Below are positions 1-64,000 of a DNA stretch of 64,000 nt, piece by piece. Position numbers and translations under genes: made by a program. Origin of the DNA: an uncultured Prevotella sp. (lineage in GTDB: Bacteria; Bacteroidota; Bacteroidia; Bacteroidales; Bacteroidaceae); NCBI GenBank assembly GCA_900315545.1, contig OMZM01000001.1:1-64000 (forward strand). The letters run 5' to 3'. Position 1 is the stretch's first letter. Every line of letters begins with the position of its first letter. Below the pieces are notes generated by a model. That model did not search any database. It was not told where the DNA came from and worked only from the letters and a program-made list of their open reading frames with translations.

Positions 1-8
1 TGGGGTCG

Positions 9-441
9 TTTACTGTCGCGTGAGTGGCGGCGAAAGCCGTTTCGGAAATCTGAGGGGCAAAATATGCGGGTATTTTGAATGTTATTGTAATTATCTGAGA
101 GTCAGAATGATAGCGCGAAGTATGGCGGTTTTGAGGGCGAAGGAGGAGTGTTAAAATTGTCAAAGAGTATGTTTGAGATTGTCAAACAGTGTGTTTGAGG
201 CGGTCAGACATAGTGTTTGGGGGTATAGGGCATAGTGTTTTGCAGGGCAAAAAACATGAAATAGGCGCGTCAAAGGTACTCTTTGACAATTTTAACAGTT
301 GTATTTGGGTGTGGAATTAACAGATTTTTGCAATTTTAGAGGCTAAAAATTTTCTATTTGGAGAGTTTTTCTCTGTCAAAAGTTTTCATAATTTTCGGGG
401 TCGCAACGGAAGGCGCGAACACTTTGGCACGGTTTTTGCAG
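9..441 (+). repeat. Dispersed intergenic module, copy 1, ending in a sigma-54 promoter
   Basis: This stretch aligns with 10718-11110 and 29068-29500 in the same orientation. It starts at TTTACTGTCGCG and holds GGGGCAAAATATGC. A perfect 20-bp inverted repeat has arms at 150-169 and 277-296. Inside lie a near-palindrome of TGTTTGA/TCAAACA (170-188, one mismatch) and a GTCAAAG/CTTTGAC palindrome (269-287). It ends with a sigma-54 type promoter. It holds no credible coding frame. The conserved palindromes look like protein-binding sites, which is an inference. Confidence 0.85.
424..440 (+). promoter_or_regulatory. Sigma-54 (-24/-12) promoter at the end of repeat copy 1
   Basis: TTGGCACGGTTTTTGCA matches the sigma-54 consensus. 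The invariant GG (426-427) and GC (438-439) are exactly 10 bases apart. The expected start is near 451, pointing toward rlmN at 663, which would leave a leader of about 210 nt or allow a separate short RNA. Confidence 0.75.
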
Positions 442-448
442 GGAGATA

Positions 449-520
449 ATAACGGGAACGATAACCTTAACGATAACGGGAACGGGAAATATTAACGGGG
501 ACGATAACCTTAACGGGAAC
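449..520 (+). repeat. Short AACGGGAACGATAACCTTAACG repeats
   Basis: Units built from AACGGGAAC, GATAACCTTAACG and AACGGGGAC recur imperfectly, with the longest match between about 450-471 and 494-516. Similar words (GGGAACGGGAAC, GTTAACGATAACG on the opposite strand) flank the four-helix-bundle relic near 48970-49117. In Bacteroidota such words often accompany S23-type four-helix-bundle genes, as I recall. No such gene is visible here. Confidence 0.55.
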
Positions 521-626
521 ATTTACGAAAAGAATAACAGGTTTTCCTTTCTTATTCTGCTTGCTATTTTCACATAATACTCTAAACTGGAAAAAGTTAT
601 TTGTGAAAACTGGATGCTTTAGGCAG

Positions 627-653
627 TTGTTTTGTATTTTTTTTGTATTTTTG
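627..653 (+). promoter_or_regulatory. Bacteroidota housekeeping promoter for rlmN
   Basis: TATTTTTG at 646-653 fits the -7 consensus TAnnTTTG, with TTG/TTTG elements at 627-634 near the -33 position. The start would fall within a few bases of the rlmN ATG at 663, giving a nearly leaderless message. Confidence 0.5.
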
Positions 654-662
654 CAGCCGATT

Positions 663-1706
663 ATGCTGAAGACACCACTGTTAGGTTGTACGCTCGCGGA
701 GCTGAAGACGATAGCTGCCGAGCTTGGCTTGCCTGCTTTTGCGGGTAAGCAGATGGCAGAATGGATATACAAGAAGCATGTCGGCTCGATTGACGACATG
801 ACGAATATATCGCAGAAGAACCGCATGGCTCTTTCTGAGAGATACTGCATCGGCTTGAATTTGCCTTCTGACGAGCAACGTTCGGCTGACGGCACCGTGA
901 AGTATCTGTTTCCTACTATTGGCGGGAAGCAGGTTGAGACGGTGTATATTCCGGACAGGGAGCGTGCCACAGTGTGCGTGTCGTCGCAGGTTGGCTGCAA
1001 GATGAACTGCCTGTTCTGCCAGACCGGCAAGCAGGGCTTTGAGGGTCAGCTGACGGCTGCCGACATTCTGAATCAGATATATTCGCTGCCCTATCGCGAC
1101 AGGTTGACAAACATAGTCTTCATGGGTCAAGGCGAGCCTATGGACAACCTTGACGAGGTGTTGCGAGCCACTGCCGCGCTGACGTCGGAATGGGGCTTTG
1201 CATGGAGTCCGCGACGCATAACGGTGAGTTCGGTGGGTGTCAGGGGGAAGCTGAAACGCTTTCTTGACGAGAGCGACTGCCATGTGGCGATAAGCCTGCA
1301 CAGCCCGATACCCGAGCAGCGCAGCCAGCTGATGCCGGCAGAGCGTGGCATGAGCATCACCGAGACCGTAGAACTGCTGCGCCATTATGACTTCAGCCAC
1401 CAGCGCCGCCTGTCGTTTGAATACATTGTCTTCGACGGTGTCAACGACTCGATAACGCATGCACGCCAGATAACCAGGCTGCTGTCGGGGCTCGACTGCC
1501 GAATAAACCTCATCCGCTTCCACCAGATTCCCGACGTCGACCTACACGGTGTTGACGACAAGCGCATGGAGGTGTTTCGCGACTACCTGACCAATCACGG
1601 CATCTTCACTACCATCAGAGCCAGTCGCGGACAGGACATCTATGCCGCATGCGGACTGCTGAACACTAAGAACAAACAGGCAAAGGCAGACATGAACTTA
1701 GAATAA
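663..1706 (+). CDS. rlmN: 23S rRNA (adenine-2503-C2)-methyltransferase RlmN
   Basis: Radical-SAM enzyme that methylates A2503 in 23S rRNA and usually A37 of some tRNAs, in the cytoplasm. The 347-residue protein starts MLKTPLLG at 663; an upstream in-frame ATG at 561 would add a hydrophobic stretch absent from the family and would lie upstream of the -7 box. The cluster cysteines C112, C116 and C119 form CxxxCxxC. MGQGEPMDN is the GGEP-like SAM motif, and a cysteine near residue 330 (YAACGLL) fits the methyl-carrying catalytic Cys. It is followed after 30 bp by pdxA. Confidence 0.96.
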   Translation: MLKTPLLGCTLAELKTIAAELGLPAFAGKQMAEWIYKKHVGSIDDMTNISQKNRMALSERYCIGLNLPSDEQRSADGTVKYLFPTIGGKQVETVYIPDRERATVCVSSQVGCKMNCLFCQTGKQGFEGQLTAADILNQIYSLPYRDRLTNIVFMGQGEPMDNLDEVLRATAALTSEWGFAWSPRRITVSSVGVRGKLKRFLDESDCHVAISLHSPIPEQRSQLMPAERGMSITETVELLRHYDFSHQRRLSFEYIVFDGVNDSITHARQITRLLSGLDCRINLIRFHQIPDVDLHGVDDKRMEVFRDYLTNHGIFTTIRASRGQDIYAACGLLNTKNKQAKADMNLE

Positions 1707-1736
1707 TATACATATTAATATATATATAGCATAAAA

Positions 1737-2861
1737 ATGGAAGACAGAAAAATACGTGTAGCAATTACACACGGCGATACCAACGGTATCGGATATGAGC
1801 TTATTTTTAAAACCTTCAACGAGCCTGCGATGCTTGACATATGCACGCCCATTGTCTACGGCTCGCCCAAAACGGCAGCCTACCACCGCAACGCGCTCGA
1901 CATGCAGGCCAACTTCACTATCATCAATGGTGCCGACGAAGCCGTAGACGGCAGAATCAACATGCTGACCGCCTTCGACGAGGAAGTGAAGATAGACATG
2001 GGCGAACCTACGAAAGAGAGCGGCGAGGCAGCAATAAAAGCCTTAGACGGAGCCATGAAGGACTTTCAGGACGGGCTTTTCGACGTATTGGTAACAACAC
2101 CGATGACCATGTCGGAAATAAAGGGAGACTCCTACCCTTTCAAGTCGCAGAACGAATATATAACGAAATATGTCTCGCCAAACAACAAGCCGCTGCGCAT
2201 CGTTACCAACAGAGGCATGCGCATAGCCATCGTATCAAGCTCGCCAATGGCAGAAATATGCAATACCATATCGAAAGACGCTATAGAAAGCAAGGCAAAC
2301 ATGTTTGCCGAGACACTCCGCCGCGACTTCCGCATATCGCAGCCACGCATAGCCATACTGTCGCTGAACCCCAAGTCGGAGCAAAACGGCAAATTCGGCA
2401 AGGAGGAAGAAGAAATCATCAAGCCAGCCATAGAGAGCATAAACGAGAAACGCCCCATAGCCTTCGGTCCCTACGCCGCCGACGAATTCTTCACCACACA
2501 GCAGTATGAGGCATTCGACGGAATACTGGCAATGTACTACGACCAAGCCGCCGCACCATTCAAACTTCTGTCTACAGGCAACGGCGTATGCCTGACAGCC
2601 GGCATGCCACTCGTACACACATACAGCAACCACGACTGCGGGTTTGCCGATGCTGGCAAAGGAACAGCCGACGAGACATCGTTCCGCGATGCAATATACC
2701 TTGCCATCGACATAGCAAGAAACAGGGAGGAATATGACCGACCAATGGCAAACCCACTGAAAAAACTGTATAACGAGAAACGCGACGACGGCGACAAGAA
2801 CCGCTTTCACACGAAAGACCCCAAAACAACAAACACAAAAGAAACAGTCAGCAACGAATGA
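1737..2861 (+). CDS. pdxA: 4-hydroxythreonine-4-phosphate dehydrogenase PdxA
   Basis: NAD-dependent oxidation of 4-phosphohydroxy-threonine in the DXP-dependent route to pyridoxal phosphate. The 374-residue length is somewhat above the usual 330 because of a polar C-terminal tail. Family motifs are visible: THGDTNGIGYE at the N-terminus (the TxGDPxGIGPE block), TTPMTM, and a late HDCGFADAGKGTADE segment equivalent to the metal and substrate-binding HDQG block. The last bases overlap the next gene by 4 bp (ATGA), suggesting translational coupling with the membrane protein that follows. Confidence 0.93.
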   Translation: MEDRKIRVAITHGDTNGIGYELIFKTFNEPAMLDICTPIVYGSPKTAAYHRNALDMQANFTIINGADEAVDGRINMLTAFDEEVKIDMGEPTKESGEAAIKALDGAMKDFQDGLFDVLVTTPMTMSEIKGDSYPFKSQNEYITKYVSPNNKPLRIVTNRGMRIAIVSSSPMAEICNTISKDAIESKANMFAETLRRDFRISQPRIAILSLNPKSEQNGKFGKEEEEIIKPAIESINEKRPIAFGPYAADEFFTTQQYEAFDGILAMYYDQAAAPFKLLSTGNGVCLTAGMPLVHTYSNHDCGFADAGKGTADETSFRDAIYLAIDIARNREEYDRPMANPLKKLYNEKRDDGDKNRFHTKDPKTTNTKETVSNE

Positions 2862-3853
2862 GCAAGAAATACCAAAACGGTTTCTTCGTCTTCGGCTTTG
2901 CACTACTGGCACTCATGCTGTCGCAACTCGACTACCGCGAAGTCGTCGCCGGCGTGAAACATGCCGGATACTGGTTCTTTGCAGTTGTCATGCTATGGGG
3001 AGTGCTATACCTTTTCAACACCTACACATGGTACATCATAATAAAGGCAACAAGCAAAGGCAACAATCAAGGCCACAGAGAGCCGTCGTTTGGATTTCTG
3101 TATAGGCTCACCGTCTCCGGATTTGCCCTCAACTACGCCACTCCTGGCGGGCTGATGGGAGGCGAGCCATACCGCATAATGGCTTTGTCATCGCGCATAG
3201 GAAAAGAAAGGGCATCGTCGTCGGTGATACTCTTTGCCATGACCCACATATTCAGCCACTTCTGGTTCTGGCTCCTATCGGCAGGACTGTTCATCGCAAC
3301 GCAGGAAGTCAACCTGCTGTCAGCCATCGTGCTGGCATCCACACTGGCTTTCTGCATGCTCGGAATATGGGTATTCATCGTCGGATACCGCAAGGGACTT
3401 GCCAACCGCGCAATGAAACTGATGCGCCACATACCCATAATCAGCCGATGGGCAACCCGTTTCATAGAGAAACACCGTGAGGAACTCGACAACATTGACC
3501 GACAGATAGCCTCGCTGCACAACCAAAACCGCAAGACATTCCTTACCGCCGTAATGTCGGAACTGACATGCCGAATATGCTCGGCAGCCGAAATAATGTT
3601 CATACTTCTCGTACTCTATCCATCAGTAAACTACATTCACTGCATACTGATACTGGCTTTCACAAGCCTGTTTGCTAACCTGCTGTTCTTCATGCCCCTG
3701 CAGATTGGTGGCAGGGAAGGCGGATTTATCATGTCGGTAAAGACTATGGCAATGACTATGAGCGACGGAATATTCGTAGCGCTCATCGTCCGGCTGCGCG
3801 AAATGATATGGACAGTCATCGGACTGCTACTTATAAAACTGGAGAAAACATAG
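2858..3853 (+). CDS. YbhN/UPF0104-type flippase-like integral membrane protein
   Basis: A 331-residue polytopic membrane protein with about eight hydrophobic segments. It fits the lysylphosphatidylglycerol synthetase transmembrane-region (UPF0104, AglD2-like) family: NYATPGGLMGGEPYR near residues 88-102 is the conserved NxxxPGGxGG-like block and QIGGREGGF near 287 is the second. Family members are linked to lipid or glycolipid translocation, but the substrate here is unknown. It lacks the MprF catalytic domain. It overlaps pdxA by 4 bp. The gene is followed by 135 bp with an imperfect CCTGTCGG/CCGaACAGG hairpin. Confidence 0.82.
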   Translation: MSKKYQNGFFVFGFALLALMLSQLDYREVVAGVKHAGYWFFAVVMLWGVLYLFNTYTWYIIIKATSKGNNQGHREPSFGFLYRLTVSGFALNYATPGGLMGGEPYRIMALSSRIGKERASSSVILFAMTHIFSHFWFWLLSAGLFIATQEVNLLSAIVLASTLAFCMLGIWVFIVGYRKGLANRAMKLMRHIPIISRWATRFIEKHREELDNIDRQIASLHNQNRKTFLTAVMSELTCRICSAAEIMFILLVLYPSVNYIHCILILAFTSLFANLLFFMPLQIGGREGGFIMSVKTMAMTMSDGIFVALIVRLREMIWTVIGLLLIKLEKT

Positions 3854-3952
3854 GTTTCTAACAGTCGCTAAAACACAAAACATACCTGTCGGACAATCCA
3901 CCGAACAGGCAAACTTAGCAAACAAAACAAATATTTTCTGCAAAAATGTCAG

Positions 3953-3979
3953 TTGTTTGAAAAAAAATATGTAATTTTG
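3953..3979 (+). promoter_or_regulatory. Promoter of the sigma-54 activator gene
   Basis: TAATTTTG at 3972-3979 matches the -7 element, with TTG/TTTG at 3953-3959 upstream. The expected start lies within about 10 bases of the ATG at 3989, so translation most likely starts there and not at the in-frame ATG at 3953. Confidence 0.5.
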
Positions 3980-3988
3980 TCATCCATT

Positions 3989-5230
3989 ATGAATACAACT
4001 GAACTACAAAAAATAAAACAACGATATAACATTGTGGGCAACAGCGACGGCTTGAACCGTGCCCTCGACGTTGCACTGCAAGTGGCACCGACCGACCTGA
4101 GCGTACTCATCATCGGCGAAAGCGGTGTCGGCAAGGAGATTATACCACGCGTGATACACGACAACTCTCCACGCCGACGCGAAAAATACTTTGCCATAAA
4201 CTGCGGTTCCATACCAGAAGGTACCATCGACAGCGAGCTTTTCGGACACGAAAAAGGTGCATTCACAAGCGCCATCGGCGAAAGCGAAGGATACTTCGGC
4301 ATCGCAAACAAAGGCACACTGTTCTTAGACGAAGTGGGCGAACTGCCGCTTGCCACACAAGCACGACTGCTGAGAGTGCTCGAGACAGGCGAATACATAA
4401 GAGTCGGCGGACAGAAAATAATGAAAACCGACGTGAGAATAGTGGCTGCCACAAACGTCAACATGCAGAAAGCCATAAGCGAAGGACGCTTCCGCGAAGA
4501 CCTGTACTACAGGCTCAACACCATACCAATACAGATGCCACCACTGCGCGAACGCGGCGAAGACATCATACTGCTGTTCCGCCTGTTTGCCATGCAGATG
4601 GCTGAGAAGTTCCGTCTGCCACGCATCACACTGACAGACGACGCAAAGCAACAGCTGCTCAGATATAAATGGCCCGGAAACATACGACAACTGAAGAACA
4701 TAACAGAACAGATGTCGGTGCTCAGCGAGAAAAGAGAAATCGACGGAAAGACCATACAGCAATTCATTCCGATAGACGAGGAAAGCACACAGCTTGCCGT
4801 CATCAACAACAGCAGCGGCAACCATTCTTACGAAAACGAGCGCGAAACACTGTATAAGATACTCAACGAACTGAGCGGAAACGTGCGCGACCTGAAAAGG
4901 GAAATGAACGGACTGCGACAACGCATAGACGATGCAACCGAAATAACGTCGAAAGCAGTAGAAATAAGAAACAACCTGCCGGCTGTTGAGGTAAACAATG
5001 GCAAGACAGCATCGGTGTCTGCCGGAAGAATGGGCAACAACGTTGAATATGCTGAAGCAGAAGAAATATCAGAAACGGAAAGCCTTAACATCAACGAAAT
5101 AGGCAGACAGCTCATAGAAAAAGCGTTGGAGCGCAACGGAGGAAACCGGAAAAAAGCAGCAAAGGAACTCGGCTTTTCCGACCGAACACTGTACAGAAAG
5201 CTGAAACAATATGGCATGGACAACAAATAA
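3989..5230 (+). CDS. Sigma-54-dependent transcriptional activator without a sensory domain
   Basis: A bacterial enhancer-binding protein of 413 residues. The AAA+ domain starts almost at the N-terminus: Walker A GESGVGKE at 43-50, the sigma-54-contacting loop GAFTSA at 90-95, the Walker B-like LFLDEVGELP, and the R-finger region RFREDLYYRLN. A variable linker of about 100 residues is followed by a Fis-type helix-turn-helix (KKAAKELGFSDRTLYRKL) at the C-terminus. There is no receiver, PAS or GAF domain, so activity is probably set by abundance or by a partner. The gene overlaps lptE by 20 bp. Two sigma-54 promoters occur in this window. Confidence 0.94.
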   Translation: MNTTELQKIKQRYNIVGNSDGLNRALDVALQVAPTDLSVLIIGESGVGKEIIPRVIHDNSPRRREKYFAINCGSIPEGTIDSELFGHEKGAFTSAIGESEGYFGIANKGTLFLDEVGELPLATQARLLRVLETGEYIRVGGQKIMKTDVRIVAATNVNMQKAISEGRFREDLYYRLNTIPIQMPPLRERGEDIILLFRLFAMQMAEKFRLPRITLTDDAKQQLLRYKWPGNIRQLKNITEQMSVLSEKREIDGKTIQQFIPIDEESTQLAVINNSSGNHSYENERETLYKILNELSGNVRDLKREMNGLRQRIDDATEITSKAVEIRNNLPAVEVNNGKTASVSAGRMGNNVEYAEAEEISETESLNINEIGRQLIEKALERNGGNRKKAAKELGFSDRTLYRKLKQYGMDNK

Positions 5231-5732
5231 GACAGCAAAGGCAGGCGTGTTGGCAATACTCTTGATGCTGACATCATGCCGCGTATCGTTTACGATGAAC
5301 GGTGCCAGTATCGACTACAACAAGACAAAGACGATACAGATTGCCGATTTCCCCATACGGGCAAGCTACGTCTGGGGACCGATGCAGGCTATATTCAACA
5401 ATGAACTGAAAGACATCTTTGCCAACCATACACGTCTTGAACAGGTGAAACGCAACGGCGACCTGAAAATTGAAGGCGAAATAACACAATACCAACAGCG
5501 CAACAAGGGTGTCTCGAGCGAAGGATATTCTGCGCAGACAGAGCTGTCGATGACCGTAAACGTAAGGTTTACAAACAACACCAACCACAAGGAAGACTTC
5601 GAACGACAGTTCACGGCAACGGCATCATACGAGACGACACAGTCGCTGAATGCCGTTCAGGAAGAACTCGTTACACAAATGGTGAAAGAAATAACCGACC
5701 AGATATTCAACGCTACGGTAGCCAACTGGTAG
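5211..5732 (+). CDS. lptE: LptE-family LPS-assembly lipoprotein
   Basis: A 173-residue outer-membrane lipoprotein. Signal peptide residues 1-22 end in the lipobox LMLTSC with the lipidated Cys at 23. The remainder has the LptE-like pattern seen in Bacteroidota, with an alpha/beta fold, GDLKIEGEITQYQ and a long C-terminal helix. LptE plugs the LptD barrel and takes part in LPS insertion. Its start lies inside the end of the sigma-54 activator gene (20-bp overlap), so the two are translated together. The assignment rests on the lipobox, length and position before the TPR-like gene and secG. Confidence 0.8.
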   Translation: MAWTTNKTAKAGVLAILLMLTSCRVSFTMNGASIDYNKTKTIQIADFPIRASYVWGPMQAIFNNELKDIFANHTRLEQVKRNGDLKIEGEITQYQQRNKGVSSEGYSAQTELSMTVNVRFTNNTNHKEDFERQFTATASYETTQSLNAVQEELVTQMVKEITDQIFNATVANW

Positions 5733-5756
5733 AAAAATAATAAACGAAAGAGCCAC

Positions 5757-6518
5757 ATGGAACTGACGCAATTAATAACACATCCGGAAATGATGAACAA
5801 GGAGACCCTCTACGATCTCCGCTCGTTCCTTGCGCTCTATCCATATCACCAGACGGCACGGCTGCTGATGCTGAAAAACCTCTTCATCCTGCACGATAAC
5901 ACCTTCGATGCAGAACTGCGCAGAGCCGCAATCTACATCACCGACAGGCGCATAATATTCAATCTCGTAGAAGCAAGCCACTACAAGATACAGAAAACTG
6001 AGACAAAGGCAGAAAGTCTTTCTGCCGAAAAAGAAAAAGAAAGCCGCACACTCTCGCTCATAGACACATTCCTCGAAGCACGTCCAAACGACGTAGACGA
6101 GGCGGAAACAGAAAAGAACAAGCGCAAGCCGGCACCTGCCGATGTGGCTGTAGACTACGTTTCATACCTTATGCAACTGGAAGAAGAGGAGAGCAAAGCG
6201 CGGAAAAGCGGGCCTGAAATGAAAGGTCAGAACCTCATAGACAACTTCATCAACAACGAAAAAGGCAAGATAGAACTGAAAGAAACGCCAGAATATTTCC
6301 CTGAAATAGATGAAAGCAACGGAGACGAAAATAGTGGCGAAGAGAACTATTTTACCGAAACTTTGGCACGAATTTATATAAAACAAGGTAAATATTCGCA
6401 GGCTTTGGAAATAATTAAGCGTTTAAATTTGAATTATCCAAAAAAAAATGCTTACTTTGCAGACCAAATTCGATTTATCGAAAAATTGATAATAAATAAC
6501 AAAAATAAAAACAAATAA
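5757..6518 (+). CDS. Conserved Bacteroidales protein with a C-terminal TPR-like motif
   Basis: A 253-residue soluble protein with no signal peptide. The N-terminal 90 residues are helical, with LYPYHQTARLLMLKNLF. The middle (90-190) is charged, low complexity and probably disordered. The end, FTETLARIYIKQGKYSQALEIIKRLNL, is a TPR-type helix pair. Homologues between lptE and secG are common in the phylum but have no assigned role that I know. The gene sits 24 bp after lptE and 5 bp before secG, so it is very likely in their operon and may serve envelope biogenesis. Confidence 0.75.
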   Translation: MELTQLITHPEMMNKETLYDLRSFLALYPYHQTARLLMLKNLFILHDNTFDAELRRAAIYITDRRIIFNLVEASHYKIQKTETKAESLSAEKEKESRTLSLIDTFLEARPNDVDEAETEKNKRKPAPADVAVDYVSYLMQLEEEESKARKSGPEMKGQNLIDNFINNEKGKIELKETPEYFPEIDESNGDENSGEENYFTETLARIYIKQGKYSQALEIIKRLNLNYPKKNAYFADQIRFIEKLIINNKNKNK

Positions 6519-6523
6519 AAGAC

Positions 6524-6922
6524 ATGTACACATTATTCGTAATTCTAATCCTTCTGGCAGCGCTCTTTATGATCGTCATTGTGATGGTTCAAGAGTCAAA
6601 AGGCGGCGGTCTGTCATCAACCTTTGCATCGTCAAACCAAATCATGGGTGTGCGCAAGACTACCGATTTCATAGAGAAAGCAACATGGGCACTTGCTGTG
6701 GCTATGGTGATTCTGAGCATCTTATGCGCCTATGTAGCACCACATCAGACTGTTTCTCAAAGCGCAATGGAGAAGAAGGCTATTGAGAATCCACTTGCAA
6801 ACCCAAAGACACAGCAGAACTTTGGCACAGCACAGCCACAGGCACAGGAGCAGCCTAACGCAGCCGGCGAAAGCCAGAACAACACACAGGCACCTGAAAA
6901 GCCTGCTGCTGAGAAGAAATAG
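6524..6922 (+). CDS. secG: Preprotein translocase subunit SecG
   Basis: The small accessory subunit of the SecYEG channel in the inner membrane. The 132 residues contain two hydrophobic helices, about 1-22 and 50-72, separated by the conserved loop VQESKGGGLSSTFASS, the family signature. The C-terminal 50 residues are an Ala/Gln/Pro/Glu-rich tail typical of Bacteroidota SecG. It is the last gene of the run that starts at the sigma-54 activator and is followed by a hairpin terminator. Confidence 0.93.
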   Translation: MYTLFVILILLAALFMIVIVMVQESKGGGLSSTFASSNQIMGVRKTTDFIEKATWALAVAMVILSILCAYVAPHQTVSQSAMEKKAIENPLANPKTQQNFGTAQPQAQEQPNAAGESQNNTQAPEKPAAEKK

Positions 6923-6949
6923 GACAACAAACAAGATATCCAAATAATT

Positions 6950-6991
6950 GGAGCGAACACCTGAAAGCATGGAGTTCGTTCCTTTGTTTGG
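6950..6991 (+). terminator. Rho-independent terminator after secG
   Basis: GGAGCGAAC (6950-6958) pairs with GTTCGTTCC (6974-6982) in a 9-bp stem including one G-T pair, followed by the T-rich run TTTGTTTGGTT. About 190 bp of unremarkable sequence lies between it and the tRNA promoter. Confidence 0.6.
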
Positions 6992-7182
6992 TTATATCAG
7001 GCACGTCGCGAACAGTGCATTATGCCCTGCCCCGTTTCACTCTGTAAAGCAAGTCGTATTGCAAATTTATTACATACACGCCATTTCTTCATAAATCACA
7101 ATACTACAAGCAGTTACGCACATTGCCACTCACGTCTGAAGTTGGCATGCATCAGGTTCTGAAACAAAAAAGAAAGCAAAAA

Positions 7183-7214
7183 TTTGGTTATTACAAATAA
7201 AAGTCATACCTTTG
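7183..7214 (+). promoter_or_regulatory. Promoter of tRNA-His
   Basis: TTTG at 7183-7186 and TACCTTTG at 7207-7214 are 20 bases apart, matching the Bacteroidota -33/-7 pair. The start falls about 30 bases before the tRNA. Confidence 0.7.
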
Positions 7215-7249
7215 CACACGCTTTCAGAAATGGAAGCACAAAACAACAT

Positions 7250-7324
7250 GGTGGGTATAGTTCAGTTGGTTAGAGCGTCAGATTGTGGTTCTGAATGTCG
7301 TCGGTTCGAGTCCGACTATCCACC
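7250..7324 (+). tRNA. tRNA-His (GTG anticodon)
   Basis: The acceptor arms GTGGGTA (7251-7257) and TATCCAC (7317-7323) pair. The anticodon stem TCAGA/TCTGA encloses the loop TTGTGGT with anticodon GTG, and the T arm GTCGG-TTCGAGT-CCGAC is intact. G at 7250 can pair with C at 7324, giving the extra G-1:C73 pair specific to histidine tRNA. The 3' CCA is not encoded. Confidence 0.96.
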
Positions 7325-7327
7325 CTT

Positions 7328-7365
7328 ACAACTCCCGTAAGCAGTGCTTCGGGAGTTGTTTTTGT
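7328..7365 (+). terminator. Terminator after tRNA-His
   Basis: ACAACTCCCG (7328-7337) pairs with CGGGAGTTGT (7350-7359) in a perfect 10-bp stem, followed by TTTTTG. Confidence 0.8.
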
Positions 7366-7474
7366 ATGCAGTAACATCCAGATCGCAGGCTGCCGTGTCT
7401 TTCTACAGGCTGCCATCCGTTGCAGTTTTTGTATGCAACGGCAACTCACAGATATAAAAAGCATGTATAAACAC
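7366..7474 (+). other. Short structured intergenic segment between two hairpins
   Basis: There is no plausible gene here. CCGTTGCA (7417-7424) and TGCAACGG (7434-7441) form a perfect 8-bp hairpin, and the words CAGGCTGCC and TTTTTGTATGCA each occur twice. Bounded by terminators at 7328 and 7475, it could be read-through RNA from the tRNA promoter. No separate promoter was found. Confidence 0.35.
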
Positions 7475-7505
7475 AAAGGACTTGCCTCTCGGCAAGTCCT
7501 TTATA
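7475..7505 (+). terminator. Strong hairpin terminator, possibly bidirectional
   Basis: AAAGGACTTGCC (7475-7486) pairs perfectly with GGCAAGTCCTTT (7491-7502) around the loop TCTC. The A and T ends make it usable on both strands. Confidence 0.7.
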
Positions 7506-7761
7506 TAATACAAAAACATTATGAAATTATTTTGCGAACAAGATTATTATGAATTATGTAACTTACTATTCTGCGTTATTTTCTTTTTGTTCAACTTTTC
7601 ACATTTTATGCAATTATAATCTTTTCGGTTGCAAAGATACGACTATGTCATTGTTCGTGCAATACCTAAAAATAGTGTTTTTTACAGATACCTAATTGTT
7701 GTTATTCCAATAATTTATGAATTATTTGCTTATAAATATTTCGTATTTCGCCGAAATAGCT

Positions 7762-7769
7762 TATATTTG
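7762..7769 (+). promoter_or_regulatory. -7 element upstream of the secreted OB-fold-like gene
   Basis: TATATTTG fits TAnnTTTG, 80 bases before the ATG at 7850. Apart from this element the 345-bp gap from 7505 to 7849 is AT-rich and I see no gene in it. Confidence 0.5.
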
Positions 7770-7849
7770 CATTCCAAACCGTAAGGCATTCGATAACGCA
7801 TGAGGCTGTGTTTCCAGCTATATTCGTTTATTGATAAACTATAAAACAC

Positions 7850-8653
7850 ATGCTTATGAAAAAGACTACAAAAAGATTGTTATTATCGGCAGCCACACTG
7901 TTGTTTGCTGCAGGCACATTAGCTCAGGAAGTGCTGACATCCATTGCTGAGATAAAGAATCTCAAAGGCAATCAGTATTTCACTGTTTCGTTTGCTCCCA
8001 ACACGGTTCAGGTGCTTTGCGTTCAGGTAAACGGGAGTGTATCTGCTACATATCTCTGGGACGGCAAGGACGGATTGTTCCTGTATAACTCGTACACGCC
8101 GCAATGGCCTGTGGCTGACCTGAAGATGGGCGACTATGTGTGGGGTACGCTCGACGGCTTGTGGGAATACGACCTGCTGGATGTTTACAATGCCGACGGA
8201 ATGCTTACGGTTGGTGAAAACAAGCCGATTGTGCCGATAGACATTACCGGTGCGGAACTCACGGAGACGGAATATGAGAAGAACAACGGCTACTACCGTC
8301 TGTCTGGCGACTACGATGCGCAATACGGCACGTTCACTGCCGACGACGGGACGTTCTTCCTGCTCAGCGAGGAGAATATCTCGCTGGCTGACATTCCAAA
8401 GGAAAACGGGCACGGTTTTATATCTGCCATATATTGGAAGGGCAATACCAACTACTGGCTCTCGCCATTAGAGCAGAATTTCATTGACTATGATGAGCCT
8501 GAGCCCGATGCTATCGAGGGCACAAAGATTGCCGACGGCGCTGCTAATGGCAATGCCACGACAATAGACGGTAAGCTGGCTGGCAGCTGGAAGACGCTGA
8601 GAAACGGCGAGATTTACATCAGCGGAGGAAGGAAATACATAAAAAACAAATAA
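7850..8653 (+). CDS. Secreted protein with an OB-fold-like repeat
   Basis: The 267 residues begin with a signal peptide (KKTTKRLLLSAATLLFAAGTLAQ), so the protein is exported. Residues 28-130, TSIAEIKNLKGNQYFTVSF through LKMGDYVWGTLDG, have the layout of the small OB-like domains common in Bacteroidota surface proteins (TIAEIK...LYDSY...LKxGD...G). A second, weaker unit follows (DITGAELTETEY...). The C-terminus GEIYISGGRKYIKNK is a short basic tail typical of Prevotella exported proteins. Start may be 7850 or the Met two codons later. No enzymatic residues are seen. The function is unknown. Confidence 0.7.
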   Translation: MLMKKTTKRLLLSAATLLFAAGTLAQEVLTSIAEIKNLKGNQYFTVSFAPNTVQVLCVQVNGSVSATYLWDGKDGLFLYNSYTPQWPVADLKMGDYVWGTLDGLWEYDLLDVYNADGMLTVGENKPIVPIDITGAELTETEYEKNNGYYRLSGDYDAQYGTFTADDGTFFLLSEENISLADIPKENGHGFISAIYWKGNTNYWLSPLEQNFIDYDEPEPDAIEGTKIADGAANGNATTIDGKLAGSWKTLRNGEIYISGGRKYIKNK

Positions 8654-8685
8654 GAACATATTTATAATAATTATTATTTACAGAC

Positions 8686-9276
8686 ATGGAAGAACAGAAA
8701 AAACGATTTATAGCAGCTTCATACAAGTTGTTTGCGAATGAAAACGGTGAGAATAAGCTCATTGAGGAGGCTCCGGCTGAGCAACCATTTGTGTTTATCA
8801 GCGGGCTGGGTGTTGCTTTGGAATCATTTGAAAAGGCGATTGTCGACCTGAAGACCGACGACACTTTCGACTTTACAATCATGCAGGAAGAGGCTTACGG
8901 ACCATATATGGAAGAGAGAGTGCTTGACCTGGACCGCGAGATGTTCTGCATTAACGGACATTTCGACAAGGAAAACGTTTACGAAGGAGCCATCATTCCG
9001 CTGCAGAACGAGGAAGGTACGCGCTTCTCGGGGCGTGTGATGAGCATCGGCGACGACAAAGTGAAGATAGACCTCAACCATCCGCTGGCTGGCAAGGACC
9101 TGCACTTCACAGGCAAAATCATTGAGGTGAGAGATGCGAGAGAGGAAGAAATCATGCAGACCATAGACCATCTGACCGGCAAGGGTTGCGGTTGCGGATG
9201 CGACAGTTGCGGCGACGACTGCAACAAGGACAGCCACGACAGCGGATGCGGATGTGGATGCGGACACTGCCACTGA
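8686..9276 (+). CDS. slyD: SlyD-type FKBP peptidyl-prolyl isomerase with Cys/His metal-binding tail
   Basis: A cytoplasmic prolyl isomerase and chaperone of 196 residues. The order FKBP half, inserted IF flap, FKBP half is visible: [22 protein letters not shown], then the flap with [12 protein letters not shown], then [23 protein letters not shown], a nearly perfect SlyD block. Residues about 165-196 form a tail of repeated [13 protein letters not shown]-like and [13 protein letters not shown] segments with 11 Cys and 3 His, a probable Ni/Zn site. aroC starts 26 bp downstream. Confidence 0.93.
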
Positions 9277-9302
9277 TAAACGAAATCATAGAAAGATACG
9301 AT

Positions 9303-10388
9303 ATGAATACAACGGGACAACTGTTCAGGCTGACAACCTTCGGCGAAAGTCATGGCGAAGCTATTGGCGGAGTGGTCGACGGCATGCCGGCAGGTGTGGA
9401 AATAGACATGGCTCTGGTAGAGAAAGAGCTGAAACGACGTCGTCCCGGACAGTCGAACCTGACCTCGACGCGCAACGAAGCCGACGAGGTCAGGTTTCTT
9501 AGTGGCATTTTCGAGGGGAAGTCGACAGGCGCACCCATTGCCTTCATCGTTGAGAACAACGACCAGCGCAGCAGCGACTACGAGCATCTGCGCAACATAT
9601 ACAGACCGTCGCACGCCGACTATGTGTATGAACAGAAGTACGGCATACGCGATTTTCGCGGCGGAGGACGCTCGTCGGCACGCGTTACGCTCAGCCGTAT
9701 CGTTGCAGGAGCACTGGCAAAGATGGTGCTGCGACGTGCAGGCATAGGCATTACGGCATATACCTGTCAGATTGGCGACATAGTGCTTGAGCACGACTAT
9801 ACACACTACGACCTGACGAAAACGGATGACAACGATGTGAGATGCCCCGACGCGGCAACAGCAAGCCGCATGATCAGCCTGCTGAAAGCGTTGAGAAACG
9901 AGGGCGACACGATTGGCGGAGCGGCTGCGTGTGTCATAACGGGCTGCCCGGCAGGACTCGGAGAGCCTGAGTTTGGCAAGCTGAACGCTGCATTAGGTGC
10001 CGCCATGCTGAGCATAAACGCAGTCAAGGCTTTCCAGATTGGCGCGGGATTTGATGTTGCAGCGCTTAGAGGCAGCCGTGCAAACGACATTTTCGTGAAG
10101 TCGGACGACGGAAAGCGCAAGGTCAGGACACTGACTAACCACAGCGGAGGAATACAGGGCGGCATCAGCAACGGCGAGGACATATACTTCAGCGTGGCTT
10201 TCAAGCCCATCCCGACCATCATGCGCGAGCAGGAAACGGTAGACCGCGACGGCAACAAAACCATCATCGAGCCTCGCGGACGACATGACGTGTGCGCCGT
10301 GCCGCGTGCCATTCCCATCATTGAGAGCATGGCTGCAATGACAATTCTCGACCATTGGCTAATGGCAAAAATAAGCAATATTCTGTAA
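9303..10388 (+). CDS. aroC: Chorismate synthase
   Basis: Converts 5-enolpyruvylshikimate-3-phosphate to chorismate using reduced FMN, the last shared step of aromatic synthesis. The 361-residue length is normal. Family blocks are [16 protein letters not shown] at the start, [29 protein letters not shown] and the C-terminal [13 protein letters not shown]. The start at 9303 ([16 protein letters not shown]) is chosen because upstream in-frame sequence reads through the slyD metal tail in another frame. The two genes are probably cotranscribed. Confidence 0.97.
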
Positions 10389-10457
10389 GTAAATTTGGTT
10401 GATTTGTAAATAAAACTGAGTTTTTTGCGAACAAAACGTAAAAATTATCATAAAAAG

Positions 10458-10489
10458 TTGGTGTAAACAACTTAAAATTGTTAACTTTG
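10458..10489 (+). promoter_or_regulatory. Strong housekeeping promoter for a candidate small RNA
   Basis: GTTGG at 10458-10461 and TAACTTTG at 10482-10489 are separated by 20 bases, an ideal -33/-7 pair. No gene follows; a terminator lies about 75 bases beyond the expected start. Confidence 0.75.
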
Positions 10490-10495
10490 CGGGCG

Positions 10496-10596
10496 CAATA
10501 GGACTTGGTTTGCGAAAATCGCCATTGCAAATAGTTAAGTCTAGTTTAGTTTTTGTGTTGGTGAGAGCGACGTTTTTTACGTCGCTCTCTTTATTT
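10496..10596 (+). ncRNA. Candidate ~100-nt small RNA
   Basis: A perfect promoter precedes and an 11-bp terminator ends this segment, and no start codon opens a useful frame. The 5' half can fold: GGACTT with AAGTC, and inside it TTTGC with GCAAA. It does not contain the conserved loop of 4.5S RNA. It might belong to a known Bacteroidales RNA family or be 6S-like, but I cannot decide from sequence alone. Confidence 0.6.
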
Positions 10597-10599
10597 TCC
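10563..10599 (+). terminator. Terminator of the candidate small RNA
   Basis: GAGAGCGACGT (10563-10573) pairs perfectly with ACGTCGCTCTC (10579-10589), followed by TTTATTTT. Confidence 0.85.
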
Positions 10600-10717
10600 A
10601 CGCTTATGGCTCTGTCTGCGGCTGGCATAGGCATACAGCATGTGCTTGTCGGATGTTGTATATTTGCTTTCACTATTTAGACTGTCAGATGCGCCGTTTT
10701 TGCCTGTATGATTAATT

Positions 10718-11110
10718 TTTACTGTCGCGTGAGTGCCCCCGAAAGTCATCATGAAGTAAAAAGGGGCAAAATATGCCCGTTTTTCGCGTGCAGTCTTTAT
10801 CTGTCTGACAGTCAAAACGTTAGCCGTATATATAATGATTGTGTGCAGGAAATACGAGTGTTAAAATTGTCAAAGAGCATGTTTGACATTGTCAAACACA
10901 CTGTTTGAGGATGCCAGACACAGTGTTTGAGGGTGTCAGACACTATGCAGGAGAGGCAAAAATGGGCAAAACAGAGGTGTCAAAGATACTCTTTGACATT
11001 TTTAACAGTTGCTTATCACCTCCAAATTAACATATTTTTGCTAAATCAGAGACTGTTCTGCATCTATTTTGACAGTTTTACTTTGTCAAAAAAAAATCAC
11101 AAAATCGGTC
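10718..11110 (+). repeat. Dispersed intergenic module, copy 2, promoter end lost
   Basis: It aligns with the copies at 9-441 and 29068-29500. A perfect 19-bp palindrome of TGTTTGACA around one T (10880-10898) and the palindrome TGTCAAAGA-TAC-TCTTTGACA (10978-10998) are conserved, as is GGGGCAAAATATGCCC. TATTTTTG, a -7-like element, is present near 11033. From the CTTTGTCAAA stretch on, the sequence diverges and the sigma-54 promoter found in the other copies is missing. It lies between the small RNA gene and the end of pyrD. Confidence 0.85.
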
Positions 11111-11175
11111 GGAAACGACTGTCGTGCAGTCTAAATAAGCAGTGGCAAAGAAGTCGTCGCAACTGCTCGTCAGCC

Positions 11176-12081
11176 TCATACGCAGCCTATTATCTCGCTT
11201 ATGTCGTGGCATCCGTGAGCATCAAGCCAGGCGCTGATGCCGTCGCGCACCTTCAGCGAGACAGCCGGGTCGATGAAGTTTGCCGTGCCAATCTCTATTG
11301 CCGTAGCGCCAGCCATGAAAAACTCTATGGCATCTTCAGCCGTCGAGATACCGCCAAGACCTACCACAGGGATGCTGACAGCCTTTGCCACCTGCCACAC
11401 CATGCGCACGGCGACAGGCTTGACGGCTGGTCCGCTGAGCCCGCCGATGCCGATAGACAGGCGCGGCTGGCGTCGCTCGATGTCGATAGACATGCCCATG
11501 AGCGTGTTTATCAGCGACACGGCATCGGCTCCCTCTGCCTCTACGGCACGCGCAATGTCGGCAATGTTGGTAACGTTGGGCGACAGTTTCACTATCAGGG
11601 TCTTATCGTAGTGCTTCCTTACGGCACTGACAACGGCAGCCGCGCCCTCGCACGTTACGCCGAAAGCCATGCCACCCTGCCTTACGTTAGGACACGAGAT
11701 GTTGAGCTCTATGGCAGGTATCTTCTCCAGAGCATTGATGCGAGACGCACACTCGGAATAGTCCTCGACGGAAGAACCGCTGACGTTGACAATCATGTTA
11801 GTGTCTATATCGCAAATCTGCGGGTAGATATGCTCGCAGAAATAGTCGACGCCCTTGTTCTGTAGCCCAACGCAGTTGAGCATACCCTGCGCCGTCTCGA
11901 CCATACGGGGATAGTCGTTGCCCTCGCGTGGATTCAGCGTGGTGCCTTTAACTATTATTCCGCCAAGCTCTTCAAGCGGTATGAAGTCGGCAAACTCTAT
12001 GCCGTAGCCAAACGTTCCAGACGCCGTCATCACCGGATTCTTAAGGCTCAACTTGCCTATAGATGTACTTAATCTTGCCAT
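11176..12081 (-). CDS. pyrD: Dihydroorotate dehydrogenase B, catalytic subunit
   Basis: Class 1B enzyme oxidising dihydroorotate to orotate in pyrimidine synthesis, with FMN. The 301-residue length fits the class. Motifs are [14 protein letters not shown] near the N-terminus, the active-site loop [13 protein letters not shown] with the catalytic Cys that distinguishes class 1B, and [19 protein letters not shown] near the C-terminus for FMN phosphate. It overlaps pyrK by 13 bp; PyrK passes the electrons to NAD. No terminator is seen before repeat copy 2. Confidence 0.96.
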
Positions 12082-12842
12082 AACAAATCTTTATAGTTAA
12101 ACACCGGACCTTCCTTACATACACACACATTGCCCCTGACGGTCTTCTCAACGCAGCAGAGACACGCACCAAGCCCGCACGCCATCATATTCTCAAGCGA
12201 CACCTCGCAGTCGGTATTGGTCTGGCGGGCATAACGGGCAACGGCTTTCATCATGGGCAGCGGACCGCAACACGCTATGCGCGAGAAACGGCTGTTCAGA
12301 ATACTGTGGTTGGTAACAAAACCCTTCTCCCCTGCCGAGCCATCCTCTGTCGTAACATACACGTCGCCATAAGCCCTGAACAAATCAGCCTGCAACAAGT
12401 CGGCACCCGTACGCGCACCAAGAAGAAAAGCAGGACGATGCCCCTGCTCGCTCAGCACCTTGCCGAAAAACAGCAACGGAGCAACACCCACACCGCCACC
12501 GACAAGCAACAGGCGCTCGCCTGACGACAAAGGCATGGTGAAAGCATTGCCCAGAGGCAGCACACAGTTAATCCTGTCGCCCTCGCGGCACTCCATAAGA
12601 CGCCTCGTGCCGTCGCCTACGCCGGCAACAAGCAGCCACACCTCATTCTCCGCTCGGTCGAAATAATGAATAGACAACGGACGGCGGAGAAACGTATTAG
12701 GCGAGCCGTCGACCCTCACCTCTACAAACTGTCCCGGCAACATCTCAGGCAAAGACTCGTCATGCGTAAGCCGCAACAGCTGATGATGTGCCGACAGCCT
12801 CTCCGAAGACTTCACGCTCAGGTCAAGAATAGCTTTCTTCAT
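12069..12842 (-). CDS. pyrK: Dihydroorotate dehydrogenase electron-transfer subunit PyrK
   Basis: The FAD and [2Fe-2S] partner of PyrD. The 257 residues show a ferredoxin-reductase FAD domain ([11 protein letters not shown], the RPxSI block), an NAD-binding part ([15 protein letters not shown]) and a C-terminal cysteine cluster [16 protein letters not shown]...CVCKEGPVF for the [2Fe-2S] centre. The start is MKKAILDL at 12842, since the -7 box lies just upstream. The overlap with pyrD indicates coupled expression. Confidence 0.95.
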
Positions 12843-12874
12843 GTACTGTAAAATTAACAAAATAAATAATTATT

Positions 12875-12906
12875 GCAAAGATACGGAATATTATTGACAT
12901 ACAAAA
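12875..12906 (-). promoter_or_regulatory. pyrK-pyrD promoter
   Basis: On the minus strand TTTTG (12902-12906) is followed after 19 bases by TATCTTTG (12875-12882), a good -33/-7 pair about 35 bases before the pyrK start. Confidence 0.7.
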
Positions 12907-13005
12907 GCGATTTTGGAAGATTAACGCAGTTCAGCCTATAAATAAAGGCATTTCGAGGAAAATTGAGGAAAGTCCGCAAGGTGCCACTAAGCAAATCGAG
13001 GCAGG

Positions 13006-13395
13006 ATGGTGATGACGCATGAGTTTGAGGATGCGAATCTCGCTTTCACCAGAGACCTCTTCGTTTTCATGAATTTTACTGCCCTGTCTTTCGTGGACTT
13101 GAAGGAACTGACTACGGACAACATTGTGGAGGTCAACGGTGAAAAATGGATTGTCGGCAAACGTCACAAGACGGGTGTACCCTATCAAGTGAAACTGTTG
13201 GCTGTACCCTTGCAGATTATCGAACGCTACCGTGAGTTTTCGAAGGAGAATCCGAAATCTGTCTTCGGCGAAGTCAACTACTGGAGCGTATGCAAGAAGT
13301 TGAAGCCAGTGATGAAGGAGTGCGGCATTGACAAGCCGATTTCCGCACATTGCGCAAGGCATGAATTCGCTACGATGGCCTTAACAACGCTCTAA
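13006..13395 (+). pseudogene. Truncated tyrosine recombinase (integrase) of a Bacteroidota mobile element
   Basis: About 130 residues of the catalytic domain remain. FMNFTALSFVDLKEL is the box I region, but the catalytic Arg usual in TG(L/M)R is not recognisable. HCARHEFATMAL is box II with the HxxR pair intact. The N-terminal core-binding domain and the C-terminal segment with the catalytic Tyr are missing, so it cannot be an active recombinase. It joins directly to a relaxase fragment, marking the edge of a decayed mobilisable element. Confidence 0.75.
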
Positions 13396-13781
13396 TGTTT
13401 GAATGTACTAACGCAATAACGCTCCAACGTACCAATGAGCAGCACCAGCAGGAGGTGAGCAACTTGAAGCGTCTCTTAGATAAGGCTTACAGATGGTTCC
13501 CAAGTTTCAAGCGTTTTCTCAATATGGAGCGTGAGTGTCTGCAATGTGGCTTCAACGAGGTGCAGACCGACAAACTGCTACATGGCCAGACCGTCAATTA
13601 TAGTGGGCGGCTTCACTCCAATGAGTACAGGCGCAATGCACTTGCCGATAATGTCACAGCACAAGTGATAAGGGACGAGAAGCGAAACTTGTTCCTGCAT
13701 ATCAACCAGACACCTATTGCCCAATGGTTTAAGGAACAGTTTGGAATAGTGCAAGAACAACGAAGAGGACTTAGGCGTTAA
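13395..13781 (+). pseudogene. C-terminal fragment of a mobilisation protein (relaxase-associated)
   Basis: The 128 residues begin in a helical segment rich in Gln and Arg and end QTPIAQWFKEQFGIVQEQRRGLRR, which resembles the C-terminus of Bacteroides mobilisation proteins (BmgA/MobB type) as I recall them. The relaxase core with its histidine triad is absent. The first ATG overlaps the integrase stop (TAATG), but the fused arrangement reflects deletion and not an operon. A downstream gap of 145 bp holds only the next promoter. Confidence 0.45.
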
Positions 13782-13899
13782 TTTGTTAAAGGGAGCAGAT
13801 TTTTATAACTTGCCCCCTTTTCTTGTCCTTATCTTAGCTTAAAGACCTACTTTTTTGCATATTTTCTCATGAAATGCTCTCTATTCCAGAAACTTTTCG

Positions 13900-13907
13900 T
13901 AAATTTG
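13900..13907 (+). promoter_or_regulatory. -7 element before the DUF4160 gene
   Basis: TAAATTTG, followed by C, lies 20 bases before the ATG. No convincing -33 element. Confidence 0.45.
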
Positions 13908-13926
13908 CACCAAATAACAAGTGATT

Positions 13927-14178
13927 ATGAGTCCAGTATTCCGACGCGAAAGTGAATATACGTTTAAGATATATTCCAACGAGGAGGAGCGGATGCACAT
14001 TCATGTGCTCTGCGACGGCAAGGAAGCCAAGTACTGGCTGGAGCCGCAGGTAGAACTTGCTAAGAATACAGGCATTCCCGAGCATAAGTTGAATGAAATC
14101 CAGAAAATCGTAGAGAAATATGCAGACAGCTTCAAAGAACAATTCCGCCAGCACATCGGTAAGCGTATTGATGATTAA
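13927..14178 (+). CDS. DUF4160 family protein
   Basis: An 83-residue protein containing the DUF4160 pattern: SPVFRRESEYTFKIYSNEEERMHIHV, where the E-x-x-HxHV block is the family signature, then AKYWLEP and a C-terminal helix with QIVEKYADSFKEQF-like spacing. The ATG at 13927 is preferred over the GTG two codons upstream. It overlaps the DUF2442 gene by 8 bp. Such pairs recur in bacterial accessory DNA and are sometimes suspected to be toxin-antitoxin modules; I know of no settled function. Confidence 0.8.
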   Translation: MSPVFRRESEYTFKIYSNEEERMHIHVLCDGKEAKYWLEPQVELAKNTGIPEHKLNEIQKIVEKYADSFKEQFRQHIGKRIDD

Positions 14179-14410
14179 TGCGCAGGGCATCATGCTCTCA
14201 GTGCTGGGTCACGACTATTTCCTGTCATATAACCGCATTCCGTGGATGCAGGATGCCCCCATCCGTAGTGTCCTAAACGTGCAGATGAGTGGTCCCGAAG
14301 CCATTGAGTGGCCTGACCTCGATGTCGATCTCGAACTCGATAGTCTCCGCCACCCTGAGCGCTATCCGCTTGTTATCAAGCGGAACGAATTGGATTTCGT
14401 AGGTATATAA
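14171..14410 (+). CDS. DUF2442 family protein
   Basis: A 79-residue protein with the DUF2442 features: short beta strands around GHDYFLSYNRIPWMQDAPIRSVLNV (the FxxxPWF-like strand), then GPEAIEWPDLDVDLELDSL, the WPxLDxDL motif that defines the family, and ERYPLVIK. The start at 14171 overlaps the end of the DUF4160 gene, so the two are probably translated in concert. The partner gene and island setting suggest a small two-gene module of unknown purpose. The 250 bp that follow hold no convincing gene. Confidence 0.8.
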   Translation: MINAQGIMLSVLGHDYFLSYNRIPWMQDAPIRSVLNVQMSGPEAIEWPDLDVDLELDSLRHPERYPLVIKRNELDFVGI

Positions 14411-14660
14411 TTTAATGTAGAAATAGTAATGAGTGGATAGATCGACAGACATAGAGCTATTTAAGAAAGCGTTGACTTTTTGATTCTTGATTCAGAAATT
14501 TCGCCAAAATATCTCCCGAGAAGATAAAAAGTTGATGCTCGCGTAAGGCGCGGGCTGACACTTGTATCTGGGAGAACGGCGTTTGGCGATGCCTCTGAAT
14601 CGGATGCGGAATCAGACTCGCGCCGATTTTATACAAAAATCTCATAAACGACATTAATGT

Positions 14661-15410
14661 ATGAGCAGAGAACAAATTGACAAAATCAATGCTGTGCTTG
14701 CAGCCTATTTCGACAAGCACAGGGGAGAAATAGTGCCAGCAAAGGATTTGATGCCTGAGTTCGTCAAAGCTGGAGTGTTCCAACAAGACAGAAAGAATGG
14801 CTTGCCCATACGCCAATTGCTGCGCGATCTTGATTCAAGGGATAGGCTCAACTTGATTCCTTATATTCGTCCCGAAAGAAAGGATTTTAATACGAAATGG
14901 TTTTTCTCTGATATGCCAGCCCCTGTTGAGAAGCAAAAAACATATAAGGAGGAAAGTCCACGGGCTACCCTTCGTAAAAAGCCTGTAAAGCCGCAGCAGA
15001 TAAAGAAGGGAGACCGTGACGAAGACTATGTAATAAACCTCTGTGACGAGATACTTGAGCAAACAGCTAAACGCCAACACCGCTTTGATTTCTTGCTCGG
15101 TGATACGGGTGCAAAGCTCCCTGTTGATGCCTATTACCCTGTATTGAATCTTGTAATTGAATATCGTGAACGTCAGCATACAGAATCCGTTAAATTCTGG
15201 AACAAATTGACTGCAAGTGGGATTACGAGAGATGAACAGCGGGCCAGATATGACCAACGCCGGCGCGAGGTCTTGCCGCAACACGGCATACGTCTTGTAG
15301 AAATATCCTATTCTGACTTCCAGTATGATGGGCAGAAACGACTACTACGTTTAGCCGAAGATGACAAAAAAGTCGTTCTGAATATTCTAAAAGCAAATAA
15401 TGTCTTGTAG
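14661..15410 (+). CDS. Predicted PD-(D/E)XK (Vsr/DUF559-like) nuclease with an N-terminal helical domain
   Basis: The 249 residues fall into two parts. The N-terminal part (1-60) resembles a winged-helix-like module (FVKAGVFQQDRKNGLPIRQLLRDLD); 60-115 is a Lys-rich linker. The C-terminal part has LPVDAYYPVLNLVIEYRERQH, matching the VDxYxPxxxLxIExxxxQH core of Vsr-like endonucleases, and RYDQRRREVLPQHGIRLVEISYSDF, matching the last helix and strand of that fold. In many members the residue after E-Y is D; here it is R. It lies in the island between two accessory gene groups; DNA repair or defence are possible roles. Confidence 0.6.
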   Translation: MSREQIDKINAVLAAYFDKHRGEIVPAKDLMPEFVKAGVFQQDRKNGLPIRQLLRDLDSRDRLNLIPYIRPERKDFNTKWFFSDMPAPVEKQKTYKEESPRATLRKKPVKPQQIKKGDRDEDYVINLCDEILEQTAKRQHRFDFLLGDTGAKLPVDAYYPVLNLVIEYRERQHTESVKFWNKLTASGITRDEQRARYDQRRREVLPQHGIRLVEISYSDFQYDGQKRLLRLAEDDKKVVLNILKANNVL

Positions 15411-15433
15411 TATTTATGCAATTTTAGGAACAA

Positions 15434-16147
15434 ATGGAAGTACCAGCAAAGACCATCGAGGAGTTTCAAGATGTAATAGCCATCATAGAAAAATGTCAAA
15501 AGGTCAAAGTCCTTGTGGCATTTATAAGCGGGAATACAGCATACGGACTACCAGAATATGATTCGCTGAAACGATTCGTTTACATATTCGTCCACCAACA
15601 GACAAACGACAAGCAGATGACGACTTTTCACAATGGAGATATTGAGGCAAAAGGTTATTCTGTCGAGAAATTTGTCGCCGGTTTGGGACGCTGCAATATA
15701 ACACGGATTGAAATAGCACACTATCCCGCCTTTTATATCGGTGATTCTGATTTCTGCAAAAGACTAAGCGCATTGGCGAAACTTGCCTTCCCTTTAGACG
15801 GAGCATCAATTCAATATAAATATAGCTGCAAGGTCTTAAAAGACGATTATCCTCTGTATTATATTAGGCATAACCTTTCGCGAAAATGGATTTTCGACTA
15901 TGGAAAAATGCCACCGATAGAGTTTGCAAAACTTGTCTCCGCTACTGTTGAAAACGAAATCATCAGAAAGAAACTTCTTGAGATAACTCAAGCTCCATTC
16001 AACCTAAAGGAATATCCCGATGTATGGGAATATATAAAGCGACTGAACAATTCTATTCACATGTCAGAGTTCAAGCCTAATGAGGCTGCCGAGGAGCAGG
16101 CCAATATCCTCATACAGGAAACTCTGAAAAAGTATCATCTCCATTAA
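15434..16147 (+). CDS. YcgL-like nucleotidyltransferase-superfamily protein, active site degenerate
   Basis: The 237 residues follow the layout of YcgL/MNT-type predicted nucleotidyltransferases: a beta-strand and GS-like loop (VAFISGNTAYGLPEYDSL), FVYIFVH, and later GYSVEKFVAGLGRCNITRIEI and YYIRHNLSRKWIFDYGKMPPIEF, which correspond to the D(L/V)RKxLxLLxxxNPxxLEW and (A)RWIxxxxxxPPxEF blocks. The G-S is G-N here and the DxD of the metal site is not conserved. It follows the nuclease gene by 24 bp, so it is likely cotranscribed. Loss of the metal site suggests a binding role. Confidence 0.5.
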   Translation: MEVPAKTIEEFQDVIAIIEKCQKVKVLVAFISGNTAYGLPEYDSLKRFVYIFVHQQTNDKQMTTFHNGDIEAKGYSVEKFVAGLGRCNITRIEIAHYPAFYIGDSDFCKRLSALAKLAFPLDGASIQYKYSCKVLKDDYPLYYIRHNLSRKWIFDYGKMPPIEFAKLVSATVENEIIRKKLLEITQAPFNLKEYPDVWEYIKRLNNSIHMSEFKPNEAAEEQANILIQETLKKYHLH

Positions 16148-16158
16148 GTAGGAACACA

Positions 16159-16521
16159 ATGAAAAAACTAAGCAAAGAGTTTTGGAGAGGCTTATGTGTA
16201 ACCGCCCTTGTTATGGGCTGCCTATTTTGTTGCACAGCCTACTTTGCCCTACAAGAGCGAAAACAAAAAGAAGAATTTCTCCGTAGGAATAATGAGCACC
16301 GAGAGGCAATCAGGCGGGGACTTGACTCTATTAGGCTGCATAATGACAGCATAAGAAAATCTGTCAGCACAAAAAAGGGAAAAGGAGGAATTACCATTGG
16401 AACTGATGACGATGACCGAGACCATTACGACATCCCTGATTTCGATGACCTAATACCAGGCGAGGAATACGACGAGGAATTTGTCGACCGCTCGCAGGGC
16501 GACCCAGAATTATACAATTAA
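16159..16521 (+). CDS. Small single-pass membrane protein with acidic tail
   Basis: The 120 residues have a basic start (KKLSKEFWRG), one transmembrane helix at about 12-31 rich in Cys (LCVTALVMGCLFCCTAYFAL), a charged helix with a repeated DSIRLHNDSIRK pattern, and a strongly acidic C-terminal third (DDDDRDHYDIPDFDDLIPGEE). A lipoprotein reading is unlikely because the Cys residues lie within the helix. It starts 12 bp after the nucleotidyltransferase-like gene and probably belongs to the same unit. No family recognised. Confidence 0.6.
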   Translation: MKKLSKEFWRGLCVTALVMGCLFCCTAYFALQERKQKEEFLRRNNEHREAIRRGLDSIRLHNDSIRKSVSTKKGKGGITIGTDDDDRDHYDIPDFDDLIPGEEYDEEFVDRSQGDPELYN

Positions 16522-16599
16522 CATGCCTGGCTCTAAGTATTTTCTATTAAATAACCATAAAATCCCGTGGGTGGCATACGACTCACTGGATTTTTTTCG

Positions 16600-16607
16600 T
16601 ACCTTTG
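16600..16607 (+). promoter_or_regulatory. -7 element in the island
   Basis: TACCTTTG followed by C is a good -7 element. The 230 bp after it contain a short open stretch in one frame (ending LEKITPRLSL near 16842) that looks like a gene remnant, but I cannot name it. Confidence 0.4.
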
Positions 16608-16839
16608 CCCCGACAAAGAGTCATTGAAACAGGCTGGTGGCTCAACGTCGGGAGTTCATTGACAAGCAAATCATAGCAGAATGAGGAAATGAGAACCGTT
16701 GCCAGTTCGTAACCCAGTTTTTTCTCAATCCTCCGAACTGCCTTTATTTACAAAAGGTTTGCGATTTTATCCAAAATTACGGAATAAAGCTGACACTGGA
16801 AACGATTTTAGAAAAAATTACACCCCGCCTGAGTTTATA

Positions 16840-17545
16840 ATGACATTATTTGTCTCAATGGTAGCAAACGCACAGGATTTTTTTGCATCTGAGAATGACA
16901 CGACCATCATGACAGAATACAACGATGGGCGATTATGGGCATATAGGCAAATTGGCGATATAGTTATTGGTGTTAGCAACTACGTCGAAAAGAATAGTTA
17001 CGGCAAGAATTACCAAATTCTTATTTTCATAAAAAATCTTGGTGAATCGTCTGTATTATTCGACCCGGTCATTAGTAACGGCAACTCTAACAAACAAACT
17101 CGGAGAAACAAAAGAAATGAAAGTATATACACACGAGCAATATATGAAAATAATCAAGAACAAACAGGCATTGGCTATGGCTATAACTGGATTTTCTAAT
17201 GGATTTAATACAGGAATGGCAGGTTACCAAACTACATATACTACAACCTACAGCGCAGGTAGAGCGCCATACACACAGATACATACAACTTACAATGACG
17301 CTGCAGCTTCTGCAGCCAGGATTGCCGCAAATACTCAGATGATGACACTTGGCAAAATGATGTCTGATGAACAAAAAACAATGTCTCAAGGTTATTTGAA
17401 ACTAAATACAATTCATCCTGACGAAGGAATTATCGGCCACATTAACATCAAACATAGAAATGGATTGCGTATTACTGTAAATATTCCAATAGAAAACCAA
17501 GTATTTTCTTTTGAATGGGATGTAGCAAAGAAGAAAAAACAATGA
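16840..17545 (+). pseudogene. Secreted Bacteroidota protein, frameshifted
   Basis: Two frames join into one plausible protein. The first reads MTLFVSMVANAQDFF, the end of a signal peptide without its basic start, and continues to GESSVLFDPV near 17070. The second takes over near 17072 with TATLTNKLGETKEMKVYTHEQY and runs to 17545 through a Thr/Tyr-rich segment and an end strand NIPIENQVFSFEWDV. A one-base gain or two-base loss around 17068-17075 explains the break. The N-terminus also seems truncated. The closest match I recall is small exported proteins of unknown role. A sequencing error is possible for the frameshift. Confidence 0.6.
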
Positions 17546-17863
17546 ATTAGCATGTCCGCATGCATTAGTTTGAATATATTAACCCTAACCTCAAAAAACA
17601 TTATATTAACAAAAATAGGATTACTGTAATCTCTAAAAAACCATACGTGAATAGTGTATCAGACAAATTCAAATACATTGATACATATACTGGCAGTCAG
17701 GTTTTCTAACAGAACAATAAACACAACCTTTATCAGACTACCAATCAGTATATGTGTTTCGCTTCACTTTGTAATATAATATTTGTTTTGCAAACATATA
17801 CGCATACGTATAAAGAGAGAGAATAATGATAATAAAAAGAAAACTACGGAACTAACACAAATA

Positions 17864-17900
17864 TAGCCATAAGCCCTTATCTGACTTATGGCTATTTATT
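17864..17900 (-). terminator. Hairpin terminator after the XRE gene
   Basis: TAGCCATAAG (17864-17873) pairs perfectly with CTTATGGCTA (17885-17894). On the minus strand it lies 25 bases beyond the stop of the XRE gene and can serve either strand. The 318 bp between the frameshifted gene and this hairpin (17546-17863) are AT-rich with no gene. Confidence 0.6.
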
Positions 17901-17919
17901 ATTCTACTGAACAAACTTA

Positions 17920-18381
17920 TTATTTCTTTGGAACAAACGATTCGTATGTCTGATCGTTATAGAACACGCGAATTTCTACTATGCTCTTATTCGTTTTGTC
18001 AATATTTTTCATAACAATATTTTTTGTATTTGGGACCGATTTTGGAGTATATTGACGAGGATTTTCATCTGTCCCTTGCGAGGGTGGAGTGGTGTCTTCT
18101 GCATCAAAAAGCAATGGTGGTTGGAATGGCTGCGGCTCAATGTCGGAAGCAGCATTATCATCTGACGATGACTTCTTAAACATTGCACCTGTTCCAAAAA
18201 CCAACCAGTCAGTATTCAGGAGAGGTAGTTTGGAACGAATAGCCTCAACTGTTGCTAGGGTCGGGTTGGTTCTGCCATTAAAAATACTACTCAATGTAGC
18301 CGGAGACAGACCGATAAATTGTGCAAAAGTATTCTGAGTCATGTGCTGAGACTCCATCAGGTGTTTAATTCTATCTTTCAT
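17920..18381 (-). CDS. XRE-family DNA-binding regulator
   Basis: A 153-residue protein with a Cro/C1-type helix-turn-helix in residues 1-55: MTQNTFAQFIGLSPATLSSIFNG and TNPTLATVEAIRSKLP. This is followed by NTDWLVFGTGAMFK, a hallmark of the Bacteroidota members of the family, then a Pro-rich linker and a short C-terminal strand region (IVEIRVFYNDQTYESFV). Likely a regulator of accessory DNA, with targets unknown. It stands alone, with its own terminator, at the edge of the AT-rich tract. Confidence 0.85.
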   Translation of the reverse strand: MKDRIKHLMESQHMTQNTFAQFIGLSPATLSSIFNGRTNPTLATVEAIRSKLPLLNTDWLVFGTGAMFKKSSSDDNAASDIEPQPFQPPLLFDAEDTTPPSQGTDENPRQYTPKSVPNTKNIVMKNIDKTNKSIVEIRVFYNDQTYESFVPKK

Positions 18382-19310
18382 TATTATAAATATTATAGTA
18401 TATATTAATATGTATATGATCTCACTTCGAGGCTTAAAACTGGAGAGATGAAAATCAAGTTTCTACTCAAAAAAATTTCTCGCAAATAAGCTTTAGCACC
18501 TAAAGAATGTGCTTTTTCAGCGAAATCTATATTTTTTACAAAGGTAAAACTAATTATTTACATACGCAACTTTTAGCCGTTAAAATTTGTATTTACAAAT
18601 CATCATATGTAATTTTATATTCTGAATATTTAAATTACATAACTAAACGGATATACAATTACATTTCAAAACCTAACTAAATGAGACCGATTTATATATT
18701 AAAGTATATGTTTGAAGAAAAATTTACAAATAACTGGTAAACAAGATGATAAATTATGCATTCCTCTAATATATACGCATATTGCGTCAGCAAGAAACGC
18801 CAACAAACAAAGAAACAATATAAAACACACAAAAAGAATGGTATAATACTTTGGTTTTCAAACGATTACAATATAAAAACGCTGATGTATAATTATTCAT
18901 TTGGCTTTTAAATTCAATAATTTAGATTTGTATTTTCAATATTTTACATACCTATATGCATGTCAAATGTAAAACAATTCTTAATAAATTATCTTGTAAA
19001 ATATAAATATTTACATCTGTTTACTTACAGAATTTGCAAGAATGAATGTTAATAAAACAAAACTCTAAATCTAAAAACTTCAAAAAACAGCAAATTATTC
19101 GTTATTATTTTCGTTTTCGATAAATTGCCAAAACACGAAAAACGACGGCATTCTCAGAGCACAAAAAACATGGAAGAAGTGTCTGTTTATCGGACTTTTT
19201 AGGCTAAAAAACTGTGTATAAAAATCTTCAATCTAGAAAAAAAAACGAGCCATTTGGGGCATTTTTCTGATGATTTTTTGCGTATTTCTGGACGAATTAA
19301 TGGCTATAAA
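18382..19310 (+). other. AT-rich non-coding tract
   Basis: About 930 bp with no gene on either strand. Base composition is markedly AT-rich, and words such as ATTTACAT, ATGTAAT and ATATATAT recur without fixed spacing. No inverted repeat of note was seen apart from the terminator at its right edge. It may be island debris or a regulatory or attachment tract. Confidence 0.5.
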
Positions 19311-19312
19311 CG

Positions 19313-19345
19313 AATAAAAACAGCCCATTTGGGACTGTTTTTATT
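19313..19345 (-). terminator. Bidirectional terminator beyond holA
   Basis: AATAAAAACAG (19313-19323) pairs perfectly with CTGTTTTTATT (19335-19345), with an inner CCC/GGG. A-rich and T-rich flanks let it act on both strands. A similar but weaker GAGCCATTTGGGGCATTTTT precedes it. Confidence 0.7.
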
Positions 19346-19419
19346 CTAAAATGAGGATTTTTTCCTACAAAAATTCGACTGTTTTTGCCATCATCAGACA
19401 GCAAAACCAAAGATTTTTG

Positions 19420-20445
19420 TCAGTGCAAGATGAAATAAAACAACTCTTTCATGAGTTCTCCTGCACTGGTATTTGGGTTGTCGAGTCCCTTACTTTTGGC
19501 ATCGATTTCTCTAATTTTTGATATGATTTGCATGGTCTTCACACCCGAATAATTTCTCATTCCTATGATGTAATCTCTGGCTTGCCATGTGTATGAAAAA
19601 CCAAAATATCGAGCCAGTTCCTGCTCATCATTGTTCTTAGGAACATAGTATGCAATCATCAGATTTTGGAAGTATGAGAACAGTTGTGGCAGCATTCCGA
19701 ACAAGGACCCCGACTTTGGGTTTTTGTCAAAATATTTCATAATTTGATAAGCCTTAAAAATATTCCTGTTTATTATTGCAGATTTCAGTTCAAAGATGTT
19801 ATAGTCCTTGCTGATTCCGATTTGGCTTTCCACTATTTCCGGTGTTACTGTCTGTTCTTCTTTCAGACTGACTATCAGTTTATCGAGTTCTGATGCTATT
19901 CTGTTTAGGTCGGCACCGATATGGTCGGCTATCATCAGTGTTGCTTTGCGTTCTATCTTTATGTTTTTTTCGTTCAGATAGTCTTCTATGAATGGCGCCA
20001 GTTCATTATCCTTCTTCTTTACGCTCTCGAAAACCACCCCTACGCTGCCTGCTTTGGTTACGATTTTCTTTCTTCCGTCTATTTTTCCGTTCTTGTAGCA
20101 GATTACCAACACCGTCGATGGCAGTGGATTTTCCAGGTATTTCTCTATTGGTTCCCATGCCTTTATGTTCTGCGCTTCCTTAACTATTACCACCTGTTTT
20201 TCAGCCATCATGGGGTAGCGCTTAGCCATTTCCACTATCTGAACCGGTGTTGTGTCGGCAGCGTAGACCACCATCTGGTTGAAGTCTTGTTCTTCTTTGG
20301 CGAGCACATGGTTTGCTATATGGTCTGAAATGCGGTCTATGTAGTATGGTTCTGCTCCCATCAGCAGGTAGACGGGTGCCGTTTTTTTTGCGTCGATGTC
20401 GCGTATTATCGATTCAAACGAATGTTTTTGAGCTGTTTTTGCCAT
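19420..20445 (-). CDS. holA: DNA polymerase III delta subunit
   Basis: The clamp-loader subunit that opens the beta clamp. The 341-residue protein starts MAKTAQKHSFESIIRDIDAK at 20445. PVYLLMGAEPYYIDRISDHI is the conserved N-terminal delta block, followed by FNQMVVYAADTTP, KQVVIVKEAQNIK and ENPLPSTVLVICYK, and a helical C-terminal domain (YNIFELKSAIINRNIFKAY...). In-frame sequence reaching to 20679 is not conserved-looking and crosses the neighbouring promoters. Confidence 0.9.
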   Translation of the reverse strand: MAKTAQKHSFESIIRDIDAKKTAPVYLLMGAEPYYIDRISDHIANHVLAKEEQDFNQMVVYAADTTPVQIVEMAKRYPMMAEKQVVIVKEAQNIKAWEPIEKYLENPLPSTVLVICYKNGKIDGRKKIVTKAGSVGVVFESVKKKDNELAPFIEDYLNEKNIKIERKATLMIADHIGADLNRIASELDKLIVSLKEEQTVTPEIVESQIGISKDYNIFELKSAIINRNIFKAYQIMKYFDKNPKSGSLFGMLPQLFSYFQNLMIAYYVPKNNDEQELARYFGFSYTWQARDYIIGMRNYSGVKTMQIISKIREIDAKSKGLDNPNTSAGELMKELFYFILH

Positions 20446-20463
20446 TATTTTTCCATTATTTTT

Positions 20464-20471
20464 TATCTTTG
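20464..20471 (+). promoter_or_regulatory. Promoter of the HSDR_N gene
   Basis: TATCTTTG on the plus strand, with TTTTTG about 22 bases upstream. The start would be near 20477, so its transcript crosses the opposing holA promoter. Confidence 0.5.
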
Positions 20472-20532
20472 CAGGTGTTTTCATAACACTTACGCAGACA
20501 AAACAAGTTTGTCGTTGACAATAATTATGGTG

Positions 20533-20540
20533 CAAAGATA
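20533..20540 (-). promoter_or_regulatory. holA promoter
   Basis: On the minus strand the -7 element reads TATCTTTG followed by C. The start would lie near 20526, giving a leader of about 80 nt that overlaps the opposing transcript by about 50 nt. Confidence 0.6.
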
Positions 20541-20545
20541 ATAAA

Positions 20546-21004
20546 ATGTTGCGACTTAATCTACCAGAATACGACATAAAAATACAAGCCACAGGAGGCA
20601 AGAAGCATATTTTCGACATTCTCCGCCGCAAATACGTTGCCTTGACTCCTGAGGAGTATGTGCGCCAGCATTTTGTCAACTATCTTATTTCCCATCTCGG
20701 CTATCCCTTGTCGCTGATGGCAAACGAGGTAGAGCTGTCGGTCGGCAACAAGCGCATGCGCTGCGACACGGTGTTCTACGACAAGGCTCTCCGCCCTCGA
20801 ATGATAGTGGAATACAAGGCTCCGAGCGTTGCCATCACGCAAAAAGTATTCAACCAGATATCCAGCTACAACCTTCTTTTGCATGTCGACTATCTCATCG
20901 TCAGCAATGGAATTGAGCATTTTTGCTGCCGCATGAATTACGATGCCAACAGCTACAGCTTTCTCGACCATATCCCCTCGTTCAGCGAAATAAACGGTGT
21001 TTAG
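20546..21004 (+). CDS. HSDR_N_2-type nuclease-fold protein
   Basis: A 152-residue protein matching the type I restriction R-subunit N-terminal domain family (HSDR_N_2). The order YVALTPEEYVRQHFVNYLISHLGYP, then RMRCDTVFYDKALRPRMIVEYKAP shows the PD-(D/E)XK core D-x(n)-E-x-K. QISSYNLLLHVDYLIVSNG completes the fold. It is a stand-alone domain with no helicase and a conserved neighbour of holA in this phylum. Its function is unproven; it is not evidence for a restriction system. Confidence 0.85.
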   Translation: MLRLNLPEYDIKIQATGGKKHIFDILRRKYVALTPEEYVRQHFVNYLISHLGYPLSLMANEVELSVGNKRMRCDTVFYDKALRPRMIVEYKAPSVAITQKVFNQISSYNLLLHVDYLIVSNGIEHFCCRMNYDANSYSFLDHIPSFSEINGV

Positions 21005-21049
21005 CGGCAGAAAATCGCTGTCGGAGGTTTATTTTACATAAATAATGAT

Positions 21050-21057
21050 TATATTTG
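21050..21057 (+). promoter_or_regulatory. Promoter of the first deoxynucleoside kinase
   Basis: TATATTTG followed by C, 32 bases before the ATG at 21089. Confidence 0.55.
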
Positions 21058-21088
21058 CAACTGATAATCTTATAAGTTACATCACAAC

Positions 21089-21706
21089 ATGCATATAGCA
21101 ATAGCAGGAAATATTGGCAGCGGCAAGACTACGCTGACTCGCATGCTGTCCAACTATTACGGTTGGGTGCCGCGCTACGAGTCGGTAGACTTCAATCCTT
21201 ATCTCGACGACTACTACAAGGACATTCCGCGATGGTCGTTTGCTATGGAGGTGTACTTCCTGAAAGAGCGTTTCAAGGACCTTATAGCCATCAGCCAGAG
21301 CAAGGAAACGATTGTGCAAGACCGCTCCATTTTCGAGGGTGTGTATGTCTTCACTGCCAACAACAGGGCTATGGGCAACCTCACCGACCGCGACTACGAC
21401 ACTTACATGGAGCTTTTCAGCCAGATGCTCACGCTTGTGCGCATGCCCGATCTGATGATATATCTGCGCTCGTCGATAACGCATCTCGTAGAGAACATTC
21501 AGAAGCGCGGGCGCGAATACGAGCAGACGATGCAGATAGAGTATCTGCAAAACCTCAACGAGCGCTACGAAGACTTCATCTTCAAGCACTACAAGGGGCG
21601 CGTGCTGGTGCTCGATGCCGACACAATGGACTTTGAGCACAACACGTCAGACTTTGCTACCATCGTCGACAAGATAGACGCCCTGCTCTTCGGACTCTTC
21701 AAATGA
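21089..21706 (+). CDS. Deoxynucleoside kinase (dGK/dAK/dCK family), copy 1
   Basis: Phosphorylates deoxynucleosides for salvage. The 205 residues start with the P-loop IAGNIGSGKTTLTRML. PRYESVDFNPYLDDYY carries the conserved Glu and Asn, QDRSIFE is the DRS motif, and NIQKRGREYEQ is the LID with arginines. A paralogue follows after 65 bp. In Lactobacillus two such subunits form a dAdo/dGuo kinase pair; whether these pair here is unknown. Substrate preference cannot be read from the sequence. Confidence 0.9.
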   Translation: MHIAIAGNIGSGKTTLTRMLSNYYGWVPRYESVDFNPYLDDYYKDIPRWSFAMEVYFLKERFKDLIAISQSKETIVQDRSIFEGVYVFTANNRAMGNLTDRDYDTYMELFSQMLTLVRMPDLMIYLRSSITHLVENIQKRGREYEQTMQIEYLQNLNERYEDFIFKHYKGRVLVLDADTMDFEHNTSDFATIVDKIDALLFGLFK

Positions 21707-21771
21707 TACATTAATTAATATATAGAGTAAATCTCAAAACTCAGAATTTGTCAACTTAACATCATAGAATT

Positions 21772-22386
21772 ATGCATATAGCAGTAGCAGGAAACATTGG
21801 CAGCGGCAAGACTACGCTGACACGCATGCTCTCACAGCGATACGGATGGACACCACGCTACGAGCCGGTGGACAACAACCCATATCTCGACGACTTCTAC
21901 GCTGACATGCCGCGATGGTCGTTCAATCTGCAGATTTACTTCCTCAACAAGCGGTTTCAGGAGGTTGTGGAGATTTCAAAGAGCACCGACACCATCATAC
22001 AAGACCGCACTATCTTCGAGGATGCACGCATCTTTGCGCCAAACCTTCACGGCATGGGAATGATGAGCGACCGCGACTTCGACAACTACAACGACCTGTT
22101 CGAGCTGATGATATCGCTGGTGAAACTGCCAGACCTGATGATTTACATACGCTCTACCGTGCCAAACCTCATCTCGCAGATACAAAAGCGCGGACGAGAG
22201 TATGAGCGCAGCATCAGAATAGACTATCTTGCAGGGCTCAACGAGCGCTACGAGAACTGGATAAAGACCTACGAGGGCAACCTGATAATCATAGACGGCG
22301 ACAATACGAAGTTTGAAAGCAACGTGCAAGACTTCCAGACCATCACCGACATGATTGACGGAAGACTCTACGGACTGTTCAAATAG
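21772..22386 (+). CDS. Deoxynucleoside kinase, copy 2
   Basis: A 204-residue paralogue of the preceding gene, sharing VAGNIGSGKTTLTRML, PRYEPVDNNPYLDDFY, QDRTIFED and the LID IQKRGREYERS, and ending in the same LYGLFK. Central residues that line the nucleoside pocket differ (FNLQIYFLNKRFQEVVEI against FAMEVYFLKERFKDLIAI), consistent with different specificity. It may be read from the same promoter. A 9-bp hairpin lies 48 bases beyond its stop. Confidence 0.9.
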   Translation: MHIAVAGNIGSGKTTLTRMLSQRYGWTPRYEPVDNNPYLDDFYADMPRWSFNLQIYFLNKRFQEVVEISKSTDTIIQDRTIFEDARIFAPNLHGMGMMSDRDFDNYNDLFELMISLVKLPDLMIYIRSTVPNLISQIQKRGREYERSIRIDYLAGLNERYENWIKTYEGNLIIIDGDNTKFESNVQDFQTITDMIDGRLYGLFK

Positions 22387-22433
22387 CACAGTAAGGACGG
22401 CACCTGCAACTCGCCGTAAGCAAGCATGTTGAC

Positions 22434-22458
22434 GCGCAGAAAGCACCATTTTCTGCGC
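22434..22458 (+). terminator. Hairpin after the kinase genes
   Basis: GCGCAGAAA (22434-22442) pairs perfectly with TTTCTGCGC (22450-22458), loop 7 nt. No T-run follows, so termination is uncertain. Confidence 0.4.
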
Positions 22459-22501
22459 TGCATGCCTACGGTAGAGACTGCACAGGCAAATTACAGAAAA
22501 A

Positions 22502-22611
22502 AAACAAGCATCTTGTAATCCGGTTACAGACCGTCTGTAAAAACATTACAAAGCATCTGTCACGCTGTTACGGAGTACTTGTCACACAATTACGGCTGAC
22601 TTGTAATTCTT
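22502..22611 (+). repeat. Five tandem 22-bp palindromic repeats (TTACA-N8-TGTAA type), locus A
   Basis: Five units of exactly 22 bp start at 22502, 22524, 22546, 22568 and 22590. Each begins TTACA (or a near form) and carries TGTAA or TGTCA thirteen bases in, so each unit is itself an imperfect palindrome. The sequence between is similar but not identical (AGCATCT, GACCGTCT, AAGCATCT). It lies between converging genes. The same unit recurs at 38676-38763. There are no spacers, so it is not a CRISPR array. Confidence 0.8.
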
Positions 22612-22652
22612 CGATAGAAAAAAGCTGTGAGATCCAGGTGTTGCGCAAGTCG

Positions 22653-25600
22653 TCATACGCGTATCTCGCGCAGCACGCTAACGGCATCGCCGACAGTCAG
22701 AACATCGCTTATCGACATCAGTCTGCGCCCGCCAATTTCCTTCAGGCTGCACTTCCTGACGTTCATTCCCACATAGTTTATAACCCTCTCAAACATGCTG
22801 CTCTGATAGTACGGGCTGTCGGCATTGCTCACAAACTGCAACTGCATGCGCCCCTGACGCAGTATCACCTTTTCGCATCCCAGCTGCTTGCCTATCCGGC
22901 GCAGAGCCACCACCTGCATAAGTTCCTCGCCCTGTCGCGGCACCTTGCCGAAACGATCCTCCAGACGCTGCCGGTATGCTTCCAGCTGCTCGTCGGTCTC
23001 TATGCTGTCGAGTTCCCTGTAGAGCAGCATTCGCTCCGACGACGTTGGCACATAAGTGTCGGGGAAATACATTTCGAGGTCGCACTCCAGCGCGCAGTCG
23101 TCTACAAATCCTATCGAGTCGCCCATGACGTTCAGCGCATCTGCCGTCGGTTTCCCGACAGCACCACTGCCCTCTTCCTTCCGCTGCAACTCCTCGTCGC
23201 GGTTTTCATTGCGCAGTTCCACCATCGCCTGCTTGATGATTTTCAAGTAAGTCTCATAGCCCAGATCCTCCATAAAACCGCTTTGCTCGGCACCGAGCAG
23301 GTTTCCGGCGCCACGAATGTCGAGGTCCTGCATGGCAAGGTTAAACCCGCTGCCAAGATCAGAGAACGTCTCTATGGCTTCGAGCCTGCGCCTCGCATCG
23401 GCAGGCAGCAGAGCCTTCGGCGGCGACAGCAGGTAGCAGAAAGCCTTTCGGTTGCTGCGCCCCACCCTGCCACGCATCTGGTGCAGGTCGGAAAGCCCGA
23501 ACTTGTGGGCATCGTTTATAATTATGGTGTTGGCATTCGGTATGTCTATGCCGTTCTCTACGATTGTCGTCGACAGCAACACATCGTAGTCGTAGTTGAT
23601 AAATCCCATTATCACGCGCTCCAGCTCCTCCGGTTTCATCTGTCCGTGCCCGATGACTACGCGGCAGTCCGGCACGTGCTTCTTTATCAGCATCTCTATT
23701 TCCGTAAGGTTTGAAATGCGGCTGTTGACAAAGAACACCTGCCCGTTGCGGCTCATCTCAAAGTTTATGGCATCGGCAATGGTCTCGCTGTTGTATGTGG
23801 CAACCTCTGTCTGTATCGGATATCTGTTTGGTGGCGGAGTGCGGATGATGCTCATGTCGCGCGCACCCATCAGCGAAAACTGCAACGTGCGCGGTATTGG
23901 CGTAGCCGACATGGTAAGCGTGTCGACATTGGTCTTCAGCTTTCGCAGCTTCTCCTTTACTGCCACGCCGAACTTTTGCTCCTCGTCGATTATCAGAAGT
24001 CCTAAGTCTTTCCATTCCACCTGCTTGCCAATCAGCTTGTGAGTGCCAACAAGTATGTCTATCTTGCCCTCTTTCAGGTCAGCAAGCAACTGCTTTACCT
24101 GCTTTGCAGAGCGTGCCCTCGACAGATAGTCTACGCGCACCGGCAGGTTTTGCAGTCGGTCGCGGAACGTCTGATAGTGCTGGAAAGCAAGCACGGTAGT
24201 AGGCACGAGCACCGCCACCTGCTTTGAGTCGCAGGCAGCCTTGAAAGCCGCACGCACGGCAACCTCAGTCTTTCCAAAGCCCACATCGCCGCAAACAAGC
24301 CTGTCCATAGGGCTGCTGTTCTCCATGTCTGCCTTCACGTCGTTGGTCGCCTTCAGCTGGTCGGGCGTATCTTCATAGAGGAAACTCGCCTCAAGTTCAT
24401 GCTGCATGAACGAATCGGGCGAGTAGGCAAATCCCTTTGCCTGCTGTCGCTTCGCGTAAAGCTGTATCAGGTCGCGTGCTATGTCCTTTATTCGCTTCTT
24501 CGTACGCTCCTTCATGCGCTCCCAAGCACCCGTGCCGAGCGTTGAGAGACGCGGCATCTGACCGTCTCCGGAACTCCTGTATTTCGATATCTTGTATAGC
24601 GAATGAATCGAAACGTCTACTATGTCGCCTCGCTGATACACTATCCTTATCATCTCCTGATAAGCCTGCTCCTCGCCGGAGGCATCGTTTCTGGCCTCCG
24701 CAGCCTTGCCATATTTTGGCAGCGGCACACGCACGAGTCCGCCAAACTTACCTATTCCGAAGTCAACATGCACGAGGAAATCTCCATATTCCAGCTCCTG
24801 CAACTCCTTCATAGTCAGCGCTATCTTTCCGTTTCGCGCCTTGTCAGACTGCAAGTTGTACTTATGGAATCGGTCGAATATCTGGTGGTCGGTGAAGAAA
24901 CATATCTTCAGACTGTTGTCAACATATCCCTCATGCAGCGTAAACGGCGTAGACTGTATCTCCGACGCATCTATCACACTGTTTCCTTCGCTGCAAAGTA
25001 TTTCCTTAATTCGTTCTATCTGCTTCTTGCTGTCAGCCATCAGGCATAGCTGATAGCCGCTTTTCCGATAGTCGCCCACTGTTGTCCGCAGCAAATCCAC
25101 ATTCTTGTGCAACAGTGGCTGCGGAGTAATGTCGAAACGGATTGTCGTTTCTGGCGTGTCTGTAGGATGCTGTCCGAAGTCAATACGCTTGAAACGCGAA
25201 ATTGCTTCGCGGAACTTCTGCCCGCTGATAAGCTGACTGTCGCGCTGCATCTCCTGCATAATCTGGCGTTGCTCAGGCTCTGTAGCACCTTCCAGACGCT
25301 CGTTCAGCGCCTGAGTAGAGAAGCCCTCGCGGAAAATATTGTCTATACGCTCGCAGACGAAAGCCATGTCCCTGCATGCCACAAATGTCGTTTCAGGCAG
25401 AAAATCCATAAACGGTATCTTCTCTTCCTCCATCCGTGCAAGTGCCGGCACTATCTCTACACGCTGTCGGTGTTCCTTCGACAACTGGTCTTCTACCTCG
25501 AATGTGCGTATGGAGTCTATCTCGTCGCCGAAGAAATCTATTCTAAACGGCAGCTCGCAACTGTAAGAATAGACATCGAGAATGCTTCCTCGAGTGGCAA

Positions 25601-26156
25601 ACTGTCCTGGCTCGTAGACATAGTCGACCTCCTTGAAACCTATCTCGCGCAACTGTTGTTGCAGCAGGGTCAGGTCGGTTGTCTGTCCGTTGGTAAGTAT
25701 GATATTGTGTTCATCGAATATTTTTTTCGACACGACCAGTTCCGACAGTGCCTCAGGACAAGTTACGACAAACACGGGCGAGGCATTCTGTCCTCTCTCG
25801 CCGCCCTCTGCCGACAACGCCGACAGCACTTCAGTCCTCAGAATGATGCTTGCATCGTCGAGCTGACCATATTTCACAGCCCTGCGATATGATGAAGGAA
25901 ACATCAGCACCTTGCATTCGGCACCCGCAAGACTGCGCATGTCGTTGTAGAAATAGCCTGCCTCGTCGCTGTCTTGCATGACGATGAGCACCGTCGACGG
26001 CGTGCCTTGAAATATGGAAGCCATGACCGTCGGTGCTGACGACGCATGCAGTCCGTCGAAGAAGAATGTCTTTCGTTTTGGCAGAAACAGCTCCTTGACG
26101 GCACTTTTCACCTTCGCCGATGCCGCATACAACGCCAATATTTCTTTCGAGGTCAT
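22653..26156 (-). CDS. mfd: Transcription-repair coupling factor Mfd
   Basis: Displaces stalled RNA polymerase and recruits UvrA. The 1167-residue protein has a UvrB-like N-terminal third, the RNA polymerase interaction domain (ELEYGDFLVHVDFGIGKFGGL), and a RecG-like translocase: Walker A GDVGFGKTEVAVRAAFKA, LLIIDEEQKFG, TMSATPIPRTLQFSL and QMRGRVGRSNRKAF. The C-terminal TRCF domain follows. MTSKEILALYA at 26156 is the chosen start, 14 bp after the stop of the upstream gene; an earlier in-frame Met would overlap it. Confidence 0.96.
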   Translation of the reverse strand: MTSKEILALYAASAKVKSAVKELFLPKRKTFFFDGLHASSAPTVMASIFQGTPSTVLIVMQDSDEAGYFYNDMRSLAGAECKVLMFPSSYRRAVKYGQLDDASIILRTEVLSALSAEGGERGQNASPVFVVTCPEALSELVVSKKIFDEHNIILTNGQTTDLTLLQQQLREIGFKEVDYVYEPGQFATRGSILDVYSYSCELPFRIDFFGDEIDSIRTFEVEDQLSKEHRQRVEIVPALARMEEEKIPFMDFLPETTFVACRDMAFVCERIDNIFREGFSTQALNERLEGATEPEQRQIMQEMQRDSQLISGQKFREAISRFKRIDFGQHPTDTPETTIRFDITPQPLLHKNVDLLRTTVGDYRKSGYQLCLMADSKKQIERIKEILCSEGNSVIDASEIQSTPFTLHEGYVDNSLKICFFTDHQIFDRFHKYNLQSDKARNGKIALTMKELQELEYGDFLVHVDFGIGKFGGLVRVPLPKYGKAAEARNDASGEEQAYQEMIRIVYQRGDIVDVSIHSLYKISKYRSSGDGQMPRLSTLGTGAWERMKERTKKRIKDIARDLIQLYAKRQQAKGFAYSPDSFMQHELEASFLYEDTPDQLKATNDVKADMENSSPMDRLVCGDVGFGKTEVAVRAAFKAACDSKQVAVLVPTTVLAFQHYQTFRDRLQNLPVRVDYLSRARSAKQVKQLLADLKEGKIDILVGTHKLIGKQVEWKDLGLLIIDEEQKFGVAVKEKLRKLKTNVDTLTMSATPIPRTLQFSLMGARDMSIIRTPPPNRYPIQTEVATYNSETIADAINFEMSRNGQVFFVNSRISNLTEIEMLIKKHVPDCRVVIGHGQMKPEELERVIMGFINYDYDVLLSTTIVENGIDIPNANTIIINDAHKFGLSDLHQMRGRVGRSNRKAFCYLLSPPKALLPADARRRLEAIETFSDLGSGFNLAMQDLDIRGAGNLLGAEQSGFMEDLGYETYLKIIKQAMVELRNENRDEELQRKEEGSGAVGKPTADALNVMGDSIGFVDDCALECDLEMYFPDTYVPTSSERMLLYRELDSIETDEQLEAYRQRLEDRFGKVPRQGEELMQVVALRRIGKQLGCEKVILRQGRMQLQFVSNADSPYYQSSMFERVINYVGMNVRKCSLKEIGGRRLMSISDVLTVGDAVSVLREIRV

Positions 26157-26170
26157 CCTCTGCGTCTTTT

Positions 26171-26917
26171 TTATTGTTTCTTTGGATATTTGCGGAACCA
26201 TCCGTCCCAGCGCAGGCGCATGACTCCGAAGAATGCTTCGCCGAATATTCCGCCGCTCATCTTGCTCGTTCCTTCACGTCGGTTGACAAATATGACGGGC
26301 ACTTCCTTAATCCTGTAGCCTATCTTATGTGCCGTATATTTCATCTCAATCTGGAAAGCGTAGCCCTTGAAACGTATCTTGTCGAGTTCTATTGTCTCGA
26401 GAACATTGCGTCGGTAGCACTTAAATCCTGCGGTTGTGTCGTGTACTTTAAATCCCGTGATAAACCTTACATATTTAGATGCGAAGTAGCTCATCAGCAC
26501 GCGTCCGATAGGCCAGTTGACGACATTTACGCCACTGACGTATCGCGAGCCGATGGCAACATCGTAGTTTTCATCGTGGCAGGCTGCATATAGTCGCGGC
26601 AGGTCGTTAGGGTCGTGGCTGAAGTCGGCATCCATCTCGAAGATATAGTCGTAATTATGCTGCAAAGCCCACTTGAAGCCAGTGATATAGGCGGTTCCAA
26701 GCCCCAGTTTTCCGCTTCTTTCTATTATGAACAGCCGGTCGGAAAATTCGTCATTCATCATGCGGTGGACTATGCTTGCCGTTCCGTCGGGGCTGCCGTC
26801 GTCGATGATAAGTATGTGGAAACATTTGTCGAGCGAAAACACAGCACGGATGATTTTCTCTATGTTTTCCTTCTCGTTGTATGTCGGTATGATTACGATG
26901 CTGTCACTCTGGTTCAT
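26171..26917 (-). CDS. Polyprenol monophosphomannose synthase-like GT2 glycosyltransferase
   Basis: A dolichol-phosphate mannosyltransferase-type enzyme of 248 residues. It transfers a sugar from a nucleotide donor to a polyprenol phosphate on the inner membrane. Visible blocks are SIVIIPTYNEKENIEKII, LIIDDGSPDGTASIV, FEMDADFSHDPNDLP (the DAD metal site), and GSRYVSGVNVVNWPIGR. RRNVLETIEL and RRIVEE-like regions follow. There is no C-terminal transmembrane pair, as in soluble family members. Start MNQSDSIVII at 26917 is chosen because longer frames run into the tRNA gene. Confidence 0.85.
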   Translation of the reverse strand: MNQSDSIVIIPTYNEKENIEKIIRAVFSLDKCFHILIIDDGSPDGTASIVHRMMNDEFSDRLFIIERSGKLGLGTAYITGFKWALQHNYDYIFEMDADFSHDPNDLPRLYAACHDENYDVAIGSRYVSGVNVVNWPIGRVLMSYFASKYVRFITGFKVHDTTAGFKCYRRNVLETIELDKIRFKGYAFQIEMKYTAHKIGYRIKEVPVIFVNRREGTSKMSGGIFGEAFFGVMRLRWDGWFRKYPKKQ

Positions 26918-26988
26918 AATTTCTGTATGGTTGCTTGCGTTATATTGTCTTTTTTTCGTTTGGCACATCTGTACTTTCTGTGTCGGCG

Positions 26989-27060
26989 TACACCCGTTGG
27001 GAATCGAACCCAAACCAACGGAACCGGAATCCGTTATTCTATCCTTTAAACTACGGGTGC
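26989..27060 (-). tRNA. tRNA-Arg (CCG anticodon)
   Basis: On the minus strand the acceptor arms GCACCCG and CGGGTGT pair (one G-T), the anticodon stem ACGGA/TCCGT encloses TTCCGGT with anticodon CCG, and the T arm TTGGG-TTCGATT-CCCAA is intact. The D loop is short. CCA is not encoded. Confidence 0.92.
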
Positions 27061-27126
27061 ATATACTGCTTTACTGCGTGCTGCCTTTCATCAAACAGGA
27101 TGCAAATGTAATCATTTTAGTTTACT

Positions 27127-28848
27127 TTATGCCAATTCGAAACCGAAAAATTCATTCATTTTCTTAAATAAGTCATCTTCCGTCATCAGTTTTTCAAACA
27201 GTTCGCGCTGCGTAAGTGCCTTGCTGACAATATTGTTCTCGTTCAGGACCAACGAGAAACTTATTTTTCCGTTGTTCAGCTGCTTAGCCATTGAGGCGCG
27301 TATTCTGCTTTTTATTTCGTCTATCTGGTTGAGCAGAGTCTGGTTGCTGACTGCAAGTTCTATGTTTGGATATTCCGTTATGCTTGGCTTAATGTTTCTC
27401 ATTCGTGCAGCCATTCCTGCCATGTTCTGCGGCATTCGCTGGCACATGACAATCCATTCGCGCTCCAAATCTTCCTGCGTGAACTTGCTCTCGCCACTTT
27501 CCACTTCCGTTTCCGGCTCTGCTGCATACGTCGTGCGTTTTGTTTCGACAAGCGACTTGTATGTTGTCAGTATACCGTTCATCTTTATCCTGTGCGCCGT
27601 TTCTGCCGCAGGCTGCTGTCCTACGGTCTGTTGCGTCTTCGGTTTATTCTTTTCAGCCCCAGCCACCTGTACTGCCGGTTTAGGCTGAATGTTGACAACA
27701 ATCTTCTGAAACAGGGATTTCAATCTTCTTGGGCTGCGCCCATCACCAGGCGTTTCCTCCTGCGTGATCTGTGCAATCTCTATCAGTGTCAGTTCTACGA
27801 GCAGTCGTTTGTTTGAGCTCTGTCGGTAGTTGACGTCGCATTCGTTCATTATCTTCAGTGCCGTGTAGAGGAATTTCTGGTCGCATCGCGCTGCCTGTTC
27901 CTCGTATTTTGCCCTTTGCTGCTCGCTCACCTCCAGCAGTGGCAGTGTCTGTTTGTCCTTTGCCATGAGCACATTGCGCACATGCGAAGCAAGTCCGCCT
28001 ATGAGATGACCACCGTCGAAGCCCTTGTTTATAACGTTGTTGAGCAGCACCATTATGTCGCTGACTTTGTTTGCCAGAGCGAGGTCTATTATGTTGAAAT
28101 AGTTTTCGCTGTCGAGCACATTTAGGTCCTCTATGACTTTCTGGTATGTTATGTTTCCCTGACAGAAACTTACCGTCTGGTCGAACACCGAGAGCGCGTC
28201 TCTCATGCCGCCGTCTGCTTTCTCCGCTATGACGTTGAGTGCCTCCATTTCGTAGGAAACGCCCTCTTTGTCGGCTACCATCTTTAGATGATTGACGATG
28301 TTAGCCGTTGTCATGCGCTCGAAATCGTATATCTGGCATCGCGAGATGATGGTCGGCAGAATCTTGTGCTTTTCTGTTGTCGCGAGTATGAACACCACGT
28401 GTGCCGGCGGCTCCTCGAGAGTTTTCAGGAAAGCGTTGAATGCTTGCGAACTGAGCATGTGCACCTCGTCGATGATGAACACTTTGTATTTGCCTACCTG
28501 CGGCGGTATTCGCGTCTGCTCCATCAGTGTCTTTATGTGCTCCACACCGTTGTTGGAAGCCGCATCAAGCTCAAAGATGTTGTAAGAACGCTGCTCGTTG
28601 AATGCCTTGCAGCTTTCACATTCGTTACAAGCCTCACCGTCTGGGGTGGGATTTTGGCAATTTATTGCTTTGGCAAAGATACGCGCGCACGTCGTCTTAC
28701 CCACTCCGCGAGGTCCGCAGAACAGGTATGCGTGGGCTAACTTGCCACTCTTCACCGTGTTTTTCAGCGTTGTCGTAAGCGCCTGCTGACCTACGACTGA
28801 GTCGAAGGACATGGGGCGATACTTTCGGGCTGATACTATATATTCCAT
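27127..28848 (-). CDS. dnaX: DNA polymerase III gamma/tau subunit
   Basis: The clamp-loader ATPase. The 573 residues start MEYIVSARKYRPMSFDSVVGQ. Walker A is GPRGVGKTTCARIFAKA, with zinc-binding cysteines in CQNPTPDGEACNECESCK, then FIIDEVHMLSSQAFNAFLKTLEEPP, and the sensor ISRCQIYDFER. Domain III and a Pro/Gln-rich linker follow. The C-terminal tau-like domain is shorter than in E. coli. An in-frame extension reaching to 29043 is not part of the family, and a weak -7 element (TAACTTCG) lies between it and the chosen start. Confidence 0.95.
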   Translation of the reverse strand: MEYIVSARKYRPMSFDSVVGQQALTTTLKNTVKSGKLAHAYLFCGPRGVGKTTCARIFAKAINCQNPTPDGEACNECESCKAFNEQRSYNIFELDAASNNGVEHIKTLMEQTRIPPQVGKYKVFIIDEVHMLSSQAFNAFLKTLEEPPAHVVFILATTEKHKILPTIISRCQIYDFERMTTANIVNHLKMVADKEGVSYEMEALNVIAEKADGGMRDALSVFDQTVSFCQGNITYQKVIEDLNVLDSENYFNIIDLALANKVSDIMVLLNNVINKGFDGGHLIGGLASHVRNVLMAKDKQTLPLLEVSEQQRAKYEEQAARCDQKFLYTALKIMNECDVNYRQSSNKRLLVELTLIEIAQITQEETPGDGRSPRRLKSLFQKIVVNIQPKPAVQVAGAEKNKPKTQQTVGQQPAAETAHRIKMNGILTTYKSLVETKRTTYAAEPETEVESGESKFTQEDLEREWIVMCQRMPQNMAGMAARMRNIKPSITEYPNIELAVSNQTLLNQIDEIKSRIRASMAKQLNNGKISFSLVLNENNIVSKALTQRELFEKLMTEDDLFKKMNEFFGFELA

Positions 28849-29067
28849 AATAAATTGTTTTTCCGCTGCGAAGTTACAAATTTTTCGGTTAATTACCGAC
28901 AAAACAGTTATTATTTTATTTCTCTCTGCCAAAAGTTTTCCATCGTGGCAGTAACCCGAGCGCAGGAGTTCTGCCTGAATTATGTCCTGCGCAAGAAACT
29001 TTTTGCAGGCATCTGTAATAAAACGCTGTGAACTTTCCGACATAAAACACTAATCAATTTTCGCCCG

Positions 29068-29500
29068 TTTACTGTCGCGAGAATGCCCGCGAAAGTCGTT
29101 TCGGAAATCAAAGGGGCAAAATATGCCCAAAATTCGCATGCAGATGCAACATTCTGAGAGTCAATATGTTAGCACTGAACATAGTGTTTCCTTGCAGGAA
29201 ATATAAGTGTTAAAATTGTCAAAGAGCATGTTTGACATTGTCAAACACACTGTTTGAGGAGGTCAGACATAGTGTTTTAGGGTGTCAGATGCTGTGTTTT
29301 GCAGGGCAAAACAGGCGAAATAGGTGCGTCAAAGATACTCTTTGACATTTTTAACAATTATCGGCGACCCGATTTTTCACATATTTTTGCAGTTCGAGGG
29401 GCTAAAAAATTTCTATTTTGCAAGTTTTTCTCTGTCAAAAGTTTTCATATATTTTCGTCGCGGAAACATTTTCCGTTCACTTTGGCACAGTTTTTGCATG
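29068..29500 (+). repeat. Dispersed intergenic module, copy 3, ending in a sigma-54 promoter
   Basis: It aligns over its length with 9-441 and 10718-11110. The palindrome TGTTTGACA-T-TGTCAAACA (29229-29247) is perfect, as is GTCAAAG-ATACT-CTTTGAC (29328-29346). GGGGCAAAATATGCCC near the start and a -7-like TATTTTTG near 29380 are conserved. The sigma-54 promoter is at 29481-29498. It sits between the start of dnaX and the end of the polysaccharide locus, with no gene of its own in this strand. Confidence 0.85.
29481..29498 (+). promoter_or_regulatory. Sigma-54 (-24/-12) promoter at the end of repeat copy 3
   Basis: TTTGGCACAGTTTTTGCA matches the consensus, with GG at 29484-29485 and GC at 29496-29497 ten bases apart. 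The expected start is near 29509. No protein gene follows on this strand; a strong hairpin starts about 37 bases downstream. Confidence 0.7.
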
Positions 29501-29508
29501 GAACTTGC

Positions 29509-29590
29509 CGACAGTCCTCCGCTGTTTGTCGAAGCCTGAAACAAGAAGCGTGGGGATGCATCACGAATGACGCATCCCCACGCTTGGTTT
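29509..29590 (+). ncRNA. Candidate short RNA made from the sigma-54 promoter
   Basis: Between the predicted start and the hairpin at 29546-29585 lie about 80 bases without a usable reading frame. The promoter, length and hairpin make a small RNA plausible. The hairpin could equally be the terminator of the polysaccharide operon on the other strand. This is an inference. Confidence 0.35.
29546..29585 (-). terminator. Strong hairpin at the end of the polysaccharide locus
   Basis: AAGCGTGGGGATGC (29546-29559) pairs perfectly with GCATCCCCACGCTT (29572-29585). It lies 31 bases beyond the stop of the last minus-strand gene; its minus-strand tail is CTTGTTTC. Confidence 0.7.
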
Positions 29591-29616
29591 ATCTATTCTC
29601 CCGCGTTGGGATTATC

Positions 29617-30237
29617 TCAGAGCAAATCCTGATTTATCTTTTTTATCAGCCTGCATCTGTTGCCCACAGCCAAATATCCGTCGGGAATGTCCTTTGTAAC
29701 GACACTTCCCGCCCCTATGACGCACCACCTGCCTATCTTTATGCCCTGAATGACTGTCGCGCCGGCACCTACCCAGCTGCCTTCGCCCACGCATACATCG
29801 CCACAAAGCGTCGCATGCGGCGACACATGCACATAGTTGCCTATCCTGCATTCGTGGTCGATACTTGCACCGGTATTCACGATGCAGTGTTCGCCTATCG
29901 CGGCCTTTGCCTGTATAATCGCGCCTTGCATGACGACAGTTCCCTTGCCTATCGTTGCCGACGGCGAAACGATAGCAGTTGGATGTACGGCAGTGCCGAA
30001 AAGTTCACGTTTTTCGGTGCCTGCCGCTTCTATCTTGCCTACCACTTTTCTGCGAATGGCATTGCTGCCGATGCTCACAATCAGTGGCTCTTCAAGTGTC
30101 AGTTCGTGAATAACGGGCAGACTGTCAAGCGTGCTGACAGAAGTATTGTCGTCTATTAGCTTGCCAACGCTGTCGCCTTGCGCCTCAACTATATCGCGAA
30201 TAACGCGCGCATGCCCACTTGCTCCGTATAGAATCAT
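29617..30237 (-). CDS. NeuD/PglD-type sugar O- or N-acetyltransferase
   Basis: A 206-residue left-handed beta-helix acetyltransferase. The N-terminal Rossmann-like part has the NeuD signature LYGASGHARVIRDIVE, followed by GTAVHPTAIVSPSATIGKGTVV and hexapeptide repeats. NTGASIDHECRIGNYVHVSP carries the catalytic His. Family members acetylate UDP-4-amino-sugars (PglD) or sialic acid (NeuD). The substrate here is unknown. It is the last gene of the locus, 15 bp after a GT4 gene, and no initiating phosphoglycosyl transferase is seen next to it. Confidence 0.85.
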   Translation of the reverse strand: MILYGASGHARVIRDIVEAQGDSVGKLIDDNTSVSTLDSLPVIHELTLEEPLIVSIGSNAIRRKVVGKIEAAGTEKRELFGTAVHPTAIVSPSATIGKGTVVMQGAIIQAKAAIGEHCIVNTGASIDHECRIGNYVHVSPHATLCGDVCVGEGSWVGAGATVIQGIKIGRWCVIGAGSVVTKDIPDGYLAVGNRCRLIKKINQDLL

Positions 30238-30252
30238 AACATTAGATGTTGT

Positions 30253-31413
30253 TTATATAACCTTACTGTAGAAATCATAGAGGCACTGGCGGACAAATCC
30301 CCTTTCGTATCGCGACACTATCATCTCGCGCGCCTTCTCCGTCATGCCTTTACGCATTTGCTCATCTGTAAGCATCTGCTCCATAGACTGATATATAGCC
30401 TGCTCGTCGCGCACAGGTATTATGATGCCGTTCTTGCCGTGTTCTATTATCTCGCGCGAGCCGTTTATGTCGGTAACGATGCATGGCAAATCCATAGCTC
30501 CTGCCTCTATGACAGTATTGGGAAATCCCTCGCGGTAGCTTGGAAACACAAAACAATCAGACGCAGCATAGTATGCCACGAGATTGTCGCCTTTCTGCTC
30601 GCCTGCATATTCTATCTGCTCACACTCTTCTATCAGCCTGCGTGCTTCAGGAGACACGGGGTCGAGCTCGTTCTCGAAGAAACCGACAAGCAACAGGCGC
30701 GTGTTGGGATGAGTCCTGTTGAGCCTTACGAATGCGCTCACCAGTTCGTTTATGCCCTTGTCGCCCACTATACGCCCTACAAACAGATATGTGAAGACAC
30801 TGTTGTCGCGTATTTCCGATGCCGCCTCCTCTATCTCCTTGCGTCGGGAAAAGCGCTGCACGTCTATACCCATGACGTTTCCATAGCCTAACACCTGCAA
30901 GGGCTTTCTGGTTATGCCGTTACTGAGAAGGTCATTCTTCACTCCCTCACCTTCCGGAATTATGTGCGTTGCACATCGGCAGGTAATGGCGTCTGTGAGC
31001 ATCAGCAACTTCTTCTTCAGTCCGTGCGACGTAGGGAACACAAGTCCGGTAAAGGTATGAATACGCACCGGCACACGGCACATCCAGGCAGCCACCATGC
31101 ACAGCAGCCCCGCCTTAGGCGTCATGGAGTGCACCATTGTCGGCTTTTCACGAAGGAATGCACGCACTATGCGCCATAGAGAAACAATGTCGTGCCGTAT
31201 GGAAATATGCCGCTGCATCGGTACAGCTATAGCCTTTACGCCATGCTCAGCCACAGCATCATCCATCTCCTTGCCCGGCGAAGACAACAGCACCACATCA
31301 TACTGGCGTTTCAAATCGTCCAGCATGCCGCTTACGAAGCCTACCGACAGCGAAACGGTACACGCACGGATGATTTTGGGCTTCCGATTATCTGTATTGT
31401 TTTTTATCATCAT
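30253..31413 (-). CDS. GT4-family glycosyltransferase
   Basis: A 386-residue GT-B enzyme. The N-terminal acceptor half ends near 190 and the donor half has FTYLFVGRIVGDKGINELV, then PSYREGFPNTVIEAGAMDLP, the EGFP...E(x7)E nucleotide-binding block. The start RACTVSLSVGFVSGML resembles enzymes that act early on lipid-linked intermediates (PglA-like), but this is inference. It is followed after 15 bp by the acetyltransferase. Expected at the cytoplasmic face of the inner membrane. Confidence 0.85.
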   Translation of the reverse strand: MMIKNNTDNRKPKIIRACTVSLSVGFVSGMLDDLKRQYDVVLLSSPGKEMDDAVAEHGVKAIAVPMQRHISIRHDIVSLWRIVRAFLREKPTMVHSMTPKAGLLCMVAAWMCRVPVRIHTFTGLVFPTSHGLKKKLLMLTDAITCRCATHIIPEGEGVKNDLLSNGITRKPLQVLGYGNVMGIDVQRFSRRKEIEEAASEIRDNSVFTYLFVGRIVGDKGINELVSAFVRLNRTHPNTRLLLVGFFENELDPVSPEARRLIEECEQIEYAGEQKGDNLVAYYAASDCFVFPSYREGFPNTVIEAGAMDLPCIVTDINGSREIIEHGKNGIIIPVRDEQAIYQSMEQMLTDEQMRKGMTEKAREMIVSRYERGFVRQCLYDFYSKVI

Positions 31414-31428
31414 AATATATCAGGACTA

Positions 31429-32508
31429 TTACTGTAACTCCCTATATAGTTCATAATAGCCCTCAACGGTCTTATTTATGTCAAACTGCTTTGCTCTCTC
31501 GTAGCAAGCCGCTGCAATCTTGTCGTAATACGCCTTATCATCGTGAAGGCGGGTAATTGTCTCCGCCAGTTTGTCTTCGTTGCCGTGCTCGAAGAGTATG
31601 CCATAGCCATCGGTTACCTCGCGCAAGCCGTCGACATCTGATGCCACGAAAGGCTTGCCGACGGACATTCCTTCTATGTTAGACAACGACAGTCCTTCCC
31701 AATGCGAGGACATGACGACAACATCCGCAGTATGGAGCAGCTCAGCCACATCGGTGCGCATGCCCAAGAACCTAACTCTGTCGCTAACACCTAACTCTGC
31801 CGACAGCTTTTCAAGCATGTCGCGTCTTTCGCCATCGCCAACAAGCCATAGTTCATATTTGTCCTTGTCGAGCTTCGTCATCGCCTTAATAAGCGTATCC
31901 TGGTCTTTCTCGTACCGGAAACCTGCCACCATTATTATAGCAAACTTGCCTTCTTTTTTTACATTGGCGATTGGCGTTGCATTGTGGAAACAAGACACGT
32001 CAACACCATTAAATATGGTTTTTATAGGATATTTACCATTCAGATACTTTCTTAAATTTTCCTCTGCCTGATTCGAGATACATATTATACTGCTATATTG
32101 GCAGTACATCCATTTGTCTATGCGCGAGTACCATTTAATATGCCTGCGACGGTTTGACGTAGTATGCTCAGTCGTTACAAGTCGGCAGCGTCTTGCAGCA
32201 GGAGTGATGACCTTTTCTATGGCAGCAAACAACTGCGGAGCAGTGTTGTGGGTATGTACGATGTCGTAATTCTTTATTATTTTTGCAAGACGAAAAATGT
32301 TCATAGGATTATATACATTTCCACCATTTGAGAACGAATATATCCTGCATCCAGACTTCTCCAAACGCTTCTTGAAAGCCGTTTCCTGTCCGTCGAACAG
32401 GCACACATCCACATCCAGCCCTTTCACCCTCAACATAGGGACAATGTCTGTTACCAGTTTCTCCGCGCCACCGGTCTGCAACGAAGTAATTACATGAAGT
32501 ATCTTCAT
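31429..32508 (-). CDS. GT4-family glycosyltransferase
   Basis: A 359-residue GT-B enzyme. HVITSLQTGGAEKLVTDI at the start has the GGAE acceptor loop, and SSHWEGLSLSNIEGMSVGKPFV is the donor-binding block. Its ATG overlaps the upstream GT2 stop by 4 bp, so the two are coupled. Probably adds a sugar to the polysaccharide repeat unit. Donor unknown. Confidence 0.88.
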   Translation of the reverse strand: MKILHVITSLQTGGAEKLVTDIVPMLRVKGLDVDVCLFDGQETAFKKRLEKSGCRIYSFSNGGNVYNPMNIFRLAKIIKNYDIVHTHNTAPQLFAAIEKVITPAARRCRLVTTEHTTSNRRRHIKWYSRIDKWMYCQYSSIICISNQAEENLRKYLNGKYPIKTIFNGVDVSCFHNATPIANVKKEGKFAIIMVAGFRYEKDQDTLIKAMTKLDKDKYELWLVGDGERRDMLEKLSAELGVSDRVRFLGMRTDVAELLHTADVVVMSSHWEGLSLSNIEGMSVGKPFVASDVDGLREVTDGYGILFEHGNEDKLAETITRLHDDKAYYDKIAAACYERAKQFDINKTVEGYYELYRELQ

Positions 32509-33374
32509 AGCTTCCTTAAATCATTTATGTGCAGCAGCAATCCTAACGGCAATGTCCAGAAATACCCCCACGACAGCACAGGCTTAACACCAGAACTGGC
32601 GCAGAAACGAAATCTCCAATAGTTTATTGCTGCTTTCATTTTATGTAAGAATGGTATTCTGCATCCATTCAGTTCAGCATAGGTCATCATTGAGGCTATT
32701 GGACTCTTCATTCTAATCCTTACTATTTTGTCAGTCAGTCCACCTTCAAGATAATCCCTGTAATATATTACCTCAGGGAATACCCGCAACTTGTATTTTT
32801 GTGCTATTCTGTTCCAGACCAAAGCCTCCGGACAGAAACGTTCACCGTCAATCTCTGGGAACATATATTCCTTTAGCACAGACGTACGGAACACCTCACA
32901 CATATCGCCTTCGACGTTATATTTATATCTCAGCGAAATACTGTCCGTGTCTAAGACCTTATCATCATTCCCCCTGCCAATTACGGTGCCGTCATGATGA
33001 GCCATGTATCCACAGACGCCTCCAAACGTATTGTCTTCCCTAATCTGATTGTAGTAATGTGCGATTGTTTCCAGCGAATTGTCGGGCAGCGTATCGTCGC
33101 TGTCAAGAATCAGGAACAATTCTCCCTGCGCCTCTCCAACGCCCCTGTTTATAGCCCTGTGCTTGCCGCCATTCTGCTGCCTAAAATATCTGACAGCAAA
33201 TCTGGTTTCGTTCTTGGCAGCCAAATCACTGATGACATCTTGTGTATTATCTTCACTGCCATCATCAACTACAACCCACTCAAAACCATCGAAAGTCTGC
33301 CTCTCAAGACTTTCAAACAGTTTCGGCAACAAATGCGCCCTGTTATATGCAGGTGTAAAGACGGTTATCAACAT
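32505..33374 (-). CDS. GT2-family glycosyltransferase
   Basis: A 289-residue GT-A enzyme. TVFTPAYNRAHLLPKLFESL and VVVDDGSEDNTQDVI form the nucleotide-binding part, and LILDSDDTLPDNSLE carries the DxD-type metal site. One hydrophobic stretch near the C-terminus may anchor it to the membrane. Only two bases separate it from the dehydrogenase gene upstream. Confidence 0.87.
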   Translation of the reverse strand: MLITVFTPAYNRAHLLPKLFESLERQTFDGFEWVVVDDGSEDNTQDVISDLAAKNETRFAVRYFRQQNGGKHRAINRGVGEAQGELFLILDSDDTLPDNSLETIAHYYNQIREDNTFGGVCGYMAHHDGTVIGRGNDDKVLDTDSISLRYKYNVEGDMCEVFRTSVLKEYMFPEIDGERFCPEALVWNRIAQKYKLRVFPEVIYYRDYLEGGLTDKIVRIRMKSPIASMMTYAELNGCRIPFLHKMKAAINYWRFRFCASSGVKPVLSWGYFWTLPLGLLLHINDLRKL

Positions 33375-33376
33375 GA

Positions 33377-34642
33377 TTATAAACGTCCGTCTATTATCTC
33401 ACGATTGAGAATTCCTTTAACGTCGAATATAACGTGCTTTTCTTTCAAGCATCCCAATATATTAAAGTCCAAGAACTCATTATGAGCGACTGCCATTATA
33501 GCTGCATCATATTTCTCTTCAGGCAACTTATCTATAACCGGAATACCATATTCTTCATGAGCTATTTTAGAGTCCACCCATGGGTCATATACCGTAAGAT
33601 TAACATTATACTCCTTCAATGAATTATATATGTCTCTTACCTTTGTATTTCGAATATCCGTACAGTTTTCTTTGAAGCTTAAACCTAAAATAAGTATGTT
33701 TGATTTCAACACCTGAATACCTTTCTTAAGCATTAGCTTTATAGTTTCATTGGCGACATAATCACCCATGCTGTCATTCATGCGCCTGCCTGCCAAAATT
33801 ATTTCCGGATTATATCCATATCTCTGCGCACACTGCGCCAAATAATATGGATCTACACCTATACAATGACCTCCGACTAAACCTGGCTTAAATGGCAAGA
33901 AATTCCATTTTGTTGAAGCAGCAGCCAACACATCTTGGGTATCAATCCCCATCTTATTAAAAATCTTCGACAACTCATTTACGAAAGCAATATTTATATC
34001 TCTCTGCGAGTTCTCTATAACCTTTGAAGCTTCTGCTACCTTTATTGTTGATGCCTTATGAGTTCCAGCAGTTATGACACTCGCATAAACGTCATCAACA
34101 ACCTCTGCCACTTTAGGAGTAGAACCAGAAGTTACCTTCTTTATATTTTCTACTGTACGTTTCTTATCTCCAGGATTGATTCGTTCAGGAGAATAACCTG
34201 CATAAAAATCCACATTATATTTAAGCCCACTTACCTTTTCAACTACTGGGATACATTCATCCTCTGTTACGCCTGGATACACTGTTGATTCATACACTAC
34301 AATATCTCCCTTCGATAGAACCTTACCAACAGTTTCACTTGCCCGATACAAAGGTGTTAGATCTGGATTATTGTTTTCATCTACAGGCGTTGGCACCGCA
34401 ACTACATAGAAATTACAATCTTTGATACTGTCAAGAGTATCAGTACATATAAAACCATTCTTTACTGCAGATTGTAACAATTCATCATCGACCTCTAACG
34501 TTGAATCATGCCCTGCCATCAATGCATCTACACGCTTTTTGTTCAAATCAAACCCTACTGTCGGATACTTTGTTGAAAACAACCTGGCTAAAGGTAAACC
34601 TACATAACCAAGACCTATTACACATATTTTGATATCTTTCAT
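33377..34642 (-). CDS. UDP-sugar 6-dehydrogenase (TviB/WbpO type)
   Basis: Oxidises a UDP-N-acetylhexosamine to the uronic acid with two NAD. The 421 residues have the N-terminal NAD-binding GLGYVGLPLARLF, the middle AEASKVIENSQRDINIAFVNE, and the active-site block GLVGGHCIGVDPYYL with the catalytic Cys. SFKENCTDIRNTKV lies in the C-terminal domain. The variant residues (GGHCIGVDP) fit UDP-GlcNAc/GalNAc or ManNAc dehydrogenases and not UDP-glucose dehydrogenase. It supplies an acidic sugar to this polysaccharide. Confidence 0.9.
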   Translation of the reverse strand: MKDIKICVIGLGYVGLPLARLFSTKYPTVGFDLNKKRVDALMAGHDSTLEVDDELLQSAVKNGFICTDTLDSIKDCNFYVVAVPTPVDENNNPDLTPLYRASETVGKVLSKGDIVVYESTVYPGVTEDECIPVVEKVSGLKYNVDFYAGYSPERINPGDKKRTVENIKKVTSGSTPKVAEVVDDVYASVITAGTHKASTIKVAEASKVIENSQRDINIAFVNELSKIFNKMGIDTQDVLAAASTKWNFLPFKPGLVGGHCIGVDPYYLAQCAQRYGYNPEIILAGRRMNDSMGDYVANETIKLMLKKGIQVLKSNILILGLSFKENCTDIRNTKVRDIYNSLKEYNVNLTVYDPWVDSKIAHEEYGIPVIDKLPEEKYDAAIMAVAHNEFLDFNILGCLKEKHVIFDVKGILNREIIDGRL

Positions 34643-34690
34643 TTTATATTTATTTATTCTTTAACAACTATTCTTTCTGGATAATAGAAT

Positions 34691-35869
34691 TTATTTCATA
34701 AACCACAATGCAGGACGATAGAACTTATCCTCATCATAGTTCGTATCATATTCAAACTCATCATAAATATTATCACCTTGACGGTGTCCGTCTGTCAAGA
34801 ATGTCTTATATGGGTATAACGCATGCATCGTTGTTTGCCAACTATTATAAATTCTATAATATAGGAAGAAACATGTTACAATAATTATTAAGCCATAACT
34901 GTTAATCTTTCTCCTTTCAAGACAGACTTTGGGCAAAAAGCAAACCAACGGGACCATAAAGTACCAACTCATTCTACCTCCATTCTCTGACTTTACAAAT
35001 ACTAAAAGAATAGCACAGAAAATAAGAGACATATTCAAGAATATTATGTCTTTAGGGGTTTCCGGTATTTTCTTATAATTCTTCAATATAAAATAAAGGA
35101 AAAAACCAGCTTCCAACAAATATGCAATACGGAATCCTGATGCCTGGTTATATCCACCTGCTGCTACACGCGCATCATCGATAGCATCATACGTAGAGAA
35201 TAATCCTTGTGGGATTGGAGTCAAACCAATAAGGAAACATATTACCATGAACTGTATGACTGTTTCTATTTTAAATTTACGTATAGGTGGGAGAAAGTAT
35301 ATTGGCAAAAGCAACAATGCTGAATTGTGAAATGAATACGCTATAAACCATATTATAATAAAACGTTTAAAATCTCTTTTTATAACATATCTATATGATA
35401 ATGCTCCTACTGCACATCCCATAACCTGCCGCAGATAGGTAAACGTAAAGAAGAACCATAGTCCTAAAAACAATATTATTGTAAATGGAACATTATCAGA
35501 ATAATCTTTAAATGAACGTATCAACAAAAAATATGCAGTTATTGTTGTTACAAAAATAAAGATATATCTATTATAGGTTATGTATGACAATAATGCACAC
35601 CATGTTCCATAACCGAACTCCGTATCATAATATTCAAAAGACTCTGAAGTCCAAGGATTGTCTCCTGCTCGTGTTACATCCGCCATTCTGTCAAACAATT
35701 CGGCATAGATGTAACGGTCGTAACCTCCAAACATGTCGGAAAGTGCTACAAATAACCCAAGTCCAGCAAGATACCATGTTGATACCATTGCCTGATATTT
35801 CTTTTCTGACGATAATGTTGTATACATCATCGCAACAGCAAAACCAAATATTAATATATATATAAACAT
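34691..35869 (-). CDS. EpsG-family polysaccharide polymerase (Wzy-like)
   Basis: A 392-residue membrane protein with about ten hydrophobic segments. SDMFGGYDRYIYAELFD, GTWCALLSYITYNRYIFI and FTFTYLRQVMGCAVGALS fit the EpsG family, including the GGxDxxxY and the RQ-x(n)-A features. Expected to polymerise repeat units at the periplasmic face. The C-terminal 60 residues are hydrophilic (ALYPYKTFLTDGHRQGDN...). An ABC-2 exporter is encoded in the same locus, which normally does not need such a polymerase. Confidence 0.8.
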   Translation of the reverse strand: MFIYILIFGFAVAMMYTTLSSEKKYQAMVSTWYLAGLGLFVALSDMFGGYDRYIYAELFDRMADVTRAGDNPWTSESFEYYDTEFGYGTWCALLSYITYNRYIFIFVTTITAYFLLIRSFKDYSDNVPFTIILFLGLWFFFTFTYLRQVMGCAVGALSYRYVIKRDFKRFIIIWFIAYSFHNSALLLLPIYFLPPIRKFKIETVIQFMVICFLIGLTPIPQGLFSTYDAIDDARVAAGGYNQASGFRIAYLLEAGFFLYFILKNYKKIPETPKDIIFLNMSLIFCAILLVFVKSENGGRMSWYFMVPLVCFLPKVCLERRKINSYGLIIIVTCFFLYYRIYNSWQTTMHALYPYKTFLTDGHRQGDNIYDEFEYDTNYDEDKFYRPALWFMK

Positions 35870-35903
35870 TCAACTATCTCCTATATTTATTCTTTTTGTG
35901 AAT

Positions 35904-36188
35904 TTACTGCAAAATTTTCTTTTGAACAATATAAACATATTTATTTAATATTGGAACAGAAATAACTACAACTACTCCAATAAATATAAATATCAACAAA
36001 GATTGATATTCCATACATACGTGATTGCTTATAAAAACAACATAAAGTATCATAGCCCAAAAATGTACGCCAATTATTGCCAGACCATTTCTACTAATAT
36101 ATTGCAATGGGACAAAGATAATATTAAATACTTTTCCACTATACTTTCCTATAATTTCAAATACAAAAATAGTTATATATATATGCAA
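35904..36188 (-). pseudogene. C-terminal remnant of an acyltransferase-3 family membrane protein
   Basis: The 94 residues hold three hydrophobic segments. LQYISRNGLAIIGVHFWAMIL matches the late block (xYIGxNSLxIxxxHxxx) of acyltransferase-3 proteins, which acetylate surface glycans. The first two thirds, including the catalytic His, are absent. The fragment starts abruptly after very AT-rich sequence. With the BRO fragment upstream it marks a recombination scar. Confidence 0.55.
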
Positions 36189-36260
36189 ATCACAAGTAAT
36201 GCAAAGCCCTTTACATTGTCTATATATACTAATCTATGTCCCATGCTGTTACCCAAACTT

Positions 36261-36551
36261 TTAAGTTCTATCTATGTATAGCACGCATTCTGCATCAAGT
36301 GCATCTGCCGCACGCAACTTGCCATCGGGTGCTTGGAATCTGAACTCGTGAGTGGCACTCACGAGTTGAATGCCATCTTTGTTGAGTTTCTTTTTCAACC
36401 ATCTCCAGTAGTTTCCTGCTTTAACGTAGTCATCCTCGTTATTGATGGCACGTACGATATCAGTGGCTGAGAACCACCACTTACTGTGTTCCTCATCCCA
36501 CACGGCACGTACCTCACGGTCATTGAAAAAACGTATTGACTTCTTGTTCAT
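36261..36551 (-). pseudogene. Truncated BRO-N domain protein
   Basis: The 96 residues match the BRO-N domain of phage antirepressor-like proteins: FFNDREVRAVWDEEHSKWWFSATDIVRAI, then YWRWLKKKLNKDGIQLV and QAPDGKLRAADALDAECVL. In Bacteroidales relatives the protein runs on to about 270 residues after this point; here it ends in YIDRT. A mobile gene remnant within the polysaccharide locus. The start at 36551 looks intact. Confidence 0.65.
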
Positions 36552-36581
36552 ACTACGTTTATTTCAGGATGTTCTTGTTTC

Positions 36582-37604
36582 CTACATCCATGTTTCCTTG
36601 TATTCTGCCTTGTTTAGCATGGCGGCGCGGAGGGCGAAGCCGCTGTGATACATTTTGTCGTCGCGCACCAGCGTTACTTTCTTTGCGTTTGACAGTACAA
36701 AATAGTCGACAAACGACTTCATATAGGTTTTCTTGCTGGCGTCGTATGTGAAGCCCATGTGCACCACGTCGCCCGGTATGACGTAGACGTATGGCAGTAT
36801 TGACAGGCGGTTGAGGAACATTGTGCTGTCCGATGTTACCAGTATTTTCTCGTTTTCCGATGTCTGGTGCTGCTTTTCTATTACGCTCATGCATCGCTGT
36901 ATGTATGCCTCGCGCTCGTTTTCGGGCAGAATCTCGCCGCCTTCCCTGAAGTCTCCGAGCAACTGGCGGAAGCGGAATACGATGGCGCTGTACTGCTTCG
37001 CGCCGCCAAGCTGAGCTACGTGGTAGTCGGCTTGTTCCTTCAGGTCTGGCGTCAGCTTGAAAAGTTCGCGGAACAGCGTGCCGTAGTTCTCATCGCCGGA
37101 GTACATATTTGTGTAAACATGTATCTGCTCATAGTTTTTTTTCAGATACCACCGCAGTATCCGTTTCTGCACTTTCGGTTGCCGGCGGTCTTCTATGCGG
37201 TGATAAGTCAGTATGGTGCAGGGATATACGCGCTCAGCATCGTAGCATATCTGGTCTTCCTCTATGCGCCAGTCGTATTGGTTTGGCTCGAGATAGTCTG
37301 CCAGTTGCGGCGTTTCAAAGTAGACTTTAAACTTCAGTCCCTGTCGCTTGCACTCGTCGTAGACCGACACGATGCCGCGCAGTCGGTCTGACAGTCCGCC
37401 AGAGAATGTCGTGTCGTTGCGCACCATCAGTATCACTGTCTTTCCACCGTCGCTGCCGACAGGCTTGCCTGCCGCCAGCTGTCGGTATGTGGGCAGCAGT
37501 TGTCGGCGACGACATATAAAATTGTGTATTATAATTGGTATATAGTACAATCGCGAGTATAGCCTGTATGGCAGCGATAGAATGTTTTTTACGATTGGTT
37601 TCAT
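36582..37604 (-). CDS. Putative glycosyltransferase with a GGLSDRLRG motif
   Basis: A 340-residue protein. After a basic N-terminus with hydrophobic residues comes ILMVRNDTTFSGGLSDRLRG. The GG(x)SDRLRG loop resembles the donor-binding region of fucosyltransferase-related GT-B enzymes (NodZ/FUT8/GT11-like). ILVTSDSTMFLNRL later and FVDYFVLSNAKKVTLVRDDKMYHSGFALRAA near the end match the ending SxF/SxxA motifs of that fold. It lies between GT2 genes and is probably a repeat-unit glycosyltransferase. The sugar is not fixed. Confidence 0.6.
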   Translation of the reverse strand: MKPIVKNILSLPYRLYSRLYYIPIIIHNFICRRRQLLPTYRQLAAGKPVGSDGGKTVILMVRNDTTFSGGLSDRLRGIVSVYDECKRQGLKFKVYFETPQLADYLEPNQYDWRIEEDQICYDAERVYPCTILTYHRIEDRRQPKVQKRILRWYLKKNYEQIHVYTNMYSGDENYGTLFRELFKLTPDLKEQADYHVAQLGGAKQYSAIVFRFRQLLGDFREGGEILPENEREAYIQRCMSVIEKQHQTSENEKILVTSDSTMFLNRLSILPYVYVIPGDVVHMGFTYDASKKTYMKSFVDYFVLSNAKKVTLVRDDKMYHSGFALRAAMLNKAEYKETWM

Positions 37605-37614
37605 CTTTGTCTTC

Positions 37615-38592
37615 TTACCTTTTTAGTGCCCGTTTCAGCCTTATATATGCCGCGAACATGCCGAGCATAAGTCCCTCTCGGTTTGCCAGTGCAATGAAAG
37701 CGTCTACCTTCAGCCTTCCCACAGGCGACAGCGGATAGAGCCCCATCCCCCTATACTCGGCAATATATTTCCTTACAGTCCTGACATTGTCAAACCGCAG
37801 CATCGTGAAAATATGTGCAGCCACGTCGAAGTTCAGTTCCTTGCGCAGGAAAGCCCTCTTCCGCTCGCTCTCGGCAGCCAGCATGTCGCCGTACAGAATG
37901 TTGTAGACCTTAAAGGTATCGCTGTTTGCCTTCACCCTGTCGCGCAGACGGCGACTGCAAGATATTGAGTTGACATTCCTCCTGTTATAGTAATACCCCA
38001 CCTCCGGCAGTGCGATGACCTTGCCAAAGCCGGCTATAGTCTGTATGTTGAAGCATGCATCCTCTATGTGCCTGATGCCGTCGGGAAACCTCCTGTCGCC
38101 TATCGATTCGCGCCTGTAGATGTTGTTCCACAGATACTTTCCGCCGCCGGCACTCAGAAAATCATAGCCCGTAAACCGCTTCTCGCTCTTGACAAGACAC
38201 GTTTTCTTCTCCGTCTTCGGATAAAGCGAGACATAGCTGAACGCCAGCAGGTCTGCATCTTTCTCAGCCTCTACAATCTCACGCAGGCGGCACACAATCT
38301 TCGTCTCAATCATGTCGTCGGCATCAACAAACCACACATAGTCCGCCCTTGCATTATCCAAGCCCCTGTTTCTTGCTGTTGCAGGCCCAGCGTTCTCCTG
38401 CCTGAAAAGGAAAACATTGTCATATTCCCCTGCAAACCGTGCAGCAATGTCAGCGCTGCCGTCCCTGCTGCCGTCGTCAACCATTATAATCTCAAACTCC
38501 TGACGTGGCAGTCCGCAATGCAAAATCCTCTCGACACACGACTGAACGTATGCCTCACAATTATACATCGGTATGACAAAAGACACAAACAT
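37615..38592 (-). CDS. GT2-family glycosyltransferase
   Basis: A 325-residue GT-A enzyme: SFVIPMYNCEAYVQSCVERIL, IIMVDDGSRDGSADI, and ADYVWFVDADDMIETKIV with the DADD metal site. RFPDGIRHIEDACF carries the ED catalytic-base region. Composition is GC-richer than the next genes. Ten bases separate it from the GGLSDRLRG gene downstream. The gap upstream holds 22-bp repeats. Confidence 0.88.
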   Translation of the reverse strand: MFVSFVIPMYNCEAYVQSCVERILHCGLPRQEFEIIMVDDGSRDGSADIAARFAGEYDNVFLFRQENAGPATARNRGLDNARADYVWFVDADDMIETKIVCRLREIVEAEKDADLLAFSYVSLYPKTEKKTCLVKSEKRFTGYDFLSAGGGKYLWNNIYRRESIGDRRFPDGIRHIEDACFNIQTIAGFGKVIALPEVGYYYNRRNVNSISCSRRLRDRVKANSDTFKVYNILYGDMLAAESERKRAFLRKELNFDVAAHIFTMLRFDNVRTVRKYIAEYRGMGLYPLSPVGRLKVDAFIALANREGLMLGMFAAYIRLKRALKR

Positions 38593-38675
38593 ATAACTAT
38601 TTCTATATCAGACCGTTAACTCCTTTCCTCCCCGCTGCAAGTTACAAAACGCGCCATGCAGTTTCAGTAAGCCTC

Positions 38676-38763
38676 TTACAAACCCTCTGTAACACCGTGA
38701 CAAGCAACCTGTAACATCGTGACAGACCATCTGTAACAGGATTACAAGCCACTTGTAAAATTT
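38676..38763 (-). repeat. Four tandem 22-bp palindromic repeats (TTACA-N8-TGTAA type), locus B
   Basis: Units of exactly 22 bp start at 38676, 38698, 38720 and 38742. All carry TTACA or TGACA at the left and TGTAA thirteen bases in. Degenerate units may flank both ends (38654 and 38764). They match the units at 22502-22611. The 230-bp gap between two GT2 genes (38593-38822) holds this array and no gene. Confidence 0.8.
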
Positions 38764-38822
38764 CTGTAAAATGGTATCTGTTGTTGTTGTTTACCATCAT
38801 CACACGTCCCATGCACTGACAT

Positions 38823-39794
38823 TCAGCACATTACGGACCTTAGGTTTAGAAACAACAAAATAATTCTCTTTTTCCAATTATATGGTTTAAGACTGACAGG
38901 ATATAGACCCAACTCTGTCATCTTGTCTATAACATTGTTATTAATGCCAAGTGGTTTCCATTGTTTTCTATTGAGATATAGCGTTAAAAGCAATCCAAAC
39001 AAGACATTATGAGCCCTATTTCTAACAACAGCACATAGTTCGGCATTGTCAGAATATTTTTCAGCAAGTCTTATAAAAGACTGATATACTAGAAGTTCAT
39101 CACACATATATTTTGTCTTGCGTTCTACATTTATAGATGTAGTTACAGTATTATCATGATATATATATAAATATGGTATATGCTCTGTAAAAACAACACT
39201 CTTAGCAACAGCCATCATCCTATAAGTAAACTCTACATCCTCGTGTGTCATTCCACCTCTGAAAAATAATTCATTATCTTTTATCATTTTCAGTCTTACG
39301 AACATTGAACATACAGAAGAAGGGCTATATCCTTTTACTATTGCATCAGTTCCGGATATTTCTTCATATAGGGGAAGACTATCATGCTTACAACTTACAT
39401 TTATAAATTGTCCTTTTTCTGTAACTTCTTTAAGGTAAAACGCCAGCACTTCTATTCCCTTATGACTTCTTAGTTCTTCTATTGCCTTTTCAAACTCGGA
39501 AGAATCAATCTTGTCGTCTGCATCTACAAACCAGACATATTCGCCTTCACTGTTTTTCAATCCCGCGTTTCTCGCATACGCAGCTCCAAGATTTTCTTGC
39601 TCTATATATTTGAAATTATCATTATTCGCTATATATGGGTCTACAATATCCTTGCTTTTATCGGTCGAGCCGTCATTTACAATAATAACCTCGTAATCCT
39701 CTTTATTCAGATTTATATGAAGGATAGAGTCTAAACAATCTGAAATATATTTTTCAGAATTGTACATCGGAATGATTATGCTTAGTCTAAACAT
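38823..39794 (-). CDS. GT2-family glycosyltransferase
   Basis: A 323-residue GT-A enzyme: SIIIPMYNSEKYISDCLDSIL, IIVNDGSTDKSKDI, YVWFVDADDKIDSSEF (DADD metal site) and GGMTHEDVEFTYRM with the catalytic-base ED. The C-terminus is basic with a hydrophobic end (RIILLFLNLR). It is paralogous to the gene at 37615-38592 in layout. Three bases separate it from the GT2 gene upstream. Confidence 0.9.
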   Translation of the reverse strand: MFRLSIIIPMYNSEKYISDCLDSILHINLNKEDYEVIIVNDGSTDKSKDIVDPYIANNDNFKYIEQENLGAAYARNAGLKNSEGEYVWFVDADDKIDSSEFEKAIEELRSHKGIEVLAFYLKEVTEKGQFINVSCKHDSLPLYEEISGTDAIVKGYSPSSVCSMFVRLKMIKDNELFFRGGMTHEDVEFTYRMMAVAKSVVFTEHIPYLYIYHDNTVTTSINVERKTKYMCDELLVYQSFIRLAEKYSDNAELCAVVRNRAHNVLFGLLLTLYLNRKQWKPLGINNNVIDKMTELGLYPVSLKPYNWKKRIILLFLNLRSVMC

Positions 39795-39797
39795 ATA

Positions 39798-40637
39798 CTA
39801 TTTCTTCTCTGATAATCTTACGGGATATTCCTTTATCCATCCTCTATTCAGTGTTATCAACTTCATTAAGATGACAACTACTGTATATATATACTTCCTT
39901 ATTTTAGCATAACTCAGCGTATAGAAAAGCGAGTGATAATAGTCCTTTTCTCCCATGAATGTCCTGTAATCATCAAGAACTCTTGGGAGAAGTAAATTAT
40001 TTATTAAATTGTTTTTCAATTCTATGTCGCCATCCTTATTTGAACTTGTACAACTTATTCCTGTAACGTCAAATATAGCAACAAAAACATCTACCTTTCT
40101 ATAGCTGGCATTTTCTTTAATTATATGGTACATAAAGAAATCTCGGTCTCCCATAATCTTATATCTCTCATCATACTTATAGACATCGAATAGAGTTTTC
40201 TTTATAAAAGACACAGGGTGCAGCAATGTGCCCGTCAGCATATATGACACCGTAACCTTATCAGGCGAGAGTCTTATATTTCCCGCCGATGTATACATAT
40301 TTCCACAGACGATATCTTCTGTGAAGTTGTGTGCAAAGACCTTTTCCAGCACATCTTTATCGCATAGATAGTCGCCGGAATTAAGAAACTGCGTATATTC
40401 TCCATGCGCAACGGCTACGCCCTTGTTCATGGCATTATAAATGCCTTTATCTTTCTCGCTTACCCAGTAATCTATCTTGTCTGCATACTCCTTTATTACA
40501 TCAACGCTACCATCCGTACTGCCACCATCTATAATTATGTACTCAAAATCGCGATACGTCTGACCGACAACACTCTCTATCGTCTGTCGCAAACCATCAC
40601 GATTGTTATAATTTATAGTTATTACTGATAACTTCAT
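39798..40637 (-). CDS. GT2-family glycosyltransferase, WfgS-like subtype
   Basis: A 279-residue GT-A enzyme. SVITINYNNRDGLRQTIESV, YIIIDGGSTDGSVDVI and KDKGIYNAMNKGVA are hallmarks of a GT2 subtype common in O-antigen loci, where the DxD region reads FLNSGDYL. GDRDFFMY holds the catalytic-base Asp. It is closely related in layout to the gene immediately upstream (40649-41488), suggesting duplication. Confidence 0.88.
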   Translation of the reverse strand: MKLSVITINYNNRDGLRQTIESVVGQTYRDFEYIIIDGGSTDGSVDVIKEYADKIDYWVSEKDKGIYNAMNKGVAVAHGEYTQFLNSGDYLCDKDVLEKVFAHNFTEDIVCGNMYTSAGNIRLSPDKVTVSYMLTGTLLHPVSFIKKTLFDVYKYDERYKIMGDRDFFMYHIIKENASYRKVDVFVAIFDVTGISCTSSNKDGDIELKNNLINNLLLPRVLDDYRTFMGEKDYYHSLFYTLSYAKIRKYIYTVVVILMKLITLNRGWIKEYPVRLSEKK

Positions 40638-40648
40638 CTATTACTATA

Positions 40649-41488
40649 TTATTTTAATGTCCGTATCCATTCACTTTTCAGCCACAGGTTCATGACTTTA
40701 AGAATACATACATTCACTTTATATATTATTTTCTTCACTGGCGGTATCTTTTCTATTGTTGTGAACATCTGCCTGTATGGGGTGCAGCCAAAAACATAAT
40801 CCTCGTAGTCTGCAAGCACACGCTCTGGGAAGCATTTCTTCAGTTCCTCCAGAACTTCTTTCTGCGAAACATCTCTGCTTGTCGTACTGACACCACCGGT
40901 CTCGAAACGTGCTACTACCAATGGGACATGCTTGTATGTGGCATTACGGAATACCAGCTCATGCATGAAAAACTTCCAGTCGGCAGCACTCCGCATGGTC
41001 TCATCATAGGGATGTTCCCTTAACAATCGGGTCTTTATAAAACTCGCTTGGTGATACAAAGTGTGCTTATAAAACGTCCGCATGGTCACGGTGTCTGGAT
41101 TGGGACATATATTGTTCTCTCCATAGCACAAATCGCCACATACGATATCTTCTTTGCCCAAACATGTCTGCATGTTGGCTAAGACATCATCACGATAAAG
41201 CTCATCGCCGGAATTGATGAAGAGACAATAATCGCCATTTGCCATCCTCACGCCCTTGTTCATAGCCTCATAGATACCGCTGTCTGTCTCAGAAATATAC
41301 TTGAATGATATTTGCTTCTGCCTTATTTCATGTTCTTTTGCTTCTATAATTTCGCGACTGCCATCAGTACTGTTACCGTCTACAATGACGTATTCAAAAT
41401 CTGTGAGAGTCTGCTTTTGTACACTTTCGATAGTCTTCTGCAAACCGTCAGAATGATTGTAGTTTATCGTTATTACAGTAACTTTCAT
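40649..41488 (-). CDS. GT2-family glycosyltransferase, WfgS-like subtype
   Basis: A 279-residue enzyme, the same length as its downstream neighbour. TVITINYNHSDGLQKTIESV, YVIVDGNSTDGSREII, DSGIYEAMNKGVRMANG and LFINSGDELYRDD show the same subtype; AADWKFFMHEL is the base region. Both enzymes probably act on similar acceptors with different donors. Eleven bases separate the two genes. Confidence 0.88.
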   Translation of the reverse strand: MKVTVITINYNHSDGLQKTIESVQKQTLTDFEYVIVDGNSTDGSREIIEAKEHEIRQKQISFKYISETDSGIYEAMNKGVRMANGDYCLFINSGDELYRDDVLANMQTCLGKEDIVCGDLCYGENNICPNPDTVTMRTFYKHTLYHQASFIKTRLLREHPYDETMRSAADWKFFMHELVFRNATYKHVPLVVARFETGGVSTTSRDVSQKEVLEELKKCFPERVLADYEDYVFGCTPYRQMFTTIEKIPPVKKIIYKVNVCILKVMNLWLKSEWIRTLK

Positions 41489-41497
41489 TCCTAAACA

Positions 41498-42412
41498 CTA
41501 CATTATTGTATGATATGAAATAGACAATATGTCTTTTTTGCTAAAAACATTACTCCTTACGACTTCTTTCAGACATTGTAGTTTTTGAGAAATCGATAAG
41601 TTTTTCATTGTAGAAATCAATGTCGTTTTATTATATATCGGAAGATAGTCATGCACTTCTTTTCTATAGAATCTTCCAAACTCATCATTTATCTCATTTT
41701 CAGGAACATTATTCCTCAGCCACTCTGCAAACATCAGACGCGCTTTTGTTTTTTCTGTGCCAAGGCTTGAGTCTGAAGAAATATTTATGCCACTGTTACG
41801 AAATCTTACAAGATGTTCCTGACTTGTAACAACACCATTCCCAGACATCATCAGTGCTGTCGCATCGTCAGAAGCCCACGCCTTAGGGAAGTTTACGAAA
41901 CCACCTTTGTTGACAAGCGCTTCGCGCCTGAAGATATATTGTGGTATTCCGCCTTTCATTCCGTGCAACATGTGATAATAAAACTCTACTGAAGAAAGAT
42001 ATTGCTTATAACACCTGTCAATAGCTAAAATCTCATTATTACTGTTCACCTGCAAGACCCTTGCACGGAAAATGTCCACGCTTGGGTATTCCCAAATTAA
42101 AGGAACAAAAGTCTTGAGAAACTCTGGCGCATATAAATCATCATCGGTGGCAAGTATTACATATTCTCCTTCAGCATAGCTCAGGCACTTGTTCCATTGC
42201 CCAACCAAATCGTGTCCGCCAATGTTTTTTTCGTTCCTGAAATAAGATATACGTTCATCCTTGTAGCCCGACACAATCCCCTCAATGTCTTCTGGCGAGC
42301 AATCATCTACAACTATCAGCTCAAAGTCAGAGTATGTCTGACTTAATATACTTTGCATAGCCTGCTGAAGATAAGTAGCCTTATATGCCGGAAGAACAAA
42401 GGAGAATTTCAT
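41498..42412 (-). CDS. GT2-family glycosyltransferase
   Basis: A 304-residue GT-A enzyme: SFVLPAYKATYLQQAMQSIL, LIVVDDCSPEDIEGIV, VILATDDDLYAPEFLKTF with the TDDD metal site, and KAWASDDATALMM, the probable base region. It overlaps the upstream GT2 gene by 4 bp. The rest is helical with no membrane segment. Confidence 0.88.
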   Translation of the reverse strand: MKFSFVLPAYKATYLQQAMQSILSQTYSDFELIVVDDCSPEDIEGIVSGYKDERISYFRNEKNIGGHDLVGQWNKCLSYAEGEYVILATDDDLYAPEFLKTFVPLIWEYPSVDIFRARVLQVNSNNEILAIDRCYKQYLSSVEFYYHMLHGMKGGIPQYIFRREALVNKGGFVNFPKAWASDDATALMMSGNGVVTSQEHLVRFRNSGINISSDSSLGTEKTKARLMFAEWLRNNVPENEINDEFGRFYRKEVHDYLPIYNKTTLISTMKNLSISQKLQCLKEVVRSNVFSKKDILSISYHTIM

Positions 42413-43296
42413 CTTTTTCGCTTTATTCTTTTAACGATATCAGAGAGAATGATGAAAGGATACAAAATGGCATAGCCTAATCGGAAAACCTTTGACGAGA
42501 ACAATATATCATGTTTGTTCTGATTCATTATACGTTGCTCCCTTTCCAGAATGACTTTCATAAAATCCTGGTATGTCTCGTCGGTTAGACTTAATCCACG
42601 CCTCATACATGCATTACGCCGTACCTCCAAGTTCCAGAACCATGTGCGGAACCAATTGCTTGTAACAGCCGTTGCCACACCCTGTCTGTATTTATATGTA
42701 AATTCATTCAGAACGTAAATATCTCCAACTTCTTCCATCTTGAAGTATAGGTCTTGATCTACTCCTGCCATTATATATGCAGATATGCCTTCTGTCTTGT
42801 CATAATATGATTTCTTGAACGTAGCCAAGTTCATTGCTCCGTACCATCGATATGTATAAAAAGATTCACCTTCTTGCAAACTCAATAATTTATTTTCACC
42901 ATTTATATTCATTTCAGTGTCGCAACTATAGCACCGTGAATATACGATAGAAACTTCCGGGTGTTCCTCATGCACTTTTACCATTTTCTCCAAAGCATCT
43001 GGCATCAGTACATCGTCAGGATCTAAAAAGCCACATATTTCCCCATGTACCTTCTCTACGCATCTTCTTTTAGTATATCCACATCCCCTATTTATGTCAT
43101 TATATACAATATGGAAGCGTGAGTCCGCACTATACTCGCTGTATATTTCTTTTGAATTATCCGTAGAAAAATCATCTACTATGATAATCTCCCAATTATG
43201 ATAAGTCTGATTCAGAACGCTATCTATTGCTTCTTTAAGATAGCAGCCATTATTATAGTTGGCAATAAGGACCGAAAACAGTTTATTTTCTATCAT
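42409..43296 (-). CDS. GT2-family glycosyltransferase
   Basis: A 295-residue GT-A enzyme: SVLIANYNNGCYLKEAIDSVL, IIIVDDFSTDNSKEI, GFLDPDDVLMPDALEKM (DPDD metal site) and MAGVDQDLYFKM as the likely base region. A C-terminal hydrophobic segment (LGYAILYPFIILSDIV) may attach it to the membrane. It overlaps the upstream GT2 gene by 14 bp. Confidence 0.88.
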   Translation of the reverse strand: MIENKLFSVLIANYNNGCYLKEAIDSVLNQTYHNWEIIIVDDFSTDNSKEIYSEYSADSRFHIVYNDINRGCGYTKRRCVEKVHGEICGFLDPDDVLMPDALEKMVKVHEEHPEVSIVYSRCYSCDTEMNINGENKLLSLQEGESFYTYRWYGAMNLATFKKSYYDKTEGISAYIMAGVDQDLYFKMEEVGDIYVLNEFTYKYRQGVATAVTSNWFRTWFWNLEVRRNACMRRGLSLTDETYQDFMKVILEREQRIMNQNKHDILFSSKVFRLGYAILYPFIILSDIVKRIKRKR

Positions 43297-44278
43297 TGTG
43301 CTTTGAGAAAAATGAATTTATTTCGGCATGCATGTATCCATGTAGTCGAGCCTTTACTTTATTTTCTGGAACTATAAAATACCTGCATTTATACAAAAAC
43401 ATCAATAATGACATTTTCATGAAACCTCTCTTGACGAACAATTTTTGAAAATCTTTATATAATGATGCAAAACCATACTCTCCACTTGAGGCATCATTAT
43501 AAATAAGGAACTTAGAAAAATAGGAGAACAACTGTTCATCATAGCATGGTTCATCTATTGTTGACAGAAAATCCTTTAAGATAATTCCAATATTCTTTAT
43601 CTCCCGTTCTTTTGTTAAAGAAGTCATTGTCGAGCCTTCATTTAGATATCTAATATATGTTGGTTGGGAAACGAATGCGATTTTATTTATTTCTTTCACA
43701 ACATTATTTAACCAATGACTATCTTCTAAAATAATACCTTCTTTAAAAAACAAGTTATTATTTATCAAAAAATCTCTTTTTATCAACTTATCACATGCAG
43801 AATCAATAATAAAAATATCTTTGGAATAAAACAATCTCCTTATAGACAAATTATCCTCTATAAAAGAATGCTTATTTATATCAATACTGTTGCCATCTAA
43901 TGCGTGAACCATACTACCTTGTATTATTTCCGCATCAGGGAAGTTCTTTTGTTTCTCAACAAAAAAGCTGATTGCATCATCTGATAATTTATCATCGCTA
44001 TCAAGAAAATATAAATAATCACCGGTAGAAGCCTTTATTCCAGAATTGCGTGCAGCAGACTGTCCTTGATTTTTGTCATGCTCTAAAAATACAAACTCAA
44101 TAGAGGCTGCTCCATTCTTTTCAATTGTTTTCTTAGCAATATCTATACTTCTATCATTAGAACAATCATCAACAAACACCACCTCCAAAGGACGATATGT
44201 TTGCTTTAACACAGACAGGACACACCTCTCTATGTATTTCTCCACATGATATACGGGGATTATTATTGAAACTTTCAT
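43283..44278 (-). CDS. GT2-family glycosyltransferase
   Basis: A 331-residue GT-A enzyme: VSIIIPVYHVEKYIERCVL, VVFVDDCSNDRSIDIA, and YLYFLDSDDKLSDDAI (DSDD metal site). EGIILEDSHWLN is the base region. The ATG at 44278 is preferred over an in-frame TTG two codons earlier. Its first 66 bases are nearly identical to a 26-codon relic at 46528-46605, so this gene start has been duplicated nearby. AT-rich relative to the neighbours. Confidence 0.88.
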   Translation of the reverse strand: MKVSIIIPVYHVEKYIERCVLSVLKQTYRPLEVVFVDDCSNDRSIDIAKKTIEKNGAASIEFVFLEHDKNQGQSAARNSGIKASTGDYLYFLDSDDKLSDDAISFFVEKQKNFPDAEIIQGSMVHALDGNSIDINKHSFIEDNLSIRRLFYSKDIFIIDSACDKLIKRDFLINNNLFFKEGIILEDSHWLNNVVKEINKIAFVSQPTYIRYLNEGSTMTSLTKEREIKNIGIILKDFLSTIDEPCYDEQLFSYFSKFLIYNDASSGEYGFASLYKDFQKLFVKRGFMKMSLLMFLYKCRYFIVPENKVKARLHGYMHAEINSFFSKHNDRK

Positions 44279-44280
44279 AT

Positions 44281-45165
44281 TCAAGACTTATATTTTCGTG
44301 GAAGACGTAAATTATTTCCTAAACGATTCAGAAAGACATCATTATAATTTGACAGTAAATTACCTGCGGGTGTAAAAGTCAATTCCGCAAAATATATTTT
44401 CTCATCAACAACATAGAAATCTGCTCTTACAAAAGGGAAAGGTTCTGACAATATTCTTGCATATTCGAGAATTAAATCTTTTAAAGGACTGTATTCTACT
44501 TTAAATTTATCTGTTTCACCTTTCCGTTCAAAAAGAGGAGTCCAATCTAAAGAATAAGAACGAGCATCATAAGTTCCATCAAAATTTTTCCGACAAACAA
44601 GAAAAGAGTCTGGTTCCCCATTTATGCACCACACTTGATACTCTATCGGAGCTGTTGTACTTATCAACTGTTCACATACTATCCTCCGCTTAATTTTCTT
44701 ATAATGGATTTCACCAAATAACTTCGAGTAATCTGTTAACATCCATTTCTTTAATTGTGATTTTGCTGTTTCCACGTCAAGTTTTGACTTGTTCGTACAT
44801 ATGATATTACAACCAGAGCCATGATTACATTTGAGGACGAATTGCTGGGGCAATTCTTTAAAATCGATGTCTTCTACATGGTCATAAACATTAATTAGCG
44901 GTACCAGTATATGGGATAATTGTTTGTCAACACCTACATATTCACGAACTCGATATTTGTCTGCACATAGTGTTTTAATTGGATCTCTCCAGTATCGATT
45001 TAGCCAATGAAGCTTCTCATTGATATCTTTGGGATTATGATAGTTAAGCTTTTTCCCTGTTTCTCTATGATAACGAGCTTTTGTTTTTTCCCAGATGAGG
45101 AAATCCCATTTAGTATTTAACACAAAAGTTTCGTATCTATACTTAATACTTTTTAATAAATTCAT
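44281..45165 (-). CDS. TupA-like ATP-grasp protein
   Basis: A 294-residue protein of the TupA-like ATP-grasp family found in capsule and teichuronopeptide loci. LIWEKTKARYHRETGKKLNYHNPKDINEKLHWL is a long version of its N-terminal block; DKYRVREYV and LPQQFVLKCNHGSGCNIIC (ATP-binding strand and Gly-rich loop) follow, then FVRADFYVVDEKIYFAELTFTPAGN with the Asp/Glu metal ligands. It probably links an amino acid or amine to a sugar carboxylate, such as the uronic acid made by the dehydrogenase at 33377. That substrate link is an inference. Confidence 0.8.
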   Translation of the reverse strand: MNLLKSIKYRYETFVLNTKWDFLIWEKTKARYHRETGKKLNYHNPKDINEKLHWLNRYWRDPIKTLCADKYRVREYVGVDKQLSHILVPLINVYDHVEDIDFKELPQQFVLKCNHGSGCNIICTNKSKLDVETAKSQLKKWMLTDYSKLFGEIHYKKIKRRIVCEQLISTTAPIEYQVWCINGEPDSFLVCRKNFDGTYDARSYSLDWTPLFERKGETDKFKVEYSPLKDLILEYARILSEPFPFVRADFYVVDEKIYFAELTFTPAGNLLSNYNDVFLNRLGNNLRLPRKYKS

Positions 45166-45238
45166 AGTTATAATTATATTTTGTGATGTACATAAGAAAT
45201 CTTAATCAACAATATTATATTCCGCTACTATAAGAGGT

Positions 45239-46441
45239 CTAACGTTTCAACAGCCCGACTAACATTCTATAGCAAAAGTTTTTCAATTTATAAATTGTAC
45301 CTTTAAAAATATTTGAAGGTTTCGGTAAGTCTATTTTATTTTTTTTTGCGTATTCGTATAACTCTTGATAATATGCATTGCTGTTTCGCATATCAACAAT
45401 ACTTTGCAAGAAATATTGCTTATTCCTATAATACTTATCTAAGTCAAATACTTTATTATATTTTATTAATACACCAAGCCAATCCAACGCCACCATTGTC
45501 CGAATGCATTTTGTACATTCACAACAGTTTTCTCTACCTGACCAACATACCATCAAAGAGTCATAAGAAGATTCAAGGTCTGATATATATTTTGTCTTTT
45601 CTAATCTTGTCATTGCCATATTTGCTGGAATTACAGACAAACTATCTGAAGAGAAAAGAGGCAATGACCACCATTCGTTAAATTCTAATCCCTTACGTAT
45701 ATCCATATCAAATAAGGAAAATGTAGCATAGCCTGTTGCAACATAATATTTGGAGAAGTTCTTCTGCATCATTAGCATTACACCTGCATTTCGGTAATCA
45801 AATACCTCATAAAAATCGTGTACACCCCATATTATATTGGATATGACATTTATATTTGAGTCAACAATTATTAGTTTATAATTGCATTTTTCACAAAAAC
45901 GCTTTACTACATCCAATTCTTCATGAAATACCTTATTCTCTATTTCTTCTGGTACAGGCTGTGGATGTCCACCATGATGTGCCCCAACTTTAAAATAAAG
46001 TAAATGTGTTATCTTATAATCTTCTGCAACATTCCCAGCAGAATATTCCTTCAATGTAGCTAAAGAATCAATACCACAAGAAATTCCAGTACCAACCCAT
46101 GTTCCTGCAAAATTATTATTACTTATAGGAGCATTTATTCTAATTTGACGCAAATTATTCATTGCGCACATATGCGGAATGAATTGTTTTGTTAGGTTAT
46201 AGTATAGTTTTTCTGAGATAGGATATTCTGACTTAAAATCATATCCATTTAAAAGGGCATCGTATAGGAAACTTACCACAGGACTATCACAATACTCAGC
46301 CACTTTATTATCCCCCCATGCTCCAGAGATCTGATAGTTGATTGAAAAAAAATTGTTGTTTACACAAATTTCATAAATAACATCCAAACCACTGTCGGTT
46401 ATACTCTGTTTTATATTTTTAATTTCTATAACGTTACTCAT
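45239..46441 (-). CDS. PP-loop (adenine nucleotide alpha hydrolase-like) protein of a glycan locus
   Basis: A 400-residue protein. GTGISCGIDSLATLKEYSAG fits the SGGxDS loop of PP-loop ATPases, followed by HLLYFKVGAHHGG. Late cysteines in SGRENCCECTKCIRTMVALDWLG are spaced like a zinc or metal site (C-C-x-C-x2-C). Members of this uncharacterised family occur in polysaccharide loci; they may make an amide or amidine on a sugar, by analogy with WbpG-type enzymes, which are PP-loop amidotransferases in O-antigen pathways. The ATG at 46441 is chosen; a TTG lies two codons earlier. Confidence 0.6.
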   Translation of the reverse strand: MSNVIEIKNIKQSITDSGLDVIYEICVNNNFFSINYQISGAWGDNKVAEYCDSPVVSFLYDALLNGYDFKSEYPISEKLYYNLTKQFIPHMCAMNNLRQIRINAPISNNNFAGTWVGTGISCGIDSLATLKEYSAGNVAEDYKITHLLYFKVGAHHGGHPQPVPEEIENKVFHEELDVVKRFCEKCNYKLIIVDSNINVISNIIWGVHDFYEVFDYRNAGVMLMMQKNFSKYYVATGYATFSLFDMDIRKGLEFNEWWSLPLFSSDSLSVIPANMAMTRLEKTKYISDLESSYDSLMVCWSGRENCCECTKCIRTMVALDWLGVLIKYNKVFDLDKYYRNKQYFLQSIVDMRNSNAYYQELYEYAKKNKIDLPKPSNIFKGTIYKLKNFCYRMLVGLLKR

Positions 46442-46527
46442 ATTCAATATTTTTAATTATACCTAATAGTATAATTTTAATGTGTAATATATTCAGATAT
46501 CATCTCCTAAAAAGAATTTTATTTGAT

Positions 46528-46605
46528 TTATAACGACAGGACACACCTCTCTATGTATTTCTCCACATGATATACAGGGATTATTATTGATATCTTATTT
46601 GACAT
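46528..46605 (-). pseudogene. 26-codon relic of a GT2 gene start
   Basis: On the minus strand it reads M-S-N-K-ISIIIPVYHVEKYIERCVLSL and stops. About 60 bases match the start of the GT2 gene at 43283-44278 with only a few differences. The rest of the gene is gone. It lies in the gap between the PP-loop and a GT2 gene, a footprint of recombination between duplicated gene starts. Confidence 0.75.
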
Positions 46606-46615
46606 ATTAAATATA

Positions 46616-47683
46616 TTAATTATTATGACTTATTGCTCTTTTTATTTTACACAACAATAGGTATTGCTTAAAATACTTGTATGTTATAATCTGCGACAAA
46701 TAATCTTTTCTATATTCTTTTTTTAGTTTAAAAACATTTATAAATTTTAGAAAACTTAAATATGTTTTTTTATCAATATCCCCACGATACATAAGTTGCT
46801 TGGCAAAAGAAATAATTCGAAATTTAATTATCGTATTATATTTATACTTTGTTTCTTTATTAAACTCTTCTAACCATTGTACTTCATTTTTAAAGTATGG
46901 ATACATAGAATTCCCTCTACTTTGATGTCTATCTGTCCATGAGCCAGGAGTTCTATATCTATATACTCCCATAATTTGAGGGAAATAATGTACATTTCCA
47001 ATACTTCCCATGTGTAAAACCAAGGGATAGTCGCCTACTTCCGCAATTATTCTAAACAATGGAACAGGAGCATTCTTGTCATATCTGAACACCAATGATT
47101 CTGTTGAAAGATAATCACCACCCTTAAGTATTAAATCCTGCATATCTAAATCACATTCCAATTCAGACCTTATATCATTCTTTAATATTATTCCATTTTG
47201 TACATAATTAGCAGCATGAGCACATAATGAATAATCAGGATGGAGGTCTAAATAATCCACTTGCAGCTGCAATTTATTTGAATCTATCCAATAGTCATCT
47301 CCTTCACAAAAAGCGACATATTTAGCTATATTCCTCCATTCACTTATTAATGGAGTCTTATCTTTCTTTAATTGGTAGAAATTGTATTTTAACAGGACAA
47401 CGGCAAAATAGCAATTCTTATTTGTTTTATGTTGTGCATAAATAAAGTAAGCATCGTATGTTTCCCACTTTCGAGCCACTGCTTTTTCTGAAAAGTCAAA
47501 ATTCTCCTCCAGATATCTTTTAATAACATTCTGTTCCCCATCTGTGGATGCATCATCGATTATGGCTGCGACAAATGGAAATGTAGTTTCTTGCATACAA
47601 AAACCTTTCATCGCATCCTCAATATAAGATGCATGGTTATATGTAATACAGTCTATATATACTAAAAAATCAGGATAATTCAT
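46616..47683 (-). CDS. GT2-family glycosyltransferase
   Basis: A 355-residue GT-A enzyme of a distinct subtype with VYIDCITYNHASYIEDAMKGF, AAIIDDASTDGEQNVI and FCEGDDYWIDSNKLQ, whose GDDYW replaces the usual DxD; LQVDYLDLHPDYSLCAH follows. C-terminal basic helix (YFKQYLLLCKIKRAI). It follows the Wzt gene after two bases. Low GC content suggests recent transfer. Confidence 0.87.
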   Translation of the reverse strand: MNYPDFLVYIDCITYNHASYIEDAMKGFCMQETTFPFVAAIIDDASTDGEQNVIKRYLEENFDFSEKAVARKWETYDAYFIYAQHKTNKNCYFAVVLLKYNFYQLKKDKTPLISEWRNIAKYVAFCEGDDYWIDSNKLQLQVDYLDLHPDYSLCAHAANYVQNGIILKNDIRSELECDLDMQDLILKGGDYLSTESLVFRYDKNAPVPLFRIIAEVGDYPLVLHMGSIGNVHYFPQIMGVYRYRTPGSWTDRHQSRGNSMYPYFKNEVQWLEEFNKETKYKYNTIIKFRIISFAKQLMYRGDIDKKTYLSFLKFINVFKLKKEYRKDYLSQIITYKYFKQYLLLCKIKRAISHNN

Positions 47684-47685
47684 AT

Positions 47686-48960
47686 CTACATCTTATTCTC
47701 TATAAACTCAAATTTTGGTGTTATATCACCTGGTTCCTTTCCCATCCATGAGCCTAAAGCCAGTTCTCCGTTTCCAAGAGTAAATGACACTATATCATCT
47801 TCTACTACAAATGCCTTACTAAGATCCCTTACAACAAAAATATCTATAAAATAACTTCCCCAGTTAAGAAAGTTTGCTGGAATTATCATTCTCTGCTCAT
47901 AAACACCCTCTTCATGCTCGTACTGTACACAACGTCCGCCACTACTACATGAAAAGATTTTCATACCTTGTTCATTCTTGAAATGATAGGTTATATGAAG
48001 TTTATCAAACTTGTGTGTTACACGATACTTTATAACTACTTCTATGTTATCGTCAACTCGCATATTCTCAGCATAATCAGCATCCTGCTTCCTTACACCT
48101 ATTTCTATCAATTCAAAGCCTTCTTTCTTTATTTCTGGTTCTGCCCAATATTTATGATTTGCAATTTCGTTATTACCTTTAAGATAGTGTCCTACAATAT
48201 CGTCTACCATGCCTGTTTCTTTTACCATGCCATTCTCCAGTAAGACTCCCTTTTTACAAAGGCTCTTTACGGCTGCCATATTATGACTGACAAAAAGCAC
48301 GGTACGCCCCTCACCTTTAGACACATCCTGCATCTTTCCAATGGCTTTTTTCTGGAATTCAGCATCACCTACTGCAAGAACTTCGTCTACAACCAATATT
48401 TCCGGTTCAAGATGAGCTGCTATGGCAAAGCCGAGTCGTACTGTCATACCTGACGAATAGCGTTTAACCGGAGTATCGATATATCGTTCACATCCAGAGA
48501 AATCAACAATCTCATCCAACTTACGAGATACCTCTGCCTTTGTCATGCCCATAATGGCACCATTAAGATAGATATTCTCCCGCCCTGTCATTTCTGGATG
48601 AAATCCTGTGCCGACTTCCAACAGCGATGCTATACGTCCACGAACACGAATCTGTCCCGTTGTAGGTGTCGTTACCCTTGACAGGAGTTTCAGCAACGTA
48701 CTCTTGCCCGCACCATTCTTACCTATAATGCCGACAACATCTCCTTGTTCAACTGAGAAGTTTATATCTTTCAGTGCCCAGACGTAGTCGCTCTCACCTT
48801 TCTTTGAACGATCGTTGGTCTCGCCTATCTTCAGATAGGGGTCTTCCTTTCTCAGAACATTCATCGTCCACCAGCGGTTTAAATCATGCGCAACCGTACC
48901 CGTAGACACCAATCCGAGTCTATATTGTTTACTTACATTTTCAAATTCTATCGCATTCAT
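47686..48960 (-). CDS. wzt: ABC exporter ATPase Wzt with C-terminal carbohydrate-binding domain
   Basis: The ATPase of an ABC-2 polysaccharide exporter, 424 residues. Walker A is GIIGKNGAGKSTLLKLL; the signature is RYSSGMTVRLGFAIA; Walker B is EILVVDEVLAVGD. Residues about 265-424 form an extra domain (ELIEIGVRKQDADYAENM... and GSYFIDIFVVRDL), as in Wzt proteins that recognise the capped end of the O chain. Between it and wzm lies a four-helix-bundle relic. Its presence argues for ABC-dependent export. Confidence 0.92.
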   Translation of the reverse strand: MNAIEFENVSKQYRLGLVSTGTVAHDLNRWWTMNVLRKEDPYLKIGETNDRSKKGESDYVWALKDINFSVEQGDVVGIIGKNGAGKSTLLKLLSRVTTPTTGQIRVRGRIASLLEVGTGFHPEMTGRENIYLNGAIMGMTKAEVSRKLDEIVDFSGCERYIDTPVKRYSSGMTVRLGFAIAAHLEPEILVVDEVLAVGDAEFQKKAIGKMQDVSKGEGRTVLFVSHNMAAVKSLCKKGVLLENGMVKETGMVDDIVGHYLKGNNEIANHKYWAEPEIKKEGFELIEIGVRKQDADYAENMRVDDNIEVVIKYRVTHKFDKLHITYHFKNEQGMKIFSCSSGGRCVQYEHEEGVYEQRMIIPANFLNWGSYFIDIFVVRDLSKAFVVEDDIVSFTLGNGELALGSWMGKEPGDITPKFEFIENKM

Positions 48961-48995
48961 AATAATGATATCGGGAACGGGAACAAGAACGGGAA
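48961..48995 (-). repeat. GGGAACGGGAAC repeats before the relic stop
   Basis: GGGAACGGGAACAAGAACGGGAA is read on the plus strand just beyond the stop of the relic. It is related to the words at 449-520. Confidence 0.45.
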
Positions 48996-49120
48996 TTATT
49001 GTCGAATTGACATAATTAGTCCAGTTAACTGTTTCTGTATCCCTGTAAGTTTTTCTATTAATATTTGATAATTATCTTCTGAAATATAATTGAGGTTAAG
49101 GTTAACGTTATCGTTAACTA
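48996..49120 (-). pseudogene. C-terminal relic of a four-helix-bundle (S23-type) protein
   Basis: On the minus strand NYISEDNYQILIEKLTGIQK and QLTGLIMSIRQ run in one frame to a stop at 48996. This matches the end of four-helix-bundle (S23, TIGR02436-like) proteins that are common in Bacteroidota. The first three helices are missing. GTTAACGATAACGTTAACC repeats lie at its left end. Relics of this family near such repeats suggest a mobile or recombining unit. No function is expected. Confidence 0.6.
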
Positions 49121-49966
49121 CTACACCGTATCCATAAAACTGCGCTGCACGCGGTTGAATATTACTATTCCAAGTATCAGTAAGACACTCATAAAGATAA
49201 AACTATACGACAATGCGCCCCACGAGAAATAACCCTCCCCAAACACGGAATACTTGAATGCCTCAATTATAGACGACATCGGATTCAGCATTATCAATGT
49301 CCTCAACTTTCCTTCTGGAACCATGCTTATAGGATAAACGATAGGTGTGGCATACATCCACAGCTGTACTATAAACGTGAACAGAATTGTCAAATCACGA
49401 TATTTTGTCGTCATTGACGATATCAATATACCGAAGCCCAATCCAAGACCTGCCATCATCAACACCAGTACCGGCAATAACAAGATATGAGCATTTGGAT
49501 GCATCGGCGCACCTATTACAAAGAAGTAGATGTACATTGCTATGAATAATGCCAACTGTATTCCGAAACGCAGTAAGTTGGAAAGAACTGTGGATATAGG
49601 AACTACCAAACGAGGGAAATAAACTTTGCCGAACATTCCCTGATTTGCAGTAAACGTGCTTGACGTCTGATTTAGACAGTCGGAGAAATAGAACCAACAC
49701 ACATTTCCTGCCAAGTAGAACAACGGCTGCGGAATACCGTCCGTACTCATTTTGGCAATACCGCCAAATACCACCATGTTCATTATGACAGTCAGTATTG
49801 GCTGAATGATATACCATAACGGTCCAAGAACAGTCTGCTTGTATTGAACTATTATATTACGCCTGACAAATAGAGACACCAAATCGCGATATCTCCATAT
49901 CTCTTTAAAATCCACATGCCACATCTTCTCATGTGGCTTTATAATTAATGTCCAGTCTTTATTCAT
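49121..49966 (-). CDS. wzm: ABC exporter permease Wzm
   Basis: The membrane part of the ABC-2 polysaccharide exporter, 281 residues, six hydrophobic segments. Near the start EIWRYRDLVSLFVRRNIIVQYKQTVLGPLWYIIQPI is the conserved cytoplasmic block (given in part: LGPLWYIIQPILT), and FIVQLWMYATPIVYPISMVP and LNPMSSIIEAFKYSVFG follow, characteristic of the family. It works with Wzt at 47686-48960. Upstream is the LuxE-LuxC fusion, 50 bases away. Confidence 0.93.
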   Translation of the reverse strand: MNKDWTLIIKPHEKMWHVDFKEIWRYRDLVSLFVRRNIIVQYKQTVLGPLWYIIQPILTVIMNMVVFGGIAKMSTDGIPQPLFYLAGNVCWFYFSDCLNQTSSTFTANQGMFGKVYFPRLVVPISTVLSNLLRFGIQLALFIAMYIYFFVIGAPMHPNAHILLLPVLVLMMAGLGLGFGILISSMTTKYRDLTILFTFIVQLWMYATPIVYPISMVPEGKLRTLIMLNPMSSIIEAFKYSVFGEGYFSWGALSYSFIFMSVLLILGIVIFNRVQRSFMDTV

Positions 49967-50016
49967 CTAATTCTATTTTATATCTAAATCGAATTATAAC
50001 ATAATTAATATCGTTT

Positions 50017-52476
50017 TTATCTTAATGGACCTCCGTATGTATTCCATTTGACAAGTCTATCAAATAAGAATATTCCATCCCATGGCATCTCAAAGTTGAG
50101 CATTCTGCCTATAAGCGGCAAACGCATGACTCCTCGTTTAGTAGCCTCCGATGCATATTTTATTGCTTTATCTTCTGGTGCTGCGATTCCTATTGTCTGA
50201 ATATTCTCGTCAATATACTTTAAACTATCAAATATACTGTCTACCTTATGCACAAATAACACGCGGCTATAAACAGGTTTATCAATCTCATCTATATCAT
50301 CTAACAATACCGTCCATGACATTGTTTCGCTTCCTTTCACAGTACCTTTAAAATCATAAACGCCACGAATAGAATGTATCTGAGAAATCTGTTCCTGAGA
50401 CATCAATGGTTTAGGAATCTGCAACTCCGTTTTCTGCATAGAGTCTCCAAGAATATCTATAAATTCTTCAGGTGAAACCACACCACCACTTTCAACATAA
50501 AGATTATGTGGTGAAGCACATCCTGTTTGGTCAAATACAGATACATCAACTGAAACTTTTCGTGCAAGTTTCTTTGCTTCCTGCATAGAAGAAAGTTCTT
50601 CTTTTGCAATAACTGAGAAAGACAACTTCGGTCCAAAAATAACTGTCTCTGCATCGTATTTTGCAGGATACCCAGATACCGTTTCTACAGACTCTCTTCC
50701 TCCCCATGCTATACGAACATCAGATTGCTTGGACATTTCTTCTCCCAAACTTTCTGCATATCTACTAAAATATACGACAGCTATAGTATTTAACAAATCA
50801 TCTCCACTAATAATATAACCATCTTCCGTTGTATATTTTACACCCTTAAACTCACTTAACAAATCCGTGAAAACTCCATCATCACGCGCTGAAACCTTAA
50901 GAAGATTAACATTCTTAGATATCATACTCTGTATCAAAGCAAACATTCCCAATATCTGCACATTTCCAGCCAACCAATGGCATACCAAACCACGTGAATT
51001 AGCTTTCAGATAATGTTTGTCTGAGTCGGGGAACGGCAAGAATCTATCCATGTAGTCTATATTTCCTCTTAATCCAATACTTGATATTGACTTCAGATGT
51101 TTTTCGTCGCACCATGAAGACAAAAAAAACAGTCCTCTATCTTTTATTCGTTTAAGACTGGGATTTGCAGACCATCTCTTTGCCACTTCTCCAATTAATC
51201 CTATGATTGCATTTATTGGCTGATTTTGCAACCATTCCTGCCGTTGTTTAAGAGAGGTTATTATTTCTTTCAACTGTTCTAAAGGAGTAGTTGCATTCAA
51301 TGTATTCTGGAACAAAAAAACATCTAAATGCTTATCTGAGTTTTCATTATTCTTACTTGTTGTTTTCTTTTGGAATGTCAGTTTTTGTGAAAGAATATCT
51401 CCACAGCCACGTACTTCGGCCTTTTTCATTCTTCCAACTATCTTAAAGCGTGTACCAGCTCTACCTTCATTGCAAGAATCCGCATCTATTATTCCTAAAT
51501 CATCTGTCAATACTGCATTTCCTGGATACGAATGTGGTATAGGCGATACAAATTCCAACAAACCTTCTCTCCCTGGTGGCAACACCTCACGCGTAACTGT
51601 ATCGCGCACTATGACACGTACATACGACGAAGTATGTTTCCAGCCACATTCACAATCTGGATAGTTAAGACCCATTTGTTCCGTAAAACCATATATATCG
51701 ATTACATCTGAAGATACAAGACCAAAACATTTTGACAAACGTTCGTTAAATAATTCTTTACTTATCTTTTCACTTTCAAGCTTCTTCCATCCACCAATAT
51801 GAATTATCTTTGAACCTTTAGGCAATTGAATTCTTATACCAGCATTTTCTATTGACTGCAATACATGCTGGTATAGTATATATGTGAAACCGAAAACAAC
51901 GACAGGTTTTTCACAATCCAATGTCTTGACATAATCTTGTATGCCTTGTACATCAAAATATGACACATTATTTTCGTCAGCCTTCAAGAAATATCCTGTT
52001 TTATTTGCAAATCTAAGATAACCAGTTACTGCTGCAAAACGCGCCCCCAATAATCGTCTATAAGATGATCTTGGGTCTATATCCATAACTAAAAAAGGTT
52101 TTCTTTCCTTGCCAATAAACTCTCCTATCACTTTTATCATTGCCTTTGCCTGTCTTTTGGCAGTCTCCTTATCAACAACAATAGTGCTAGGCACTCCTGA
52201 CGTTGCTGAAGATTGCAATGCTAAAGTAAGGTCTTCTTTGGGTACTGAATTAAGTTTGAAACCCAACTCCTTGAATACACTGACGGAAACAGGCGGCAGC
52301 TCTTCTACTGTAAATTTATTATATGGATTAAAACCTTTTCTTTCACAAAAACGTCGATACATCTCATTATTTTCATAATGAAAGATTACCTCTTCTTGCA
52401 AAGCATGCATAAAGATTTCATCTGCGACATTTCCTCCTTCATAAGGAGCCAACTCCAATAACTCGTCTGTTTTCAT
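50017..52476 (-). CDS. LuxE-LuxC fusion: acyl-protein synthetase and acyl-CoA reductase in one chain
   Basis: An 819-residue two-domain enzyme. Residues about 1-360 match LuxE-type acyl-protein synthetases: LQSSATSGVPSTIVVD near 89-102, FGFTYILYQHV, HIGGWKKL and DIYGFTEQMGLNYPDC. Residues about 380-819 match LuxC-type acyl-CoA reductases: ANSRGLVCHWLAGNVQILGM, VRIAWGGRESVETV, and FDQTGCASPHNLYVE with the catalytic Cys near 653. Together they would activate an acyl group and reduce it to an aldehyde. In luminous bacteria these are separate proteins. The next upstream gene, an AMP-ligase, lies 1 bp away. Confidence 0.85.
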   Translation of the reverse strand: MKTDELLELAPYEGGNVADEIFMHALQEEVIFHYENNEMYRRFCERKGFNPYNKFTVEELPPVSVSVFKELGFKLNSVPKEDLTLALQSSATSGVPSTIVVDKETAKRQAKAMIKVIGEFIGKERKPFLVMDIDPRSSYRRLLGARFAAVTGYLRFANKTGYFLKADENNVSYFDVQGIQDYVKTLDCEKPVVVFGFTYILYQHVLQSIENAGIRIQLPKGSKIIHIGGWKKLESEKISKELFNERLSKCFGLVSSDVIDIYGFTEQMGLNYPDCECGWKHTSSYVRVIVRDTVTREVLPPGREGLLEFVSPIPHSYPGNAVLTDDLGIIDADSCNEGRAGTRFKIVGRMKKAEVRGCGDILSQKLTFQKKTTSKNNENSDKHLDVFLFQNTLNATTPLEQLKEIITSLKQRQEWLQNQPINAIIGLIGEVAKRWSANPSLKRIKDRGLFFLSSWCDEKHLKSISSIGLRGNIDYMDRFLPFPDSDKHYLKANSRGLVCHWLAGNVQILGMFALIQSMISKNVNLLKVSARDDGVFTDLLSEFKGVKYTTEDGYIISGDDLLNTIAVVYFSRYAESLGEEMSKQSDVRIAWGGRESVETVSGYPAKYDAETVIFGPKLSFSVIAKEELSSMQEAKKLARKVSVDVSVFDQTGCASPHNLYVESGGVVSPEEFIDILGDSMQKTELQIPKPLMSQEQISQIHSIRGVYDFKGTVKGSETMSWTVLLDDIDEIDKPVYSRVLFVHKVDSIFDSLKYIDENIQTIGIAAPEDKAIKYASEATKRGVMRLPLIGRMLNFEMPWDGIFLFDRLVKWNTYGGPLR

Positions 52477-52477
52477 T

Positions 52478-53932
52478 TTATAATACTTTCAGTTTAAGCC
52501 GCTGTATTTTACCATTATGTGTCTTTGGCAAAATATCAATATTTTCAAAGTATACGGGAATTTTATATGTCTCTAACTTTTTAAGAAGAACTTTCTTAAC
52601 GTCATTGAAGTCAATATCTTTCGAACATACACAGTATGCCTTAACAACCTCTCCAAGAACATCATCATGCACGCTTATACATGCAGATTCTACTATTCCA
52701 TCAATTTCATTTAGGTGTTCTTCTACTTCTATAGGACTAACTTTCTTTCCACCTACATTAATGATTTCTTTCTTTCGGCTTACTAAATAAATATAACCAT
52801 CTTCATCTACATGTCCCCAGTCTCCTGTACGGAAATATCCATCGAAGAAGTCTTCGTTGAACATTTTATCTGACACGTTCCAATACCCGGAACAGACATG
52901 ATTTCCTTTTACACATACTTCTCCATCAACATTATAGCCTACTCTTTTACCCTGTTCGGAGAAAATAGCAATTTCTGTATTTGGAGAAGCCTTCCCTGCT
53001 GACATTAAATGGTTTATGTCATCATGAAAACTTATGAAAGCACTTCTTGATGCCTCTGTTAATCCATAATGCATACAGATACGTGTATTGGGAAGAAGTT
53101 CCATTAGTTTTTGTTTGTTTTCCAAAGACATGAACGCAGAACCTATCTCTATATATTTTAATTGATTGGCAAACTGTTCAATCCTGTTGCCACTCATCTT
53201 TAGCATATATAACCAGCTGGCAGGAACCATTCCAAAACCAGTTACGTTACAACGTTCCATCTCTCCATAAAACTTTTTCATGCTTGCAAAACTACCAAGC
53301 AATACTAACGTTGCACCTTTTGCCAATACACAACGCAGACGACCTAAACCAAAAGAATGGCTTATAGGCAATGCCAACATCTCAACGTCATCTGCGGTAT
53401 TCCCCATAAACTCATTAATATTACTTGCAGCAGCCATCAGATTGGCATAGGTCAGAGCTACTCCTTTCGGAAGTCCTGTTGTTCCCGTAGTAAACAGTAA
53501 GTCTGCAATATCATTCTCATTAGGGAAAGTGACGTTTTCTAAGTTTAAGCCATTATCCTGTGAGGAAAGTTGTTTACATTCTGAAAAAGGCAAAACATGG
53601 TATTCCCCTTTGTTCCTCAACTCGCCAATAATTATTTTTGGCTGTGTAACATCAACAATCCTCTTTAATCTTATATCGTTAGTTTCAACATCTATTGGTA
53701 CACATATCATCCCTGCCAAATGTGCTCCTAAATAGGTCGAAACAAAATCTATTTCTTTACTTGCAGAAATGACGACCCTGTCTCCACTCTTGGCTTTATT
53801 TCGGAACCATGAAGCCACAAGGCAAATATCAGTCCATAACTGGCTGTAACTTACCTCAACTTTTCCTTGAATGATTGCAGTTTTTAGTGGTGTTTCCTGT
53901 GCATGTTGGAAAACCAACTTCTCTATTGTCAT
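52478..53932 (-). CDS. AMP-forming acyl-CoA/acyl-ACP ligase
   Basis: A 484-residue ANL-family adenylating enzyme. The P-loop is LLFTTGTTGLPKGVALTY, then HYGLTEASRSAFIS, GYFRTGDWGHVDEDGYIYLVSRKKE (given in parts: RTGDWGHVDEDG) and the C-terminal LPKTHNGKIQRLKL with the catalytic Lys. It would activate a carboxylic acid with ATP and load CoA or the neighbouring ACP, whose stop overlaps its ATG by one base. Confidence 0.9.
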   Translation of the reverse strand: MTIEKLVFQHAQETPLKTAIIQGKVEVSYSQLWTDICLVASWFRNKAKSGDRVVISASKEIDFVSTYLGAHLAGMICVPIDVETNDIRLKRIVDVTQPKIIIGELRNKGEYHVLPFSECKQLSSQDNGLNLENVTFPNENDIADLLFTTGTTGLPKGVALTYANLMAAASNINEFMGNTADDVEMLALPISHSFGLGRLRCVLAKGATLVLLGSFASMKKFYGEMERCNVTGFGMVPASWLYMLKMSGNRIEQFANQLKYIEIGSAFMSLENKQKLMELLPNTRICMHYGLTEASRSAFISFHDDINHLMSAGKASPNTEIAIFSEQGKRVGYNVDGEVCVKGNHVCSGYWNVSDKMFNEDFFDGYFRTGDWGHVDEDGYIYLVSRKKEIINVGGKKVSPIEVEEHLNEIDGIVESACISVHDDVLGEVVKAYCVCSKDIDFNDVKKVLLKKLETYKIPVYFENIDILPKTHNGKIQRLKLKVL

Positions 53933-54165
53933 TAATCCAATTTTTCTTCTACAGCTTTTACAATGTCATTAACATCTTCGAGTTCCATCATCTCCTCTGG
54001 TTCGAAGCTAATGTCGAAAGTTTCTTCCACGTTTGAAAGAATACTCAAGTGCCCCATAGAGTCCCATGCTGGGAAATCGCCTACGGTGCTATCGCCAGTT
54101 ACCTCGCTCTTGTCCACCTCGCAGGTAGAAGCTACGATCTCGATTACTTTTTCTAATGTATCCAT
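53932..54165 (-). CDS. Acyl carrier protein B
   Basis: A 77-residue acidic ACP. FPAWDSMGHLSIL carries the phosphopantetheine Ser in the DSM(x)HL context, and the four-helix pattern, EEMMELEDVNDIVKAVEEKL at the end, is normal. It lies between the transketolase C-half and the ligase, so the ligase or the KASIII enzymes may load it. Distinct from the primary fatty acid ACP, whose site reads DSLD. Confidence 0.9.
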   Translation of the reverse strand: MDTLEKVIEIVASTCEVDKSEVTGDSTVGDFPAWDSMGHLSILSNVEETFDISFEPEEMMELEDVNDIVKAVEEKLD

Positions 54166-54171
54166 TTTTTC

Positions 54172-55143
54172 TTATTTGTTTAATGTGTTTATAATTCGTT
54201 CTTTAATTTGGGCTGCTGTCAGGCCACATTGTTCCAACAGGTAACTATAGCTGCCTGCATGAGGGAACATATCATGAATACCCATACGCAATACTTTAGG
54301 AGTATTATCCAATGAAGACACATATTCAGCAACAGCAGAACCCAGGCCTCCATTTAGTTGTCCTTCTTCAATAGTAACGATGAGTTTCTTACCTTCAATA
54401 TTCTCATCAATTATTTGTGTATCAAGGGGTTTCACAGTATGCATATTGATGACTGTCGCCTCAATCCCCTGTTCTGACAATTCTTTGGCAACCTTCAACG
54501 ACTGGCTGACCATTGTGCCATTAGCAATCATCAGAATATCCTTACCGTCACGTTTTTTGATACCCTTACCGATGACAAACTCATAATCGTCATCATTGAC
54601 AATAGGGATAAAACCTTCACCGACGAGTCGCAAATACGCTGGGCCTTCAAAGTCTGCCAAAGTAATTGTAGCTTTGGCGACCTCTGTACAATCAGAAGGA
54701 ACCACAATTGTCATATTGGGGATAGCCCGCATCAACGACACGTCATCCAATCCAAAGTGGGTGTTTCCTTGATGAGAGACACCAAGACCAGAAGCAATTC
54801 CCACCAGTTTCACATTATGCTGCATATAACCAAGATTCACCTTTACCTGTTCATAACAACGGGTGGTCACGAACGAAGCAAAACTACTGGCAAACACATT
54901 CTTGCCTTCACTGGCCAAGCCTGAAGCCAAAGCAATCATATTCTGCTCAGCAATACCAGTAGAGAGAAACTGATTTGGATACTGCTCCTTAAACTTTGCC
55001 AAGCCGGTACTCTTCGTAAAATCTGCCGTCAGGGCAAATAGTTCTGGATGATTGGCGGCCACCTCTGTCAAGAATGCACCAAAAGCATTGCGAGTGCTCA
55101 TCATCATCCAACGTTTGATATTCTTTGGATTAAACTCAATCAT
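54172..55143 (-). CDS. Transketolase-like enzyme, C-terminal subunit
   Basis: A 323-residue protein with the pyrimidine-binding and C-terminal domains of transketolase/DXPS-like enzymes: NQFLSTGIAEQNMIALASGL (the GIAEQ/E TPP contact), ASFASFVTTRCYEQVKV and PNMTIVVPSDCTEVAKA. TK domain C follows (EGQLNGGLGSAVAEYV). Its ATG overlaps the end of the N-terminal subunit by 8 bp. It probably forms a heterotetramer with it. Split transketolases also occur in sugar loci. Confidence 0.92.
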   Translation of the reverse strand: MIEFNPKNIKRWMMMSTRNAFGAFLTEVAANHPELFALTADFTKSTGLAKFKEQYPNQFLSTGIAEQNMIALASGLASEGKNVFASSFASFVTTRCYEQVKVNLGYMQHNVKLVGIASGLGVSHQGNTHFGLDDVSLMRAIPNMTIVVPSDCTEVAKATITLADFEGPAYLRLVGEGFIPIVNDDDYEFVIGKGIKKRDGKDILMIANGTMVSQSLKVAKELSEQGIEATVINMHTVKPLDTQIIDENIEGKKLIVTIEEGQLNGGLGSAVAEYVSSLDNTPKVLRMGIHDMFPHAGSYSYLLEQCGLTAAQIKERIINTLNK

Positions 55144-55948
55144 GACTCAGTTCCTCCACAGCTTGGTTATATTGTTTTTCATTCATATTGGCATGATGCC
55201 AGTTGTTGTCGTTCTCCATAAATGAAACGCCTTTGCCTTTTACAGTATTTGCGATAATGCACTTTGGTTTTCCGTTATCAAAAGACTTTGTGAATGCCGA
55301 TTTAAGCTCGTTGTGGTTATGGCCATCAACAACTATCACATTCCACTTACAAGCCTTAGCCAACGCCTCGATGTCAACCGCAAGCACTTCGTCAGTAGCA
55401 CCATCCTGTTGCATGCCATTCTTGTCCACGACAACAGTCAGATTGTCAAGTCCAAGATTTGCAGCCGACATAAAAGCTTCCCATATACTGCCTTCATCGC
55501 ATTCGCCATCACCGACCAACGAATAAACCTTATTAGGTTTTTCATTTAGTTTAAGGGCGTACGCCTTTCCAACAGCAAACGGCATTCCTGTACCTAAACT
55601 ACCGCCAGAGAATTCAATACCTTTATCTAAGTTTTTAACAGGATGTACTGGCAACCAGCCGCCGTCAGTCATAAACTGCTCCTTTATGTCCTGATTGCTA
55701 AAGAAACCAGCTTTAGCCAAAGCGGCATAATAACCAATATACGCATGTCCCTTGCTCAGTACAAAGTAGTCTCTTTCTTCCGACCGAGGATTCTTCACAT
55801 CATAATTCAAGACGTCGGCATATAACACAGCTAGGACGTCGGCTGCAGACAGTGCTGAGCCAATATGCACTCCCAGTCTGCCAACATCGTGCGAAGCCTC
55901 TATTATCTCACGTCGTATATCACGTGCCCATTCTTCACTCTTTAACAT
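55136..55948 (-). CDS. Transketolase-like enzyme, N-terminal subunit
   Basis: A 270-residue protein with the TPP-diphosphate domain: GVHIGSALSAADVLAVLY, VLSKGHAYIGYYAALAK, and YSLVGDGECDEGSIWEAF, the GDG-x(n)-N TPP-binding motif, with NLTVVVDKNGMQQDG. Transfers a two-carbon ketol group from a ketose to an aldehyde. With the LuxC-like reductase nearby, the acceptor here may be an aldehyde made from an acyl group; this is inference. Confidence 0.92.
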   Translation of the reverse strand: MLKSEEWARDIRREIIEASHDVGRLGVHIGSALSAADVLAVLYADVLNYDVKNPRSEERDYFVLSKGHAYIGYYAALAKAGFFSNQDIKEQFMTDGGWLPVHPVKNLDKGIEFSGGSLGTGMPFAVGKAYALKLNEKPNKVYSLVGDGECDEGSIWEAFMSAANLGLDNLTVVVDKNGMQQDGATDEVLAVDIEALAKACKWNVIVVDGHNHNELKSAFTKSFDNGKPKCIIANTVKGKGVSFMENDNNWHHANMNEKQYNQAVEELSHD

Positions 55949-55987
55949 ATCATAATTGTCAATTATCCATTATCAGTTGTCAATTCA

Positions 55988-56731
55988 CTACATTCCTCCA
56001 TCAATTCGTATAACCTGACCTGTTATATAGGATGCATCATCAGATGCTAAAAAAGCAACCAAATTAGCCACCTCCTCTGGTGTTCCTTTTCTCCCTAAGT
56101 CAGCACGAGAAAGCATATCTGCTTGATACCTCTCGTCCATTTCTCCTCCCATCTCAGTATCTATGAGTCCTGGTGCAACTGCATTGGCTAGTATTCCGAA
56201 TGGAGCAAGTTCTCTAGCAATAGTTCTTGTAAAGCTAACCATAGCGGCCTTACTACTTCCATACGCAGTCCAACCTCCCTGATTGTCAAAAGCAGTGACA
56301 CTACTCATATTAACAATAGAACCTTTCTTCTGTTTCATCATTATCTTGGCAGCCAACTGAGTAACAAGAATCTGAGAGAAGAAATTCACCTGCATCACTT
56401 CTTTTACTTTGGATAAAGAAGTCATCAACAAGAAGCCTCCTGCTGGTATGCCTGCATTGTTCACAAGGATATCTATTGTTCGCTTCTCTTTGTTTAAGTC
56501 CTTGAATGCAGCTTTTATACTTTCCTCATCTGTCAAGTCGAAATAGATATGGTCGATTGTAACATCATATTGCTTTGCCCATCTATCTGTTTCTTCTTTG
56601 AAAACAGGGTTCTCTTTTCGGATAGCACAGATAAGGTTTGCCCCTTCCGAGGCAAACTTTTCTGCAACCGCCTTGCCAATACCACGATTACAACCAGTAA
56701 TCAATGCTGTTTTACCAGTCAGTCTCCCCAT
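55988..56731 (-). CDS. Short-chain dehydrogenase/reductase B (FabG-like)
   Basis: A 247-residue SDR. GKTALITGCNRGIGKAVAEKF is the TGxxxGIG NAD(P) site, DILVNNAGIPAGGF is the NNAG block, and SIVNMSSV...WTAYGSSKAAMVSF gives catalytic Ser, Tyr and Lys (YxxxK). The end, SDDASYITGQVIRIDGGM, is usual for 3-oxoacyl-ACP reductase. The start at 56731 (MGRLTG) is preferred because it lies just past the stop of the KASIII gene. Confidence 0.9.
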   Translation of the reverse strand: MGRLTGKTALITGCNRGIGKAVAEKFASEGANLICAIRKENPVFKEETDRWAKQYDVTIDHIYFDLTDEESIKAAFKDLNKEKRTIDILVNNAGIPAGGFLLMTSLSKVKEVMQVNFFSQILVTQLAAKIMMKQKKGSIVNMSSVTAFDNQGGWTAYGSSKAAMVSFTRTIARELAPFGILANAVAPGLIDTEMGGEMDERYQADMLSRADLGRKGTPEEVANLVAFLASDDASYITGQVIRIDGGM

Positions 56732-56736
56732 GATGT

Positions 56737-57798
56737 TTAGATTTCTATAACAGGTAAACAAATTATCTTATTCGTAAAAACATGTGCTGCCCCCCATGAC
56801 AAGCCAGATCCAAATCCACACATGACTAATTCATTCTCGCCTTCCTCGAGTTTCTCTCGAATCTGCGAAGTCATCGTAATGGGTATGGTGCATGAACTAG
56901 TATTTCCATAATATGGCATACTATACGGAACTTTATCCTCAGCCAGTTTCAATTTCTTACGAATCTTTTCATCAATCATCTTGTTCGCCTGATGAATCAG
57001 GAGATAGTCGATACCTTGCAAGTCAATGTTAAAATGTTCACAAAGATCTTTTATGCATTTACCAGGTTTAGATATTGCAAAAGAAAACACTGACATACCA
57101 TCCATAGAGCACTGCATAGCATTTCTCTCTATTCCCTCATCATATTTCTTTACGACGAGAGATTCTGGTGTGGTAGGATATCTAACGCCTACCTCACGAC
57201 AAATTATTGCCTCCCATCCAGCACCATCACTACCAAAATTGAACTGCATCGGATGTTTTGTTTCAGGGTTATACTCCAGCAGTGTAGCTGAACCGGCATC
57301 CCCATGCAACGACCAGACGGTCTTGTCAAGGTGCGACTGGTTCTTGCTGGTCATCTCACCAACCAACAACAGAGCACGTTTTAGCTGCCCGCTCTGCATC
57401 AATGAAGAAGCCACACTCAGTCCATAAACATATCCAGAGCAAGCAAAGGGCAAATCTATTGCCATCACTGATGTTTTCAGGCCCAGCTTGTCTTGCAAGA
57501 TATTAGCCGTGTTGGGGCAGATATAAAAATCACGGGATGTACTGACAAACATAATCAGATCGATCGACTCCCGTTCCCAGTCAGACTCTGCAAATAGCTT
57601 TTCTGCTGCCTCCTGACACAAATCAGAAAGCGTCATCTCTGCCGGTGCCACATGCGAACTGACCACTCCCGTCACATTAGTGAAGTTATCTGCTTCCACT
57701 TCGGTGAAATAGGGTTGTTTTTTAGCAACCTTCACCTGCTTGGGCACGGCAACCGATACTCCTTTTATCTCTACGTTCTTTACTTCTAAAAATGCCAT
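56737..57798 (-). CDS. 3-oxoacyl-ACP synthase III-like enzyme B
   Basis: A 353-residue KASIII-type condensing enzyme. The catalytic triad is visible as Cys in IDLPFACSGYVYGLSV, His in YLLIHQANKMIDE and Asn in PYYGNTSSCTIPITM. It would condense an acyl starter with an ACP-bound extender or transfer an acyl group. N-terminal sequence MAFLEVKNVEIKGVSV matches copy A closely (MAFLKIPNVAIKGISA), so the two genes are duplicates. Nine bases separate it from SDR A. Confidence 0.9.
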   Translation of the reverse strand: MAFLEVKNVEIKGVSVAVPKQVKVAKKQPYFTEVEADNFTNVTGVVSSHVAPAEMTLSDLCQEAAEKLFAESDWERESIDLIMFVSTSRDFYICPNTANILQDKLGLKTSVMAIDLPFACSGYVYGLSVASSLMQSGQLKRALLLVGEMTSKNQSHLDKTVWSLHGDAGSATLLEYNPETKHPMQFNFGSDGAGWEAIICREVGVRYPTTPESLVVKKYDEGIERNAMQCSMDGMSVFSFAISKPGKCIKDLCEHFNIDLQGIDYLLIHQANKMIDEKIRKKLKLAEDKVPYSMPYYGNTSSCTIPITMTSQIREKLEEGENELVMCGFGSGLSWGAAHVFTNKIICLPVIEI

Positions 57799-57807
57799 GA
57801 TTATTTG

Positions 57808-58569
57808 TTAATGGTTTACTGTATAGCCCCCGTCAACGACGATTGCTGTACCTGTGATGAACGAAGAGGCATCACTTAATAGGAATGTTGTTGTACGCGC
57901 CACCTCTTCGGGTTTGCCATACCGCTTCAACAGATACTTGTCTGCATCAACGGCCTTGTCTTCTTCTGTCAACGCATCCAGATTGATGAGCGGTGTCTCT
58001 ATCATTCCTGGGCTTACGCAATTAACACGTATTCCTCGAGGTGCAAACTCAATAGCCGCATATTTGGCGAATGCCAGCAATGCGTTCTTTGACATTCCAT
58101 ACAATGTATTGCCAGGCCCATGGCTGACAGTTCCACCGATGGATGCTGTAAAAACAATTGACCCGTTCTTTGCCATCAATTTCTTCTTAAAGAGCATCTT
58201 GGCCAGTAATACGTGTGAATACGTATTTGTCTGCATCAGCGAATGCATTTGCTCTTCTCCAATAAACTTGATTGGACTATTTCCAAGAGCAATACCCGCA
58301 TTGCTTGATAATCCGTCAAGGGTGGGCAATGCAGATATCAAAGTGTTAAGCCCTTCCTCATTGGCAATGTCCGCTATCACCATTTGGTGATTTTGTCCAT
58401 ACGAGGAGTCAAGCTCGTTAAGGACGGCAGACAACCGTTGCTCATTGCGGGCTGTAATGATAACCGTTGCCCCCAATTTGGAACACTCAATGGCAGTTGC
58501 ACGCCCTATACCAGACGAGGCGCCTGTCACCAATATCGTTTTTCCTTCTAATGAATAGGGATTATACAT
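57808..58569 (-). CDS. Short-chain dehydrogenase/reductase A
   Basis: A 253-residue SDR. GKTILVTGASSGIGRATAIE is the cofactor site; DGLSSNAGIALGNS replaces the usual NNAG with SNAG; SIVFTASIGG...NTLYGMSKNALLAF gives Ser, Tyr and Lys. DASSFITGTAIVVDGGY ends the protein. It overlaps the start of the KASIII A gene by 8 bp. In role probably a ketoacyl or sugar ketone reductase. Confidence 0.9.
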   Translation of the reverse strand: MYNPYSLEGKTILVTGASSGIGRATAIECSKLGATVIITARNEQRLSAVLNELDSSYGQNHQMVIADIANEEGLNTLISALPTLDGLSSNAGIALGNSPIKFIGEEQMHSLMQTNTYSHVLLAKMLFKKKLMAKNGSIVFTASIGGTVSHGPGNTLYGMSKNALLAFAKYAAIEFAPRGIRVNCVSPGMIETPLINLDALTEEDKAVDADKYLLKRYGKPEEVARTTTFLLSDASSFITGTAIVVDGGYTVNH

Positions 58570-59638
58570 TTTCTTCTTTTTGATAAATTATAACTTCAGG
58601 ACATACAATATTGTCCGTCTCAATGTAGGCAGCAGCAACGCTCAGACCAGTTCCAAAACCACACACCAATGATTTCTGGTGTCCATTGCGATAAGCATTG
58701 GCACACTCTGATACAATTGTCAGTGGGATACTTGCACTGGTAGTATTACCATATTTACGCAGTCCAAGTGGTACTTTTTCAGAAGGCATCTTAAGTCTTT
58801 TCGCTATGGCATCAACTATCAGCTTATTAGCCTGATGAAGCACAAAATGGTCTATACCCTCTAACTCCAATCCAAACTCCGCACAGAGTTTCTTCAGCGT
58901 CTTGGGCACCTTAGTAATGGCAAAACTGAATACATCCATACCATCCATATCGTCACCTTGTCCCTCTTTCAGCGTGCCGGCTCGACGTTGTAACTCGATT
59001 TCCAATGTTTCGTGAGTGTACGGATGGCGGTAGCCTCCTTGCGTAAGTATCAGGGCTTTTCCGCCATCGCTATATGTGCCATAGTTGAAATACATGGCAG
59101 GAGCATCTTCACAATACTCCAAAGCGGTAGCCGTACAACAATCGCCAAACAAGGGCCTACTTTCGTGGCTGGCCATATTCTGGTCTTTTGATACTGTGTC
59201 GCCTACAAGCAACAAAGCCCTCTTCACACAACTATTCGCAATCAACGAACTTACCCCCCCCAGTGAGGTTACCCAACCGGGGCAGCCATGAAAATAGTCC
59301 ATGCACATTGTGTTTTCCGAAAGGCCTAAACGCTCATGAACTAAGAAAGATGTGGGTTGATTACGATAGTCTGGGTTCTGCGTACATACAACCAGTAAGT
59401 CTATGCTGTCGCGCACCCACCCCAACTCGTCAAGCAAACGCTCGGCAGCTTGGGTACAGAGATCACTGACACAGATGTCAGGACCAGCTATATGACGACG
59501 TTCAATCCCTGTAGCGGCAATTACCTGTTCTGCCTCACCAGGGGCATAGAAGGGTATGTCCTTATTCTCCTCTATGGCTGGCGGGACACAGGCAGATATA
59601 CCTTTTATTGCTACGTTTGGTATCTTCAGAAATGCCAT
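58562..59638 (-). CDS. 3-oxoacyl-ACP synthase III-like enzyme A
   Basis: A 358-residue KASIII-type enzyme with Cys in DYFHGCPGWVTSLGGV, His in HFVLHQANKLIVDAI and Asn in RKYGNTTSASIPLTIV, so all three catalytic residues remain. The segment before the Cys (CMDYFHGC) differs from copy B (AIDLPFAC), suggesting different acyl selectivity. Its ATG overlaps the stop of the upstream ACP gene by one base (TAATG), which implies coupled synthesis. Confidence 0.9.
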   Translation of the reverse strand: MAFLKIPNVAIKGISACVPPAIEENKDIPFYAPGEAEQVIAATGIERRHIAGPDICVSDLCTQAAERLLDELGWVRDSIDLLVVCTQNPDYRNQPTSFLVHERLGLSENTMCMDYFHGCPGWVTSLGGVSSLIANSCVKRALLLVGDTVSKDQNMASHESRPLFGDCCTATALEYCEDAPAMYFNYGTYSDGGKALILTQGGYRHPYTHETLEIELQRRAGTLKEGQGDDMDGMDVFSFAITKVPKTLKKLCAEFGLELEGIDHFVLHQANKLIVDAIAKRLKMPSEKVPLGLRKYGNTTSASIPLTIVSECANAYRNGHQKSLVCGFGTGLSVAAAYIETDNIVCPEVIIYQKEENV

Positions 59639-59868
59639 TATGCCTTAGCCTTTACTGCATTAAACAAATCCTCAATAGTCGTGCTATTGCGGATGTCATC
59701 ACCCTTTATGGCAACGTCATATTCCTCATCAACCATGGCAATCACACTCAGAGCAATCAGTGAAGACCACTCGTCAAGTTCTTTGAACTCGGTTTCCGGT
59801 TTCAACTCGCTGATATCCGTTTCATCAAACTGATCAGCAAAATTCTCAATAAATTCTTTAATTTCCAT
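59638..59868 (-). CDS. Acyl carrier protein A
   Basis: A 76-residue ACP with Ser in LDEWSSLIALSVIAM at the phosphopantetheine site, where the usual DSL is replaced by W-S-S-L. Acidic throughout. It is the first gene of the acyl block and directly coupled to KASIII A, so it is the likely carrier for the first condensation. Related in layout to ACP B but only weakly similar in sequence. Confidence 0.87.
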   Translation of the reverse strand: MEIKEFIENFADQFDETDISELKPETEFKELDEWSSLIALSVIAMVDEEYDVAIKGDDIRNSTTIEDLFNAVKAKA

Positions 59869-59886
59869 AATCTTATAGTTTAAAAA

Positions 59887-60510
59887 TTATATATTATTAT
59901 TATTATTCTCTTGTCTTAGACGTTTAATTATTTTATACAATCTCTTTGTTCTATCATCATAATCTCCATTTTGTAGATGGAATAAATAATCCTTTTTTAA
60001 GATTGCATAATGACATATATCATGATATTTACCATTCTTAAAAATCGCCTGTCGCTCAACTCCTTCTAAAGTCCAGTATCCAGCCTCCATTTCTGCCCTA
60101 GAAATAATATTATCATATAAACAAGAACCTGAAATCCTGTTCATATTGAGTTCATTTACTATATATTTAAAAGCTAAATCCCCAGCTTCCTGATATGCTT
60201 CGCCATCTCGGTATCGTTTATCACCAATAACCACACCACTGCAAAAACATTTACGATTCTTGAAATCAATGTCAGATATAGAATACCATCCTATCATCTC
60301 GTCTGTATCATTTAAGCAAATTGCTAAATAGATATCATTTGTATTGTGTGTAGATTTTGACAGTACCCACTCTTTCTCTATTGCCTTTGAAACAAAACGT
60401 AATGGTCCACAAGTAGTTTTTTGTATGTCAAAATCATTGTGCCATTCGTATGTTTTTTCATAATCTTCTGGCTCAAACAGCCTTAAATAAATATAATTAC
60501 CTTTAAGCAT
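59887..60510 (-). CDS. GNAT acetyltransferase (RimJ/RimL-like)
   Basis: A 207-residue N-acetyltransferase. NYIYLRLFEPEDYEKTYEWHND is the N-terminal block of the family, and SGVVIGDKRYRDGEAYQEAGDLAFKYI (in part: GDKRYRDGEAYQEA) is the CoA-binding loop and helix. It probably acetylates the amino group of the sugar made by the adjacent aminotransferase, as WecD/PseH-type enzymes do. It overlaps the next gene upstream by 8 bp. Confidence 0.85.
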   Translation of the reverse strand: MLKGNYIYLRLFEPEDYEKTYEWHNDFDIQKTTCGPLRFVSKAIEKEWVLSKSTHNTNDIYLAICLNDTDEMIGWYSISDIDFKNRKCFCSGVVIGDKRYRDGEAYQEAGDLAFKYIVNELNMNRISGSCLYDNIISRAEMEAGYWTLEGVERQAIFKNGKYHDICHYAILKKDYLFHLQNGDYDDRTKRLYKIIKRLRQENNNNNI

Positions 60511-61459
60511 TTTTTTGTATTATATTTATAATATCCATCATTTTCTTTTCATCATATCGCTGATCTATTGGCAAAGCCAAAAGATTATTTGCAAGTTGAC
60601 CCTCTATAGAGTCTTTATCACACCAATCTAATACATTCGACCAATACTGCGCTACAAAGACTTTGCTTGCTATTAAATTCTTTCTTAAACCTATATCATG
60701 TACATAATATGGATATGCCATCGGTACTGCATCTTGTCCTATTTGCAAAGACAACTTATTGGTTTTGGAAAGATATTTATGAAGCAGATGAAAATTATTT
60801 TGTCTTTTTTTTGCTATTTTCTCATAGTCTATAGACTGCATGATTCGCTGGGTCAACTTAGACATTCTTCGTATAGGATTATCAATAAGACTATCATCAT
60901 TTATATGGAAATCTGCAAATCCTTCTTCAGGAGATAAGTCTATACGTTTTAGCAAGTGCATCATTTTATTATATGATATATCTTGTTCCAACTGGAAATT
61001 TGCAATCTTATCAATATATAAATATGCGCCGTCTGCTACACCAAAAAATTTGCGACATGTATAAAATGTATCGATTCCAGAAAAGGGTTTTGCATAGAAC
61101 GCTTGCGTGTTGTCTACAATTAGCTTATTGCCATATTTAGAAACAAGTGTCCCAATATAGTTTTGTTTAAGTGCGAAATAGTTGGTATATAGCAGCGCCT
61201 CACCTTCTTGTAGATAGATTTCTTCTGACAATTCAAATTTTTCATTAATATGATAGCAACTATACTCAACACCTAACTTTTTGAATGGCTCTAAAATAAC
61301 TTCACATGTATAATAAGGAATATAGACTTTCTTATACTGACGACAACGCAGTATATATTCAAGACAATTACGTCCTGTATTTAGTTTGATTGCTTTCTTA
61401 TGATATTCCTCTAACTGAGAGAGTTCTAAGGAGAAATACCCTCCTATTGCATCTTTCAT
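60503..61459 (-). CDS. DegT/DnrJ-like PLP aminotransferase, divergent
   Basis: A 318-residue protein resembling sugar aminotransferases but shorter and divergent. IKLNTGRNCLEYIL corresponds to the substrate-loop; KVYIPYYTCEVI follows; KLIVDNTQAFYAKPF holds the Asp and Gln/His of the PLP pocket; TCRKFFGVADGAYLY carries the probable PLP Lys. The start at 61459 gives the ATGA overlap with the ATP-grasp gene. It could transaminate a keto-sugar, or be a catalytically altered relative. Confidence 0.6.
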   Translation of the reverse strand: MKDAIGGYFSLELSQLEEYHKKAIKLNTGRNCLEYILRCRQYKKVYIPYYTCEVILEPFKKLGVEYSCYHINEKFELSEEIYLQEGEALLYTNYFALKQNYIGTLVSKYGNKLIVDNTQAFYAKPFSGIDTFYTCRKFFGVADGAYLYIDKIANFQLEQDISYNKMMHLLKRIDLSPEEGFADFHINDDSLIDNPIRRMSKLTQRIMQSIDYEKIAKKRQNNFHLLHKYLSKTNKLSLQIGQDAVPMAYPYYVHDIGLRKNLIASKVFVAQYWSNVLDWCDKDSIEGQLANNLLALPIDQRYDEKKMMDIINIIQKNA

Positions 61460-62661
61460 TTTACAACTACCCTCAACCATTTATCTGGCTTAACAATATA
61501 CGTTTTCATGTCTTCTATTGTATGGAATCTTAAAACAAGAGTTCCTATTGCGTTGTTTGCGCCTTCAAATGTGTCGACATTATCACCTTTACTTACCCAC
61601 AAATCCTTTTCTATAACCTCAGCGGGTAAATCTTTACTTATCTCTATATGATCGAAAATTCCACTCGTGTCTGAGTGTATTATAATTTCCGCCCAGTGTC
61701 CTATATATGGTTTCTGTTCTATGTTTTCTATCGAGTCGCCTACAACAGCACGAGTGATATTTGTTATCATATCTACGCCTGTGGCATAGCGCAACATTTC
61801 ACAAAGGCGATTACCACCACCGCGTGGAGTGAGTTCCATTATGTAAGGCTTGCCATTCGTAGAAATTCGTGTCTCAACATTGTAGACGACAGTTTTTAAT
61901 CCCAATAATGTTATTAGTCTTTGTATTTCAGATGTAAGATATTTCTCTTGTTCTTCTGTAAATGTTGACGGCCATGAGTAGGCAGCTGGAGTATAAGGAT
62001 TAGCTGCTTTGTCATCAAAATATTGTGAATTATAGCTCACAAATGCGAGTTTACCATCTATTGAGAAACAGTCTGTATCAGATGAACATCCTACTTTTTC
62101 AATAAACTCCTCTATTATAATCTTTTTTGAAAATGAATGCAAAAAAGCACTATCTATTGCTTTCGAAAGCTGTTCTTTATTCTCAACTTTTGTTACACCT
62201 TTTGAGCCTGCTGAATCAGTCGGTTTTACTATAATTGGATATTCCATGCAAGATATTCCTATAAGTGCTTCTTCTTTTGAAGAAAAGCTCTTTGCTTTTG
62301 GAACATTAAACCCATTTTCAGAAAGAAAAGAACGAAACTTATCTTTGTTTTGTAAAATTTCTATAGACTCGAATTGACCAAAAGAAGGAAGGTTCATTTT
62401 GTTTTGAACATATGAAGCCGAAACTACTCCAGGATCTACACCGAATGACATTATCCCATCTATCTTCTTTTCTTGTGCAATATTTAAGACCGCCTCTTTG
62501 TCAATAATGCTCACATTAACATATTCATCAGAATATTTATGAGCAATATTGTCAGGAACATTATCTGCCGTTATAACATAATATCCCTGTTCATGTGCAG
62601 ACTTTATCACAGGTAATAGATACCTGATACCGCCAAGTAACATCAATCTCTTTTGTTTCAT
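61456..62661 (-). CDS. ATP-grasp carboxylate-amine ligase
   Basis: A 401-residue ATP-grasp enzyme of the CarB/PurK-like type. Domain order: Rossmann-like start (LMLLGGIRYLLPVIKSA), ATP-binding part with YPIIVKPTDSAGSKGVTKV and KIIIEEFI, and PYIMELTPRGGGNRLCEML with the metal-binding Glu and Asn. Joins a carboxylate to an amine by an acyl-phosphate. With the neighbouring aminotransferases it may attach an amino acid to an amino sugar; this is inference. Confidence 0.83.
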   Translation of the reverse strand: MKQKRLMLLGGIRYLLPVIKSAHEQGYYVITADNVPDNIAHKYSDEYVNVSIIDKEAVLNIAQEKKIDGIMSFGVDPGVVSASYVQNKMNLPSFGQFESIEILQNKDKFRSFLSENGFNVPKAKSFSSKEEALIGISCMEYPIIVKPTDSAGSKGVTKVENKEQLSKAIDSAFLHSFSKKIIIEEFIEKVGCSSDTDCFSIDGKLAFVSYNSQYFDDKAANPYTPAAYSWPSTFTEEQEKYLTSEIQRLITLLGLKTVVYNVETRISTNGKPYIMELTPRGGGNRLCEMLRYATGVDMITNITRAVVGDSIENIEQKPYIGHWAEIIIHSDTSGIFDHIEISKDLPAEVIEKDLWVSKGDNVDTFEGANNAIGTLVLRFHTIEDMKTYIVKPDKWLRVVVK

Positions 62662-62666
62662 TTCTC

Positions 62667-62836
62667 TTATATTCTACAATAATAATATGCCTCTATCTTC
62701 CAGTCGTCTATACTGCGGGATTGAGTGGAGAAATTTACTCCGACACCATTTTGTATATCAAACGTGTCTTGTCTATATAAACGTAGTTCTCACGACGTAT
62801 CTTCTTGAAGTCCTGTATGCCTATGGGATATTTCAT
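62667..62836 (-). pseudogene. Deletion relic of an AAA-ATPase/PDDEXK_9 (DUF1703) gene
   Basis: On the minus strand it reads MKYPIGIQDFKKIRRENYVY and then IDKTRLIYKMVSE before a stop at 62735. This matches the start of the AAA_ATPase-like proteins with a C-terminal PDDEXK_9 domain. Directly after it, in another frame, GVNFSTQSRSIDDWKIE fits the end of the same proteins. About 450 codons in the middle are missing. An internal deletion joined the two ends. The family recall is from memory and would need a search. Confidence 0.6.
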
Positions 62837-62842
62837 CTACTG

Positions 62843-63958
62843 TTATCTTTTCATGATGCATGTTATGACTCTGTCGAGGTCTTCGTCTGACAGTTCATGG
62901 TGCATCGGCAGGCATATTACTTCGTTTGCCATCTTGGTTGCCACTGGCAGATTGTCTGGGCGCGCACTGTCTAAGCCACGATATGTGGAGAACTGACTTA
63001 TCAGCGGATAGAAATATCTTCTGCCCAAAATGCCCTGTTCGCGCATCTTGAAATATAGTTCGTCGCGCGTCATGCCGTATTTTCTTGCATCTACAAAGAT
63101 GGGGAAATAGCTGTAGTTATGCTTTACGCCTGGCAGGTCGTTCCAATATTCTATTCCTTCTATGTCTTTCAGTGCCTCTCGATATCTTATTGCCACTTTA
63201 TGACGTGCTTCTATTGACTTGTCTACTTGCTGCAAGTTTAGCAGTCCGAAGGCACTGCGTATCTCGTCCATCTTGCTGTTAATACCTGGTCCTACAACTT
63301 CCGTTTCGCCTGCAAAGCCGAAGTTCTTCAAGTAGTCGACGCGCTGCTTTGTCTTAGCATCATGCATGACCATTGCGCCACCTTCTACGGTGTTGTAGAC
63401 CTTTGTTGCATGGAAACTGAGTGTAGACATGTCGCCGGCATTCATGATGCTTTCTCCATCTACTTCCACTCCGAAAGCATGTGCCGCATCGTAGATTACT
63501 TTTAAGCCATATTTGTCAGCAATGTCCTGTATTGCCTTTATGTTACAAGGTTTTCCATATACATGCACCGGCATGATGGCTGTTGTCTTCGACGTTATGG
63601 CTGCCTCTATCTTGGCAGGATCAATGCATCCCGTTGCCCATTCTATGTCAACGAACACAGGTTTTATTCCGTTCCACCACAGCGAATGTGTCGTAGCCAC
63701 GAAGCTGTATGGTGTCGTTATCACTTCACCTGAGATTCGCAACGCCTGCAAAGCAGTGATAAGCGGCAGCGTTCCGTTTGTGAAAAGACTGACATACGGC
63801 ACTTTCAGATAATCTGCCAATGCCTTTTCCAGTCGCTGATGGTATTCTCCATTGTTGGTTATCCACTTCTTATTCCATATATCACGGAGCATCCCGTTCA
63901 GCTCGTCGAGATCTGGAAGCAGCGGACTTGTTACGGTGAGAATTTTATTATCTTGCAT
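62843..63958 (-). CDS. DegT/DnrJ/EryC1 sugar aminotransferase
   Basis: A 371-residue PLP enzyme. Blocks are WITNNGEYHQRLEKALADYL, VSLFTNGTLPLITAL, VIYDAAHAFGVEVDGESI with the Asp and His that hold PLP, and TLSFHATKVYNTVEGGAMV with the PLP Lys. GRRYFYPLISQFSTYR is the C-terminal substrate part. The length fits dTDP- or UDP-keto-sugar aminotransferases (FdtB/WecE-like). It is the most upstream gene in this window; the operon start lies beyond the right edge, since no promoter is seen in the last 42 bases. Confidence 0.92.
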   Translation of the reverse strand: MQDNKILTVTSPLLPDLDELNGMLRDIWNKKWITNNGEYHQRLEKALADYLKVPYVSLFTNGTLPLITALQALRISGEVITTPYSFVATTHSLWWNGIKPVFVDIEWATGCIDPAKIEAAITSKTTAIMPVHVYGKPCNIKAIQDIADKYGLKVIYDAAHAFGVEVDGESIMNAGDMSTLSFHATKVYNTVEGGAMVMHDAKTKQRVDYLKNFGFAGETEVVGPGINSKMDEIRSAFGLLNLQQVDKSIEARHKVAIRYREALKDIEGIEYWNDLPGVKHNYSYFPIFVDARKYGMTRDELYFKMREQGILGRRYFYPLISQFSTYRGLDSARPDNLPVATKMANEVICLPMHHELSDEDLDRVITCIMKR

Positions 63959-64000
63959 TTGAATTTGTACAGTTATAATTAAGCGTTACTTAATTCTCTA

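Follow-up and report, generated by a model that had tools for sequence, protein, structure and literature searches.

Evenly spaced intergenic elements with 22-bp-phased palindromic arrays and sigma-54-type promoter elements in an uncultured Prevotella genome

The chromosome of an uncultured Prevotella sp. has about 165 known non-coding arrays of short palindromes, the majority of them with a stress-type promoter at the end, and their minimum spacing is well above that of random placement. It is quite possible, though the chance falls a little short of even, that these are selected, spaced nucleoprotein array sites with an outward promoter of the stress type, and that their present role is structural. 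The assembly comprises 2.29 Mb in 56 contigs and is 92% complete; "the window" is the whole 64,000-nucleotide stretch analyzed here, positions 1-64000 of contig C17.

The element and its array in the window and the genome

Three segments of the window (9-441, 10718-11110 and 29068-29500) share related sequence in the same orientation, and all are intergenic, as originally predicted. They were also described as lacking a coding frame, and this stands: the long ORFs that begin within copies 2 and 3 (10927-11865 and 29299-30159) are antisense to Pfam-supported genes. Identity is 77% over 294 nt between copies 1 and 3 and 82% over 207 nt between copies 2 and 3. GGGGCAAAATATGC is common to all three, as is the palindrome GTCAAAG/CTTTGAC (3/3); TGTTTGACATTGTCAAACA, attributed to every copy, matches copies 2 and 3 perfectly and copy 1 with a single mismatch. 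Sigma-54 elements of the form TTTGGCAC-N2-TTTTTGCA are complete in copies 1 and 3, and copy 2 (10718-11110) is without one. Flanking genes, by Pfam, are rlmN, chorismate synthase, dihydroorotate dehydrogenase, dnaX and a hexapeptide acetyltransferase; copy 2 sits between the convergent chorismate synthase and dihydroorotate dehydrogenase genes, and the promoter of copy 3 is directed toward the 3' end of the acetyltransferase gene. Two further arrays with a different half-site had been missed; one of these (22502-22606, five sites) occupies a convergent intergenic gap. The features are:

9..441, + strand: copy 1, class A, 446-bp element, upstream of rlmN
160..286, + strand: 22-bp-phased array of copy 1, first site 160-176, last site 270-286
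423..440, + strand: -24/-12 sigma-54 promoter element TTTGGCACGGTTTTTGCA of copy 1
3953..5230, + strand: sigma-54 activator, with a Sigma54_activat AAA+ domain and a Fis-type HTH; no receiver domain matched
10718..11110, + strand: copy 2, class C, core and array kept, different right end AAAATCACAAA, no sigma-54 element
10870..10996, + strand: 22-bp-phased array of copy 2
22502..22606, no strand: stand-alone TTACA-type array, 17-bp sites starting at 22502, 22524, 22546, 22568 and 22590
29068..29500, + strand: copy 3, class A, between dnaX and the acetyltransferase gene
29219..29345, + strand: 22-bp-phased array of copy 3, sites starting at 29219, 29241, 29263, 29285 (degenerate) and 29329
29481..29498, + strand: -24/-12 sigma-54 promoter element TTTGGCACAGTTTTTGCA of copy 3
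38676..38758, no strand: stand-alone TTACA-type array, four sites starting at 38676, 38698, 38720 and 38742

The window also holds other repeated stretches. One pair (44173-44269 and 46494-46590; 79% over 97 nt, with a common core of about 56 bp, ACAGGACACACCTCTCTATGTATTTCTCCACATGATATAC...) is intergenic and lies in the region from 39 to 64 kb, where no array was found. The other (21089-21341 and 21772-22024; 253 nt, 76% identity) falls in adjoining ORFs and is a tandem gene duplication.

The family is far larger than the three copies first claimed, at about 144 in the genome. With up to three mismatches allowed genome-wide, GTCAAAGATACTCTTTGACA has 288 matches (about two sites per copy) and CTTTGGCACAGTTTTTGCA has 132, each against 0 for the reversed control, a recurrence far above chance. 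A profile built from the copies located 142 of them, one consisting of the promoter end alone, in the window and in 94 stretches around the pattern matches listed, about 100 places for each pattern; near-complete reading of three contigs added two more. The total is a lower bound (2 of the 35 copies on these contigs were absent from the pattern-based set), about half of the genome having been read, with about 2 kb covered on either side of each copy and less at contig ends. A copy lies within 300 bp of 21 of the 100 ends of 50 contigs examined, so the repeat seems to break the assembly.

Three classes can be distinguished: most copies are class A; nine, class B, differ in the centre but share the ends and promoter of A; and class C, to which copy 2 belongs, has different ends and as a rule no promoter. 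Length is nearly fixed, the distance from TAATCA to the promoter being 445-448 bp in 99 of 111 measured copies and 424-425 bp in nine (the other 31 of the 142 lacked an end, ran off a contig or did not fit the length limit). For the alignment, one of 112 near-full-length copies was dropped for gaps, and 4 of the remaining 111 are without promoter columns. The median pairwise identity is 75.6% and the highest 94.8%, with a median of 84% to the nearest neighbor, and there are 80 substitutions per copy against 0.24 deletion events (insertions not counted). Conservation is very uneven: 188 of 455 columns are conserved at 0.95 or above and 84 fall below 0.60, where a one-rate star model predicts at most 1 and 0, respectively. 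A maximum-sensitivity scan of contigs C17, C18 and C33 (97.5% read) returned 35 copies, of which 28 are full-length, five are class C (with lower scores, 209-327 bits), one is class B and one lies at a contig end, and no other fragments. On these three contigs, 40 of the 42 arrays are within called intergenic gaps.

AAC-NNN hexamer tracts (AACGGGAACGATAACCTT...) occur in the window at 441-540 and elsewhere in the genome (C33:118650, C21:27593), and 14 of the 32 such tracts in 947 kb are directly behind a promoter end, in the same orientation. They were considered as a transposition tail and rejected as such: they are tied to right ends, yet other tracts lie to the left of copies, in opposite orientation, or alone.

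The "nested palindromes" of the original prediction are real, but all of them belong to a single array, whose unit is a 17-bp palindrome, TCAAASA-N3-TSTTTGA, on a 22-bp period. Consensus sites are at alignment columns 170, 192, 214 and 280 (170 plus five periods of 22), with frame position 236 degenerate and 258 empty; mean palindrome scores, out of 7, at 170, 192, 214, 236, 258 and 280 are 6.0, 6.9, 5.6, 3.2, 2.3 and 6.3, over a background of 2.0. Interleaved dyads are present at columns 181 and 203. Free variation of the palindromes would have counted against the prediction; the main-site columns are mostly 0.98-1.00 conserved. Class B (9 copies) retains the 22-bp frame with the half-site TTACA instead. 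Scanning for this half-site outside the copies turned up the stand-alone arrays, including the two in the window: the period-22 TTACA pattern has 106 matches per strand, class B included, against 0 for the control, and at least 22 distinct stand-alone arrays were counted manually at zero mismatches. Eight of these, compared by eye, showed no flank likeness past the array and no sigma-54 element alongside.

Palindromes of this kind could form hairpins, and one might take the unit for a structured non-coding RNA with the palindromes as its stems. This is very improbable: RNAalifold on the 111 copies (455 columns) gave -22.5 and -20.0 kcal/mol for the two strands, with no covariation support; Rfam at the gathering threshold reported two tRNAs and nothing else in the window; and the promoter is directed out of the unit. 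The anatomy suggests binding by protein. Assuming that the array is the working part of the element, its four or five palindromes of 17 bp, repeated every 22 bp exactly, or about two helical turns, would place putative protein dimers on one face of the helix, and dimers of such a DNA-binding protein might coat about 110-130 bp. At least 166 arrays would be available for this, in two half-site types, either of which can take the place of the other within an element.

Spacing, relatives and the question of mobility

Taken alone, the 142 elements define 93 gaps, none shorter than 6.26 kb; with random placement, 34 would be expected below 6 kb. The stand-alone arrays occupy larger gaps between elements. 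All 166 placed arrays together give 115 gaps with a minimum of 6,076 bp, a median of 11.3 kb and none under 6 kb, against a mean of 45.9 under random placement and never fewer than 30 in 5,000 runs. Confinement to intergenic DNA does not reproduce this: with placement on C17, C18 and C33 restricted to called intergenic gaps (5,000 runs under each of two weightings, with C18 read except for 9.3 kb and C33 except for 12.6 kb), the simulated minimum gap is at most 3.4 kb, compared with 6.1 kb observed. Most of the 12.6 kb of C33 was then read and contained no additional array. The exclusion also holds across types, all 22 TTACA arrays being at least 6 kb from every element, for which the chances multiply to about 4e-8. 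The spacing is not an artefact of retrieval by conserved patterns, because the near-full scan of three contigs found no other fragment; closer array pairs are possible elsewhere in the genome, of which about half was read and for which the TTACA arrays are those among about 100 listed places.

Such spacing is also compatible with target immunity, and the main alternative is that the elements are an old MITE-like family, now quiet, that was spread by a transposase with target immunity, the array being bound by the transposase or by an immunity protein; the host may later have become dependent on the copies. This is plausible, at appreciably less than an even chance. The element is indeed short, non-coding, multi-copy and intergenic, as MITEs are, and it occurs in high copy number, in both orientations and in a single lineage. 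Imperfect inverted repeats resembling TTGTGATT / AATCACAA mark the ends of several class C copies. The ends of Mu and Tn7 combine arrays of 22-bp sites with target immunity. BrickBuilt of Porphyromonas gingivalis is a MITE with a 23-nt tandem core (PMC4596501). On the other hand, class A ends give no inverted-repeat signal in 113 copies, and the flanks of the same copies have no excess-identity diagonal of the kind left by target-site duplication, although old duplications could have decayed. There are no young pairs among the 111 aligned copies, even the closest of which fall short of 95% identity, fragments are absent from the three scanned contigs, and immunity would have to span two array types with different half-sites. 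Of the predicted "mobile or amplified" element, then, amplification is borne out (142 copies in the fetched stretches and two more), and these same three observations, on target duplications, close pairs and fragments, leave mobility unproven.

Relatives bear on both explanations. The consensus, recurrent in this genome, is nearly absent from 39 relatives, of which 23 are congeners; a single one carries a partial related stretch (166 bp, 77%). Copies are also present in two rumen metagenome-assembled genomes, RUG13423 (uncultured Bacteroidales) and RGIG5082 (Paludibacteraceae); in each they are on a single contig, which makes misbinning of contigs from a close relative, or transfer, likely. 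Phages, plasmids and viral contigs had no match to the element or array patterns; one viral contig with two adjacent TTACA-type sites in a TTTACA-rich stretch was taken as chance.

A de novo search for phased arrays in 13 congeners shows that 22-bp-phased arrays exist in some of them as other repeat families. In G017, period 22 yielded 8 arrays in 100 kb against 0-1 at other periods, and in ten other congeners (40 kb each) it yielded 5 against 0-3; by eye, these were convincing in G001, G006 and G008 and unconvincing in G019. Ten further stretches of G001, G006 and G008 gave four real period-22 arrays, two each in G006 and G001, besides an artefact due to masked N; period 33 equalled this number and other periods fell below it. 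In G003, period 22 was not above other periods in the de novo search, and G016 had no phased array in 100 kb. TTACA-like arrays are present in G003 (18 matches against 0 for the control) and in G017. The one congener family that was mapped, in G017, has half-sites CAAAACC/GGTTTTG in a unit of about 250 bp, with ends GTAAATATTTTTC / GAATTATCTTTAC similar to those of class C, and 31 matches in 240 kb, including 7 fragments below 100 bits. Its spacing is uneven, with a minimum gap of 1.25 kb and 20 of 30 gaps under 6 kb. The congener arrays speak for a repeat lineage with a changing dialect, and against even spacing as a property of all its members. Positional conservation across species could draw on few informative genes, 9 in G017 and 20 in G003.

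The age of the copies, the lack of fragments where contigs were fully read, the uneven conservation with locked length and the cross-type exclusion favor maintenance by selection over a decaying mobile family; the confinement to one lineage, the ends of class C and the unevenly spaced G017 family point to a mobile origin. The two are compatible, as in a MITE-like repeat taken into use. Conservation together with the absence of fragments suggests that selection keeps the arrays at intervals of no less than 6 kb and usually about 11 kb; they could then serve as nucleoprotein landmarks dividing the chromosome into segments of about 11 kb. Against this stand the unevenly spaced G017 family, the restriction of the element to one lineage, which is odd for a basic chromosome function, and the presence of GT rather than GC at -12 in 32 of 126 promoter elements; the five class C copies of the three scanned contigs, moreover, could be older, decaying ones.

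The promoter element, its activator and neighboring genes

The sigma-54 promoter element is reached by 126 of the 142 copies, with GC at -12 in 94 and GT in the others, and it has the TGGCAC-N5-TTGC form of sigma-54-dependent promoters. This genome has 129 exact matches to the pattern, and the 39 others have between 0 and 2 each. The rpoN gene on which the original prediction depended is present as one match, and the product of 3953-5230 is the only strong activator found in the 92% complete genome (7.5e-65; three others are weak, 1.7e-9 to 3.4e-5). Six pattern matches lie outside the copies. By manual reading, groES, grpE and a clpB-like gene each follow one of them, a fourth lies before a secreted-protein-like gene, a fifth before no clear gene, and the sixth is a poor match. 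Of 32 congener promoter loci inspected, 15 precede htpG, dnaK, groES, grpE, clpB or dnaJ-like genes, as named by manual reading of N-terminal translations, and the others precede other ORFs or none. A sigma-54 chaperone regulon has been described for Bacteroidota (PMC12316311). The chaperone genes behind like promoters, outside the copies and in congeners, indicate that the elements carry a promoter of the chaperone type. At groES in this genome (C34:22078-22453) two sigma-54-type elements lie in tandem at a distance of 156 bp, one belonging to groES (-12 GT) and one to the element copy just upstream.

The arrangement had been read as a promoter-plus-enhancer cassette; extended to the whole family, with the array as the enhancer of the activator, this would place about 126 sites in an RpoN stress regulon. 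Several observations fit: the sites are roughly 150-260 bp upstream of the -24/-12 element with the spacing locked, the genome encodes RpoN and one strong activator, one copy directly precedes groES, and three of 20 regions upstream of other sigma-54-type promoters hold a partial site better than chance, with clpB-like genes following in two cases. We nevertheless consider this reading unlikely. Among copies with a called downstream gene (simple ORF calls), 73 have the promoter directed at a gene start and 51 at a gene end (p=0.06), which is close to random and makes service to neighboring genes unlikely as its general role. Activator orthologues in nine congeners are 69-77% identical with nearly the same recognition helix, and the 23 congeners lack the element save for the one partial stretch. 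The array motif is not enriched at other sigma-54-type promoters, 17 of 20 upstream regions having p>0.05 and three falling below where one is expected. Class B has the same promoter with another array, and the eight stand-alone arrays compared by eye are without such a promoter beside them. With promoter direction near random and the activator HTH nearly unchanged in relatives without the element, the cassette reading is only partly right: the sigma-54-type promoter elements hold up, and an enhancer role of the palindromes for the 3953-5230 activator is not supported.

Returning to spaced nucleoprotein arrays, the chaperone-type sigma-54 element that lies roughly 150-260 bp downstream of the array sites in most copies would add a response to proteotoxic stress, in which RpoN and the single strong activator may drive outward transcripts from up to about 126 elements. 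The full version, in which about 165 maintained arrays with interchangeable dialects divide the chromosome at about 11-kb intervals and about 126 of them fire outward sigma-54 stress transcripts, is possible but rather doubtful.

Known systems and significance

Porphyromonas gingivalis, the host of BrickBuilt, belongs to the same order of bacteria. BrickBuilt resembles the present element in being intergenic, with a leader and a tail of unequal length flanking a tandem core of short period (23 nt) and with outward promoter activity reported in E. coli; it has 19 copies, terminal inverted repeats and a variable repeat number (PMC4596501). The element, unlike BrickBuilt, has about 144 copies, fixed length, a fixed 22-bp palindromic array, a sigma-54 element and a hard minimum spacing. 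Membership in BrickBuilt was considered and set aside on length (445-448 bp in 99 of 111 measured copies) and period (22 bp). REP and BIME sequences are likewise palindromic and often exceed 100 copies per genome, and are protein-binding, but REPs are 20-40 bp long (PMC2817692, PMC3733652), compared with a 446-bp unit with phased array, promoter element and even spacing. The Bacteroidota sigma-54 regulon covers the same kinds of genes that the genus has behind such promoters (GroES, GrpE, DnaK, HSP90 and others; PMC12316311). Here, unlike in that regulon, the element is multiplied about 126-fold within a repeat.

Palindromic sites upstream of a consensus -24/-12 promoter are typical of sigma-54 systems of the NtrC/NifA type, as in the element; unlike in those, the array motif is not tied to the sole strong activator and there is no consistent downstream gene. 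The uptake sequences of Haemophilus and Neisseria are also numerous and spaced more evenly than random, but they are short single sites and far denser, where the arrays here are about 110 bp long and about 11 kb apart. No description of the element was found in the literature covered, which largely excluded subscription journals.

Bacterial chromosomes are thought to be organized in topological domains of about 10 kb, and no sequence is known to us that sets domain borders genome-wide. An evenly spaced repeat, conserved copy by copy and free of fragments where contigs were fully read, offers a concrete handle on that question. If the arrays do mark domains, they would amount to a sequence-encoded domain system in a bacterium; if they are a mobile element, target immunity would have left a trace rarely preserved within a genome, the 6-kb exclusion zone, and the roughly 126 stress-type promoters would illustrate promoter amplification to a striking degree. 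In this Prevotella the arrays may mark out the whole chromosome, or they may be an old mobile element that has since been given a use.
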